Positions 1 through 64,000 of a DNA stretch of 64,000 nt are shown here, one piece after another. The translations under genes and the position numbers were made by a program. Source of the DNA: Arenicola marina (Eukaryota; Annelida; Polychaeta; Arenicolidae). Every line of letters starts with the position of its first letter. Position 1 is the stretch's first letter. The notes under the pieces are model-generated. The model was not told the origin of the DNA. It did no database searches and worked only from the letters and a program-made list of their open reading frames with translations. The stretch spans positions 62,001 to 126,000 of the forward strand of contig OZ025256.1 of assembly GCA_964019135.1 (NCBI GenBank), read 5' to 3'.

Positions 1-555
1 ATCTTGATTCACTACCATTGAACCATATCTTGACTCACTCCCACTGAACTATATCTTGACTCACTCCCATTGAACTATATCTTGACTCACTCCCATTGAA
101 CTATATCTTGACTCACTCCCATTGAACTATATCTTGACTCACTCCCATTGAACTATATCTTGACTCCCTCCCATTGAACTATATCTTGACTCACTCACAT
201 TGAGCTATATATTGACACACTCCCATTGAACTATATCTTGACCCACTCCCATTGAACTATATCTTGACTCACTCCCATTGAACTATATCTTGACTCACTC
301 CCATTGAACTATATCTTGACTCACTCCCATTGGCCGCATTCTATCTTGACTCACTCTAAATTGAAATGTATCTTGACTCGCTCCCATTGGATTATATCCT
401 GCCTCACTCCCATTGGCCGCACTATATCTTGACTCACTCCCATTGGCCGCACTATATCTTGACTCACTCTAAATTGAAATGTATCTTGACTCGCTCTCAT
501 TGAACTATATCCTGCCTCACTCCCATTTGCCGCACTATATCTTGACTCACTTACT
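1..555. repeat. 26-bp minisatellite
   Basis: About 20 tandem copies of a 26-bp unit (core atcttgactcactcccattg) run from the left edge. Copies after about 330 diverge and include variants with a ggccgca segment. The array probably continues left of the window. No coding potential. Confidence 0.93.
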
Positions 556-779
556 CCCCCAGTTATTACGCTATTTTGAAGAGTGAGCCATCAAGGAAGG
601 CTATAGTTTGGGGTCAAGTCTCCTCCGTGAATGACCTCGCTACCACCTGGCTGAATACTAGCAAGGCTGGGTTCATCAACGATCACCTGTCTCTTACTCG
701 CTCTCACTCATCCTCGTCCCTGTCATCGACTCTTGTTGAGATTTATTTCCTGTTTTGTGCTTTTTCGTCTTCCGCTTGG

Positions 780-850
780 GGGAAGCTTCGCTGGCTGAGT
801 GGCAAATCAACAGGTCGTAGGTTCGAACCAGGGTGCATGTACTAGTTACA
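780..850 (+). repeat. tRNA-derived SINE head (fragment)
   Basis: A-box-like ctggctgagtggc near 791 and B-box-like ggttcgaacca near 821 have tRNA-like spacing. No complete cloverleaf is visible, so this is a SINE fragment rather than a tRNA gene. Confidence 0.45.
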
Positions 851-1055
851 TCTGGGGTAACTTTCATACAAGTTCCATATCATTGTCTCGGCTGGTTTCT
901 TTGCCCAATGTTAAATCTTCATATGCACAAACATGGCCTAAAACACCAAGTTCTCATGTCTTTTTGCTTTCTTCTTTCCCAGCCAGCCTCATGACGTATC
1001 CACGCGTTACCCCACCAACAGTGGTTAGGGCGTCCTGGATGTACAAGCATTTAAC

Positions 1056-2166
1056 CACGCCTTACTCCGCCAAGCCTTGTCCCGCCACGCCTTACCCCGC
1101 CACGCCCAACCCCGCCACGCCTTACCCCGCCAGACCTGACCCCGCCACGCCTTACCCCGCCACGCCTTACCCCGCCCACGTCTTACCCCCCACACCTTAC
1201 ACGCCCACGCCTTACCCCGCTACGCCTAACCCCGCCACGCCTTACCCCGCCACGTCTTACCCCCCCACACCTTACCCGCCCACGCCTTACCCCGCCACGC
1301 CTTACCCCGCCACGCCAAACACCGCCACGCCCAACCCCGCCACGTCTTACCCCCCACACCTTACCCCGCCACGCCTTACCCCGCCACGCCTTACCCGGCC
1401 ACGCCCAACCCCACCACGCCTTACCCCGCCACGCCTTACCCCGATACGCCTTACCCCGCCACGCCTTACTCCGCCACACCTTACCCGCCCACGCCTTACC
1501 CCGCTACACTTTACTCCGCCACACCTTACCCGCCCACGCCTTACCCCGCCACGCCTTACCCCGCCACGCCTTACCGCGCCACGCCCAAATCCGCCACGCC
1601 TTGCGCCGCTGATGATGACCCCGCCACGCCTTACGCCGCCACGCCTTACCCCGCCACGCCTTACCCCGCCACGCCTTACCCCGCCACGCCTTACACCGCT
1701 GATGATGACCCCACCATGCCTTACTCCGCCACGCCTTACTCCGCTGATGATGACCCCGCCACGCCTTACCCCGCTGATGATGACCCTGCCACGCCTTACC
1801 CCGCTGATGATCACCCCGCCACGCCTTACCCCGCCACGCCTTACCCCGCTGATGATGACCCCGCCACGCCTTACCCCGCCACGCCTTACCCCGTCACGCC
1901 TTACCCCGCCACGCCTTACCCCGCTGATGATGACCCCGCCACGTCTTACCCCGCCACGCCTTACCCCGCTGATGATGACCCCGCCACGCCTTACCCCGCC
2001 ACGCCTTACCCCGCTGATGATGATCCCGCCACGCCTTACCCCGCCACGCCTTACCCCGCTGATGATGGCCCCGCCACGCCTTACCCCGCTGATGATGGCC
2101 CCGCCACGCCTTACCCCGCCACGCCTTACCCCGCCACGCCTTACCCCGCTGATGATGACCCCGCCC
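1056..2166. repeat. 15-bp minisatellite, two interleaved unit types
   Basis: About 70 units of a C-rich 15-mer (core ccgccacgccttacc) are interspersed, mainly after 1608, with a second 15-bp type (ccgctgatgatgacc). The regular alternation of the two types in the right half suggests higher-order amplification. Units are a multiple of 3 and stop-free, which creates long open frames on both strands. These look like repeat by-products. Confidence 0.93.
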
Positions 2167-2349
2167 CGTCACAGTCTGTAGACAGCAGTCTGTGTGCTAG
2201 CATGTCTGCAATTACGCCCCCGCCCCACCACCCAGCTCTAAGTCAGCCGCCCCGACCTGGCGCAAGGTTTACTGTTGTTACACGTACGTGGGTCCTTCTT
2301 TCTGCTTATATTTTGTCGATTTGCTCGCTGATGAATTTTTGCATGTGAT

Positions 2350-2391
2350 AGTATGGAACAAAAAACGACAGTTTAAAGTTGTTGACTAGTC
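2350..2391 (+). mobile_element. LINE left piece (L1/Tx1-type endonuclease region)
   Basis: Read together with the sequence after 4710, this short stretch contributes to a peptide resembling the L1/Tx1 motif LQDTHSTKHDES (family form LQETHSTK.DE). The LINE therefore predates and is split by the LTR element at 2396-4706. Its left limit is not visible. Confidence 0.5.
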
Positions 2392-2395
2392 TTAA

Positions 2396-4706
2396 TGTGG
2401 CGGGATCTATTTTATGTGATGGTAAATTTGTACTGTAGTTTAATGATCGCATACCATTGGTTCATTTTTTGTTTTCGTGACCATCATAGCAACGCGCATT
2501 TCATTGGCTCACTCTCATTACGCCAAGGGGATCATGGGATATTTGTGGGTTGCCCGTCACTTTTCTATTTGACTCGATGGGCGCCGGCAGCACGCCGGCT
2601 TTCAACTCGTTTTCTAATCCCTGTGTTGCAGGTATGTTTCATTTTATCATTCCTCGCTATTTTCATACTAACGCAATGTACTAATGTGATTTGTAGATAT
2701 TCCGCGTAATGTATCTAGTAACTTATATGCTGTAATTGGTTTAAATAGTAACTTGATAAGTTACACAGAGAACTTTTCTATTTGACTCGATGGGCGCCGG
2801 CAGCACGCCGGCCCTCAACTCGTTTTCTAATCCCTGTGTTGCAGGTTTACCCGCCTGGGGAAATAAAGTCTGTCAAATATTATCACCGCCGCCGAGTTGT
2901 GTTTTAAAAACCCAATTAAAGAACAGGGCGCACCACAGGCCCGCTACAAAATGGCGCAGTCGGCAGGATTGGGTTTTAAGACTCGGCGGTGAAACCGATT
3001 GACTTCAATTTCATGTTCACTGCCGGCGCGATGAACATCGGGCAGTAGGAACTGTCGACTTCATCGCGACGGAGGTGGACACCGAGCTTATCTGCAGTGA
3101 GCTTTTCATGTCCTCGAGGGCCAGTTTTCTCGAAGACTGGTAACACCTGGTTAACGGCCTTCAAGTGTCCTTAATTTCAACGAGCGGCCAACTCCACGCG
3201 CAAGTGCAGACCGCGCTTGTGCTCAACGGGGTTGTGGCCGCTGCGTCACTGGCTTCGGCCAGTTTTCTCCGAGACTCTTATCGTCGGTTTGTGGCAACGG
3301 CCACCTTCAAGTGTTAATGTCATCGTGCCGCAACTCCACGCGTAAGTGCACCGCGCTTGTGCTCAACGGGGTTGTGGCGGCTGACAACACTGCTTCGGCC
3401 TGTCTTCTCGGAGGCTGAATTCGTCGGGCTGTGTCTACAACGGGTTTGGCACGAGGCCGTCCAAGGCTTTATCGCGCTTCACCAAACATCAGACCGCACA
3501 GCAAGGTGAAGGCAATGTACAAGCATCGATCAACCATCTGTCAAGCATCAAACGGCGTTACCCCGGGTGAGACTTTATTAAGATAGGCCTAAGTTATACT
3601 GTTTAAGTGCACTGGTGATCACCCTGCTGGGGAACCAGATTCTCCCGTACGTCACGTATCGGAGAGTGATGCAGAAACGCGTCACGAAGTTTCTCCCGAT
3701 GACGTTTCTGATGGAGCCACTCAGATGTCGCGACTCTCGTCCGCCACTGTTGACGCCAATTCGGTGACCAGTGATGAGGATAGAGAGAACGCCGCTGATG
3801 GCCCATGTGATGTTGTAGACAGTGGTGGGGAGGCCGTGGATAGCGAAGGTGCTACTGTAGCCCCGCTAAGACGCTCGACCAGATTAAAAAGTCAACCCGC
3901 GTGGTTACAGCGTGGGGACTACCTTGTTTCGTCTATGGTTGAGACCCCGAAATCGTGGTTACCACGGTTTACGTCAGGGGGCACTGTCGGAAAAGTTTTA
4001 CACTTGTAACTGTTGTTTTTCATGAGCTTGCTTTGTTTGATTCTTTTCCAGTTTTGTCAGAGCTGGACGAGAGCAGATGTTTTTAACTTTAATCTCCGCT
4101 TACAGGGGCCCTAACCATGTCAAGGGACGACATGGATTTAACGCCGGGGAAGATGTGGCGGGATCTATTTTATGTGATGGTAAATTTGTACTGTAGTTTA
4201 ATGATCGCATACCATTGGTTCATTTTTTGTTTTCGTGACCATCATAGCAACGCGCATTTCATTGGCTCACTCTCATTACGCCAAGGGGATCATGGGATAT
4301 TTGTGGGTTGCCCGTCACTTTTCTATTTGACTCGATGGGCGCCGGCAGCACGCCGGCTTTCAACTCGTTTTCTAATCCCTGTGTTGCAGGTATGTTTCAT
4401 TTTATCATTCCTCGCTATTTTCATACTAACGCAATGTACTAATGTGATTTGTAGATATTCCGCGTAATGTATCTAGTAACTTATATGCTGTAATTGGTTT
4501 AAATAGTAACTTGATAAGTTACACAGAGAACTTTTCTATTTGACTCGATGGGCGCCGGCAGCACGCCGGCCCTCAACTCGTTTTCTAATCCCTGTGTTGC
4601 AGGTTTACCCGCCTGGGGAAATAAAGTCTGTCAAATATTATCACCGCCGCCGAGTTGTGTTTTAAAAACCCAATTAAAGAACAGGGCGCACCACAGGCCC
4701 GCTACA
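2396..4706 (+). mobile_element. Non-autonomous Ty3/gypsy-like LTR retroelement (fossil, young)
   Basis: Two 553-bp direct repeats (2396-2948 and 4154-4706) begin TGTGG and end CTACA, and look identical by eye, which implies a recent insertion. A TTAA duplication flanks the element (2392-2395 and 4707-4710). A primer-binding-site-like tggcgcagtcggcagg follows the 5' LTR at 2952, and a purine tract precedes the 3' LTR. Each LTR has an AATAAA and an internal duplication of about 70 bp. The internal region is only 1.2 kb. It holds a pol-tail-like stretch (3725-4009, containing RRSTRLKSQPAWLQRGDYL, typical of the end of Ty3-type Pol). The element is broken: most of gag-pol is absent, so any movement would have depended on a full-length relative. 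Confidence 0.85.
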
Positions 4707-4710
4707 TTAA

Positions 4711-6080
4711 GATATTGCAAGATACCCACAGTACGAAGCATGATGAGTCAATGTGTGTATACTGTTGAGGGAAACCCTCGACGTTAATCTCTACCATTCT
4801 GCGCGATGACAAAGGTCGTTTCTTGTTACTGGAGTTAGAAATGCTGGATACCGGATTAACTCGGGAAATATATGGGCATAATGATGATAAACCAGAGTTT
4901 TCCAGGATATTTTTATCAAGATAGATGAAGAATAACACGCCACAAATTATGGAAGAAAAAGATGTATGTGATGGAGAGTACAACAGGAGTCTCAACGTGA
5001 AAATACGTGCCATACACAATGCCCTGGACTTGGGAGACGACGATGACGGGGAAAATATTAAGCAAACCGCCAAGATCATGCGTTGTTATGGGATACGATA
5101 ACGGGTAACATTACAGAATCTATTAAGTATACAGCTAATAAAATTAAGTCTTAAAACAACAAATTAAAGGTACAACAGGGACTGTTGAAACGCGTTGAAC
5201 AGAAACTTTCGCAGACGTCAGATGGCGATATACTTAGCGACATATTAAGTCTAACTAGAGAAGATATCAATGAAATAATTTAGGCTAAACTGAATGGAAA
5301 TTCTCAGAAGTCTCTGTTCTACGCAACTTTTAATAAGAACGGACAAAGAGGCTATAGACGCCTACTGGGGGATAGGATAACTGAGAAATCTAACATCCTT
5401 GAAGAGGGTAAGAGATTTTATGCTAAGTTGTATATTAACCGATCACAAAAGTACGTTTGAATCAAGATTTCTTTGCAGACGAATACCCAATGTTAACTAT
5501 GGAAGAAAGGGAAGGTATTGAGGGTATATTAATTGGAGATGAAGTTTTGAATATGAATTACTTCAGAGCTACCACGATAATATATATCAAGGTCCCGATG
5601 GTTTAAATTCTACAGAGTAATTTCGGGCTGATATGAAGCGTTCACCAATTCAAGCGTCTCACTTAGCATACGAGAAAGGCAGTATGTCGGTATCGCAAAA
5701 GCAAAGAGTCGGCACGCTGATCCCGGTGGGGGGGGCATCCCTAAACCAGGAAATGTAGGACTTAATTACCTTAAAAACTGCCGCCCTATTTCAATTATCG
5801 AGATCAGACTGGGTTTATGTTAGGGGGATATACCTCAGCGAGAATATCGCCAAACCCACAGCCATTTTGGATTTGGCTAAAGAAGAAAATGCAGAAGTCC
5901 GGTTTCTGTCAATATGGTCCAATGGCCCTATTACTGTTCTTGGCGGCCTATATAAGGACTTTTGTGCGAAGTACAAACTAAAACCAAATATACAGTGCGC
6001 TCCGCTTGCAACATCTGTTTGTCAGCAAAAACGCACTATATTTACTAATGAAAAATTGTATGTTTGAAAGCTGAAGGATT
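4711..6080 (+). mobile_element. Decayed L1/Tx1-type LINE ORF2 fragment
   Basis: Frame-broken translations resemble the L1-clade ORF2 protein in the right order. An endonuclease segment at about 4795-4915 reads DDKGRFLLLELEML then YGHNDDKPEF (family form GRF.iLdi...NiYaPNdD.PeF). A linker resembling ILEEGKRFYAKLY lies near 5400. Reverse-transcriptase entry motifs follow at about 5590-5815 (GPDGLNSTE, MSVSQKQRVGTLIPVGG, LNYLKNCRPISI). A later RT segment resembling ENIAKPTAILDLAKEENAEV follows at about 5840-5910. Many frameshifts and stops, loss of the catalytic FADD region and no recognisable 3' end mark it as an old dead copy. Confidence 0.75.
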
Positions 6081-6590
6081 CCGACTTGTGTGACTTGTAT
6101 TAATAATGATTCAACCCTTTCCTTGCCATACCTTAATATTTTAAATAAATACACATTGATTCCGGTCGACACTTCGAACGCATTCTAACTGTTCTGTCCC
6201 AATGTACAATAGATCGATCCAGGCTGTCAATCAATCACTGACGTCACGGTTGTTTTTGTCCAATCACGTGGTGAAAAAGGTCTTCCACGTGCGTTATGTC
6301 GGACAAATAAGTCGGACAAACAAGGCAGCATGGTCACTTTGTTTCAGCTTTGTTTGTCAGTTTCAAAGATGAGTACTTGTACCTACCATCAGCTATGATT
6401 GTCAATTTCATACTCACGAGTAAGGAAAAGTGACTCAAGCGTGGGCGGGTCTTAGTGTCGGAGCCTGGGTCGGTCTATTGTATAACATGTGAGGGATGTC
6501 ATGAATCATGCCTCATATATTGACACCTCAGTCACAAGTTCAACATCTATGATGAATCGAAAGCGTAACAATCCGTTTGAACAATAATAA
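6081..6590. other. Intergenic, nothing recognised
   Basis: Unique-looking AT-rich sequence. No convincing ORF, splice-bounded exon or repeat is visible. Confidence 0.6.
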
Positions 6591-7646
6591 CCCAGATAGC
6601 AAGTTCGACTCGACTAGACGTCGAAACGAGTCGACACTTATTGTCGGCTCGACATCGATATTTGACGTCGGTTCAACATCACAGTGACACACTTTTTGTC
6701 GGATTGGCGAGCGTCTAGCCGACGTAAATCGCTGCAGTTTCGCTCAAAAATCGACAGTAAGATCGAACTCGGGTAAACGTCGAAACGCCTCGACCATCAG
6801 TGTCGAATCGACATCAATTCGATACTTGACAGCGATTCGGCATTAAAATCCGTCCAGTCTCAAGATCTGAATCCGATATAAGCATGTAAGTAAGTTGCAC
6901 CGTACAAAGCAAATTGCGGGAGCTTGAATCAATTCGACAAGATATGTGAGCAACCGGCTGGAGCACGCGGGCAAATGTCGTACGTAGGTCGTTTTGTATT
7001 TACGTCACACGCGTGGCGTCGTAAAATATCAATATAATTCCCTGGATTTTAATTGTTCTCAATATATTGATATGTCGATGTTAACAGGAAAAGGAAACGT
7101 CAAAAGACGGTTAGTTTCATAATTTGGGCACGCAGTTTATAGTAAATCCTGTAATAAATTACTAACGTTATTCGAGGTCGAATCGATATCGACCGACAGC
7201 GAAGACAAACATCTTATGGCGACGTTTTATTCGGCAGCACGTTGTAATGCCACACCCGTCAAAAGTAAAAAATGGTCGGCGATTCAGTTTTAGTTTAATG
7301 ACATTTTCATTTTCTAGGGTCAGTTGATCCACGTCACAGGCATGAATCATGCCCGCGCTTCAATTACTGATTATGTAAGTTCAGTTTGTTCACCAAACAT
7401 TAAACACCAACATTTTCTTTTATTTCTCCAGACTTTTTGTCTAAAAGTTCTGCAACTTATTTATCGGATTCATACATAGATTCGATGTAAATCCGCTGTC
7501 AAGTTGCCCGAGTGTTCTCATGGCAGTTATCCTCCAACGATGCAATATCAGATAGACGTCAATTACCGACAGAAAATGGGACCCGACGTGAATCTGCATT
7601 TGCCGACGCAATACGACGTCGAAACGAGTGTTCCTTGCGATCTGGG
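6591..7646. mobile_element. Non-autonomous element with cccagat(a/c)gcaag inverted ends
   Basis: The left end cccagatagcaag (6591) and right end cttgcgatctggg (to 7646) are inverted repeats with one mismatch. Subterminal DNA on both sides is rich in tcgacgtcgaaacg-like motifs (6600-6850 and 7555-7635), as expected for repeated transposase-binding sites. No transposase is encoded in the 1056 bp. A target-site duplication is not clear, and the superfamily is not assigned. Confidence 0.6.
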
Positions 7647-8869
7647 ATTATGAATGAATGAAGTTCCTTTCATAATTATAGGCGCAACGCCCATAGTAAA
7701 AGAAAAATTCATACACGATCTATACAAATTGAAGGCAAATAACACGTTAATAGCCATCAATCTCGACACGCCGCACATTTAAAGTTTTACATTAAAATTA
7801 AGCTACGATGATGTCAAATGCTACGCTACATACAGACAAAAACATTATCCTAAGGTTGGAAGTTTCGTGTACTGCGTCACGAATTTGTGTGTAATCGACT
7901 CATTGAGTGCTTGGTTTGATGGATAATAATTTACAATGAAAAGATACACAAATAACTTATTCTAACACTATAATGAGACCATATTACAAATATTAAAAAT
8001 TTAGACATTGACACGATTTGGACAGGAAACAACTGTTTGAATAGCATTGAACGCTGACACGGAACAACGATCAAATTGGTGGTAATCATACAGCAATATG
8101 TTCAAGAAAAACTTGTAAATTGTTTTGAATGGAAGTGATTTACTTAAGTTCTTGGTGTATAAGAACACATACATTCCATGCTTTAAATAATATGGCATGT
8201 TGTTAAACCACTGTTTTGGGACCAAATTGGTGCATCTCCTGTCGCAAAGTGTGACTGTTCTGTGTACTACGTCATCATAATTTGAACATCGCCCCCGTTT
8301 TGTTTTCTTTATTTACACATATGATATCATATTTAACGTTACCACATGCAGTGAGACAACGTGTCTATTTACATTTCGCATAATGTGAGTTAACTTTGTT
8401 TAGGGAAGACAAACAAATAACAATTTGTTTTAATAGTAGTTTACAGTTTTTATTCCACGATGTCACTATAAACGCGTTCGTCAAAGTAACAAAAGTGAGG
8501 TCCGTCGGGTTTAATTCTGGGAGCATTGCATCTGAGCGTTATTTAGAAATTCCCCAATGATGTCACAACATTGACAGGTGAGCTTTGATGCAGTACGTAG
8601 ACATCTGTGGTCGAGGGCCTGTATTGTTCTCATGGCTGAGTGCAGACAGAATCTGAGTCTCAATTTAAAAGCACATGCGTTTGCATTCCTTTGACGTCAC
8701 TTTTCTCGTTCCCAAAATTTAAATCGGCCTGTCCAAAAATAGGAAAAAGCATTTCCTTCTACTATTTGGGGCGTTACGGCTGGATAATATAAGCGTGGAA
8801 ACACAGAAGATTAATATGAGCTGAAGTTGTTCTGGCGTGTCACCAACTGTTTTAGTAATTTATCAACGA
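7647..8869. other. Intergenic, nothing recognised
   Basis: AT-rich sequence with only short chance ORFs. No splice-framed coding similarity or tandem structure is evident. Confidence 0.55.
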
Positions 8870-9240
8870 GTCGCAGGCGCGGCCCACCCTTTACACAACA
8901 TGCGATTGATCGACAAGGCTCCCCCTGGAAAAGCTCTGTGTGTGACGCCGACAGGGGGTGAGTGGGTGAGGGGGCGTGGGTAGGCCCTTAGATGGGCTGG
9001 AGCCAGCCAGCTGCGTCACAGTCACGGTTGATCTGGTCTCGGCCGGGGTGGGTGCCGGCGGCGGCGGCGTGACTGATTGAGGCTGACAGGCCAGCCAGTG
9101 ACAGGCCAGCCAGTTGGAGTTGGTTACCCGCCGGACCACGCACGCACGCACGCCTAAGCGACCCTCAACACATTGCAAGTTGTAAGACGGAATAGCAACA
9201 GCTCACAAGGGACAGGCTTCGTACGACACACGGATAAGGT
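8870..9240. other. G+C-rich, CpG-rich segment; possible promoter or 5' exon
   Basis: Clear rise in G+C relative to flanks, with CpGs and short direct repeats (ggccagccagt, acgcacgcacgc). A purine-rich stretch ends in a donor-like AAG/gtatgg at 9238-9243, so an untranslated first exon on + is conceivable. There is no coding evidence. Confidence 0.25.
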
Positions 9241-10332
9241 ATGGAACTTTACTATATTAAATTGTATTCGCCACCGTCTAATGAATTTAATAACTTCAGT
9301 GTGCCAGACATATCTATCTGATTATAGGGTCATTGTACGACTTATTGTGTGTGTTAGCGTGTGTGTAATGAACACAGGTGCCAACAGCACTCTATCCCCA
9401 TGCAGCCCAGTGGCAAGGTGGTAACATTGGACGGCTTGGCTGTATGAGCATCGACTCGTTAACCGTATGAGTATCGACTCATTTCGCTAAGAAATCACCT
9501 TGCCTTCGTGTACTTGGATGTGAAGGGTAGTTACCTGCTCCCCGAAGGCTACTAGTATCAACCCCGCCCCCTCCCCTGGGAGTAGGTGTCAGTCACCTTG
9601 TCCTAAACCGGGTCAACTATAATAGTAAGGCTCGCCATGGTGTCCATTGTTCAAAAGCTGTAGTGTCAACTATCGATTTTTACGACCAACCGCGTCTAGT
9701 AACAGATTTTTGAGAAGTTAAATGTTCGGTGTTCGCTGTCGCTTGTCGCCATTTACCCGTTTCGGTCCCCTTAACTGTGCATTTTCACCTGGTCGGCGAG
9801 GACTGCGCGACAGAACGGGTTAGTAATATCCCCTCCACATTGACACGCTCCACTTTAATTTTTTTCGCTAGGCGGGCCGTGGGTTTGACACACACACACA
9901 ACCCGCATCACAACCAACTACATCAGAGAATGTGTTTCGTTAACTAGGCTTCTATATACAAATGGAAAATACATTATGATCAGACCTCACGTGGTAAAAT
10001 AAGTGAAACCGGTCGGTGTATGCACGACTTGTGAGTCACCACGCGTGTGTATTGCGCAGAGGCGATGCGGGGGAGACTGGAGGAAGTGTTTGTTGTTGTC
10101 ACCATGCAGTCGATACGGTCGTGGGGGTGGATGGATAAGCTGTCTGGGCCTGTACTTAATAAAGCTCGTATGTTGCTGATGGTCTGGGCGACAGGTCCAG
10201 GCAGAGATGCAGTAATGTGGTATTAACCCCTCAGGCTGGTCTATTCCCAACACGGCGACGAGTTCTAATTTACAAAGGTGTGGGTGCGTGTACTAAATTC
10301 ACGGCAATTAAACGTTAACACTCCGAGTTTGG
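9241..10332. other. Intergenic, nothing recognised
   Basis: Mixed composition with a short CA tract near 9890. No supported exon or repeat. Confidence 0.5.
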
Positions 10333-10832
10333 TCGTTGCAACGGGTGCACCAAAATAAACCTCTTCTACTTGAGTGTCTAAATGGGAGCTTGTATGTGTC
10401 AAACGATCGAAAGATGCGGGGCAAGGGCCATTTGGACATGATCCCCCCCCCTCCCCGCGTTTGATTACTTCCTGACTTAGAGGTTTAAACATTCCACACA
10501 CAGTGTCAACGGCCGCCGGCAAGAGGAAGTGGCGCTCTAGACGCTAATGCAGTCAGATGTAGTTCAGGACTAGGGCGCCCCCTGTCGTTGGAATTGGTAA
10601 ACAACATTTTATGTGCACACGTTGATGACGTTTCGCCAAATTTATACTTTTTTTGGAGGGAATATTCAAGAACTTGGATTGTTTTGGGTCATTGGCAAAG
10701 AATTGGTGCGGGATATGGTAGGCGTTTATAGTTTGTTATGAACCTTTATTAAGGCCTTAGCTTTGTGTTCTTCGGCGTAAAATCGACATTCAAAATTCTA
10801 AAAAAAAAACTCGATATGTAACTGTAAGTGTG
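10333..10832 (+). repeat. Dispersed repeat family A, copy 1
   Basis: Shares order and sequence with 21224-21606. Both copies have cgttgcaacgg near the start, gtgtcaacggcc, aagtggcgctc, a gccccctgtcg block, ttgatgacgtttc-like and atatggtaggcgtttat-like stretches, and an a-rich tail. It carries no ORF and is probably an unclassified interspersed element. Confidence 0.7.
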
Positions 10833-10849
10833 GCAACTAAGTCTCCGAA

Positions 10850-11540
10850 CTTGACACTGACTCGTATCTTGGTGCTGCTAAAATTGGCATCAGTACGATG
10901 CTTGTGTGACGTCGTTCACATTGTCAATGGTCTCACCAAGACTGGTACAATGCCGCTCATACTGTTAATGGTGATACAAAGACAAATATAATTTTACTTA
11001 ATATTGTCAATGGTCACGCCAAGACTATCGCTCATACTGTATGTGATGATATCTAGACAAATATAACGTTTCTTCGGTGATACCATGATAAGTATAATAT
11101 TTTTTACATTGTCAACGGCTATGCCAAGACTGACCTAATATCGCTCATATATTCATATATTCACACTGTCAAAGGGGAGATACAAAGGACTAGTTTAACG
11201 TCTTTCACACTATCGAGAGATGTATAACAGCTAACATCTATAGCGTATATTTTCTTTGTCGATACCAAGACAATATATTTCACATTTTCAATGTTACCCA
11301 AATTACATGTACAATAACATAATTCAGGACGCCAAGGGGGATATCCCTTTGTAAAACAGCTTTTACATTGTCGGCTTTGATACCAAGACAAGTCTAGCGT
11401 TTCTTTGCATTGTTAATGGTAATTTCAAAATCAGCATTAGGTCTTTCACACCCTTAAAGTATAACAATATGGCCATTGATACGAAAAACGGTATAACGTA
11501 TATTACTTTCATTGATGTCAATGGTGACGCTAAGACTATT
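10850..11540. repeat. Degenerate minisatellite (~60-bp unit)
   Basis: Recurring but diverged motifs such as cattgtcaatggt, accaagac and aaatataa recur every 55-70 bp from 10917 to 11540. Copies are much older than those of the other arrays in the window. Confidence 0.6.
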
Positions 11541-13060
11541 ACATCCACTGACCACACCCCTAGCGCACATTCCGTCCGACCCCCGCTTGCTGATCACACC
11601 CCTTTGGTACATTCCAACCTGCCCCCCCCCCTTACCCTCCCTCTCCCATCGCACCGCCTGCAGGGGGTGAAATTGGGCGAGGTTGAATTTTATCTCCGTG
11701 TGTGGGTGGACGTTGATGCTTGAAGGGGTGTGGGCGTGCGGGGGCGAGGGGTTGGGTGACGTTGGTTAACGGGGGGAGGGAGGGGTGTGGTTAGTGATAG
11801 GCAATGAAACTGGTCCAGAATAAGTTTAGTTGCCTCCACGTGTACACCCAAAGCTGGCATGCCATCTTCTCAAACGGAGTGTGACAGGACACGCGGCAAT
11901 CCAACCACCCCCTCCCGTCGCCTTGGTTGCACGGCGTGCCTTGAAGCCCCCCGCTCCTCCCTCCTCTCCCCTCCCTCCTCCTCCCCACTCCCTGCCCCCT
12001 TCCGCTCCCCACCTCCTCCACTGTACCACAGTTCAGATATGGCCACAAGCTAACCGTTTACCTTTTCGTCATGGGCGAAGAACTGAATGCTATTTGCTAG
12101 AGACAGTTGATGCGAACCAGTTTTAGGGGGCGAAGCCGACCGCGAAGTTGCAGCGATTATTTGCTAGACTTTTGGGCGCGCAAGAATGGCACGACATGGT
12201 GGCAGTGGAGGGAAGGCAGAGATATCAGACCAACATGTCAGACCTTGGTTTTAGTCCCTGGTTTGGGGGTGTGTGTGTCAGGGGGTGGTGGTGGCTGAGA
12301 TGCCAGACGTGCACATTTGGCGCAGTGAGGCGGTGGGTGGGCAGAGGGGGTGGGGGGGGGGCGTGATACCAGGTCTGACAATGGAATTCATGTGTGCGAA
12401 AATGACCAGGCACTGTGCCAAGGATACTACAGTATAAGCGCTGAATGGCGAAGTAGTGAGCATACGGGCAAGGGGGCGGGTGGGAGGGATAGGTGTGTGG
12501 GGAATGGGGGGGGGGGGCTACGGATGAGGACATTAGACATGAGATAGATAACATAGGGGAGAGAGATGGTGGGCAATAACCAAGACATAACGACACATGT
12601 TTATCGTGTCCACAATAGAAGGTCGGTCCTGTATTTTACTTTGGGAAGTACCCTCTGGTAGCTCTCCAAGTCGGGGATGTCGCCATGTTGACGACCCGTG
12701 CCGAGCAGGCAGAATGCCGGAGAGAAGTACCTTGGTCCTCCAGGACCTTTAGGGGTCCCGCATACCAGGGGACAAGCGGGTGAGGGTAGGTGGGTGAGGC
12801 GGTGGAGGAGAGGGAGGGGCGGGGGGGTGCATGGTTAAACTGGAAGGCCGAAAACAAAGGTCGATACTTGTCCCGTTCGGCTTATCGGAAAAGGCGACTG
12901 GGAAGAGGCAACTTACTCGGAACGGCAAGCTATCTAGGAACAGATCCCGCCAGGAGTCTAGGTGGCGCAATGACGTCGGGGGATATAAAGTACAAACTAA
13001 CCGGGGGTCTGACGTCATGACTGAGGGAGATATATGAAGTACCAACTGTGTCAGTTAATT
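11541..13060. other. Intergenic with long polypurine/polypyrimidine tracts
   Basis: C-rich and G-rich runs (for example 11620-11650, 11890-12030, 12340-12362, 12505-12520) dominate and open long frames on both strands. No family-like peptide or spliced exon was recognised. Confidence 0.55.
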
Positions 13061-13065
13061 ACTTT

Positions 13066-13225
13066 GGGTTACCCAACGGTCATTGTGACGTCAGTACATT
13101 AACTTCATTATTTGGCGGTGATTGTGACGTCAGTACATTAGTTTCATTATTTGGCGCTGATTGTGACATCAGTATATTACCATTAATACCCCGCGGTCAT
13201 TGTGACGTCAGTACATTACTACAAT
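13066..13225. repeat. 39-bp minisatellite carrying CRE sites
   Basis: Four copies of a unit of about 39 bp (core attgtgacgtcagtacatta). Three retain the palindromic CREB/ATF site TGACGTCA and one has tgacatca. Confidence 0.85.
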
Positions 13226-14100
13226 TACCCCCCCGGCGTTTCTCATAACCAATGAACTACAGTGATTAAAACCTGTACACCTTCAAGCAATATATATGTA
13301 TATGAAGACAGTTCCAGACCGGTACAACAACACGTGGTTTTATAGTGCTGTTAAAGCGACATTGCCGACTGGTGAAGAGCAACCATCAGGGACTCCATGC
13401 TGTGAAATACATAAATACACCACATACCATCTTTGATGCAGCGTTATATTTTGCCTTCGGCGTCGGTTGATTGAAGATGTGAAGGCGATCGGGGTGAGAC
13501 AGGCTGTGTGGGGGGGATGGATGGGGGTGTGGGGAGTGGGGTCACTTGCGAGTGACGAGGTGGAGTGAGAGGGGGTGCGGGTGGGCGGATTCGCGAGACG
13601 GGGGGTGGAACTCGGGTGGTGGTGGAGTCGTGCGCCAAGAATGCGTTAGCGAAGGATCAGCTCACCGCCCTTGTGTACTGTGTACTCGGGCCAGCTTCTG
13701 CGTAAAATTAACATAATATACATCCAGAAGAATAAATAGTGATGCAATCTGGTGGTTGTGCAAAGTATAGGGCCCATAGCTTGATAAGTGTGGCACGTTT
13801 TAGTCACGATATCTGTACAAATTCTAACGATCAAGGCCGTAATTTTCGCGCCAAGTGATGTAGATGTAGATGCTAAATATAGGCAAGCGAACGGTTTACG
13901 TATATGGTTTGGTGTAATGGTATTTCCAAGAAATAAGGTAACCGGTAGGTAATTTATAATATCTAGAATAGCCATTTAACAAGCGAGGTTTTGTAACGGA
14001 GTCACGAATCAAAAGACATTCAGTATCATTGCCAGTCTCATGCATACAACGCACCAGCTTCAAAGGGGAACCTACATTTACGTGACAAAACGTGACAAAT
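13226..14100. other. Intergenic, nothing recognised
   Basis: Includes a G-rich stretch at 13500-13620. No supported gene. Confidence 0.5.
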
Positions 14101-14247
14101 AATAATAGCGCGAGTTAGCGGGGCGTTAGGCAATTTTATTGGCCCGACATCAAGCTGTAGCAGCCCGCCAATGAAGGGCTGCTAGAGGTTGATGAAGGGC
14201 CAATAAAATGTCTAACGCCATGCAAAACCCGAGCTATTACTATTATT
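14101..14247. mobile_element. Foldback MITE, copy 1
   Basis: Imperfect inverted repeat: aataatagcgcgag...gcgttaggcaattttattggcc pairs with ggccaataaaatgtctaacgc...gagctattactattatt around a loop of about 60 bp. The same family recurs at 42692-42870. It has no coding capacity. Confidence 0.75.
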
Positions 14248-15734
14248 TCGAGTTGAATTTAAGTTCTAGTTTACCTCACATATGTGCTGTGCGTTAACAG
14301 TCTCCTTGCTTCTTTGGTTTAATTTGCATGGAATATTCAAAGTAACATGTTTAGCGCTTACAAGCATTCCCAGATCTTGTGAGCCAGTCGCCTTCTTTAC
14401 ACCATATAAATATATATCAGTGTATCGTGACCAAGAAACGGTACGCGTAGCTAGGCAACTAGGCGGGCCATTTAAATCAATAACCTTCCGTGCGTGACGT
14501 CATGTTTCATTGTTCTACGCCATGTAGCTACGGCAACAATGGTCTATTGAAACGACTAAGGGCGGTTTAGGTCGGATTACAGGACTTTAGCGGCCTTCCG
14601 ATTTAATGCTATTGAGCTAGTTAACACGACCAACTCATAATAATGGCCAATATTGCTAATAGTGCTCTCGAATAATATTAACGGGTATTATATTTTAATG
14701 GCACGATATACTGGGATTCATTTCTTGAAAGTCCCATTGGACCTAGAAGCTGGACGAAGTGATACAGTCCGGGGGGCGGGGAGCGGGGCACTACCTTACT
14801 GCAGCGGTGGTGGCGTCTCGCCTATGCCATACAGGGCATATGGGAGTAAAAACGAAGCGATTTTGTGGTCATCGACAGAAAAGTCGGTGAAAATTAACCA
14901 TTCGGATTAGACATTGACAGCGTCTGCAACGTATGCCGGGGAAGGTACCAGCTGATTGAGATCTCTGGGCGCGAGAACCATGGGAATATGCAAGGAAAAT
15001 ATGGACCACTTTCTTTCACCTAGGAAAGAGAGAATTTGTATTCTCAGATGGGCTTTTTGGGAGGCAATGCATGTTTCTGGCCGGAGGAGCGACAGAAACC
15101 GGCGAGAAAACAGTCTTCAGAGCACAGATCGACACTGGCGAGCAACATTGCACAAATTGAAGGATCTTAAGTTCTCCTTCTTTCCGGATAAGCCTATAAA
15201 ATTCTAAGCCTAACTTATACTGATGCCATACAAGGGTAAAAACGATAATTCTAGCATAAGGGTTTCGCGATACATCTCGTTCTCTCTGGTGAAGCTCGTA
15301 TTCACACTCTTATAGATCTATTGCAAGTAGAATCACACTTTATCATTAAGTGCGCCAATGCCTAAACCGAATCTGGTGTGATGTGTGGTGGGACAAAATG
15401 TGTGTACATTATCGTTGCAAGGGTACAAAAATGAAAAATACAGTGCCTTGTCAAAAAATATTCACTTATAATGCTGTCAAGGAGTTTCCCTCTCTGATTG
15501 CAGAGAGTGGTCGAAATTCTAATTATAATTGTTTTATTTATACATATATGCATACATGACCATTATGTACAAAATACACAGGCCTAAATATTTACGTCTG
15601 AGAGCGAGTGGTACCAACCTCTTGTAGAACTTGGCTAGGGGTGTACTTTTGAATGCCGCAATCACAGACAACTTTCAATCTCTCTTCAATCACGCTTCAT
15701 GACTGCCCTTTTGTAACCTTGCCGTCAAAGACAA
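14248..15734. other. Intergenic, nothing recognised
   Basis: Several ORFs of 60-85 codons occur (14282, 14653, 14956, 15350) but none resembles a known family or shows paired splice sites with a neighbour. Confidence 0.5.
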
Positions 15735-16562
15735 CAGTGGCCTTTCGAGAAAGGTACAAACCAAAACCTTCGTCATTGACCAGTGTCATTGAGTGTGAAA
15801 TATCACCAAGATGAAAATTAGATTGATTTTTAATTGACAGAGCTTCGAGTCAAAATATAGATCGATATATCACCATAGTTTCTTGTTTAACACCATCTAT
15901 TCAGCCTATTCAAGATTAAATGTTATCCGCCACTGTTTGGCCCACTGAGATCTGTCATCTGTGAATAGGGAAATCTCGTTAAATGGAAAACAAAGACCAC
16001 CAATAAATGATTTTTTTATGGAAACTATTCCCAGAAGGACATATTTGTTATGAATCTGACAACGGAGTAATCATGAATTTAACGCTAACCATTGCCCCAG
16101 TCATAGAGGTAGCGCATTGCAGCTGATGATGCCGTAACGGTAGCGGTCCGATATTTTCCACCTCACCCGTCCGCAAAAACAACTCACGGGCCGTCGATCG
16201 TATTAGCTGCGAGAGCTTTAGGATATATGGATATGTATGTTATCACAATTAATCACAAAGGCCTTCGCGGCGCTACCATTTACTTGTAAGCCTTCATGTC
16301 ACAAGTGAAACGGTGTCAACCGGTGACAACCCCGCCGGCTCGGCACCTATCCCCTCTCCACCCCCCCCCTCCCTCCAACAAACACACACCATCCCCCCCC
16401 CCTCCAACAAACACACACCATCCCCAACCCACCGCAACCCAGTCATTAGTTTAATGAGTCTAACGTACATCTAGATTGTTAGTCAGTCGAAACTCCAAAA
16501 CTTACCCTGTCTGGTGGTCAATGACGAAGGTTTTGGTTTGTGCCTTTCTCGAAAAGCCACTG
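15735..16562. mobile_element. DNA-transposon-like element with ~50-bp inverted ends
   Basis: The left arm from 15735 (cagtggcctttcgagaaagg then caaaccaaaaccttcgtc) is repeated inverted at 16511-16562, ending gccactg, with only a few mismatches over about 50 bp. The 720-bp interior has no transposase-like ORF and ends in CA-rich simple repeats (16370-16435). A target-site duplication is not obvious. Confidence 0.6.
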
Positions 16563-16860
16563 GGGTATTGTAGATACATAATGCAAGTCAAGTCAGCGGG
16601 GAGGGAGAGAGGACGTCCATGGTAGTGTAGTCCACAGCCGCTACGTGGCGCGCTCACTCCGCTTCGGCTTGCCCGGAGGGCAGCCTGTGTAATAAACTGT
16701 CCACGTCAGCCAGGAAATCGATTATTGTTGAAGATGTAAGTAATATATGAGCTGCACACAAAGAATGGTTCGCGCTCAGATAAAAAAAACGACGGTCATT
16801 GGAGGCCGTCAGAGTAGTGTCATATATATATACTATAGAACGGGGAATAATATTGAACGT
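16563..16860. other. Intergenic, nothing recognised
   Basis: No repeat or exon was recognised in these 298 bases. Confidence 0.45.
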
Positions 16861-16929
16861 TTAAAAATGTGTGTTTGAGCAGGAATACAAATAATGGCCC
16901 AATAATTTACTTATGAAACACCCAGACGT

Positions 16930-17150
16930 AAATGTCAAATATTTGTTCGGTACCATTGTAAACTGCCAGTTGTAAATATCTGTGCAAGGCATGGATAGTT
17001 CACCAGAGTGTGGGATCTTTATGCTGCACAAGCACAAGTGGGATTCGAACCACGCACCGGCCGCTCGGGGTGGTGCAGCAGAGCACACTCGACTATAGAA
17101 TGCTTCGCAAATCATAGTTCAGATTATTCCACTGCGAGGCGCTACTGCAT
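16930..17150 (-). repeat. tRNA-derived SINE, family S1
   Basis: On the minus strand, a B-box ggttcgaatcccac lies in the context gcggccggtgcgtggttcg. Closely similar stretches on the + strand at 46775-46815 and 57225-57260 define a SINE family. Limits are approximate. Confidence 0.55.
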
Positions 17151-18599
17151 GTGCAATGCATTCTGGGTATTATTTTGGTTGGTCTTTAAGGGCTTTTCTT
17201 TCACGCCCGTACTTGAAACTTCCTTATCTTGGAGATTCGATATCACTCTCCCTAATTCTTTGGGATTCGCTATTCAGAGTCTGTATCCTGGGTAGGGACA
17301 GACCCATAATGTTCGAAAGGTGGGCAGGGCAGGATGCTACCATCTATTGTGGAACATGGGGCATGACTCATGTGTGAGCTGAGGCGGGCCCTTTTGGAAA
17401 GAAAGGGCCCCCACTACACGGTGACGAGTCTGGTGATGGATCGGCCTCCGTAGTGTGCGAATGCTATGCCACTGCTTCGTAAAGAAAACTACCAAATACA
17501 AGACATTACTTTTACCCTGTTGACAGTTGACTTCACTCTCTCAGTAAAATCTTACGTGGACCCATGAGTTGTTGGTGCATATCAAACCACACGCATTGCA
17601 TGACCTGAGTGGGCGTCTGATTTTTTTTTCATTGTCTTGTATATATAGCAGAAAACTCTCCCATGGTAGCCTCTCAGGGCAATGTATATAAAACCAACCC
17701 TGAACATTGAAGGCGAGAGGGTTGTGACGTCACACATGACGTCACGCCTGACGTCACGCACGACATTCGTAATCGATGATATATTGTGAGAACGTGTTTT
17801 ACCCTATTGGAGGCAACACTCAATCACAATGGCATCTGATGCGAGACCTCACGAGACAGTGACAGTTATGTTTTATATCCATGCTATTCAACATTGCATT
17901 TCTTTGCTTTTATACATTGGCGACACTTTTGCCTGTGCCTGTACGAGACAAAGACACACACATATTTAGTTTGACCTATTTTTATTGGAAAACAGGCAAA
18001 TTCCTCTTGCTAGGACTTTATAACTTTATAATATAAAGTGTTTCACATGTGTGGAGGAGCATTAGGTGACTCATTTCATTAACAAAGATATGAAATTGTA
18101 TTTTTAGATGTTTGGATGAAATGAAGTCTTGCTATATTTCCATAACTAGATGCTTTCTTACCATTGTTTGCAGCCAATCAGCGAATGTGTGTGGATAGGT
18201 GGAAAAGGGGGTGGAGCAAGGGGCGGTTATTTGTCACACTTGACATCACGACTGACTACTTCTAAAAGGTTATAAAACGATGTCAGAACCTCTCAGGATT
18301 GGGATTTCTTTGGGTACGACGAATTTCCAACGTCGCACGCCTATCCTGTTTTTCCATGCGGCTTATACCACGTGCATACCGCCCCGTCACCCCTCCCCCC
18401 CCCCGCCCTTCACACACACGTACTTTCATCGACCGGTTTGAAGAACACTTGAAGCGAGCGAGTCGAAGCAGTTAAAAAGTTTTTCGCATGAACCTACACT
18501 CCCTAGCCCCCCCCCCCCTCCCCAGGCCTCCTTCTCTCCCCCTACTTCCGCTGGAATATACCAATACGGTATGAAAACGCTGCCCTTATCTCTGCATCC
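17151..18599. other. Intergenic; CRE cluster at 17724-17762
   Basis: No gene is visible. Three TGACGTCA palindromes occur within about 35 bp (17724-17756), a dense CREB/ATF-type cluster. C-homopolymers occur near 18390 and 18510. Confidence 0.5.
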
Positions 18600-18649
18600 C
18601 GGTACATGAGGGTCAGTGTTGAACCCAACTTACCCAAATTGATATGTTG

Positions 18650-19032
18650 TACTTACGATTGACCTCAACGCTGCTGGGTTAGTTGTTTAGGTTGAAACAT
18701 GCATTTTCGATGCAGAGTTGGAACAAAAATATAGACATTCTGTTGTCGTACGATCACAGCGTAAAAAAATGTTTCAAAATAACACAGGGTCAATGTTCAA
18801 AACGCTTCACGCCTTTGACCGCGATCGAACTTAATAACAATAATTAAAATTGGATGAATTCGTCCGTTACGGTAGCTGTAGCATAGTACATTTTAAACGG
18901 TGGTGTATTTGATGCTGAAACGCGAATATATCTTCGATTAGAGTCATTTTTAATTTCGCGTAATTCTGATGGTTAAATTTGACGTGAGGCTAATGGACTA
19001 TAGCTTAACGCCCTCTGCCGGGGAGATCGGTC
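18650..19032 (+). repeat. Dispersed repeat family B, copy 1
   Basis: Collinear with 38468-38914. Shared landmarks in order are ttgacctcaacg, gtttaggt, cattttcgatgc, gcttcacgcctttgacc, gatcgaac, gattcgtccg, tgtatttgatgc, cgaatatatcttcg and cgccctctgccggg. No ORF. It is an unclassified interspersed element about 0.4 kb long. Confidence 0.75.
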
Positions 19033-19392
19033 AATGTAGTCACTTCAACTTACCTTCGGTCCCGAGTATAACCCCACGGTGATTTCTACTGCTCATGGTG
19101 GGTTATGAGTTTCCCTGTGACGACAACAATACTAATAGTGTACATATTATGCATGGGCCACTTCAACTGCAATGTGCCACCCAGTACGGCCTCCTCGAGG
19201 CGTGACTCACCCAGCACAGCTTAGCTTACGCATATCCGGCGAAAAACTACGCCGGGTATCACAACTTTCCAGCTAAAACTTTAAATTTGACAGTGACGTC
19301 TGTACTGTAACTTCGTGACCTCACATACCGCGCAGCAATGATGCGCTTCCTGTATTATAATAAAGTATACGGCCAGGACTTAAACTGTCCTA

Positions 19393-19735
19393 GTGTAGGG
19401 GGTGGTGAGGGAGGGGGGGGGGGGGCAAGGGGTATTTCCGTTCCTCGGGAATGCGCTTTTCATTTTACCGTCAACTGGGAATGAAGAAAATAAGTCTTCG
19501 TGAACTGGGAACGGGATATTAGCCGACCGCCTTGATCGAGGATTTTCATCAATCGTGAACTAGGAATTATCCTATTAAATAACCGTGAATCGGGAAATGG
19601 CCAATTTACGTCATGTCTCCGCCTCTTCCACTGTATACGGGGACTTCTCCTTTTAATTCCTCGTGACCTGCGAATAAAGAAATGTATTCTTCGTGACCTG
19701 GGAACACGACCCCTACTTGTCCCCCTCCAAGTCTG
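19393..19735 (+). repeat. Repeat family C, copy 1 (ctgggaac-type)
   Basis: Internal short direct repeats of cgtgaactgggaac-like 14-mers occur about every 35-60 bp, bounded by G- and C-rich runs. The same arrangement is found inverted at 31620-31930 and direct at 42050-42265. Shared landmarks are gcttttca, ctgggaatga, aaccgtgaatcgggaaat, aataaagaaat and ctgggaacacga. Confidence 0.75.
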
Positions 19736-20519
19736 TGTCACACAGCCAAAGTAAGTTATGCTTGGATAGTATGCTTACCTCTGCTTATGCTGCGCAACTG
19801 GTATGTGAGAGACAAATGCTTTACTTTGTGTTCTAACTCGAGTAATATTGGCGTCGTATGTACATTTGTTTCATCCACTCGTCATTTTCAGATACCAATA
19901 ATCTGTCTGGATTAAGCCTTTAAGGAGCTCCCCTTCCCTGTTCTTTTCTCTGTCCATGTTCTCGTTATATGGGATCTAACTTAATCTAGCGTACCTCGCC
20001 ATGTGTACTATTGCATATTTTGTTTTACATCGTGCCTTTCATTTTCCCGAGGAACCCTTAGCGAATGCTATTCGGGGTATATTAGCGAGCGTAGCGAGCT
20101 CTTTAGATAACACACACGTAAAAATCTGACAAAATCTGTATCTCAATCCCATACTGTAAAGCGCGAAAAAAAATCAACGGGAAGTCGACCCCCAGTGGTG
20201 TGACATGCGCATGCGTTTAAATGCATTCTGGGAAATTTCATGTTTTTTTTTTTTGTCAAAACTTATATGCAGCTCAAACCCCCACATTAACAAACGAATG
20301 TACATAATTGGTAGATAATTTAAATACAAAAACATAATTCCAACTGATGAAACGCTGATCATAGCGACAACATGCATGTTTCCTCCTCTCTCCTGACAGG
20401 GCGCTCAACACGCGCGCGCGATGCATTCGCTTGGTGGCAGCACAAGTCGAACGCGCAGACGACAGTTTCAGATTTGTCAGCAGTTTACCAGGCTTCGTTG
20501 ATGTTACAACATTTTCACG
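19736..20519. other. Intergenic, nothing recognised
   Basis: AT-rich DNA without a recognisable exon or array. Confidence 0.5.
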
Positions 20520-22062
20520 TCTAGTCTAGCTTTTGTCAATTTAAATCAAGGTTGGTGATACATTAAAGTCCTAAGGTAACTTATTTGTGTAATATTTAGA
20601 TCTAGCCTAGGAGTTAGATCTATTTGACAGTTCATCAGGCGCCAGTGTAGGATCCATAGAACAGTTTTGACCCTGACCAGGGGACCATTTGACTCTTTTA
20701 GCTAATGTTTACTGAGCCTTTCAGTAACATAGACTTCTAATTGACTAATATAGATCTAGCTGGAAGTTAAGTTAATGTAAGTTCCCTAGATCTAGTTTAA
20801 GTTGGATCTAAGCGTTAAACAATTTGAGGCAAAAATTGCTTCGTTAACGCGTTACATGTTCTAGATCTAAGCTTAGGCCTAGATCCAGATCTAGATCCGT
20901 TAGGTCTACAATCTAGTTCAGCTTTTGTCAATATAGATCAAGGTTGGTGATCCAAAAGGTGCTAGATCTAACGTCACATTTAGGCTATAATCATATGACT
21001 TTCACCACTTATTTGTGTCACATTAAATTAACTGGGTTATTTGACAGTTCATCAGGCATCCGTGCAGGATCCGTCAGGAAATTTGTACTGGTTCCTGGAC
21101 AAGCTAAGGGAACCATTTGATTGGGACAACCGTCTTTTAGCCTTTCATTAAAATAGACTTCTAATGCAGATCTAGCTGGGAATTAATGTAAGACTTACTA
21201 AGCTTAAAGTTACATGTGGAGCTGGCCGTTGCAACGGCTGTACCAAAATAAACATAAACAGGAAATGTTACCTTTGACCACAAGCAGTGTCAACGGCCAC
21301 CGCCAAAAAAAAGTGGCGCTCCGGACGCTTCTATTGTCTCATATAATTTAGCGCTTGGGCCCCCTGTCGGTGGCACCGGTAAACGACTTGCTTACACACG
21401 TTTATGACGTTTCAAATCAGCACAAGTTTTCATTTTTGTGGCGGACAATTCATGAATTTGAAATTTTTTCCTCATTGGCAGATAATTGGTGAGCGATATG
21501 GTAGGTGTTTATTGTCTGTTATGAACCTTAAGGCCTTAGGTTTGTGTTCTTATACGCAACTTTGGCATTCAAAAACAGCGAAACAATTCCACATGCAACT
21601 TTAAGTTGGATCAAAGCTTTAAAAAAAATTGAGGCAAAAATTGCTGTTGTTTGGCGGATTTTTAACAAATTTTTTAATTAAGCTTGGTTTACATCTAGAG
21701 ATAAGTTAGATCTATTAAGATCTTCGAACATCTATCCATTGGCATTCTTTAATATAAGCTTACTTTAAAAAGTAACCTTACTCTAATTATCGAATCAAAG
21801 CAACATCTGTGTTCATTCAAACGGGTTGTTTGAAAGTTCATTAGGCGTCCGTGTAGGATCCGTCAAATAACTAACTTCTAATATAGATTAGCTAGAAGGT
21901 AATATACAAAGCTGGATCCAAGCTTTAAACAATTTGGCGCAAAAATTGCTTTTTTTTTGGTTTATAACAAACCCTTCAGTTAAGATTAGCCTACATATAG
22001 AGATAAGTTATCAAGATCTTCGAACATCTATCCATTAGCATTCTTCATTATATTTAAAAAGT
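20520..22062. repeat. Tandem segmental duplications rich in AGATCT
   Basis: Blocks recur in order. The pair cttttgtcaat / caaggttggtgat starts at about 20530 and 20931. gacagttcatcaggc is at 20626 and 21041, with a related form at 21834. caaaaattgct occurs near 20828, 21632 and 21938. gatcttcgaacatctatcca is at 21719 and 22015. Three diverged copies of a module of roughly 300-400 bp are mixed with a family A repeat. The palindrome agatct is strongly enriched. Confidence 0.65.
21224..21606 (+). repeat. Dispersed repeat family A, copy 2
   Basis: Direct-orientation relative of 10333-10832 with the same landmarks, embedded within the AGATCT-rich duplicated block. The copies have diverged substantially. 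Confidence 0.7.
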
Positions 22063-22983
22063 AGTAAGTTCTTGCAGTAGGCCAATTATCAAATCAAAAC
22101 AAGTTGTGCTCCCCTTCTTTAGCACATCTACTTCAAAACTAAAAGTTTCTATCACAGCTGCGTGTCATTTGGGATCTCTGTCTATCGTAGACTACTTCTT
22201 GCTGTTTTTGCTGCGTTGAATGAGGGCGGACCACCCTTACTTAAAAAAATATTCACAGTACTTTGCTTCACACTGGGTAACCGTAACACAACCCAGTCAA
22301 CCAGTCGTCCAGTTTCAAATTCTAGAGATCTTGAGCATAATTACTCACGCTCATTACATGAGCTGAGTCGTGAAATCAAAGTCCAAATCAGGGAGCAGGA
22401 AGGCAGGAACATAACTATTGCCGGCTACATCTATCTGACCATGGCACTCCACCTACACCATGCAATGATCCCTCCCCATAAAACACTGCACTTTTGAACT
22501 TTGAGAACAAACATTTTCGGTCAGTCAATGTACCAGGGGATGGAAATTGATTTCATTGCCTTAGCCTATTTTTAGATGGCAATTTCTCTCGAACAAAACT
22601 TTACAGATCACAAATAAAGCAACCTAGGGTAATAGGAACCTAAATCATGACAGATTCGGTCAGGGGCAGGTCACTTGACTACAAATCAAATGTACTACTA
22701 GACTACTAGATTTACTTTTTCAGTACCAAAACTTTGATATTAAATATACAAAATAGCATAATATGTAAAACTTCACCTTTAAAAAGAACAAGTCATAACT
22801 AAGGTTATGAGAAACAGTTTAGCCCAGTTATCATCAGTGGGGGTCCAAAAAATTGCTTCACAACAAAGTCAAAGTCTACGCTCGCCTTCTAGGTTTTACC
22901 TACAACATATTAGTAAATATGTTAAAGCCAATTTTACCTCGTCAAAACGCCGTCATAATAATGCGTCGCTCTTTTAATTTCAG
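22063..22983. other. Upstream region of the + strand claudin-like gene
   Basis: No convincing exon. A 111-codon ORF at 22162-22497 matches no family I recognise. The segment ends in a good acceptor (cttttaatttcag at 22971-22983) in front of the probable second, ATG-bearing exon, so an untranslated first exon likely lies upstream but cannot be placed. Confidence 0.4.
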
Positions 22984-25228
22984 GTTTATTTTTAACGGAA
23001 GGCATTCGAAAACTACGACGTCACAATGGCTGTTGTCATGGGCACGGGAGCATTCTTCTTAGCGCTGGCGCTGATTGTCAATGCGGTAGCCTTCATGGTG
23101 CCCTATTGGGTCGAGGCGTCTGGTACCAACGTCAACGTAGGCCAGGGCCTGTGGGGGGAATGCACCTGCAGCTGGCACGTCAGCGACTTTGCGAACTACT
23201 GGAAATCAGGCTCTGGTGAGCACCACTTTTTTGTGTAAAATTATCCACACATCTCGGTCATTAACTGGCACAGTTAGATGCATTGCCATTTGTCCACATG
23301 TTATTATTGGCTTAATGATAAGAAAAAATGGCTGGATTAAATTACGCAAGTGTTTTAATTTCTGACGATAAATTCGAGGTTAGCTTGTCAAAGGTCAACT
23401 TATACATTACTGCGGACCTTATATTGATTATTGCAAGCAGATATTTCCTGTCATTTTATTCCATGCAATGGAAGCTTAACATTCCTATTGAACAGCACTG
23501 TAACATATTATTCAAGTGCAATGGTAATTGAGGCCAAACAAATATGACAACATATAACAAAAGGTAGATGTTTGCCCTGACAGTTAATCGCAGAATTGTT
23601 TATCGCAGTTTTAAGGAAGCTGAACAGGCTATTGGTTGTACGCTATTGGTTGTTCACTGTTTCAGACTGGTTCAAGGCGGTCCCGGCCCTGTACGCTATT
23701 GGTTGTTCCCTGTTTCAGACTGATTCAAGGCGGTCCAGGCCCTGTACGCTATTGGTTGTTCACTGTTTCAGACTGGTTCAAGGCGGTCCCGGCCCTGTAC
23801 GCTATTGGCTGTTCCCTGTTTCAGACTGGTTCAAGGCGGTCCAGGCCCTGTACGCTATTGGTTGTTCCCTGTTTCAGACTGGTTCAAGGCGGTCCAGGCC
23901 CTGTACGCTATTGGGTGTTCCCTGTTTCAGACTGGTTCAAGGCGGTCCAGGCCCTGTACGCTATTGGTTGTTCCCTGTTTCAGACTGGTTCAAGGCGGTC
24001 CAGGCCCTGTACGCTATTGCTTGTTCCCTGTTTCAGACTGGTTCAAGGCGGTCCAGGCCCTGTACGCTATTGGTTGTTCACTGTTTCAGACTGGTTCAAG
24101 GCGGTCCCGGCCCTTTTACGCTATTGGTTGTTCCCTGTTTCAGACTGGTTCAAGGCGGTCCAGGCCCTGTACGCTATTGGTTGTTCCCTGTTTCAGACTG
24201 GTTCAAAGCGGTCCTGGCCCTGTACGCTATTGGTTGTTTCCTGTTTCAGACTGGTTCAAGGCGGTCCAGGCCCTGTACGCTATTGGTTGTTCCCTGTTTC
24301 AGACTGGTTCAAGGCGGTCCCGGCCCTGTACGCTATTGGTTGTTCCCTGTTTCAGACTGGTTCAAGGCGGTTCAGGCCCTGTACGCTATTGGCATAGCGC
24401 TCATCATTCTAGCTGTCCTCGTTCTGATGTTCGTCAGCTGCTGCCGGGAAAAGCAAGGAGGAACGGGAATCCTGGTTGTCGGCATTTTCCTCATCCTCGC
24501 CTGTGAGTAGTATTAACACCCGTCTCCCGCAGTCTGCCCTGTGTTCTGCCACTATACCGAATGCAAGTCCTAAAATAAAATCTCATAACATTAAGGGGGT
24601 CACCCCGCGGGCCTGGTAGTGGGTGGCGGATTCGGCTATTGTCGTGTATACCGGTGTGTGGTTCGAACCTCAACCGTGAACATGTGTTTGTACAGATGCA
24701 GATCTTTGATATTTGGATATCTTTATTATCATAAATATGGACTCTTGTTCTAAGTGATATTGCTCGACCCAAACAAATAGTATCATGCACATTGTTTCTA
24801 ATTGCACGGGTGGGCCGGGTCTTCCCTAGCTCAGTGGGTAAGGAGGGTGAGCTATAGATCCATAGCTCATGGGTCACGCCTACCATTAAATATCAATAAG
24901 CCGTTTCTTGGGCTCTAACATAGAGGATGGACTGGTTCACCCAGCCACAGTTACTTGTTTCCGGGAGATTTCGTGGTTCAGTTTAGCTTTGATGTACCCA
25001 ACCGAAAGCTGTAACTTCTTCATGGTTAAAATGGTTGATTTTGTTTTGTTTTCAGTTGCCGTTATAGCGTCGGCCATCATTGTGTTCGGTGTGATGGCGA
25101 ACAAGGAACAGCGATTAGGCTTGACCGGGGCGCCCAAGCTGGGCTGGGCCATGTGGCTGGGGGTGGGGGGCAGTGTCCTCCTCCTCGTCGCCGCCATCAT
25201 GCACATCAGCTGGGGACGACGTCACTAG
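22984..25228 (+). CDS. Claudin/PMP22-superfamily four-pass membrane protein (paralog 1)
   Basis: CDS join 23026-23215, 24356-24502, 25056-25228 (169 aa), with probable 5'UTR from 22984. All introns are GT-AG and phase 1. Predicted topology: TM1 at residues 5-27; a first extracellular loop with W28 and GLW(41-43)-GE-C46-T-C48; DWF..VQALYAI leading into TM2 (about 74-91); TM3 (about 102-126); GWAMW leading into TM4 (about 143-162); short basic tail ending at the stop at 25226. W...GLW..C..C is the claudin/PMP22/EMP loop signature, but the cysteine spacing is C-x-C rather than the classical 8-10 residues, so it is probably not a true claudin. An epithelial junction or membrane-organising role is inference. 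The paralog at 31330-33481 shares intron phases, exon 2 length (147 nt) and loop motif. Intron 1 contains a 53-bp array copying the exon 2 acceptor. Confidence 0.87.
23622..24383 (+). repeat. 53-bp splice-acceptor minisatellite before claudin-like exon 2
   Basis: Fourteen tandem units, the last being genuine. Each contains ttgttccctgtttcag (polypyrimidine tract plus AG) followed by 35 bp matching the start of exon 2 (actggttcaaggcggt...). The real acceptor is 24354-24355. The unit is 53 bp, so every third upstream acceptor is in frame. All three forward frames are open through most of the array. Divergence between units is only a few percent by eye. Confidence 0.95.
24600..24700 (+). repeat. 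tRNA-derived SINE fragment in intron 2
   Basis: A tRNA-like head (caccccgcgggcctggtagtg...ggattcggctattgtcgtg) precedes the B-box ggttcgaacctc at 24660. A head with the same ggctattgtc segment occurs at 45803-45845. Confidence 0.45.
24822..24890 (+). repeat. tRNA-like SINE fragment in intron 2
   Basis: An A-box-like tagctcagtgggtaagg at 24828-24844 is followed by a poor B-box (gggtcacgccta). It is consistent with a decayed SINE and not with a functional tRNA. Confidence 0.35.
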
Positions 25229-25560
25229 GTGACCTCACTTGATATGACGTCACTAGGTGGCCTCACTTGAAATGACGTCACAAGGTGGCCTCACTTGATA
25301 TGACGTCACTAGGTGGCCTCACTTGATATGACGTCACTAGGTGGTCTCACTTGATATGACGTCACAAGGTGACCTCACTTGATATGACGTCACTAGATGC
25401 ATCACTTGATACGACGGCACTACTCGACGCCACTTTATATGACGTCACTTTATAGGGCGTCACTTGATATGACGTCGCTTGATATGACGTCATGTGACAT
25501 GACGTCACTTGACATGACGTCACTTGATATGATGTCACTTGGTATGACGTTACCAGGTGA
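25214..25560. repeat. 28-bp stop-codon/3'UTR minisatellite with CRE sites
   Basis: About 12 units with core gacgtcactaggtggcctca. The array starts inside the last codons of the claudin-like gene: its first unit is the CDS end itself (cgacgtcactag, residues R-H-stop), and later units copy it. Most units contain TGACGTCA. Later units degrade. Confidence 0.93.
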
Positions 25561-26605
25561 CGTCACTTAATAATGACGTCATTATGGACAGCATCAGATC
25601 ATATTCGTCTTTCAAAAGAACAAACAAATATTCTACACTGCGTCATGGCAACCACGAAGATTGGTCCCTTTGTCCCTTTGTGATCCAGTTTGAGTCATTG
25701 GTACATATCCTCCGTTCTGGTATGGAATATTGCTTATTAATTGCCCATTTTTTCTTCTATGTGGCCGCGTACATGCGTATAAATTCGGGACTGGATGACA
25801 CAGCGACCAAGCTGTGCACAGTACGCCTGCTTACTTCTGGGAGGGTTCTCTTACTTCTGGGAGGGTTCTGAATATTCATGTGACGTAACTTCCGGCTACG
25901 TTATATGTATATATCGTTACATACTCATGATGTCCCGCGACTGTCATTAGAATATCCAGCGATCGTAATCATTGATTTTTTTTTCTGATACTCAACGTGT
26001 CGATTTGTTTTATATCTAGGCCAATTTGTGTTTCTCATTTCTTTCTGATCTCTCGCCGCTTGTTGCCCTGCGACGGCGTTTGTGCCTTTTTAAACGGTGA
26101 TGCCTGCTACAAATGTGTATATAGCTAAAGCGCAAACCGTTTTATTGTAAATCCCAGCGATGTAAGCAGTGCTGACATCCTTTTTTTTATTCCCAGTGTG
26201 GTTCAGTTTATTTCTTTTAATTATTCTCTGTGCTTTTGTGTAAACAAATACAGAAACTTGAACACGATACAAGAAGTCGACGTCACGGTGATAGGCATTC
26301 ATGAAGTTAAAGATGCCTTTTAATGGATGTGCCGTTCCTCGTGTACAAATACAAGGAGAATTATTATGAATATTGTTGAGACTCGGCAACGTATGTTATC
26401 GGTGTAAGGTGGTGGAAGCAGAGAGAACCATGTAAGTGATGCCAAATGCACAGAGGTCGTGCATTATGTCGCCTGAGACGTTTGTCAGTAAAATATGGGT
26501 ACATGTATATCATTTCATATCGGATATGTGTTCGCTTGCCGCTGTTTTGTAAAGCAAGTTGTTCATGCAACGATTTACGGAAACGGTATGTGTATAAACA
26601 GATCT
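25561..26605. other. Intergenic between the convergent claudin-like genes
   Basis: No gene recognised. A 20-bp duplication (cttacttctgggagggttct) sits near 25830-25870. This is part of the 6.1 kb between the two converging stop codons. Confidence 0.5.
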
Positions 26606-27135
26606 GTGTAATTATATCTGTATAATTATATCGTGTAATTATATCTGTATAATTATATCGTATAATTATATCGTATAATTATATCTGTATAATTATATCT
26701 GTATAATTAGATCTGTATAATTAGATCGTATAATTATATCTGTATAATTATATCGTATAATTATATCTGTATAATTATATCTGCATAATTATATTTGTTT
26801 AATTATATCTGTATAATTAGATCTGTATAATTAGATCTATAATTATATCTGTATAATTATATCGTATAATTATATCTGTATAATTATATCTGTATAATTA
26901 TATCGTATAATTATATCTGTATAATTATATCGAATAATTATATCGTATAATTATATCTGTATAATTATATCTGTATAATTAGATCTGTATATTAGATCGT
27001 ATAATTATATCTGTATAATTATATCTGCATAATTATATTTGTTTAATTATATTTGTATAATTAGATCGTATAATTATATCTGTATAATAATATCGTATAA
27101 TTGTATCTGTATAATTATATCTGTATAATTATTTC
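26606..27135. repeat. AT-rich 13/14-bp minisatellite
   Basis: About 38 units alternate between tgtataattatatc and cgtataattatat. The core tataattata is self-complementary, so long single strands can extrude hairpins. Confidence 0.93.
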
Positions 27136-28804
27136 CATGCAGGCCTTGTAATGATATCCGCAGAATTATGTTACGATGCTTGCTTAGTCATATCACTCCC
27201 CCGTGATTTGGAAATTAAATTTATATATTTATATATATATCCTTTTTGAGTGTAATTAATCTATATATATATATATATATATGACTCATTTTAATGCTTA
27301 CTTGTTTATGTGGCATTTTCCCGCCATGCTCTCGAGTTGCCTTTTATTCAGCGTAAAGGTATAACCCAATTCATTTTACCGCAAGCGGGATTTTACTTCT
27401 CTCTGTAATTTCAAGGATCGTATATATATATATATATATATATAACATCTACAGCGTATTGAACACATCAGTCTAATATTAGATATAGCTCTACCTCTAA
27501 CTGATATAGTTTATAGTGTATTATTTAGTATATTTATAAGTACAATATTGAACACAATCTGGGGAGGTCATGCAGGTGTAACTCTAGACCTAATATTGAT
27601 ATATATATATATATATTTATATGTATATATGAATATGTGTAGGATATATATATATATATATATATTATCAATTGACATATAAAGTATAATAATTATATAT
27701 ATATTACAGAAAAACGAGGCACTTGCACATTCCATGGATGAAGAACAGTGTTTTGATAATCAAGATTAAAATAAAGTTTTTATTTTATCATAATGTTGCT
27801 TTCGCGCTTTTTTTCCGGTGTTTCGCCATCGTCCTTTGGAATTCTAAACGCCCCCTTAACATAACACGCGCGATATAAATAAACCGCGCAGTTTTATGTT
27901 GAAATGTTTGTTTTACAGACTCAAAGAGATATAAAACATATAGTGGAGCAGATAAGGGTGTTTTTTTAGCGGAATCGTTCACATTGTGAGACCAGCACCA
28001 AATTTGGCATAGACGTTCCTCTGGGACTAGTTTTCCAAAAAAAGCCCGTTAGCCACTTAAAAATCGAAAATGGCGGGCATTTTTCAAGACGGTTCAGGTG
28101 CCCGGTTTCTTTTGACAGGGATAGGTCGGTTATATGGTGTTGTTATTCACAGAATAAACACACAAGGTGTTTCTATAAAGTTCGCTTTAAGTATTATATT
28201 ATATCATGAAATCACAGCTTATATTTCACTAGATTATGAACAGTTTAACAATCCTAGTCCTAGGCTCCCCGTTCCATATGCCTGGTTGCTACGCAACAAG
28301 GCCCATACCACTCGAGTGCACTCAGATTCGCGTTGAAATGACAGTGTATACCGGTCCATACCATTGCTTTATAACAAGTTATAATCGGTACACATCGGGT
28401 ACCAAGTTATGTATTCTGTACAATATATATTCCTGACTTAGATTGTCAATATATATTGACAAAACAGACGCCAGAACCATCATTATTTTGGCACGGAAGA
28501 ACATCAGCAACCCATCATCTCTTTCTTAAAATGGTATTTGATAGTCAAGATATTTATCTGTACAAAGCGACTTTTTGTTTTCAGAAAACACCCTGTTAAA
28601 CTATGCTAAGCTGAAAATTATGCCACTAGACTTCTGCACTCGCCTTTTGCGTGTTATACAGCGCAGAGCGAGCTAGAATAACACGAAACACGCGACTGCC
28701 AAAATTTGAAAGGTAATTGCCGGTAGGTTTAGTCGAACCAACACTGCTTGTCTGAGGGATTTTTACTGTACCTTAGTGCGATTCAAGGAATGGTGTGTAA
28801 CAGT
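27136..28804. other. AT microsatellites and unique intergenic DNA
   Basis: Multiple (TA)n runs occur (27232, 27262-27282, 27420-27444, 27598-27617, 27646-27664). The 88-codon ORF at 28070 is not family-like. A 16-bp palindrome gtcaatatatattgac lies at 28446-28461. Confidence 0.55.
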
Positions 28805-29452
28805 CCATGCTTGCTGTGGCCCTAGCTGATGAGAATATTCGTCTGTCGTTACTGTGGCCCTAAGTGATTAGAATATTCGTCTGTCGTTATTGTGGCCCTA
28901 AGTGATTAGAATATTCGTCTGTCGTTATTGTGGACCTAAGTGATTAGAATATTCGTCTGTCATTACTGTGGCCCCAAGTGATTAGAATATTCGTCTGTCG
29001 TTACTGTGGCCCTAAGTGATTAGAATATTCGTCTGTCGTTCTTGTGGACCTAAGTGATTAGAATATTCGTCTGTCATTACTGTGGCCCTAAGTGATTAGA
29101 ATATTCGTCTGTCGTTACGGTGGCCCTAAGTGATTAGAATATTCGTCTGTCATTACTGTGGCCCTAAGTGATTAGAATATTCGTCTGTCGTTAATGTGGA
29201 CCTAAGTGATTAGAATATTCGTCTGTCATTACTGTGGCCCTAAGTGATTAGAATATTCGTCTGTCGTTATTGTGGACCTAAGTGATTAGAATATTCGTCT
29301 GTCATTACTGTGGCCCTAAGTGATTAGAATATTCGTCTGTCGTTATTGTGGACCTAAGTGATTAGAATATTCGTCTGTCATTACTGTGGCCCTAAATGAT
29401 TAGAATATTCGTCTGTCGTTATTGTGGCCCTAAGTGATTAGAATATTCGATT
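28805..29452. repeat. 38-bp minisatellite
   Basis: About 17 units (core taagtgattagaatattcgtctgtcg) alternate between gtggccc and gtggacc variants paired with gtcgtta and gtcatta. The alternation implies a 76-bp higher-order dimer in the middle. Confidence 0.95.
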
Positions 29453-30950
29453 TGTTGATTCTATGCAGATATGACAGGCACAAGAAACGTATTTAATTCA
29501 AGCGACGGGGCATAACCTTAGCCCCGTTCAAAAACTATGGCAATACTCGCTCATAGACACAGGATCTCGCCACTTGTTACATTCCGAAAATGACGTCGTT
29601 ATTTACGCCATTGGTTGTTATGACGTAACCAAGATGACGTCATTTTGGGAGCGCGTTATGATAAACAAAGAACGAGTAACTTGATTTTAACTGAACCGAT
29701 CAAATATCTTTCAAACGCCAGTCACGTTCTCAAACATGCATAAAAAGTATCTACTTCCTTAAAAACTATAATCACTACTCTTGTTTGGTTCAGGATAGTT
29801 GAATTCCCGTAGTTTAGTATCCAAAACGACCTTTAAGTTGTGAGGTACCGAATCGGAAGTGATTTTTTAATTTAAATCAGCCCGCAGAAACGGCAAAACC
29901 CGTTTTTTTTTTATTCGCACGGAAAAATGTCAATAATTAAACAACAGGAGAGAAGTGGGCGTAGACAAAGCGATTCTGTCGTTATCAGCGTACTACTGCG
30001 CACCAGTACTGCATTATACTGTGCTCCCCCCCCCCTCCTTGCGTGCACGATCATAACCACCGTATGTCGGTTTTGCGGAAAGTAGGAAAGTAAACGAAAT
30101 GAGATAGCGTCATACGCCGTGGCGCAGTGGTAACGAGGCGTGACGATTAAAAATACGTAATGTTTGTTTGTTTAAATAAGACAACCATTTTGGTTTGTCT
30201 TGATTAATCAACATATTTAAATAGAGATAGGTATATATATTGTATAATCCATCTTTCCCTTTCATAAATATAAAGCAAAACGAAGGATTGTGAGCAAACA
30301 GTATGCAAGCGCGCGAGGCCCGTAGAGCACAGAACAGTGGGATTTGTCACGGCTGTGTCCGCACAAATCTTCTTCGCGCTAAAACAGTTCCAGCCTGACC
30401 AGTAGATGTGACCAGCTTGATACATATACATACGTTGTGGTCTTTCCGAACCGTGTTTGTTTATGCCAGATAGCCGACTTGACTGTTTCCAGGGACATAA
30501 ACAAAACGTTATATTAAGGATAATAAGCTATTTCTCATATATGACTGATTTCTTCAATTGGATATGACGTCGTAAATAATGACGTCATTTTTGAACCTTA
30601 ACGATTGGCGAGTTCCTGTGGTTGATGTAACCCATATGCCTACTGTGTCGCAGGATGCTGTAGGCACAATGCTGCAAGTCATCTTCAGGGGTTCGGGTTA
30701 AGGTTTCGTGATATGCCCGTGCAATCCCCTTATTTAAGGCAGCTACTTTGGCATCTGATTTGATTCATGGCAGATGGTCAACGTGGGCGCGGGATGGCGT
30801 CTTTTTCTGCATTACTGGTTAAGAAATGTTCATGGTCAGAAGTTCACTGGGTATATTTAAACCGATAGCTTCGTAAAATAGATAGCACCAGTAACACCTG
30901 AAATAGCAGCATGTTTATCGTTTCTTTATCGGTGCCCATACCCCATGGGT
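29453..30950. other. Intergenic, nothing recognised
   Basis: No exon found. A tRNA-like A-box (cgccgtggcgcagtggtaac) at 30115-30134 without a B-box may be a SINE remnant. Confidence 0.45.
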
Positions 30951-31312
30951 ATTGGGTGTTCAGACCACTGATCGATGTTCAGATTACGGTTCGATGTTTA
31001 GACCACTCTTTGGTGTTCAGACCACTGTTCGGTGTTCAGCCACTGTTCGGTGTTCAGACCACTGTTCGGTGTTCAAACCACGGTTCGATGTTCAGACCAC
31101 TCTTTGGTGTTCAGACCACTGTTCGGTGTTCAGACCACTGTTCGGTGTTCAGACCACTGTTCGGTGTTCAAACCACTGTACGTTGTCCAGACCACTGTTC
31201 GGTGTTCAGACCACTGCTCGGTGTTCAGACCACTGCTCGTTGCCCAGACCACCGTTCGGTGTTCAAACCACTGTTCGGTGTTCAAACCACTGTTCGGTGT
31301 TCAGACCAGCGT
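30951..31312. repeat. 19-bp minisatellite after the stop of claudin-like paralog 2
   Basis: About 19 units of gttcggtgttcagaccact. The array ends about 18 bp from the stop codon of the minus-strand gene, whose immediate post-stop sequence (minus strand agaccgaactgcgg) resembles the unit core (caccgaacagtgg). Confidence 0.93.
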
Positions 31313-31329
31313 TTTCCGCAGTTCGGTCT

Positions 31330-33481
31330 TTAGTAGCGCGGCTTGCTCTGGTGGATGTGCATGATGGCCGTGACGAGGCAGACGATGGCGCCGGCCACCC
31401 CCGTCCACAGGGCCCAGCCCAGCTGGGGGGTCCCCTCCAGCTGCAGGCCCCAGCGGTCAGCCCCGTAGGCCCCGAACAGTATGATGGCCACTGCGATACA
31501 GATGGCTGAAAGACACACCGGAAGAAGCAGAGGTCAGTGGCATGGGAGGCACGGACGACGTACATGGACATCAAAAAACGTTACACACATCAATAGTCAG
31601 TGTGTGGTTAGTCCCACTACGGGGGGGGGGGGGCAAGGGGGGGGGGATCATGTTCCCAGATCACGAAGAAAAAAATTCTTTATTCACAGATCACGATGAA
31701 TTAAAAGAAGAACTTTCCGCATACAATGGAAGGGCGGATACATGATACTCACTTAACGATTTCCGGATTCACGGTTATTTAATATGAAAATTCACAGTTC
31801 ACGATTAATGAAAATCCTTGATCACGACGGGTGGCTAATACCGCCCAGCTCACGAAGAATTATGTTCCTCATTCCCAGTTCCCGGTAAATTGAAAAGCCC
31901 ACTGAAACATTCCTGCCCCCCCCCCCAACCCCTTATATATGGCTCAGCGTCAATAATGCTTCGTACATGTACAGCCTTTTACTCATGCAGTAAGGGCCTA
32001 AATATATAATTTCCCTTTTACATGGGGACGTTAGATAAAAGTTTGTCTTATCTCTTATCTTATCTTAAGATATTGAACCTGTTTATCGGAGGAACAACCG
32101 CTGTATGAGTGACCTTAGAGACGGTGAGTAAACATACCGGCCAGCGCGAGGAGGATGCCTGCCACCAGCATGGCGGACCCGGTCTTCTTGTCCGTGCAGC
32201 AACAGATGACGAAGACGATGATGACGGAGATGATGATCAACCCGACAGCGATGGTGTACAACCCTTGAGAGGCGCGGAACCAGTCTGTAAGCAGAGACCG
32301 GGCACGAGGTTCTTTTTTGATCGATTTTTTTTTTCAAATATTGAAAAAAAATTTTGTACCTTCAAACATTTAATTTTTTTTCTTCAAGCATTTAATTTTA
32401 TTTAATACGCTGGAAAACGAAATACATCAGTGAGGTCACAGCTGTACATGTGTGATTTTATACTCTACAGCTACCATTGCGTGCTTCCTGTGCGGATGGT
32501 TTAACCTCATGTCTTTATATCAGTGGTGATCAATTGTTATATGCTATAATTGGATGGTAATGTTAATTGAATTGAACAGTTGTCAGATCGTGGGCGAAGG
32601 GTGAGGATGTCTCCAGGGCATTTATCCCTTCCCACATTCCCTAGCACTCCGTGGGGTCGTTCATTACAGACATGTATCCCTTTCCACTGTCCCTAGCACT
32701 CCGTGGGGTCGTTCATTACACACATTTATCCCTTCCAACTGTCCCTAGCACTCCGTGGGGTCGTTCATTACACACAGTTATCCTTTCCAACTGTCCCTAG
32801 CACTCCGTGGGGTCGTTCATTACAGACATTTATCCCTTCCCACTGTCCCTAGCACTTCGTGGGGGTCATTCATTACACACATGTATCCCTTCCCAATGTC
32901 CCTAGTACTCCGTGTGGTCGTTCATTACACACATGTATCCCTTCCCACTGTCCCTAGCACTCCGTGGGGGTCATTCATTACACACATGTATCCCTTCCCA
33001 CTGACCCTAGTACTCCGTGTGGTCGTTCATTACACACATGTATCCCTTCCCACTGTCCCTAGCACTCCGTGGGGGTCGTTCATTACAGACATTTATCCCT
33101 TCCCACTGTCCCTAGCACTCCGTGGGGTCGTTCATTACACACATTTATCCCTTCCAACTGACCCTAGTACTCCGTGTGGTCGTTCATTACACACATGTAT
33201 CCCTTCCCACTGTCCCTAGCACTCCGTGGGGTCATGCATTACACACGTTCCTACCTGGTAAGTTATCATTGCCGCCGTCGAGGTTCCAGGTGCACGTGCA
33301 CCGGCCCCAGAGGCCCCAGTTGTTCTCCTTGAAGATGGCCCAGTATGGAGCCATCAGCGCTAGAATGTTGATGGAGAGGGACAGCGACAGCAGGAACGAG
33401 TTGGTGCCTATGATGATCGCCATGGCAACAGCCAATGCCGCGCCCCCACACGGTCGTCAAAGGAACCACGTTCGATGGTGT
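31330..33481 (-). CDS. Claudin/PMP22-superfamily four-pass membrane protein (paralog 2)
   Basis: CDS complement of join 33423-33255, 32284-32138, 31505-31330 (163 aa, stop included in coordinates). The 5'UTR probably begins at 33481 after an acceptor (tttcattacag). Introns are GT-AG and phase 1, and exon 2 is 147 nt, as in the paralog at 22984-25228. TM1 is followed by APYW28, then GLW(37-39)-GR-C42-T-C44, DWFRASQGLYTI into TM2, a CCC-DKK turn, TM3, GWALW into TM4, and a short basic tail ending KPRY. I chose the ATG at 33423 because it gives exactly 28 residues to the conserved W, as in the paralog. A 12-nt extension upstream would start on TTG. The genes converge, about 6.1 kb stop to stop, and probably arose by local duplication with inversion. 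Junction or membrane function is inferred from fold only. Confidence 0.87.
31617..31935 (-). repeat. Repeat family C, copy 2, in intron 2 of paralog 2
   Basis: Reverse-complement relative of 19393-19735 with landmarks gttcccagatcacgaag, ttccggattcacggttattt, cattcccagttcccgg and aaaagccc. It is framed by a G-run on the left and a C-run on the right and lies wholly inside an intron. Confidence 0.75.
32634..33245. repeat. 52-bp minisatellite abutting the exon 1 donor of paralog 2
   Basis: About 11 to 12 units with landmarks cactccgtggggtcgttcat, tacacacatgtatcccttcc and cactgtccctag. The array begins about 9 bp into intron 1 of the minus-strand gene (donor at 33254-33253). The nearest unit shares gtgtgtaatg with the intron start. 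Confidence 0.93.
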
Positions 33482-33777
33482 CTGTAATGAAAGTGGGTTC
33501 AACTGTGAATGCGCATAATGAGATATCAATGGCACAATATCTATACTTCTGTATACATTTAAGATACAAATACCATGCCGAACTGAAATTGGCTTAAAAT
33601 GGTTGCAGAAGTATTGGTGACCCAAACAACATTATTTAAACATTTATTTATTTGCCTGTAATTTAAAATGTATTTGTAATTCAAAACTCCATCGCATATG
33701 ATCTAACAAAAGAACGCAATCATTCACAGAAGGTCGATGCACGGTCCACGAAACATGCGTTCGTTCCCCATAGCGAT

Positions 33778-35576
33778 ACTGACTGGGTACCCACAGTGAC
33801 ACTATATCGGTCACCATATTGTCACTGTTTCAGTCCCCATAGTGACGCTGTATCGGTCCCCATAGTGACACTGTATCGGTCCAGATAGTAACACTGTCTC
33901 GGTCCCCATAGTGACCCTGACTCGGTACCTACAGTGACACTGTATCGGTCCCCATAGTGGCACTGTATCGGTCCCCATAGTGACACTGTCTCGGTCCCCA
34001 TAATGACACTGTATCGGTCCCCATACTGACACTTTCTCGGTCCCTATAGCGACATTGTCTCGGTCCCGATAGTGACACTGTATCGGTCCCCATAGTGACA
34101 CTGTATTGGTCCCCATAGTAACACTGTATCGGTCCCCATAGTGACATTGTATCGGTCCCCATAGTGACCCTGTATCGGTCCCCATAGTGACCTCATATCG
34201 GTCCCCATAGTGACACTGTCTCGGTCCCCATAATGACACTGTATCGGTCCCCATACTGACACTTTCTCTGTCCCTATAGCGACATTGTCTCGGTCCCGAT
34301 AGTGACACTGTATCGGTCCCCATAGTGACACTGTCTCGGTTCCCATAGTGACAATGTGTTGGTCCCCAGAGTAATTGTCTCGGTTTCCATAGTGACACTG
34401 TATTGGTCCCCATAGTGACACTGTATTGGTCCCCATAGTAACACTGTCTCGGTCCCCATAGTGACATTGTATCGGTCCCCATAGTGACCCTGTATTGGTC
34501 CCCATAGTAACACTGTATCGGTCCCCATAGTGACATTGTATCGGTCCCCATAGTGACCCTGTATCGGTCCCCATAGTGACCTTATATCGGTCCCCATAGT
34601 GACACTGTATCGGTCCCCATACTGACACTTTCTCTGTCCCTATAGCGACATTGTCTCGGTCCCGATAGTGACACTGTATCGGTCCCCATAGTGACACTGT
34701 CTCGGTTCCCATAGTGACAATGTGTTGGTCCCCAGAGTAATTGTCTCGGTTTCCATAGTGACACTGTATTGGTCCCCATAGTGACACTGTATTGGTCCCC
34801 ATAGTAACACTGTCTCGGTCCCCATAGTGACATTGTATCGGTCCCCATAGTGACCCTGTATTGGTCCCCATAGTGACCTTATATCGGTCCACATAGTGAC
34901 ACTGTCTAGGTCCCCATAATGACACTGTATCGGTCCCCATACTGACACTTTCTCTGTCCCTATAGCGACATTGTCTCGGTCCCGATAGTGACACTGTATC
35001 GGTCCCCATAGTGACACTGTCTCGGTTCCCATAGTGACAATGTGTTGGTCCCCAGAGTAATTGTCTCGGTTTCCATAGTGACACTGTATTGGTCCCCATA
35101 GTGACACTGTATTGGTCCCCATAGTAACACTGTCTCGGTCCCCATAGTGACATTGTATCGGTCCCCATAGTGACCCTGTATTGGTCCCCATAGTGACACT
35201 TTCTCGGTCCCTATAGCGACATTGTCTCGGTCTCGATAGTGACACTGTATCGGTCCCCATAGTGACACTGTCTCGGTTCCCATAGTGACAATGTATTGGT
35301 CCCGAGAGTAATTGTCTCGGTTTCCATAGTGACACTGTATTGGTCCCCATAGTGACACTGTATTGGTCCCCATAGTAACACGGTCTCGGTCCCCATAGTG
35401 ACATTGTATCGGTCCCCATAGTGACCCTGTATTGGTCCCCATAGTAACCTTATATCGGTCCCCATAGTGACACTGTCCCGGTCCCCATAGTGACATTATA
35501 TCGGTCCCCATAGTGACACTGTATCGGTCCCCATAGTGACATTATATCGGTCCCCATAGTGACACTATATCGAATG
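33778..35576. repeat. 23-bp minisatellite with higher-order structure
   Basis: About 78 units of tcggtccccatagtgacactgta. A variant block beginning ccatactgacactttctc recurs around 34024, 34256, 34619 and 34939, with a partial form near 35196. It is followed by the same order of variant units, giving higher-order repeats of about 230-360 bp. The array lies 0.3 kb upstream of the 5' exon of paralog 2. Confidence 0.95.
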
Positions 35577-36491
35577 TGTGGTAAGATCACTGTAGACTCA
35601 GTACACCATGACAACAGAAATGCAATATTGGTGTTTTAGGCCGTTGTTGTGCACATGATTAGGCCAAAAAACGTCCCGGAATAATGAACTATAGGGTTTC
35701 ATGAAACCAGATATACGTGCCTGGCTTCCGACCCACGACCTGCTGACCTGCAGCTCAGCCTACACGGAACACACGCTAAACACCGAAGCCCCCATTAAAC
35801 GCCGTCAAGACAGTCAACACCTCACAAACAGTTCCCCGTACATACGCAGCACGCAGCAAGCGCACAGCCGCCTCCAGGAGGTACATACATAGAGGGCGGT
35901 CTGGGTGCAAACCACCTCCTAGAACCCCTCAAGGCTGCCCGGGAAGCCATTTATCACTGTCACGGCCATCGCCGCCTGTGTACCAGAGAGCCCGAGCCGT
36001 GGCCTAGCGAGAATGCCGGCGATGGGGTGAAGATGGTCAAGTGGCGGGGGGGGGGGGGGGTCTGTATGATATGATGTGGTGGGAATAGGCTGCGGCAGTC
36101 CTCTCTCACAGTGGTGGAATGGGAGGGTGTAGGTGAAGCGGGTGGGGGTTGTCTTGGCGGCGGTCTCAACTACGGTGAGGGGAGCACGCAACATTCAGGG
36201 TCAGATTTATCGGTCGGATGGTTGGATTGGCCCCACGGGGTGTGGAGGTGGGGGGGGGGCGGTGTCAAAGAAGGTGAGGGAAGGTTTGAAGAAGAGGGTA
36301 AGTTGCCGCGAGTCTAAGAAAACTGATTCATCATAATATGTGATTGGGAAGACCCCAGCCCCCCACCTATCACTCTTTCGGGTCATCACAATTGGTATGT
36401 GGTATTGATGGAAAAAAAATGCCAGGTAGTAATCCTAATGGCCATTATAACGACATTTAAGTATTATTACTTAACGATGTACAGTGGTAGA
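35577..36491. other. Intergenic, nothing recognised
   Basis: Short ORFs on both strands (35701-35892 +, 35919-36194 -) have no family similarity. There is a G-run at 36046-36060. Confidence 0.45.
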
Positions 36492-37545
36492 ATTTGTATG
36501 GCACAAGCGGCCTGGTTGTGGTGATGGCAGCCCCCCCCCCTTCCTCCCCTACACACGGCCTGGTTGTTGTGATGGCAGCCCCCCCCCCCCTACACACGGC
36601 CTGGTTGTGGTGATGGCAGCCCCCCCCCCCCTACATACGGCCTGGTTGTGGTCATGGAACCCCCCCCCCCTACACACGGCCTGGTTGTGGTAATGCACCC
36701 CCCCCCCCGGACTACACACGGCCTGGATGTGGTGATGACAGCCCCCCCCCCTCTACACACGGCCTGGTTGTGGTGATGGCAGCCCCCCCCCCCTACACAC
36801 GGCATGGTTGTGGTGATGGCAGCCCCCCCCCCCTACACACGGCCTGGTTGTGGTGGTGGCAGCCCAGACCCCCCTACACACGGCATGGTTGTGGTGATGG
36901 TAGCCCCCCCCCCTACACACGGCATGGTTGTGGTGATGGCAGCCCCCCCCCCCTCTACACACGGCCTGGTTGTGGTGATGGCAGCCCCCCCCCCTACACA
37001 CGGCATGGTTGTGGTGATGGCAGCCTAGACCCCCTACACACGGCATGGTTGTTGTGATGGCAGCCCCCCCCCCCCCCTACACACGGCCTGGTTGTGGTGA
37101 TGCCAGTCCTCCCTACACGCGGCCTGGTTGTGGTGATGGCAGCCCCCCCCCCCCCTACACACGGCATGGTTGTGGTGATGCAGCTTCCCCCCCCACTACA
37201 CATGGCCTGGTTGTGGTGATGGCAGCACCCCCCCCCCTACACACGGCCTGGTTGTGGTGATGGCAGCCCCCCTCCCACTACACACGGCCTAGATGTGGTG
37301 ATGGCAGACCGCCCCCCCCCATACACACGGCATGGTTGTGGTGATGGCAGACCCTCCCCCCTCCTACACACGGCCTGGTTGTGGTGATGCCAGCCCCCCC
37401 TACACACGGCATGGTTGTGGTGATGGCAGCCCCTCCCCCTACACACGGCATGGTTGTGGTGATGGCAGCCCCTCCCCCTACACACGGCATGGTTGTGGTG
37501 ATGGCACCCCCCCCCCCCCTCCATACACGGCCTGGGAACTTGGGC
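36492..37545. repeat. ~39-bp minisatellite with C-homopolymers
   Basis: About 27 units with landmarks ctacacacggcctggttgtg and gtgatggcag, followed by a run of 7-14 Cs of variable length. The run-length variation explains the variable period and the frame-switching ORFs. Confidence 0.94.
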
Positions 37546-38467
37546 ACACACACTCCAAGAACGGCTTTATTGTGGAAGAATGCCGTTTTTGCCCGCAAAA
37601 TCAAGGCCAACTAAGGTGAGGACCACCCCCCCCCCCCGCTCCCGCCCAGACATTGGTGGACTCCCGCGGACATTTTCAACCCTGCCCCCCACCCCATCCC
37701 CGGTTCTAAGTTTTTATATAACAGAGACCTCCCCCTCCACACCCGGTCGCAACCTCTCAGTGTCCAAATTCCTGGATCCGCCCCGCAACCACCCACCCAC
37801 CTCCGTTGCTATGGTGATGGCCCTCCACAGCCCGTCAGGTCCCATATCTACCCTGGGCAGGCTACGCTGTCAGGGTTAAGGCTACAGGTTGTGTGGAGAG
37901 TGTTATCAAACTGCCCAAGGTTGCTAGGAACGTTTGCCTGCTCCTATCGCCGCAACTCCGTCGGTCGACTAGAGCTAAGCAAATGTCAGCACCAGCAGGA
38001 GGTAATTTATTCAAACGTCTCTATTTAGTTTTGTCTTTTAAAATTTGTATTTCTTTTAATTAATATCTTATTTATTATTAATTCTAATTTAGCCCAAAAC
38101 TAATTATCTTCTTTTCCTTCTTTGCCCAGTGCAGAAAGCTGTACTTTCTCTCGACGTGGCCATCTGAGTCAGAAGATTTATTTCTATTACCCTCAAAGAG
38201 TTGTCCAATGAACCTCCATATACTTTGCCCTGACTGACCGTGCCTATTTTGGCTCCCTTTTATTAGTCAAAATATTTTCTCTCTCGATCACCGCAAGATG
38301 GAGTACTTTTTCCTTTAACTCTCCATACGTCCAGTATGGTATGGGCGGCACACCCACACCCCTAGAGGGGGAGAGGGAGGGGGGATGCAAGATGGAGTCA
38401 GATGGCGTGGTAGTTTTTTACATTCTGCAAGCAGAGGGAGCTCGTTCCTCACATCACCTCTGCCCCA
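37546..38467. other. Intergenic, nothing recognised
   Basis: C-rich at 37620-37800. No supported exon. Confidence 0.45.
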
Positions 38468-38914
38468 CGTAACCTCACGGTTGACCTCAACGGTGCTGGG
38501 GCCATGAATGGTTTTAGAGAGTAGTTTAGGTCGAATTTTGTATTTTCGATGCGGAATTTGAACAATATATACATTTCTTTGTCATACGATCACACTGGAC
38601 AAGCTAAGCGAACCTATATATATATAGTACTTTAAAATAACACGTGGTTGAAGTTCAAAGCGCTTCACGCCTTTGACCTCGATCGAACCCGAAACATAGT
38701 TCCAAAGTAACATGGCTTCTATAATTAATCAAAATGGAATGGATTCGTCCGGTACGGTACCAGTAGCACAGTAATGTAGCTAACCATGGCTGTATTTGAT
38801 GCCAAACTGCGAATATATCTTCGGTTAGAGTCCGTTTTCGCGTATGAAGGATAATTCTGATTGTACGGCAGAAAGACTACAGCGTAAGTGGAACGCCCTC
38901 TGCCGGGAGATGAG
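38468..38914 (+). repeat. Dispersed repeat family B, copy 2
   Basis: Direct-orientation relative of 18650-19032, sharing gcttcacgcctttgacc, gatcgaac, gattcgtccg, gcgaatatatcttcg and aacgccctctgccggg in the same order. Confidence 0.75.
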
Positions 38915-39715
38915 TTTTTCGAGAAGTAGACAGAATGGCAGCCTCTGTAACCAACGGCTGTCTCTGTTCCGGTAGGAGGAGGCTGACCACCACGCTGGGG
39001 ACTGCCATAGCGGTAAATGATAAATATGAGTAATGAGTGAGCTACTATCGGTCACGCCCATATGGCCGACAAACAGGACTAGCGAGCACTGATTGATATC
39101 TAGCGTCTTCCAGGTGGTCCTGATCCGTCCCCCACCAACCCACATCCCACCCCCTCCCTCCTGGACGTTCTGCCACCTCAGAGCGAACCGTTGATTCAGC
39201 ATAGTCCACGTATGACTCACGCCTTCTCTTTAGAGAGCGTCACAAACTCAGCAGGCTTAGCTAAAGTTCAATGTCGTGGGTTCGAATCCTGGTCATTTTT
39301 CTACCAATCCCATGACAGCATCCAGGGAGGTCTCTTGGCGCAATTCAGCATTCAGATGCACAAAAACGGCCCGAAGCACTAACACTAACACCTCATTTCG
39401 GCTTTTTTCGTTGTGGGCTCCACCATACACCACTTTCTATCTCGCGATCACACCCACCCATGTGGCAGGAGACTCTTAGACTATGGCATGCACCAGTAAC
39501 CCCCAGTTCGTCCAACTGCGGCAGAAACCACCGCCAGTCCAGATGTTTAAGCGTTATACACCCTCCTTCCAACTGAGCGGCGAAAGAAACTGGGAAACTG
39601 TCACTCACCAAACAGCTACTTGAATTAAAACGCCACCTGGTGAGAAAAATAACACACACTCCCAGCCGGGGCGTTAACACGTGTTCACAGCACTCATGAG
39701 TAACAAGTCCACAGG
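38915..39715. other. Intergenic with a SINE-like B-box at 39278-39292
   Basis: A possible tRNA-derived fragment (ggcttagctaaagttcaatgt then gggttcgaatcctgg) lies at 39255-39300. No exon recognised. Confidence 0.4.
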
Positions 39716-39752
39716 TTCGCTTTCATTGAGCCATTCAGTTTGTGTGTGAGGG

Positions 39753-39890
39753 CGAAGCACCATGAGTCACACGTGTGGCCATGACTGACCATGTCTATTG
39801 GACCAATGGTGGCCAGCTCATGGTATGAGTCACACGTGTGGCCATGACCGACCATGTCCATTGGGCCAATGGTGGCCAGCTCATGGTATG
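39753..39890. repeat. ~68-bp tandem duplication
   Basis: Two nearly identical copies contain tgagtcacacgtgtggccat and ggccagctcatggtatg. Each has the palindrome cacacgtgtg, with an E-box core. Confidence 0.85.
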
Positions 39891-39944
39891 CATGGAGTGT
39901 TCCGGCCCGTCATGACCACAAGTCAATGACGCTATATATTTAGT

Positions 39945-40350
39945 GCCTATGTTCTAACACACAATGCAACCTACTAAACGACGTATTAACTATGTTCAAA
40001 CACACAAAGCAACCTACTAAAGGACGTATTAACTATGTGCTAACACACAAAGCAACCTACTAAACGAGGTATTAGCTATGTTCTAACACACAAAACAACC
40101 TACTAAACGACGTATTAGCTATGTTCTAACACACAATGCAACCTATATTCTAACACACAAAGCAACCTACTAAACGACGTATTAGCTATGTGCTAACACA
40201 CAAAGCAACCTACTACACGACGTATTAGCTATGTTCTAACATACACTGCGAGCTGCTAAATGGCGTATTAACTCTGTTCTAACACAATGCAGTTATTACC
40301 TATGTTCTAACACACAAAGCAACCTACTAAACGACGTATTACCTAACACC
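39945..40350. repeat. 42-bp minisatellite
   Basis: About 9 units with landmarks ctatgttctaacacacaaag and caacctactaaacgacgtat. Some units are internally shortened (40130-40160, 40260-40310). Confidence 0.92.
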
Positions 40351-41409
40351 TAATCAGTGGTAATACTTTATTCTATGGACGGCGTCACTTGGCAGCCGCG
40401 AGTAAGTACAAACTTATGGTAACACTTAAAACAACTTACGGCGTACCCACCAGGAGATAGCGGCTGGAGTTATATCTCGCGTGGATCTGTTTGCGAGCGC
40501 TTCAGTCACTCCTGTAAAGACACGACCCGCTAGCCACTCTGCAGTGTAATGAGGCCACTGTTTCCCGATGAGCGGTGATTCAGCAGTCACAGACAGCCCT
40601 CCAACACTGGCAGCAGCTGCATGATTACTATGTGTGTGTTGTTGTGTGTTGTCTCACGTCCGATGGGTTCAATGTTTACGTAACGTTAAACTTTCCAAGG
40701 CTGCGGCAACATTCGATCCATAAATTTTCTCCCTCTGGATTTCTCTGGATCGCTACGTCTTGGGCTGTATCCGTGGTCCTTTCTGCGTGTCGGCGGCCGA
40801 TTGATCCGGACAGGCCTATCGCTTAACGCTTGGGAGTCTGGAATCGCAGAATCCCGGAGGAAACCAACCATCCAGAGAGCCAGCCAGCCAGCCAGTAGCG
40901 TCCGTCTTCTCCTCCTCCGCGGTGTAGCCACTCCGGCGGACACGTTGGCCTCGCGCTGGGGTATCCAGAATGGATGGCGTTCGCCAGGGCGCAGCCAGCA
41001 GCGCCCTGATCCAGAGAGCGATAATCCCGATGGCCGTAGGCTTGCGAGAAGCGTTCCCGTTCCCTATGGGGCGCCGTTGCGCTATTAATCCCCTCATATT
41101 GAATTACGCCCTTCTGACATGCGAGGAAGAGTCGTCATGCGATTTTTGTTCTTGAACTTGCTTGCTATCAAGTGGACAAAAAGCATTTTATTAAAATACT
41201 CCCTATTTTAGGAGTTATACATTAAAGATTACAATGCATAATAGAACGGCGCCTCATAGGATTACCACGTCAGATCCAGAGACTGCTATGTACCAGGAGG
41301 GGAACGCTGGCGTCATGAGTCGGGATACGCGGGTTACTCCATCCCAGTCCTAAACCCCCTTCTGTAGGTCATCAAACAAGTTCATTTAACCTTTGATGTC
41401 ATTTTCCCT
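40351..41409. other. Intergenic; CpG-rich segment 40690-41095
   Basis: Raised G+C with open frames on both strands (40816-41097 -, 40801-41088 +), without recognisable domains. It could be a promoter or CpG-rich exon of an unannotated gene, but nothing decides it. Confidence 0.3.
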
Positions 41410-41605
41410 GTGTACACATGGTGTCTAGGCCCATTATCTCTATACCATCCGGGTCCCTCGCCCCATTATCCTATCCCATCCGGGTCCGTTGCCCCATTAT
41501 CTCTTTCCTATCCGGGTCACTTGCCGCATTATCTCTATCCCATCCGGGTCCCTTGCCCCATTATCTCTCTCCTACCCGGGTCCCTCGCTCAATGTCTCCT
41601 TGTTT
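41410..41605. repeat. ~32-bp minisatellite
   Basis: Six units with core tatcccatccgggtcccttg followed by ccccattatctc. Confidence 0.88.
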
Positions 41606-42029
41606 CTATTCCTTTGTCTATATACATGAATGGCGTTGCGGTTTGTGGGTCAAATGAACTGCAATTGTATAAATAAGTGACCAAATTTCGATCAACCTCA
41701 GCCGATGATGTAAATACATACATGTATTGGACATTGAAACCGGTATGCATCTCAGAATAGAATGGGGGGGGGGGGGGTTACCTTTTCCGATCTCCGCGAT
41801 TAGCATTCAGAATTTTTGGGGGTGCGCGATCAGCTGTTTGAATTTTTGGGGGATCGTTACCCGTACAATTCCTCGTCCGACGCGAAGACCCTTTGCTTAT
41901 TTACCACGGTAAGTTACTGTAACTGCAGTCTGCGAATTCAGCGATATTCGCGATATCATCATTAAGGCGTTTTTTTCGCGCCCAGCTTTGAAATGTAGTA
42001 ATCTTGGGGAGTCGCGATTCAGAGGGGGT

Positions 42030-42270
42030 ATCCAACCCCCCCCCGGCCACCGGAATAGGCTTTTCATATCAGAATGAACTGGGAATGAGGAAAATGATTC
42101 AACGTCAACTGAGAATTTGAATATTAACTAACCGTGAATCGGGAAATCGACAATGTAGTATCATATAGCATGGTATGCGGGGGTTTCTCCTTATCATTCA
42201 TCGTGAACTGGAAATAAAGACATTATTCTTCGTGATCTGGGAACACGAGCCCCACCCACCCCCTCCCCCT
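42030..42270 (+). repeat. Repeat family C, copy 3
   Basis: Same landmarks as 19393-19735 (gcttttcata, gaactgggaatgagg, taaccgtgaatcgggaaat, aaataaagacattattc, tgggaacacgag), again flanked by C-rich runs on both sides. Confidence 0.72.
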
Positions 42271-42691
42271 CCCCCCATTGCCGGCCCCCAAGCTCCGTTC
42301 CGCCGCTGCTGCTTGTGAAAAATAATCATTTTGAAGAATAAACATAGAAATCACGAGCCTTAAGTATTTAATTCAGCAAAATACTCAGTATACCATTTCG
42401 AAAGTGTGGGCAAAGTCTTGCCTTGGTTCGTCTGATGATGGTTTCTCGGACACAGGCTGGGTCCCCAGCACTCATTTGTAGAAATGCGTGACACATCGTT
42501 CTTCGTGGGCGAATGTGAATGTATTGAGGAAGTAACCGACAACAAAAATTTTACGGAGCCCCTAGCGGAAATAAATCTCAGGTAGAGTGGGCTTTAATCA
42601 CATTTTAGAGTACATAACTTGACCTGAAATGAACTGATATCAAATTCTCCGTCACAAATCTTAAGACCACTGAAGCTTCCGCCAATATAAC

Positions 42692-42870
42692 AATAGCGCG
42701 AGTTAGCGGGCGTTATAGGTAATTTTGTTGGCCCGACATCAAGCTGTAGCAGCAAGCCTATTTCCATTATCCGAATAATGCGGATAAGGAAAATGAAGGG
42801 CTTCTACAGCTTGATGAAGGGCCAATGAAATGCCCAACGCCATGCAAAACTCGCGCTATTACTAGTATTA
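42692..42870. mobile_element. Foldback MITE, copy 2
   Basis: Second member of the family at 14101-14247: aatagcgcgagttagcgggc...ggcccgacatcaagctgtag pairs with ctacagcttgatgaagggcc...aactcgcgctatt. It has an extra loop insertion (42755-42800) relative to copy 1. Confidence 0.78.
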
Positions 42871-45800
42871 CGAGTTGAATCTATATGCAAGTTTAACAGT
42901 CATGTTAACATGCTTCCTTGCTTCTTTGGTTTAACTTTCGCATACGACGTTCGAAGTAAAGGTTACACACCAATAGAAACCATCCCCATGTTAAGTAATG
43001 CAAAAACCCAAATTTTCAACCCCATCCTAGGAAAAAATCAGTAACCATGTTTGACTAGATTGGCCATAGGAAATTATAGAGCAGGAATCCAACTTTATCT
43101 TAAAAGCAAACACAACGTAGGTTGACGTGCGATATTTTTAGATACAGCCCATAGTATGACACCCCCACTAGCGCGACCCACCCAAAATTAGACACCCAGC
43201 GAATCAGCATGTGATGAGGTCGACCGAACCACGCACGCTTGATTAAATACGCCACAGATAAATGCAACAGGTAGTAATCTGGCCAAACATTAGTAAAAGA
43301 AACAATATATGTACAAAGAAAGAAATAATCAGTAACCATATAACCCTGATATACGATCATATTTTGAGCGCTACTTGACACCATATACTGTTCTACGCAC
43401 GACCTATTGGTGTGTAACCTAAAAGTGCGGGCCGTTTACATCTATAACCAAAATTCGTTTTGTCTAGCGTTTTTAGCGGGAATAGCACAAAATTAGGGGG
43501 CCACTCATAAAAAGCATTTTCAGATATCGGATTTGCCATCAAGGGATTTTCTTTATCATAGATAGGTATGTCGCTATAATCAAGGGAACCACCCTAATTG
43601 AAGACTCTTACCGGCCGGTATAAGTGGTTAAGGATGGCTACGATAAGATAAAACTCCTATCATTGCTGCAGCGTAATCAGACATTAAAGATAAGAAATAA
43701 CAAACTTCAGATAATATAAGTGCTTTATGGCAATCGTTTCAACATCAATCTTAGGGTCTGTTGGGGTGAAAGTGGTTGTTATTGATCGCGAAATCCATAC
43801 AGAAGAAGCTAGGCCTAACCAGGTGGTCATTCGCCAGATGGCGCTCAGCTTGGGCAGCTGCCTGGCCTGGTTCCGCGGCTCCAACTTCGCTCGCACTCTC
43901 TGCCTTGTACTCACTCCGCTGGGGGCTCCGTTATGTATATATTAGCGGAGGAACGAAGCTCCACCTAGCGAATGGGAGGTTACTCTCGTAGTTGCTCTCA
44001 TAACGTCACGCCTAGTCGCCAGATGGCAGTACCAGTCACTGACTGTGAATTTTAAAAACAACCGCGCCCCCTGGCGAATAAAAGCAAACTAAGTCAGGTG
44101 TGTCAAGCTGCCCCGGAAGAAACCTGAGTGTGGGTGTGAGCCGAGCGAGTCCACAGGTGTCTCAGCCATTCAGATACTTGATACACGTTGACCAGTGAAT
44201 GGATAGCTGACCGGTAGGACTAGTCTCTGTCTGCCGTGATAGTGATAGGCCTGCAGCTCTGTGTATGTATGGGAAGGTAAGGACAGCTTTAACGACGCTA
44301 TATATATTGGCCTATGTGTCGGCTTGGCATGTCGTCTTCACCAATCTCGTCTTATCGTTGTCGCTGTACTGCCGCCGGGGCCGAATAATGCTCCCAGCTC
44401 AGTGCTAACGTCCCATTTGAAGGTGATATACTGGGACGGCGGCCGTTGCGAAGTTGAATCGAAGGCTATGAGTGTATATGTAAATATCGCCCCGTCATGC
44501 ATGGTACGGCTATGTGCACAGTTACTCCTTCAAGGAAAGGGTGTGTGTTGGAGGGGGGGGGGGGGGGGGGCGCTAATAGGTTCTGAAATTTAAGATTTCG
44601 ATTTTTTTAGATCGTCTGTGTGGGGAGGGAGGGGCAGTTGGCGGGCGGCTGGGTCGGGGTGGGGGGGGGGGGTGGTGAGGTCCACTTTAGGTACGCTTGA
44701 AAGTGGTATGGCCGGGGCACAGGGCGAGGGGGTGTAGGGATGAAAATTGAAAAGTGCCATTCTCGTTCAAACAAGGAAGTAGGGGGGGGGGGGGGTACAC
44801 GCCCTGTGGGACACACATACCTGAGGGGGAGGGGGAGCACATACTCACCATGGGGGGGAGGTGCACATACACACCCGAGAGAGGGGGGGGGGCGCACATG
44901 CACCCTTCCCCCCAGGATCCGTCACTGTTTTGGATAGTTGAGCGAAATGATTTCAGTGATATTCGTTACTGCCAGAGGTCAGGGGTCGCACTTACTGTTC
45001 TGTAGGTCTGCCCCCCCCCCACCCCACCTCTTGCCCGCCCTGTTCTGCCTGTCCTACATGTCTGCCTGTGACAGCCTTACAACATGTAATCTGGCCTGGG
45101 AGGTCGAAGCGGGTGGGAGGGGTACTGAAGATATTTGTTATTAACGACAAGTGGATTTCGATTTTTATACCCCCCCCCCCCTGCCCCCACCCCTATCGGC
45201 CTCTAAACCGCCTGTTTGGTTTGTCACCCGAATTAGGACATCCGTGTGAGTGATGACGGCTTGAACATGCCGCCTGGGTGGACTGTATTGTAAGTGTCGG
45301 GTTTACGGTGGCTTGGCTGCCCGGGTGACCTGTACAGTGTCAGTGCCGTGGCCAAACCGGAGGTCCTCCTCTCTGTTTGTGTCGAATGCACGATGTTGCC
45401 GATCGATTCAGCTTCTTCTTTTCTTCATGACGAATCGCAAAACACATTAGGTATGAATTGAACGAAAGTGTGCAGTGACGTGGGGCGGAGGGAGGGAGGG
45501 GTGGGGGCGGAGGCGGGGGCAGGGGCGGGCGGAGGCGGGGGCGGGGACGGGGGCGGGGGCGGGGGACGGCTGCTGGTACTGTGGGCTTGGCTTAATGGGG
45601 GGGGGGGGGAGGGGGGGGGGGGGGGCGTGCCTCCTGCCGTGTGCTTGGCGATGGTGGAATGCGAGGGAAGGACATCTCCGAGAATTCCAATTGCACGAGA
45701 TTTGTGCCTAAGATTGTGTGTGGGGTATTGTCGAGGACAGGTCACTGCAGTAGGCCTTGTCACGTACTGCAGTCACCAGTCACCATTGTGGACAGGGTTA
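42871..45800. other. Intergenic with G-homopolymers
   Basis: Runs of 10-18 G occur at 44553, 44658, 44780, 45170 (as C) and 45595-45625. No domain-like ORF was recognised. A CTCF-like motif (minus strand ttcgccagggggcgcgg) sits at 44062-44078. Confidence 0.45.
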
Positions 45801-45802
45801 CC

Positions 45803-45848
45803 CCGTGAGGCCGAGCGGGTAGCGTGATCGGCTATTGTCCACTTAAGA
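45803..45848 (+). repeat. tRNA-derived SINE head
   Basis: ccccgtgaggccgagcgggt followed by agcgtgatcggctattgtc resembles a tRNA 5' half with an A-box. The B-box side has been replaced by the adjacent foldback element. Confidence 0.4.
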
Positions 45849-46099
45849 GCCGTATTCGCAATCGCCGCTAATCGCTACGCCGCAAGACTTAACGCTAAGC
45901 TGAATATTTGTCGAGCGATTATCGGGTTCAAAATACACAAGTAGTCACCCAGGAAATGTGAAATTGTGAATAAAGAAAGGGCTAACATTATGATGAAGAG
46001 GATTTCTTAATCACGAGCACCTACACAACGAGCTGGTAAGGCTAAGACTAAAATGCACTTTTCGTGCGTAAATTACGAGGGGATTCTGAATATGGCCCC
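45849..46099. mobile_element. Foldback/MITE-like element (gccgtattc ends)
   Basis: gccgtattcgcaatc at the left pairs with gattctgaatatggc at the right, a common palindromic-end design. A second left end (ggggccgtattcataatcc) begins immediately at 46101, so two related elements abut. Confidence 0.55.
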
Positions 46100-46195
46100 T
46101 GGGGCCGTATTCATAATCCACTTCTTAGGTGATTACTCGGTGACTAATCGCTCGACATGTCCATTGGCGTAGCCTAAGTGGCGTAAGTTACGAGG

Positions 46196-46748
46196 GTATT
46201 ACGGCCCCAGCCCTTCAATGTGGCCCGTCGGGGGCCAGTAGGCCGTGTTACAGGGCCAGGCTGTTGTTACGGCCCCAGCCCTTCAATGTGGCCCGCCGGG
46301 GGCCAGTAGGCCGTGTTACAGGGCTAGGCTGTTGTTACGGCCCCAGCCCTTCAATGTGGCCCGCCGGGGGCCAGTAGGCCGTGTTACAGGGCCAGGCTGT
46401 TGTTACGGCCCAGCCCTTCAATGTGGCCCGCCGGTGGCCAGTATGCCGTGTTACAGGGCCAGGCTGTTGTTACGGCCCCAGCCCTTCGGATCAATGTGGC
46501 CCGCCGGTGGCCAGTAGGCCGTGTTACAGGGCCAGGCTGTTGTTACGGCCCCAGCCCTTCGGATCAATGTGGCCCGCCGGTGGCCAGTAGGCCGTGTTAC
46601 AGGGTTAGGCTGTTGTTACGGCCCCAGCCCTTCAATGTGGCCCGCCGGGGGCCAGTAGGCCGTGTTACAGGGCTAGGCTGTTGTGACGGCCCCAGCCCTT
46701 CCATGTGGCCCGCCGGTGGCCAGTAGGCCGTGTTACAGGGCTAGGCTG
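46196..46748. repeat. 66-bp minisatellite (66/71-bp alleles)
   Basis: Eight units with landmarks ttacggccccagcccttcaa, tgtggcccgccgggggccag and taggccgtgttacagggc. Two adjacent units carry a 5-bp insertion (ggatc). Confidence 0.94.
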
Positions 46749-46900
46749 TTGCCCAGTGTGTCCTGCCAAGCCAGACCTTGAAGCAACCGGTGCGTAGTTC
46801 GAATCCCACCTGTGCAGAAACGCGACACCAGCTATTATACATATCTTCATGTTGTCGCGATATGACCTGCAGAGCTTGAAGTGTCGTAATCATACCAAAC
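46749..46900 (+). repeat. tRNA-derived SINE, family S1
   Basis: An accggtgcgtagttcgaatcccacctgtgc-type B-box region at 46786-46815 (core agttcgaatccc), followed by a non-tRNA body (cttcatgttgtcgcgatat, cctgcagagcttgaagtg). Confidence 0.55.
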
Positions 46901-47214
46901 GGCGAAGCACTCACCCAGTCAGGCCAACGACACACAGCGCCCAACGAACCACTCGAACTGGATGGCGCACAGTATGAGTGGAACGGGGCGGTCCCTCCTC
47001 ACCTCACCCTCCTCATCCCCCCCGCCTTCTCACACCCCTACCCCATGCTCGCCGACCCCGTCAGCGTTGCGTGAGGAGGAGACAAGGTGTACCCTCTACC
47101 CCATAACGCCACCCCCAACCCCTTACCCCCGCCTGCCGCCAAGTAGAGGGACTGGGTCACGGCTCACTGCCACTTGGCATCTGATACGCTGTAGCATAAC
47201 ACCGGCATTTACTC

Positions 47215-47995
47215 GCCGTTTTGTGGGTCACTGGGTGTGATATACCCACCCGTTGTGTGGGTCACTGGCTGTGATATACCCGCCCGTTGTGTGGGTCACT
47301 GGCTGTGATATACCCGCCGTTGTGTGGGTCACTGCCTGTTATATACCAGCCCGTTGTGTGGGTCACTGGCTGTTATATACCCACCGTTGTGTGGGTCACT
47401 GGCTGTGATATACCCGCCGTTGTGTGGGTCACTGGCTGTGATATACCCGCCCGTTGTGTGGGTTACTGGCTGTGATATACCCGTCGTTGTGTGGGTCACT
47501 GGCTGTGATATACCCGCCGTTGTGTGGGTCACTGGCTGTGATATACCCACCGTTGTGTGGGTCACTGGCTGTGATATACCCACCGTTGTGTGGGTCACTG
47601 CCTGTTATATACCAGCCCGTTGTGTGGGTCACTGGCTGTTATATACCCACCGTTGTGTGGGTCACTGGCTGTGATATACCCGCCGTTGTGTGGGTCACTG
47701 GCTGTGATATACCCGCCCGTTGTGTGGGTCACTGGCTGTGATATACCCACCGTTGTGTGGGTCACTGCCTGTTATATACCAGCCCGTTGTGTGGGTCACT
47801 GGCTGTTATATACCCACCGTTGTGTGGGTCACTGGCTGTGATATACCCGCCGTTGTGTGGGTCACTGGCTGTGATATACCCGCCCGTTGTGTGGGTTACT
47901 GGCTGTGATATACCCGTCGTTGTGTGGGGTCACTGGCTGTGATATACCCGCCGTTGTGTGGGTCACTGGGTGTGATATACCCGCCGTTGTGTGCA
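47215..47995. repeat. ~33-bp minisatellite
   Basis: About 24 units of tgtgggtcactggctgtgat plus atacccgcc(c)gttg. A rarer variant (cactgcctgttatatacca) recurs at 47331, 47597 and 47764, marking higher-order repeats. Confidence 0.94.
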
Positions 47996-48206
47996 CCAAC
48001 GTGGCATAAAACACCAATTCCATTCCACTATCTTCGCGCCTTATCTGTCCCAGTAACCATGGCGACAACTCAAAAGCTCAGCTGCCTCTTTATTTACCCA
48101 GACGCCTCTCTGTTGACCGTGGTTATATCTGGCCTTTTTTTTATATATATGTATATGGGAGGGGATTCCCGTTCCAGAAGGATGCTGGTGTCAGTCTCGC
48201 ACTGGA

Positions 48207-48350
48207 GCCCGCCTGACTGAGTGGTTAGAACACTAGATGGCATACCGGTACACCCTAAGCCCCCTCGGTTTGAAACCCGGTCCAGGCGATCTAAAATGGG
48301 GCATGCTTGATCCTAATCACTCATTGTCCCCGGAGATTGCTTGGCCTTAT
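48207..48350 (+). repeat. tRNA-derived SINE
   Basis: A-box-like tgactgagtggttagaacac (48215) and B-box-like ggtttgaaacccgg (48269) at tRNA-like spacing, followed by a non-tRNA tail. Confidence 0.5.
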
Positions 48351-49130
48351 TGAGGGGCGGCGGGTGTTGAGGGTGCGGTGGGGGCTGTGTTGAGGTTGAA
48401 GTGGAGGTATTGAGGGTGAGCTTGGGGGTGGGGGGGGGGAGGTCTTGAGGGTGAGCTGGGGGGGGCGGGGGTGTTGAGGGTGAGGGGCGCGGTGTTGCTG
48501 GTGGGTGAGCTGGTGGTAGTGAGGTTCAGGGTGAGGTTCAGTGTGAGCTGGAGCTGGGGGTGCGGAAGGTGAGATTGGGGTGTTGAGGGTGAGCTGGGCG
48601 GGTGGGGGGGGGGGGTAATCAGGAACTATTGGGGGTAAGCTTGGTGTACAAATCTTCATCAGATGTGTAACACCGTTTTGTGGCGAAGCAGAATCAATGT
48701 GACAAGGGTTGACTCTGATCTTTATATCATAACCGAACCCCGAAAAAACTTGCAAAACAGCACGGAACACTGGAACAAAACACGTTGAAGTACGTCCTTG
48801 CGTCTGTCATTGACCAAAGTGGACCCCAATCATCGACACTTCAACACAAAGGGATTGTGCGTGTGTAGACCTGTCATATACGGTTTCATATGTGTCAGGT
48901 TGTCTTAATTAGTATTTAGATATTATTATTACTATATCACCCTCAATAAATTCTTTATCATGCTTGTGCTTTGCGACATAATGGTGAGATCTAGATTATA
49001 ATTATAGGTCTTACTGGGCTTTTCACGCTTCCTCTGTTTACTTGTGGGTTTCTTGTGGCTCGTTTATATTTATTTCATGTATTATTGTTTTTTGTTTTTT
49101 TCGAGGTGGCCTTTTATGACTAATGGAGGT
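48351..49130. other. Degenerate G-rich repeats and unique intergenic DNA
   Basis: 48355-48625 is a degenerate array of gttgagggtgagctgggg-like units with G-runs. The remainder is AT-rich with no recognised feature. Confidence 0.6.
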
Positions 49131-49134
49131 TTAT

Positions 49135-49570
49135 AAATATGTATATAAATGACTAATTCACCCCGATACCGATAAAATGACTAATTCACCCCGATATCCA
49201 TATAAATGAGTAATTCACCCCGATACCCATATAAATGACTAATCCACCCGATACCCATATAAATGACTAATTCACCCCGATACCCATATAAATGACTAAT
49301 TCACGCCGATACCCATATAAATGACTAATTCACGCCGATAGCCATATAAATGACTAATTCACCCCGATATCCATATAAGTGACTAATTCACCCCGATACC
49401 CATATAAATGACTAATTCACCCCGATACCCATATAAATGACTAATTCACCCCGATACTCATATAAATGACTAATTCACCCCGATACCCATATAAATGACT
49501 AATTCACCCCGATACCCATATAAATGACTAATTCACCCCGATACCCATATAAATGACTAATTCACCTCAA
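49135..49570. repeat. 29-bp minisatellite
   Basis: About 15 units with landmarks ataaatgactaattcacccc and gatacccat. Confidence 0.94.
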
Positions 49571-49595
49571 TACACCTTTACATGACCAATTCGCT

Positions 49596-49722
49596 GTGGT
49601 CATGTCTGTGTGGTCGCAGGATAAAAATCCCATGTTCTTCTTCGCAACAGAGTAGGGGCTTACCCCGAGGACATAGCTTCGCTCTTTCTTTCTTTCTCCC
49701 ATTGACGCGATATGACCAGTAG
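49596..49722 (+). repeat. SINE S2 body fragment, left arm of an inverted pair
   Basis: tggtcatgtctgtgtggtcg...tcccattgacgcgatatgac is the reverse complement of 49896-50000. It is a 5'-truncated copy without tRNA head. Confidence 0.65.
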
Positions 49723-49895
49723 CTTGTGGCCACACAGACCGTGAGATAAGTGCCTTATCGCTAATAGCGATCCTTCTTCCTCGTCACCTCTCGAAGACCT
49801 CCCCGAGATACTTATTAGTAGCAGAAAACATACACTATATCATTGTCTGTCTCGTTGATTGGTTAGTTGGGTATATATTCAGGACGCTCTAACGC

Positions 49896-50100
49896 TTTGG
49901 TCATATCGCGTCAATGGGAGAAGGAAGGGAGAGTGGAGCCATATCTATTCTTTGCGAAGAAGGACATGGGATCTTGATCCTGCGACCACACAGACATGGC
50001 CACAGCGGGGCGCGAACCACCGATCCACGCGCCGTTAGGCTCTCAGGTGGCCAGAGCGCTTATGCCAGCTCTCTACTCCACTGAGCTATCGGGGCGGCCC
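49896..50100 (-). repeat. tRNA-derived SINE S2 (complete head)
   Basis: On the minus strand it begins gccgccccgatagctcagtg, with the A-box followed by a B-box ggttcgcgccccgc about 70 bp on. It continues into the body shared with 49596-49722. The inverted pair is separated by about 175 bp and can form a long hairpin. Confidence 0.7.
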
Positions 50101-50117
50101 TTCTTTCTCCTTGAAGC

Positions 50118-50295
50118 GGCGCCGCCGTGTCCGAGAGGCAGAACCCTTGAACCCCGCTGGTCAGTGAGTCCCTGGTTCGAATCCCCGTGGTCTGGGTGAT
50201 CATTTCAATCCTTCCTGGTTCCACATGAACTGAAAATGAAATGCATTGGTGTTTCAGGCCGCGTATGGGAAAACACGAACTATATAAACTGGGCC
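50118..50295 (+). repeat. tRNA-derived SINE S3 (Ser/Leu-like head)
   Basis: gccgtgtccgagaggcagaa is an A-box with a long-variable-arm layout. The B-box ggttcgaatccccg is at 50175-50188, followed by a non-tRNA body. The head lacks clean stem pairing for a functional tRNA. Confidence 0.55.
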
Positions 50296-50524
50296 AGGAC
50301 GATTGAACGTATAAAACTTGCGCCAGATTAGGGGGGGGGGGGGGGTATCATTAACCCTTACTTAGCGCTACGCCAACCATCTGCTGACAGAGCACCAAGT
50401 GCAACATTCATAAAATGATTTTTCCAGTGCAGAACTGTAAAAGGCCCTTTTACCCGCATAGCGACATAGCGACATAGCGACAACTTATTGTCATTCTGAC
50501 TACTACCGCCATTGGTATGGGAAC

Positions 50525-50655
50525 CTACGACGAATAGGTCTGCGTCGTGCCAGGGTAACTTGCGTCATTGTTATGAATGCCGCCCCAGTCCCATATTAGA
50601 ACCCAGGACCTAACGATTTGCGGTCTAGTGCGCTAACCATACACTATGGGGGGGG
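50525..50655 (-). repeat. tRNA-derived SINE S4
   Basis: Minus strand: gtatggttagcgcactagac, then gggttctaatatggg as a weak B-box, then body. The A-box half matches the tandem units at 62762-62905. Confidence 0.5.
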
Positions 50656-50839
50656 GGGGGGGGGGTGGACCTTCTTCCTGGTTGGAAAGACACCTCCTCG
50701 TTGGTCCATGAATTGCACGCTTGAAGGGTTTTAGCCTCAATCTGTCACGAACGGATTGGTTTCGGGCCAGCCACTCGCTTCCTCTTTGGTGTTCAGACTG
50801 GGTGAATACCCAGCTCACACGCGCAATAAAGCCTGCTTA

Positions 50840-51025
50840 CGTGGGCTGAGGGTGGGGCTGTGGGTGGAGTGGGACTGGGGGTGGGGCTGGTGGTGGTGGT
50901 GGGGGTGGGGCTGGTGGTGGTGGTGGGGGTGGGACTGGGGGGTGGGGTGGAGGGTGGGGGTGGGGTGGGACTGGGGGTGGAACTGGGGGTGGGGTGGAGG
51001 GTGGGGGTGGGGGTGGCGGTGAGGA
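50840..51025. repeat. G-rich low-complexity array
   Basis: Imperfect repeats of gtggggctggtggtggtggt and related GGGTG motifs lead into the assembly gap. Confidence 0.85.
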
Positions 51026-51360
51026 TGGGGCAGAATTACTGTGCCAGCCGTTCAGGTGTCGTTGCAATTCGAGTATACTAAGGAAGAGNNNNNNNNNNNN
51101 NNNNNNNNNNNNNNNNNNNNNNNNNNNNNNNNNNNNNNNNNNNNNNNNNNNNNNNNNNNNNNNNNNNNNNNNNNNNNNNNNNNNNNNNNNNNNNNNNNNN
51201 NNNNNNNNNNNNNNNNNNNNNNNNNNNNNNNNNNNNNNNNNNNNNNNNNNNNNNNNNNNNNNNNNNNNNNNNNNNNNNNNNNNNNNNNCGGTGAGGATGG
51301 GGCAGAATTACTGTGCCAGCCGTTCAGGTGTCGTTGCAATTCGAGTATACTAAGGAAGAG
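51017..51360. other. Assembly gap (200 N) flanked by a 72-bp duplication
   Basis: Ns occupy 51089-51288. The 72 bases before the gap (51017-51088, beginning cggtgaggatggggcag) are repeated exactly after it (51289-51360). The round gap size and identical flanks suggest unmerged contig ends. Confidence 0.95.
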
Positions 51361-52649
51361 TGTAGTATAGCACGCTTTGGTACTACGCCTTTGCTGTGAG
51401 TGCCAAACTAAGACCAATGTGACCATTGATTTATCTATATATTAACGTGACCAGGAGATATACGTATGCATATTGGTATATGTATGTGACCACAAAATAC
51501 CCAGAATTATCCAATATTGACAATATCTAATGCGACTCAAACATATGTATATATTTATATGTAGTGTGACCAATATATATATATATATATACATATTTTT
51601 TGATATGTGTGTAATGTGATGTGTGATGTGATAAAGACAACATTATCTGTATTGTGGCCAACGAATATACCTATGTATATAATATGATGTAACGTGACCA
51701 AAATATATATATATTGCATATGGATATATACAATATGACCAGGAATGTTACATACGTATTATGTGCTTGACAAAGACAGATGTCTATATGTGCTTGACAA
51801 AGACGTTTTTATATACATCTGTCTGTATAATAGGTATGTAACTGACAAGGTAAATGTTGTTCTGGTGACGCAACGAGGAAGCAAATATACCACAATTTAC
51901 TTGGAAATAGACTAATATATGGGGACTGACAGTTCGGCAAGGAGAACGTTACCGTTTTTATCTCATAAAGTTACAGTGCTGAATGTCAAAGGAAACCAGG
52001 GTGGCCCGGGGAGGCGGAGGGAGGGGCGGGCGGGGGAGGGTGGTCAGCCTATACGAGATCCTTTCACTAAGAATTACCCACTCGTAAGGCAATTAATATT
52101 CTCCGTCCTAAATTTATGAGCAACGTCGGTAAACGTTAGTGTTAATGATTGTGCAACCTCCTTAAGGCAATGGGTGTTCCAGCCAAAGTTATTCTCTTTA
52201 TCTTTGGCAATATATTGTACTGAAAATGTTTGTTCCTATATGCAACTCATAATACAACGTTTAAATCTGAGAACCAACGATGACGAATTGTTAGTGAAAT
52301 AACCTCCAGATGACTCTTAACATACACGTACCATCATATGGTTCTCCCTGGAGGGTCTTCCATTCTGACAATGACATTATGTGCTCCCTCTGTCTTGTTG
52401 GAGCTAGATGCACAGGGCCCCGATTGAGTCGTTGATCGATACACTAATGATTTTTACTCAAATAGAAAACCGTTGGATTGTGATGGATCTGATTACAAAA
52501 TTACCGACCCACTCATGTGGACCTCCGCCCCCCCCCCCCCCCCGGTATGAACATGGATCGACGTCACCGAAATCAGCAGCACCACGTCTCGGATTTCACC
52601 AAATAACGTGGAGCTGGTCTGATTTCATAGCGCCACGTGGCGGAGTTCA
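51361..52649. other. AT-rich intergenic DNA with degenerate atatgtatgtgacca motifs
   Basis: Recurring gtgacca plus atatat stretches (51440-51760) look like an old degenerate repeat. A C-run lies at 52528-52543. No gene recognised. Confidence 0.5.
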
Positions 52650-52860
52650 CAAGTAACGGCGATCACGATTGATGCAGCAGCGTCGCGTGGCGGAGCTCAC
52701 CACAAGTAGCGTGGGTCGAGACTGATTCCACAGCGCCACATGGCGGAGCTCACAAGTAACCTGGATAGATCGAGACTGCTTCAGCGGCGCCACGTGGCGG
52801 AGCTCACAAATAAAGTGGATTGAGGACTGATTCAGCAGCGCCACGTGGCGGAGCTCACTA
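52625..52860. repeat. ~50-bp minisatellite with palindromic E-box
   Basis: Five units with landmarks cgccacgtggcggagctcac, aagtaa and actgattca. The core cgccacgtggcg is a perfect 12-bp palindrome around CACGTG. Confidence 0.9.
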
Positions 52861-53049
52861 CAGTCTGCAACCATAAACAGCACGTGGCACGACGTCTCGC
52901 GTCTTCTAGTCACCCATGGGGAAGTCCCCTGCAGCCCCCCCTCCCCCCCAACCCCCAACCCATACAAGGCCGGTCACGCCTGGCGGTCTCTTTTTTTATA
53001 TTATTGGCGGTACTTTACCTCCTAAGTCGAGTTTTACGGCTTCTCGCAT

Positions 53050-53470
53050 CCACCAACTTGTGGCCTTAAAAGGGAAAGACCCTGAGCCTTAAAAATGGTC
53101 GGCTCTTTGAATGCTTGAATCGTGTTTAAGATTTTCTTAACACAGAGAAGAACGACATGTATCCCGGTGTAAAAGCAAGTCGAAATGTAAAAAAGATAAC
53201 CGACGGTTTCTCGCCACATAGTCCGTGAAATGTGTTTACCAACCCATGGAAATCTGCATTCGTCGCGTCACGCTAGTTGCCTGCGGGGCTGATGACAGCT
53301 TCGATGTTTGACTGGAGAGTGTGGGACCGAGAATATTTCTCGGCGCAAAGCATAGGTGAATAACGCATAAACAATTTACAGTGACGTTCTGGTCTTGTAA
53401 CGACATGATGGCATCCACTTTGGTGGTGGACATCACAACCATGATTTGTACTGACAATCATATTTCGTTA
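53050..53470 (-). pseudogene. Pogo/Tigger-like DDE transposase relic
   Basis: Minus-strand translations in several frames resemble consecutive blocks of a Tc1/mariner-superfamily pogo/Tigger transposase. TTKVDAIMSLQDQNVTVN followed by CLCVIHLCFAPRNIL fits the family block k.vgaitSaerGqnVTvvc...yiPPm.IF. NADFHGLVNTFHGL then EKPSVIFF fits ..F..Wl.hF....kPvlLilD. TGIHVVLL fits enGIhvvlLPpH. The DDE aspartates and the PPH motif are lost, and frameshifts separate the blocks, so this is a dead DNA transposon. Terminal repeats were not found. Confidence 0.55.
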
Positions 53471-54617
53471 TGAGTAATAAGCTGATGTCTGTCTAGTTGA
53501 GATATATTCCCTTGTTACTGACTCTTACCCCCCCCCCCACCCGGCCCCGCCCACCACCACCACCACCACCCATCCCATCGCCCGTTCACTGAACCAGCGT
53601 CCAATCATGACGTCATAATGCAGTTCGGTGCGTCTGCAGTTCAAGTGCTCAAGTTATTTAAGTTGACAAGTTATTTATTTAAATGGGATTGGTTTGAAGG
53701 GTCTCCACACCTTCTCATATTTCAATCTCCGCGCCTTTAGTAGAACGTGCCAACCGTCCGACTCCAAAGCTATTCAAGCGAAGAATATATACATATTAAA
53801 TAGTTATATATATATATAAAAAATATTCCACATGTACACTGTTTGCATGATATATGACAGTCCGTGGGATTGTAGTGGTAAGGGCGACTCCCCCCCCCCC
53901 ACCCACTCTGCCCGCCCGCCAATGACCCAAAGATAAGTGGATTTAGTCACTTGTACACGCCCTCCACCCCTATTCCAACCCCCCCCCTTTCCACCCCCTC
54001 TCGCGGCCACCCACACTCCAAGTATGACGTGAACTGAACTTCCCTCTCGCTACACGTTCTACACAAGGAAGTCATCGGGTTTGGCGTGAATGCAATAATA
54101 CAAGCCAGAGGTGACCATCCTGTCTGTCGTCAAAAAAATGCATCGGAGTGATCGCGGCTGACTAGTAACCACTTGGCAATTGTTCTTTCCTCAGCACATT
54201 ATAATGCGTGTCTCACTCAGTGGTGTTCTATATTTATGGACTGTGGTCTTTGTCACGTCTCAACTAGTCACGAAGTGTATCATGAAATGGTGTCCTATGT
54301 TCCTGGATGGTGGTCAGCGTCTGCTGGTTCTCGTTATAATGTGTGTTTCATGAAACGGTGCCCTGTGTCTCGTTACTGATTTTCGCTACGCAATGTGTGT
54401 CTCGTGAAATATCCCGCGTCTCATTACTGGGTCTCGTAACAATGTGTGTCTCATGAAATGATGTCCTGTGTTTTGTTCACATTTCTACTTCTCGTTTTCT
54501 GACAGAGAGGAGCCGATGAACTGATCGGATTGAACTTTTTCGCTGGCTGCGAAAGAACGGAATCAGACGCCTAAACAAAAAGGCATATCAATCCAGACTT
54601 ACTAAAATAAGGCCATC
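53471..54617. other. Upstream region of the myosin gene; probable 5'UTR exon from ~54506
   Basis: Contains C-runs and degenerate repeats of a tcgttataatgtgtg...catgaaatggtgtcctgtgt type (54190-54475). An acceptor-like tctcgttttctgacag at 54490-54505 precedes the segment carrying the myosin ATG, so a 5'UTR exon boundary is plausible there. Confidence 0.4.
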
Positions 54618-57600
54618 ATGCAGTCCAGCCATGGTCACGTGGACGACCTGGCGACGCTGGCCACGCTGGACGAGGCGTCAATGCTAAAAGAAATCAAGAG
54701 CAGATACGAAAATGACTTGATTTATGTAAGTATACTCGCACTCGCTTGGATTATTGCATATTTGCTGGTAATTTGTTTTGGTGTATACATCTTATCTACA
54801 TACCGACGTTAAATAAAACGTTATCTTATCTTATTTTGTGTGAGTAGTTGTTATGTATGTGTACCTGCGAATGATATCCATGTGATATATCAGTGATAAT
54901 CCTATCTCACATCCTCTTATCTTACATTAAACCAATGATAACCATATCATACCCTGTAATACACCGGTGTTACTTATATATCATTTACTGTGATACATCA
55001 GCGACACTCATATACTGCATTCTGTCATAAACCAGTGGTTATAATAGGTTACATTATGTGATACATCAATAATAATAGTGTACTACATCCTGTGGTAAAT
55101 CACTGATAATAACATACTGCATTCTGCGATAAATCGGTGCTAATAATAAAATACACCCTGTAATAAGCCGGTAATAATAAACACGGCATCCTGTGATAAA
55201 CCAGTGCTATAATAGTATACTTCTGTGATAAATGAGTGATAATAATATGCTATACATGCTGTGATAAATGAGTGATAATTATATGCTATACATGCTGTGA
55301 TAAATCAGTGATAATAATATGCTATACATGCTGTGATAAATGAGTGATAATAATATGCTATACATGCTGTGATAAATCAATGTTAACAATATACTACATG
55401 CTGTGATAAATCAATGTTAATATATTACATGCTGTGATAAATCAATGTTAACAATATACTACATGCTGTGATAAATCAATGTTAACAATATAATACATGC
55501 TGTGATAAATCAATGTTAACAATATACTACATGCTGTCATAATCAATGTTAACAATACACTACATGCTGTGATAAATCAATGTTAACAATATACTGCATG
55601 CTGTGATAACACAAAAATACATTGCATGCTGCGATAAACAAAATATCTCAACGGAATTGATAAGGGGGTACAATATTCATTATATAGAGAGTGGACGTTA
55701 TGTACAATCACTGGACGTTATGTACAATAACTGGACGTTACGTTCAATCACTGGACGGTATGTACAATCACTGGACGTTATGTATAATTACTGGACGTTA
55801 TGTTAAATCACTAGACGTTATGCACAATCACTGGACGTTATGTACAATCACTGAATGTTATGTACAATCAATGAACATTATGTACAATCAATGGACGTTA
55901 TGTTCAATCACTGAACGTTATGTACAATCACTTGACATTATATACAATCACTAGACGTTATGTACAATCACTGGACGTTATGTTAAGTCACTGGACGTTA
56001 TGTTAAGTCATTGGACGTTATGTTAAGTCACTGGACGTTATGTACAATCACTGCCCGTTATGTTCAATCACTGGACGTTATGTTCAATCACTGGACGTTA
56101 TGTACAATCACTGGACGTTATGTACATTTACTGGACGTTATGTACAATCACTGGACGTTATGTACAATCACTGGACGTTGTGTACAATCACTGGACGTTA
56201 TGTACAATCACTGGACGTTATGTACAATCACTGGACGTTATGTACAATCACTGGACGTTATGTACAATCACTGGACGTTATGTACCATCACTGGACGTTA
56301 TCTGCAACAACAGTGGAAATTATCTGCAAACACAATAGGATAATGTGACTAATCAGCATACAGATTGGGTATTAACTGCAGCCGCACTTAAACAACATGA
56401 CACAATATCTATCAAGTTCATCAATATTTAGGTGTAATTTGACTGATTTTTGTTGGTTCTGAATTGTTTTCAGACGTACATCGGTGATATATTGGTTGCT
56501 GTCAACCCCTACAAGACGCTGACAATATACGGCCCCGAGGTGAGTTCATCTCCTGCCCCGCCTCCCGTAGTTAGGTCCGTTGCTACGGTAACACGAGAAT
56601 TAGCTTTTAACATCACGTCTGTTTTTGCCCTGATATGACTGTCAGTGAAAAGAAGACCTTGTGTTGATACGTGACCTTGCGTTGATGTGCGACCTTGCGT
56701 TGATATGTGACCTTGCGTTGAGAAGTTAACCTTGTGTTAATATATAATCCATTTGCCTCCAAACTCGTGACGGTTCGGTCCTCTGTCCGTCCTTTCATCG
56801 GCCTCAGGTTTCCATTCGCCGTGTGGCGTTTCCATTACTAACATACGAACTCTAGCGTATTCTGGGGTCGTGTTATGTGTCTGTATTACAGCCTACGATA
56901 CCAATGTTGTCTTCATACATATATATAGACCATTTAATCAACAGAACAGACGCATATCTCTTTTTACAATATCATGAAATAATTATCATCAAATGTAAAA
57001 CGTATCTTGATTTCCTCTCCTAATGGATGTTTAATTAATCAGTTTGAATGACACCCACACACCTGTCATCAACTTTGAGTGGAATTACTCTTCGTCCCAT
57101 ACGTCCCTGTCATCTAAAACACACCTGCTTCAGCCAACGCAGTCCTGTAGAAGATGACCTTGCAGATATTATCACGGAGTCACATAGTCGAGTCGAGTGC
57201 TTAGTGTGCGCCGCTGGGCCAGCCCAAGCGGCCAGGGCGTGGTCCAAATCCCACCTGTGCCAGCTGTACAATCATTGTTCACTGTCTGTACCCTGGACTC
57301 CCCAGTTCGGCCTGCTGTACACTCAATGTTCACTGTCTGTACCCTCGACTCGCCAGTTCGGCCTGCTGTACACTCAATGGTCACTATCTGTACCCTCGAC
57401 TCTCCAGTTCGGCCTGCTGTACACTCAATGTTCACTGTTTGTACCCTCGACTCCCCAGTTCGGCCAGCTGTACACTTAATGTTCACTGTATGTACCCTGG
57501 ACTCCCCAGTTCGGCCTGCTGTACACTTAATGTTTACTCTCTGTAGCCTCGACTCTCCAGTTCGGCCAGCTGTACACTCAATGTTCACTGTATGTAGCCT

Positions 57601-60600
57601 CGACTCCCCAGTTCGGCCTGCTGTACACTCAATGTTCACTGTCTGTACCCTCGACTTCCCAGTTCGGCCAGCTGTACACTCAATGTTCACTATATGTACC
57701 CTGGACTCTCTGATTCGGCCTGCTGTACACTCAATGTTCACTCTCTGTACCCTGGACTCTCCAGTTCGGCCTGCTGTACACTCAATGTTCACTGTCTGTA
57801 CCCTGGACTCCCCAGTTCGGCCTGCTGTACACTCAATGGTCACTATCTGTACCCTCGACTCTCCAGTTCGGCCTGCTGTACACTCAATGTTCATTGTTTG
57901 TACCCTCGACTCCCCAGTTCGGCCAGCTGTACACTCAATGCTCACTGTATGTACCCTGGACTCCCCAGTTCGGCCTGCTGTACACTTAATGTTTACTCTC
58001 TGTAGCCTCGACTCTCCAGGTCGGCCAGCTGTACACTCAATGTTCACTGTATGTACCCTCGACTCCCCAGTTCGGCCTGCTGTACACTCAATGTTCACTT
58101 TATGTACCCTGGACTCCCCAGTTCGGCTAGCTGTACACTCAATGTTCACTATCTGGATCCTGGACTCTCTGATTCGGCCTGCTGTACGCTCAATGTTCAC
58201 TCTCTGTACCCTGGACTCTCCAGTTCGACCTGCTGTACACTCAATGTTCACTGTCTGTACCCGGGACTCCCCCGTTTGGCCTGCTGTACACTCAATGTTC
58301 ACTGTCTGTACCCCCGACTCCCCAGTTCGGCCTGTTGTAGTCTCAATGTTCACTGTCTGTACCTTGGACTCCCCAGATCGACCTGCTGTACACTCAATGT
58401 TCACTGTCTGTACCCTCGCATCCCCAGATGGGCCTGCTGTACACTCAATGTTCACTGTCTGTACCCTCGAATCTCCAGTTCGGCCTGCTGTACACTCAAT
58501 GTTCACTGTCTGTACCCTGGACTCCTCAGTTCGGCCTGCTGTACACTCAATGTTCACTCTCTGTACCCTGGACTCCCCAGTTCGGCCTGCTGTACACTCA
58601 ATGTTCACTGTCTGTACCCTCGAATCCCCAGTTCGGCCTGTTGTGCACTCAATGTTCACTGTCTGTACCCTCGCATCCCCAGATGGGCCTGCTGTACACT
58701 CAATGTTCACTGTCTGTACCCTCGAATCCCCAGTTCGGCCTGCTGTGCACTCAATGTTCACTGTCTGTACCCTCGCATCCCCAGATGGGCCTGCTGTACA
58801 CTCAATGTTCACTGTCTGTACCCTCGAATCCCCAGTTCGGCCTGCTGTGCACTCAATGTTCACTGTCTGTACCCTCGAATCCCCAGTTCGGCCTGTTGTG
58901 CACTCAATGTTCACTGTCTGTACCCTCGCATCCCCAGATGGGCCTGCTGTACACTCAATGTTCACTGTCTGTACCCTCGAATCCCCAGTTCGGCCTGCTG
59001 TGCACTCAATGTTCACTGTCTGTACCCTCGCATCCCCAGATGGGCCTGCTGTACACTCAATGTTCACTGTCTGTACCCTCGAATCCCCAGTTCGGCCTGC
59101 TGTGCACTCAATGTTCACTGTCTGTACCCTCGCATCCCCAGATGGGCCTGCTGTACACTCAATGTTCACTGTCTGTGCCCTCGACTCCCCAGTTCGGCCT
59201 GCTGTACACTCAATGTTCACTGTCTGTACCCTGGACTCCCCAGTTCGGTCTGCTGTACACTCAATGCTCACTGTCTGTGCCCTCGACTCCTCAGTTCGGC
59301 CTGCTGTACACTCAATGTTCACTGTCTGTACCCTGGACTCCTCAGTTCGGCCTACTGTACACTCAATGTTCACTCTCTGTACCCTGGACTCCCCAGTTCG
59401 GCCAGCTGTGCACTCAATGTTCACTGTCTGTACCCTCGAATCCCCAGTTCGGCCTGCTGTGCACTCAATGTTTACTGTCTGTACCCTCGTATGCCCAGAT
59501 GGGCCTGCTGTACACTCAATGTTCACTGTCTGTACCCTCGAATCCCCAGTTCGGCCTGCTGTGCACTCGATGTTCACTGTCTGTACCCGGGACTCCCCCG
59601 TTCGGCCTGCTGTACACTCAATGTTCACTGTCTGTGCCCTCGACTCCTCAGTTCGGCCTGCTGTGCACCCAATGTTTACTGTCTGTACCCTGGACTCCTC
59701 AGTTCGGGCTGCTGTACACTCAATGTTCACTCTCTGTACCCTGGACTCCCCAGTTCGGCCTGCTGTAACTCAATGTTCACTGTCTGTACCCTCGAATCCC
59801 CAGTTCGGCCTGCTGTGCACTTAATGTTCACTGTCTGTACCCTCGAATCCCCAGATGGGCCTGCTGTACACTCAATGTTCGCTGTCCGTACCCTCGTATC
59901 CGCAGATGGGCCTGCTGTACACTCAATGTTCACTCTCTGTACCCTCGAATCCCCAGATGGGCCTGCTGTACACTCAATGTTCACTGTCCGTACCCTCGAC
60001 TCTCCAGTTCGGCCAGCTGTACACTCAATGTTCCCTGTCTGTACCCTCGAATCCCCAGATGGGCCTGCTGTGCACTCAATGTTCACTGTCTCTACCCTCG
60101 AATCCCCAGTTCGGCCTGCTGTACACTCAATGTTCACTCTCTGTACCCTCGAATCCCCAGATTGGCCTGCTGTACACTGACGTGAAGGAGAAGTCGAGTC
60201 ACCCTCCCCATGTCTACGCCATCTCAGACAACGTCTACCAGACCATGCGTCGGACGGGAGTGGATCAGTCCTGCGTCGTCAGCGGCGAGTCTGGAGCAGG
60301 TGGGTCAGTGTGGTCTCCGGAGCAGGTCAGTCAGCGGCGAGTCTGAAGCAGGTGGGTCAGTGTGGTGTCCGGAGCAGGTGGGTCAGTGTGGAGTCCGGAG
60401 CAGGTGGGTCAGTGTGGTGTCAGGAGCAGGGGGGTCAGTATGGTGTCCGGATCAGGTGGGTCAGTGTGGAGTCCGGAGCAGGTGGGTCAGTGTGGAGTCC
60501 GGAGCAGGTGGGTCAGTGTGGATCCCGGAGCAAGTGGGTCAGTGTGGTGTGCGGACCAGGTGGGTCAGTGTGGAGTCTGGAGCAGGTGGGTCAGTGTGGT

Positions 60601-63578
60601 GTCCGGAGCAGGTCAGTCAGCGGCGAGTCTGGAGCAGGTGGGGCAGTGTGGTGTCCGTAGCAGGTCAGTCAGTGTGGAGTGCGGAGCAGATGGGTCAGTG
60701 TGGTGTCCGGAGCAGGTCAGTCAGCGGCGAGTCTGGAGCAGGTGGGTCAGTGTGGAGTCTGGAGCAGGTGGGTCAGTGTGGTGTCCGGAGCAGGTCAGTC
60801 AGCGGCGAGTCTGGAGCAGGTGGGTCAGTGTGGAGTCTGGAGCGGGTGGGTCAGTGTGCAGTCCGGAGCAGGTGGGTCAGTGTGGGGTCCGGAGCAGGTG
60901 GGTCAGTGTGGAGTCCGGAGCAGGTGGGTCAGTATGGTGTCCGGAGCAGGTGGGTCAGAGTGCAGTCCGGAGCAGGTGGGTCAGTGTGGAGTCCAGAGCA
61001 GTAGGGTCAGAGTGCAGTCCGGAGCAGGTGGGTCAGTATGGTGTCCGGAGCAGGTGGGTCAGAGTGCAGTCCGGAGCAGGTGGGTCAGTGTGGAGTCCAG
61101 AACAGGTGGGTCAGAGTGTAGTCCGAAGCAGGTGGGTCAGTGTGGTGTCCGGAGCAGGTGGGTCAGAGTGCAGTCCGGAGCAGGTGAGTCAGTGTGGAGT
61201 CCGGAGCAGGTGGGTCAGTGTATAGTCCGGAGCAGGTGAGTCAGTGTGGAGTCCGGAGCAGGTGGGTCAGTGTATAGTCCGGAGCAGGTGAGTCAGTGTG
61301 GAGTCCGGAGCAGGTGGGTCAGAGTGCAGTCCGTGTATAGTCCGGAGCAGGTGGGTCAGTGTGGAGTCTGGAGCAGGTGGGTCAGTGTATAGTCCGGAGC
61401 AGGTGGGTCAGTGTGGTGTCCGGAGCATGTGGGTCAGTGTGGTGGCTGGAGCAAATGGGTCAGTGTGGAATCCGAAGCACTTTGAAGTTCCATTACCTGC
61501 TAACTTGTCTTGTTTTTTCAGGTAAAACGGAAACTACGAAGTTGATGGTCCAGCACATTGCTCAGCTTTGTAAGGATGAGTCTTCAGACCTGCATGACCG
61601 TATTGTACAGGTAAATGTGTGCTTCTGTTTGTAGAAGTAGAGCGTAAGGGGGGGGGGGGCTGCAATAGCGAAGTGCTTCAAAGTACTGAAGTTGACCTAA
61701 GACATTAGAGCACGAACTTCTGTGCCATGTATGCTATGACCTTCTGGGTATGACCTTCACTTAAACCTTGAGCTTTGACCCTGGCTATCGTGGAAGTTAA
61801 CCCCCCTCTGGTCCTGGAGGCTTTCTTTGAGGTGCGCGGGGTAACCCTTAGATTGACCTTGACGTTCACACCTGGTTGCCCCTCTTTTGCTGAGGCTCGA
61901 ATGGTGATATTGTTCGTTTGACCTTGACCTTTGTCCGTGGTTGTTTTGCAGATCAACCCCCTCTTAGAGGCGTTCGGTAACGCTCGCACTGTGATAAACA
62001 ACAACAGCAGTCGATTCGGCAAGTTCATCCAACTACTGTTTGACACGGAGGGACGGATCCTCGGCGGTGAGTCGGCCATTGTTCGTGGCATGAATATGTC
62101 TAGGCCCCGGATGTCGGATAGTACTTCTTCCGGGTTTGTATTATTCCAGTTCAAGTAGCGTAATGTACATATTATTCCGTTTTCCAGTTTCGAGTGGCCT
62201 AGCTTTTTAAAATTAAATTAAAGTTAAATTTTATAAATTTCGCCCCAAAAAGTGTGGGCCGGGACCCGGACCCGGATCCCCACCCCCGCTGGACACGCCC
62301 CTGGAAAGTGTGATATGAAACACAGCTTTGAGTTGCTTTGATATTAAGAAAATGATCATATATCACCATAAATGACAAAAGTGCATATCCAAAAAAAAAT
62401 CGCGAACCCACCTTTTAACGTTCAGCGATTTTGTGAATTGAACAACTGCTTGTTGCAATCTGCTTTTGCTTACAAAAAAAAAGATTTTATTCAACGTCGT
62501 TATTAAAAGTAAATAAACAGCATTAGCATTTAAACAAGTTCTAAGAACCGTCGTGCTGGACCTAAATCTACCATGCTCGTTTTCAGCTCAGCTGACGGAA
62601 TATTTGCTAGAGAAATCTCGCGTGGTTTCACAAGGACCCGGCGAGAGGAGTTTCCACATATTTTACTACATGTTCGCTGGACTCAGCGAGACACAGCTAA
62701 AGGCCAACCTGCTCTACCAGCCCGAAAAACACAGGTTTGGAATATATCACTCTCAAATATTGTGTAGTGGTTAGCGCACTAGACCGAAGACCAATATGTC
62801 CTGGGGGTCTCCCTGGTGTAGTTATTTAGCGCGCTACACCTCAGATCAATAGATCCTGGCAGCCTCCCTGGTGTAGTGGTTAGCGCACTAGACCGCACAC
62901 CAATACGGCGTATTGTCCTCTGTGCTAGTACTTAAATATAACACATTAATACATTATTTGCTTATATCCGATTAGTTAATACACTTGTTCATACGTGTAT
63001 TTAGGTTAAACTAGTACAGTGCGTGTTCATATTAGGTAAATTATGACTATGTCGTTTAATGTCAGGCTAGTTTGTTTTCCACAATAGTACACTAACCGCA
63101 TACATCTTTGCATTTTATGCAGTCCAAATCACAAGCAACTGCACACACCAATTATCACTAACCCATCACAGCCGGTTTTTTTTTTCGGGTGGGGAGTGGC
63201 GAGAGGAGTACGGTTCTACTTTCAAGGTCAGGGCCGGTGGCACAGCTTTAACAACATAAAATATATTTTTATTATGAATATTAATTAATTTGTTTCTTTG
63301 ACTCACCTCAGACATGACAATCTAGAGTAAATTGTTGAATACGCTCCTATCTGGTGGGGAATTTCAGTGCTGAATATTCTTACTGTCGTATATGTAACAC
63401 AAGAATCTGATTGCCATTAGCAGCCTGACCATGTTGTAATAAGTTGTCTTTGCTCGTCAGAATCTTACAACCCGGGGATGGGTCCTCGGTGTATCAGTCG
63501 GACGAGGAGTGGAACCACAACAAGACGATGTGGGCGAGACTTCACGAGATCATGAAGACCGTCGGCTTCAATAAACAA
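54618..63578 (+). CDS. Unconventional myosin, class III-like: N-terminal motor, partial
   Basis: Seven exons join in frame: 54618-54725, 56474-56539, 60161-60299, 61522-61610, 61952-62066, 62587-62734, 63461-63578 (261 codons, continuing past the window). All introns are GT-AG. It encodes an actin-based ATPase motor. Motifs in order: HVDDLATL...RYENDLIY (1-36); [16 protein letters not shown] (37-52); [16 protein letters not shown]-loop GESGAGKT (100-107, split by intron 3); [10 protein letters not shown]; switch [10 protein letters not shown] (150-158); [27 protein letters not shown]. Spacing of VDDLA and of the segment between IYGPE and PPH fits metazoan MYO3 best, but classes other than III are not excluded. 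The ATG has an in-frame TAA 15 nt upstream (54603), so no kinase domain is fused in this transcript form. Exon 3 is flanked by arrays copied from its own splice sites. Confidence 0.9.
54880..55615. repeat. ~34-bp minisatellite in myosin intron 1, partly degenerate
   Basis: Units with core ctgtgataaatcaatgttaa and atatactacatg are nearly identical from 55200 to 55610 and progressively diverged leftward to about 54880. Confidence 0.85.
55690..56310. repeat. 20-bp minisatellite in myosin intron 1
   Basis: About 31 units of exactly 20 bp (tatgtacaatcactggacgt) in near-perfect register. The array ends about 165 bp before exon 2. It has no resemblance to exon sequence. Confidence 0.95.
57180..57265 (+). 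repeat. tRNA-derived SINE S1 fragment in myosin intron 2
   Basis: The gcggccagggcgtggtccaa then atcccacctgtgcc segment matches the S1 B-box region at 46786. The fragment directly abuts the left end of the 51-bp array. Confidence 0.5.
57268..60180 (+). repeat. 51-bp splice-acceptor minisatellite before myosin exon 3
   Basis: About 57 units. Each contains ctgtaccctcgaatccccag (pyrimidine-rich tract plus AG) followed by ttcggcctgctgtacactca. The genuine exon 3 start is ccccag/attggcctgctgtacactga at 60161, so the unit spans the intron end plus about 20 bp of exon. A variant with ccccagatggg alternates in the middle (58420-59150), giving 102-bp dimers. The unit equals 17 codons, so frames stay open on both strands for hundreds of codons. 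Confidence 0.96.
60281..61482 (+). repeat. 26-bp splice-donor minisatellite after myosin exon 3
   Basis: About 45 units of gtccggagcag/gtgggtcagtgtgga type. The genuine exon 3 end and donor is gagtctggagcag/gtgggt (60299/60300). Several units (for example at 60328, 60610, 60721 and 60798) also copy agcggcgagtctggagcag, the DNA encoding part of the P-loop. Each unit carries a potential AG/GTGGGT donor. Confidence 0.96.
62762..62905 (+). repeat. Tandem half-tRNA units in myosin intron 6
   Basis: Two and a half copies (period about 55 bp) of tccctggtgtagtggttagc plus gcactagacc, which is a tRNA 5' half with an A-box but no B-box. It begins 27 bp after the exon 6 donor. Related to SINE S4 at 50525-50655. 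Confidence 0.6.
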
Positions 63579-63629
63579 GTAGGGTGCATTTGGAAACGCT
63601 TCACATTGGTGTTGGTGTATACTCATCCA

Positions 63630-63896
63630 GGAAAGGATCCAGGAATTTGAAAGGGGGGGGGCACTGAAAACTTGCGACCGAGGGGGGGGGATGGTCCCCT
63701 CCGCCTCAGATAGCGTTCTTCCTCAACAAAAGGAGGGAGGTCCACGCCGCTTCAGATAGCGTTCTTCCTCAAAGGGGGGGGGGGGGGTTTCGACGCCTCG
63801 GATGACCTACATTTTGCATTGAAAAACGGCATTATTCCTCAAAAAGGGGGGAATCCGGATCCCCCGTACCGCCCCCTCCCTCGATCCGCCCTTGCA
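63630..63896. mobile_element. Candidate MITE with ggatcc-rich ends and G-runs
   Basis: The left end ggatccaggaatttgaaagg and right end ccctcgatccgcccttgca, with an internal duplication (cctcagatagcgttcttcct at 63704 and 63751), suggest a non-autonomous element of the G-run type. A similar end (gacacgcccctgg) appears at 62291. Confidence 0.4.
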
Positions 63897-64000
63897 CTCA
63901 TCCAATATATTTTCATTTTAGGGTCAGTGTTCTACATTGTGTGTTTGTCCACAGCACCCATAAACAGGGCGTTTCTTTGTGTGTAACTTTCGCCTGTATT

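Follow-up and report, generated by a model that had tools for sequence, protein, structure and literature searches.

Tandem repeats of intron/exon boundaries, known as mirages, have been described in amphioxus; according to the accessible parts of the reports, they were found in the genes for Adh3, troponin C, the globins BflGb6 and BflGb9, and PGBD5, and regular splicing was reportedly undisturbed by them (PMC3087553, PMC3902484). In the clusters described in the first of these reports, as far as its text is available, the copy at the exon edge lies outside homogenisation, and intron birth by tandem duplication was proposed for the globin mirages (PMC3087553). In draft assemblies of amphioxus, a mirage and also other repeats have reportedly been misassembled (PMC3087553, PMC2632668). 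In humans, a 31-bp VNTR at the boundary between exon 13 and intron 13 of CBS has been tied, in the accessible text, to reduced enzyme activity (PMC1395315), and duplicated genes are described as having variable internal tandem repeats at exon-intron boundaries, which can alter splicing and create introns (PMC2812944, accessible part).

Our analysis of a 64,000-nt stretch of DNA, hereafter the window, revealed arrays at splice junctions which, judged by their sequence, look like boundary-spanning minisatellites of the amphioxus kind, and a large example of them. The units span an intron/exon boundary at the acceptor of exon 3 of a predicted myosin gene, at the donor of the same exon, and at an acceptor of a claudin-like gene (gene A). 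Their copies have splice signals like those of the true sites: at the exon 3 acceptor an AG in register is retained by 52 of the 56 upstream copies and lost in four, at its donor there are 37 CAG/GT decoys, and in gene A there are 13 decoys. From the available descriptions, the amphioxus mirages likewise have units that span the boundary, at both 3' and 5' boundaries, and splice signals in many, though not all, copies; with the myosin array they also share an edge copy that is spared from homogenisation. The reported units of the Adh3 mirage (10-72 bp) bracket the 51, 26 and 53 bp found here. However, the myosin acceptor array has 57 copies and the donor array about 46, far above the 3 to 6 reported for the BflGb6 mirage, and they lie at both ends of one exon of a myosin gene, whereas the mirages in the accessible reports are in other genes, of amphioxus. 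The literature searched, which does not extend to the founding Adh and troponin C papers, yielded no mirage in a myosin gene, no exon flanked by arrays on both sides and no comparably high copy number. The last two are possibly new here.

The human CBS VNTR, in its available description, resembles the arrays here in being a minisatellite at an exon-intron boundary. It is a single donor-side array. The human internal tandem repeats are short, with on average four 30-bp units, and half of them lie within coding exons; they are not long runs of copies of one junction like those found here (PMC2812944).

A predicted myosin exon between two arrays

The 5' part of a myosin gene was found on the + strand of the window. 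Its seven predicted coding exons (Table 1) join in phase into 261 residues upon translation of the spliced prediction. This product matches the Pfam family Myosin_head (E 4.3e-87), and its 225 residues from exon 2 onward match myosins in PDB (best E 1e-54, among the best 60 of 150 matches). The exon boundaries are predictions from consensus sites, phase and homology, and splice sites were compared by sequence, without a trained splice-site model. Exons 2 and 3 join in phase at the predicted acceptor, and the resulting IYGPE-IGLLYT stretch is free of gaps in the two alignments inspected, with human-type myosin-9 and myosin-VIIa chains. Both results agree with the earlier note on this DNA, which had placed the true acceptor at the same position.

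Table 1. Positions of the predicted myosin exons and of the arrays in or beside genes (numbered from the first nucleotide of the window).
Feature	Position	Strand	Basis
53-bp acceptor-derived array, gene A exon 2	23637-24392	+	TRF, decoy count, exon-side shuffle test
28-bp array; first unit includes the final 11 nt of the gene A CDS with its stop codon	25218-25581	+	TRF, exon-side test
52-bp array in gene B intron 1, starting at intron position +9	32619-33246	-	
Predicted myosin coding exon (first of seven)	54618-54725	+	
Predicted myosin exon 2, ending in IYGPE	56474-56539	+	Phase and homology
Acceptor-derived 51-bp array; 52 decoy acceptors and the true one	57259-60178	+	TRF, in-register cutting, shuffles
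Terminal 51-bp copy with the true exon 3 acceptor, junction 60160/60161	60128-60178	+	In-register copies, gap-free myosin alignment
Predicted myosin exon 3, 139 nt, IGLLYT to P-loop	60161-60299	+	Pfam, PDB alignment, phase
Donor-derived 26-bp array	60287-61479	+	TRF, CAG/GT count, exon-side shuffle test
Predicted myosin exon 4	61522-61610	+	Phase
Predicted myosin exon 5	61952-62066	+	
Predicted myosin exon 6	62587-62734	+	
Predicted myosin exon 7	63461-63578	+	

Myosin exon 3 is flanked by two arrays, each of which repeats one of the exon's own ends, and both ends of the exon are terminal copies of these arrays. TRF assigned to the acceptor array a period of 51, with 57.3 copies, 89% matches and 0% indels. 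When the register was set by the true junction, 57 copies were obtained between 57273 and 60178, preceded on the upstream side by a partial, decayed one, in accordance with the roughly 57 tandem copies counted before. Each unit consists of 33 nt of the intron end and 18 nt of the exon start. The earlier note had derived the unit from the 3' splice site of exon 3, which holds, and had given it about 20 exonic bp, for which 18 nt were measured. The decoy consensus (55 full-length decoys; one 50-nt copy was excluded) and the junction copy agree in 47 of 51 nucleotides, against a maximum of 28 of 51 among 20,000 mononucleotide shuffles, so that the similarity between unit and boundary is well above that in shuffled sequence, the comparison on which the note had made its derivation depend. 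The 18 exonic nt of the unit match the exon 3 start at 16 positions, and the best match elsewhere in the window is 12 of 18. The first 18 nt of exon 3 alone scored 15 against the TRF unit, as high as none of 1000 shuffles. The 39 nt that follow in the exon do not match that unit, with a score that 433 of 1000 shuffles also attain.

Twelve of the 52 AG decoys are identical to the true site over -20 to -1, and the remaining 40 have 1 to 3 differences. A yTnAy branch-point-like motif is found within -50 to -16 in 53 of the 57 copies, the true one included. Most of the 51-bp copies thus look like complete 3' splice sites, as far as sequence alone can indicate, and the near-identical decoy acceptors proposed in the note are credible.

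At the other end of the exon, exon 3 ends with GAGTCTGGAGCAG and intron 3 starts with GTGGGTCAGTGTG, and this 26-nt segment is repeated throughout the intron. The array has 38 CAG/GT sites, which are the true donor at 60299/60300 and the 37 decoys. The donor-site variants among them are CAGGTGGGT (29 sites), CAGGTCAGT (five), CAGGTGAGT (three) and CAGGTGGGG (one), of which CAGGTGAGT is closer than the others to the usual donor consensus. The exon-side bases at the donor match the unit with a score reached by none of 1000 shuffles. Intron 3 measures 1222 nt, of which the array occupies 1180; the last 42 nt are unrepeated and contain a CTAAC branch-point-like site and the acceptor. This second array was absent from the earlier note, which had treated the decoys at exon 3 as a one-off: the array it reported is there, and several junction-derived arrays are present in the window.

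Other arrays in the window

Tandem arrays, 24 in number after merging, make up 16,355 bp, or 25.6%, of the window (1-64000). They are merged TRF rows of roughly at least 100 bp and at least 2.7 copies, shorter or two-copy rows having been dropped.

Two claudin-like paralogues were identified. Gene A (PF00822, E 4.2e-10) is encoded by the + strand, and gene B (PF13903, E 2e-10) by the - strand. The unit of the 53-bp array in gene A has 16 intronic and 37 exonic nt, and the exon-side bases at the exon 2 acceptor match it with a score that none of 1000 shuffles reach. The true acceptor (24355/24356) lies in the terminal copy of the array. Five of the 13 decoys are identical to the true site over -16 to +16, and four of the 13 are open and in frame. 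The equivalent intron of gene B interrupts the coding sequence at the same phase and has no acceptor array, which indicates that the intron is older than the array of gene A. The 28-bp array of gene A lies at its stop-codon edge and indicates that a coding edge need not have a splice site for an array to arise from it.

The 52-bp array in gene B was considered as a fourth junction array and rejected. It contains no exon sequence: the exon-side score is 5, which 989 of 1000 shuffles reach, so it lies next to the donor without repeating it. Edge tests with segments that include array bases are not independent, and the test on exon-side bases only was decisive for this gene. Two arrays in myosin intron 1 showed no match to coding edges. 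A 19-bp array (30955-31308) starts about 20 nt past the stop codon of gene B.

Origin of the arrays and their position at exon edges

We consider that the junction arrays are neutral, recombining arrays of the mirage type and that splicing would take place at the innermost acceptor and donor, with a probability of about 0.78 on the features described here. A short segment straddling an exon edge, the seed, would have been tandemly duplicated; unequal exchange or conversion-like copying would then have lengthened the array and made its copies alike. Splicing would ignore the arrays, the true sites being the innermost pair, which defines the shortest exon. The arrays would be tolerated for this reason, as the exon between the innermost sites measures 139 nt, against 190 nt via the nearest acceptor decoy. 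They would be neutral intron filler, free to change in copy number, and only the edge copy would be kept unchanged, since it belongs to the coding sequence and contains the splice site that is used.

A different explanation is that some process at splice junctions actively directs arrays to the edges of exons. Six arrays were counted in known introns, a weak one in myosin intron 6 being left out, and three of them overlap a splice junction, for which random seeding (seeds placed in array-free introns, with overlap of exon edges allowed) gave P 0.034. With a 10-bp margin, four of the six do so (P 0.009). These counts would fit targeting, but they weaken to two of five (P 0.12) and, with the margin, three of five (P 0.033) when the 51-bp array that was given at the outset is left out. 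Moreover, the extra case under the 10-bp margin is the gene B array, without exon sequence, and the 28-bp array of gene A arises at a stop-codon edge, where nothing is spliced. The excess of arrays at exon edges is suggestive only, and targeting is in our opinion unlikely. Much of the overlap with boundaries is accounted for by random seeding, and by selection against arrays within exons combined with the shortness of the introns. Neutral seeding nevertheless explains the excess (P 0.034) only in part.

Decoy reading frames, turnover and remaining alternatives

Few decoys could yield an open reading frame. Only six of the 52 acceptor decoys are in frame and open, and these are the six nearest, at +51 to +306 nt, with the first exonic base at 60110, 60059, 60008, 59957, 59906 and 59855. 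The seventh is in frame and hits a stop. The other 45 are out of frame, at distances that are not a multiple of three, because a 1-nt deletion lies downstream of them in the copy at 59721-59770. None of the 37 donor decoys is in frame and open. The earlier note had expected that skipping to an upstream copy would often keep the frame; this is right for the nearest six acceptor decoys and wrong for most copies.

If the upstream acceptors were used appreciably, multiples of 17 residues would be added to the motor and a series of isoforms would result. The 52 AG decoys, with the 12 that equal the true site over -20 to -1, and the six open copies next to the exon would be consistent with this. But the frame is broken or a stop is met in 46 of the 52 acceptor decoys and in all 37 donor decoys, and a stop codon is present in just seven of the 55 full-length units read in the frame of exon 3, so that six consecutive open copies require no selection. 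Conservation is also equal on the two sides of the decoy junctions: its mean over the 55 full-length decoys is 0.93 at intronic and 0.94 at exonic positions. Furthermore, the insertion site lies in what we take to be the conserved myosin motor, near the nucleotide site, which counts against such isoforms. We regard appreciable use of the upstream acceptors as improbable.

A low-level leak from the six nearest decoys is slightly less improbable, though we still give it little chance. It is possible because these six are open and would enlarge exon 3 only to 190-445 nt. Myosin variants with 17n additional residues would then form a ladder that depends on the length of the allele and differs from one individual to another, perhaps also from tissue to tissue, and exon 3 would be a natural experiment in exon definition.

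The 51-bp array was also considered as coding sequence. Long open frames cross it in several frames and on both strands, and the positions of the unit are evenly conserved. This indicates that an open frame here is no evidence of translation, and the candidate was rejected. Purging of the decoys was rejected too: AG is kept in most upstream copies, and its positions are of average conservation (A 0.93, G 0.96 in the 55 decoys). The decoys thus appear to be neither purged nor maintained, with no sign of either in their sequence.

The copies do bear marks of turnover, as neutral, recombining arrays would. There are 44 distinct sequences among the 57 copies; one variant is present 6 times and another 7 times. 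Each of the first eleven copies resembles the copy nine units further along, with matches of 0.90-1.00, and these nine-unit block repeats are the mark of block duplication and of turnover by recombination. In the one haplotype covered here, they would also be an indirect sign of the length variation between alleles or somatic cells that is expected of an amphioxus mirage. The first codon of exon 3, ATT, is found in none of the 56 decoys, which have TTC (42), ATG (11) and GTC, TTT and ATC (one each). This indicates that the junction copy lies outside the homogenisation. Similarity to the junction declines weakly with distance (Spearman -0.32, P 0.017), among copies that are not independent.

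Intron birth by tandem duplication of the Rogers type, in which the arrays would be the segments that made introns 2 and 3, has been proposed for the globin mirages, in the accessible text of that report (PMC3087553). The AG/GT of the donor units and the large share of intron 3 that their array occupies would fit such a birth, but the acceptor units have no AG/GT at the junction, and the final part of intron 3, where the branch-point-like site and the acceptor lie, is unrepeated. An AG/GT unit supplying both intron ends was therefore not found. The gene A intron, moreover, is common to gene B, in which the acceptor array is lacking. Together these make intron birth very improbable. Least probable of all is that an error of assembly produced the array or its length, since, despite the 200-N gap at 51089-51288 in the window and the misassembled repeats reported from the accessible accounts of amphioxus drafts (PMC3087553, PMC2632668), the 57 copies comprise 44 distinct units, the flanks on both sides are unrepeated, and the window has 24 arrays. 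The 51-bp copy number itself may be wrong in the assembly or variable between alleles.

Under the neutral reading, dozens of copies of an exon edge can accumulate next to a gene, and these show no visible constraint. Arrays of near-identical splice sites pose the question of how the spliceosome picks among nearly equal options, and the rule that the shortest exon wins becomes directly testable in an exon that has arrays on both sides. If the leak were true, a ladder of 17n-residue myosin variants between individuals would be the consequence.

Searches of the whole window with Rfam (gathering threshold) and ARAGORN gave no matches. The weak array in myosin intron 6 is a 55-bp repeat of 2.6 copies (62762-62905), whose phrase gtgtagtggttagcgcactagaccg recalls, by eye, a tRNA-derived repeat; no tRNA was found there by ARAGORN. 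The 200 N form an assembly gap that adjoins a G-rich repeat. Two identical 300-nt direct repeats were found at 2395-2694 and 4153-4452, 1758 nt apart. An open frame between them (3593-4006) has an end that resembles, by eye, a retroelement polyprotein, and the two repeats perhaps belong to a recent LTR-type element.
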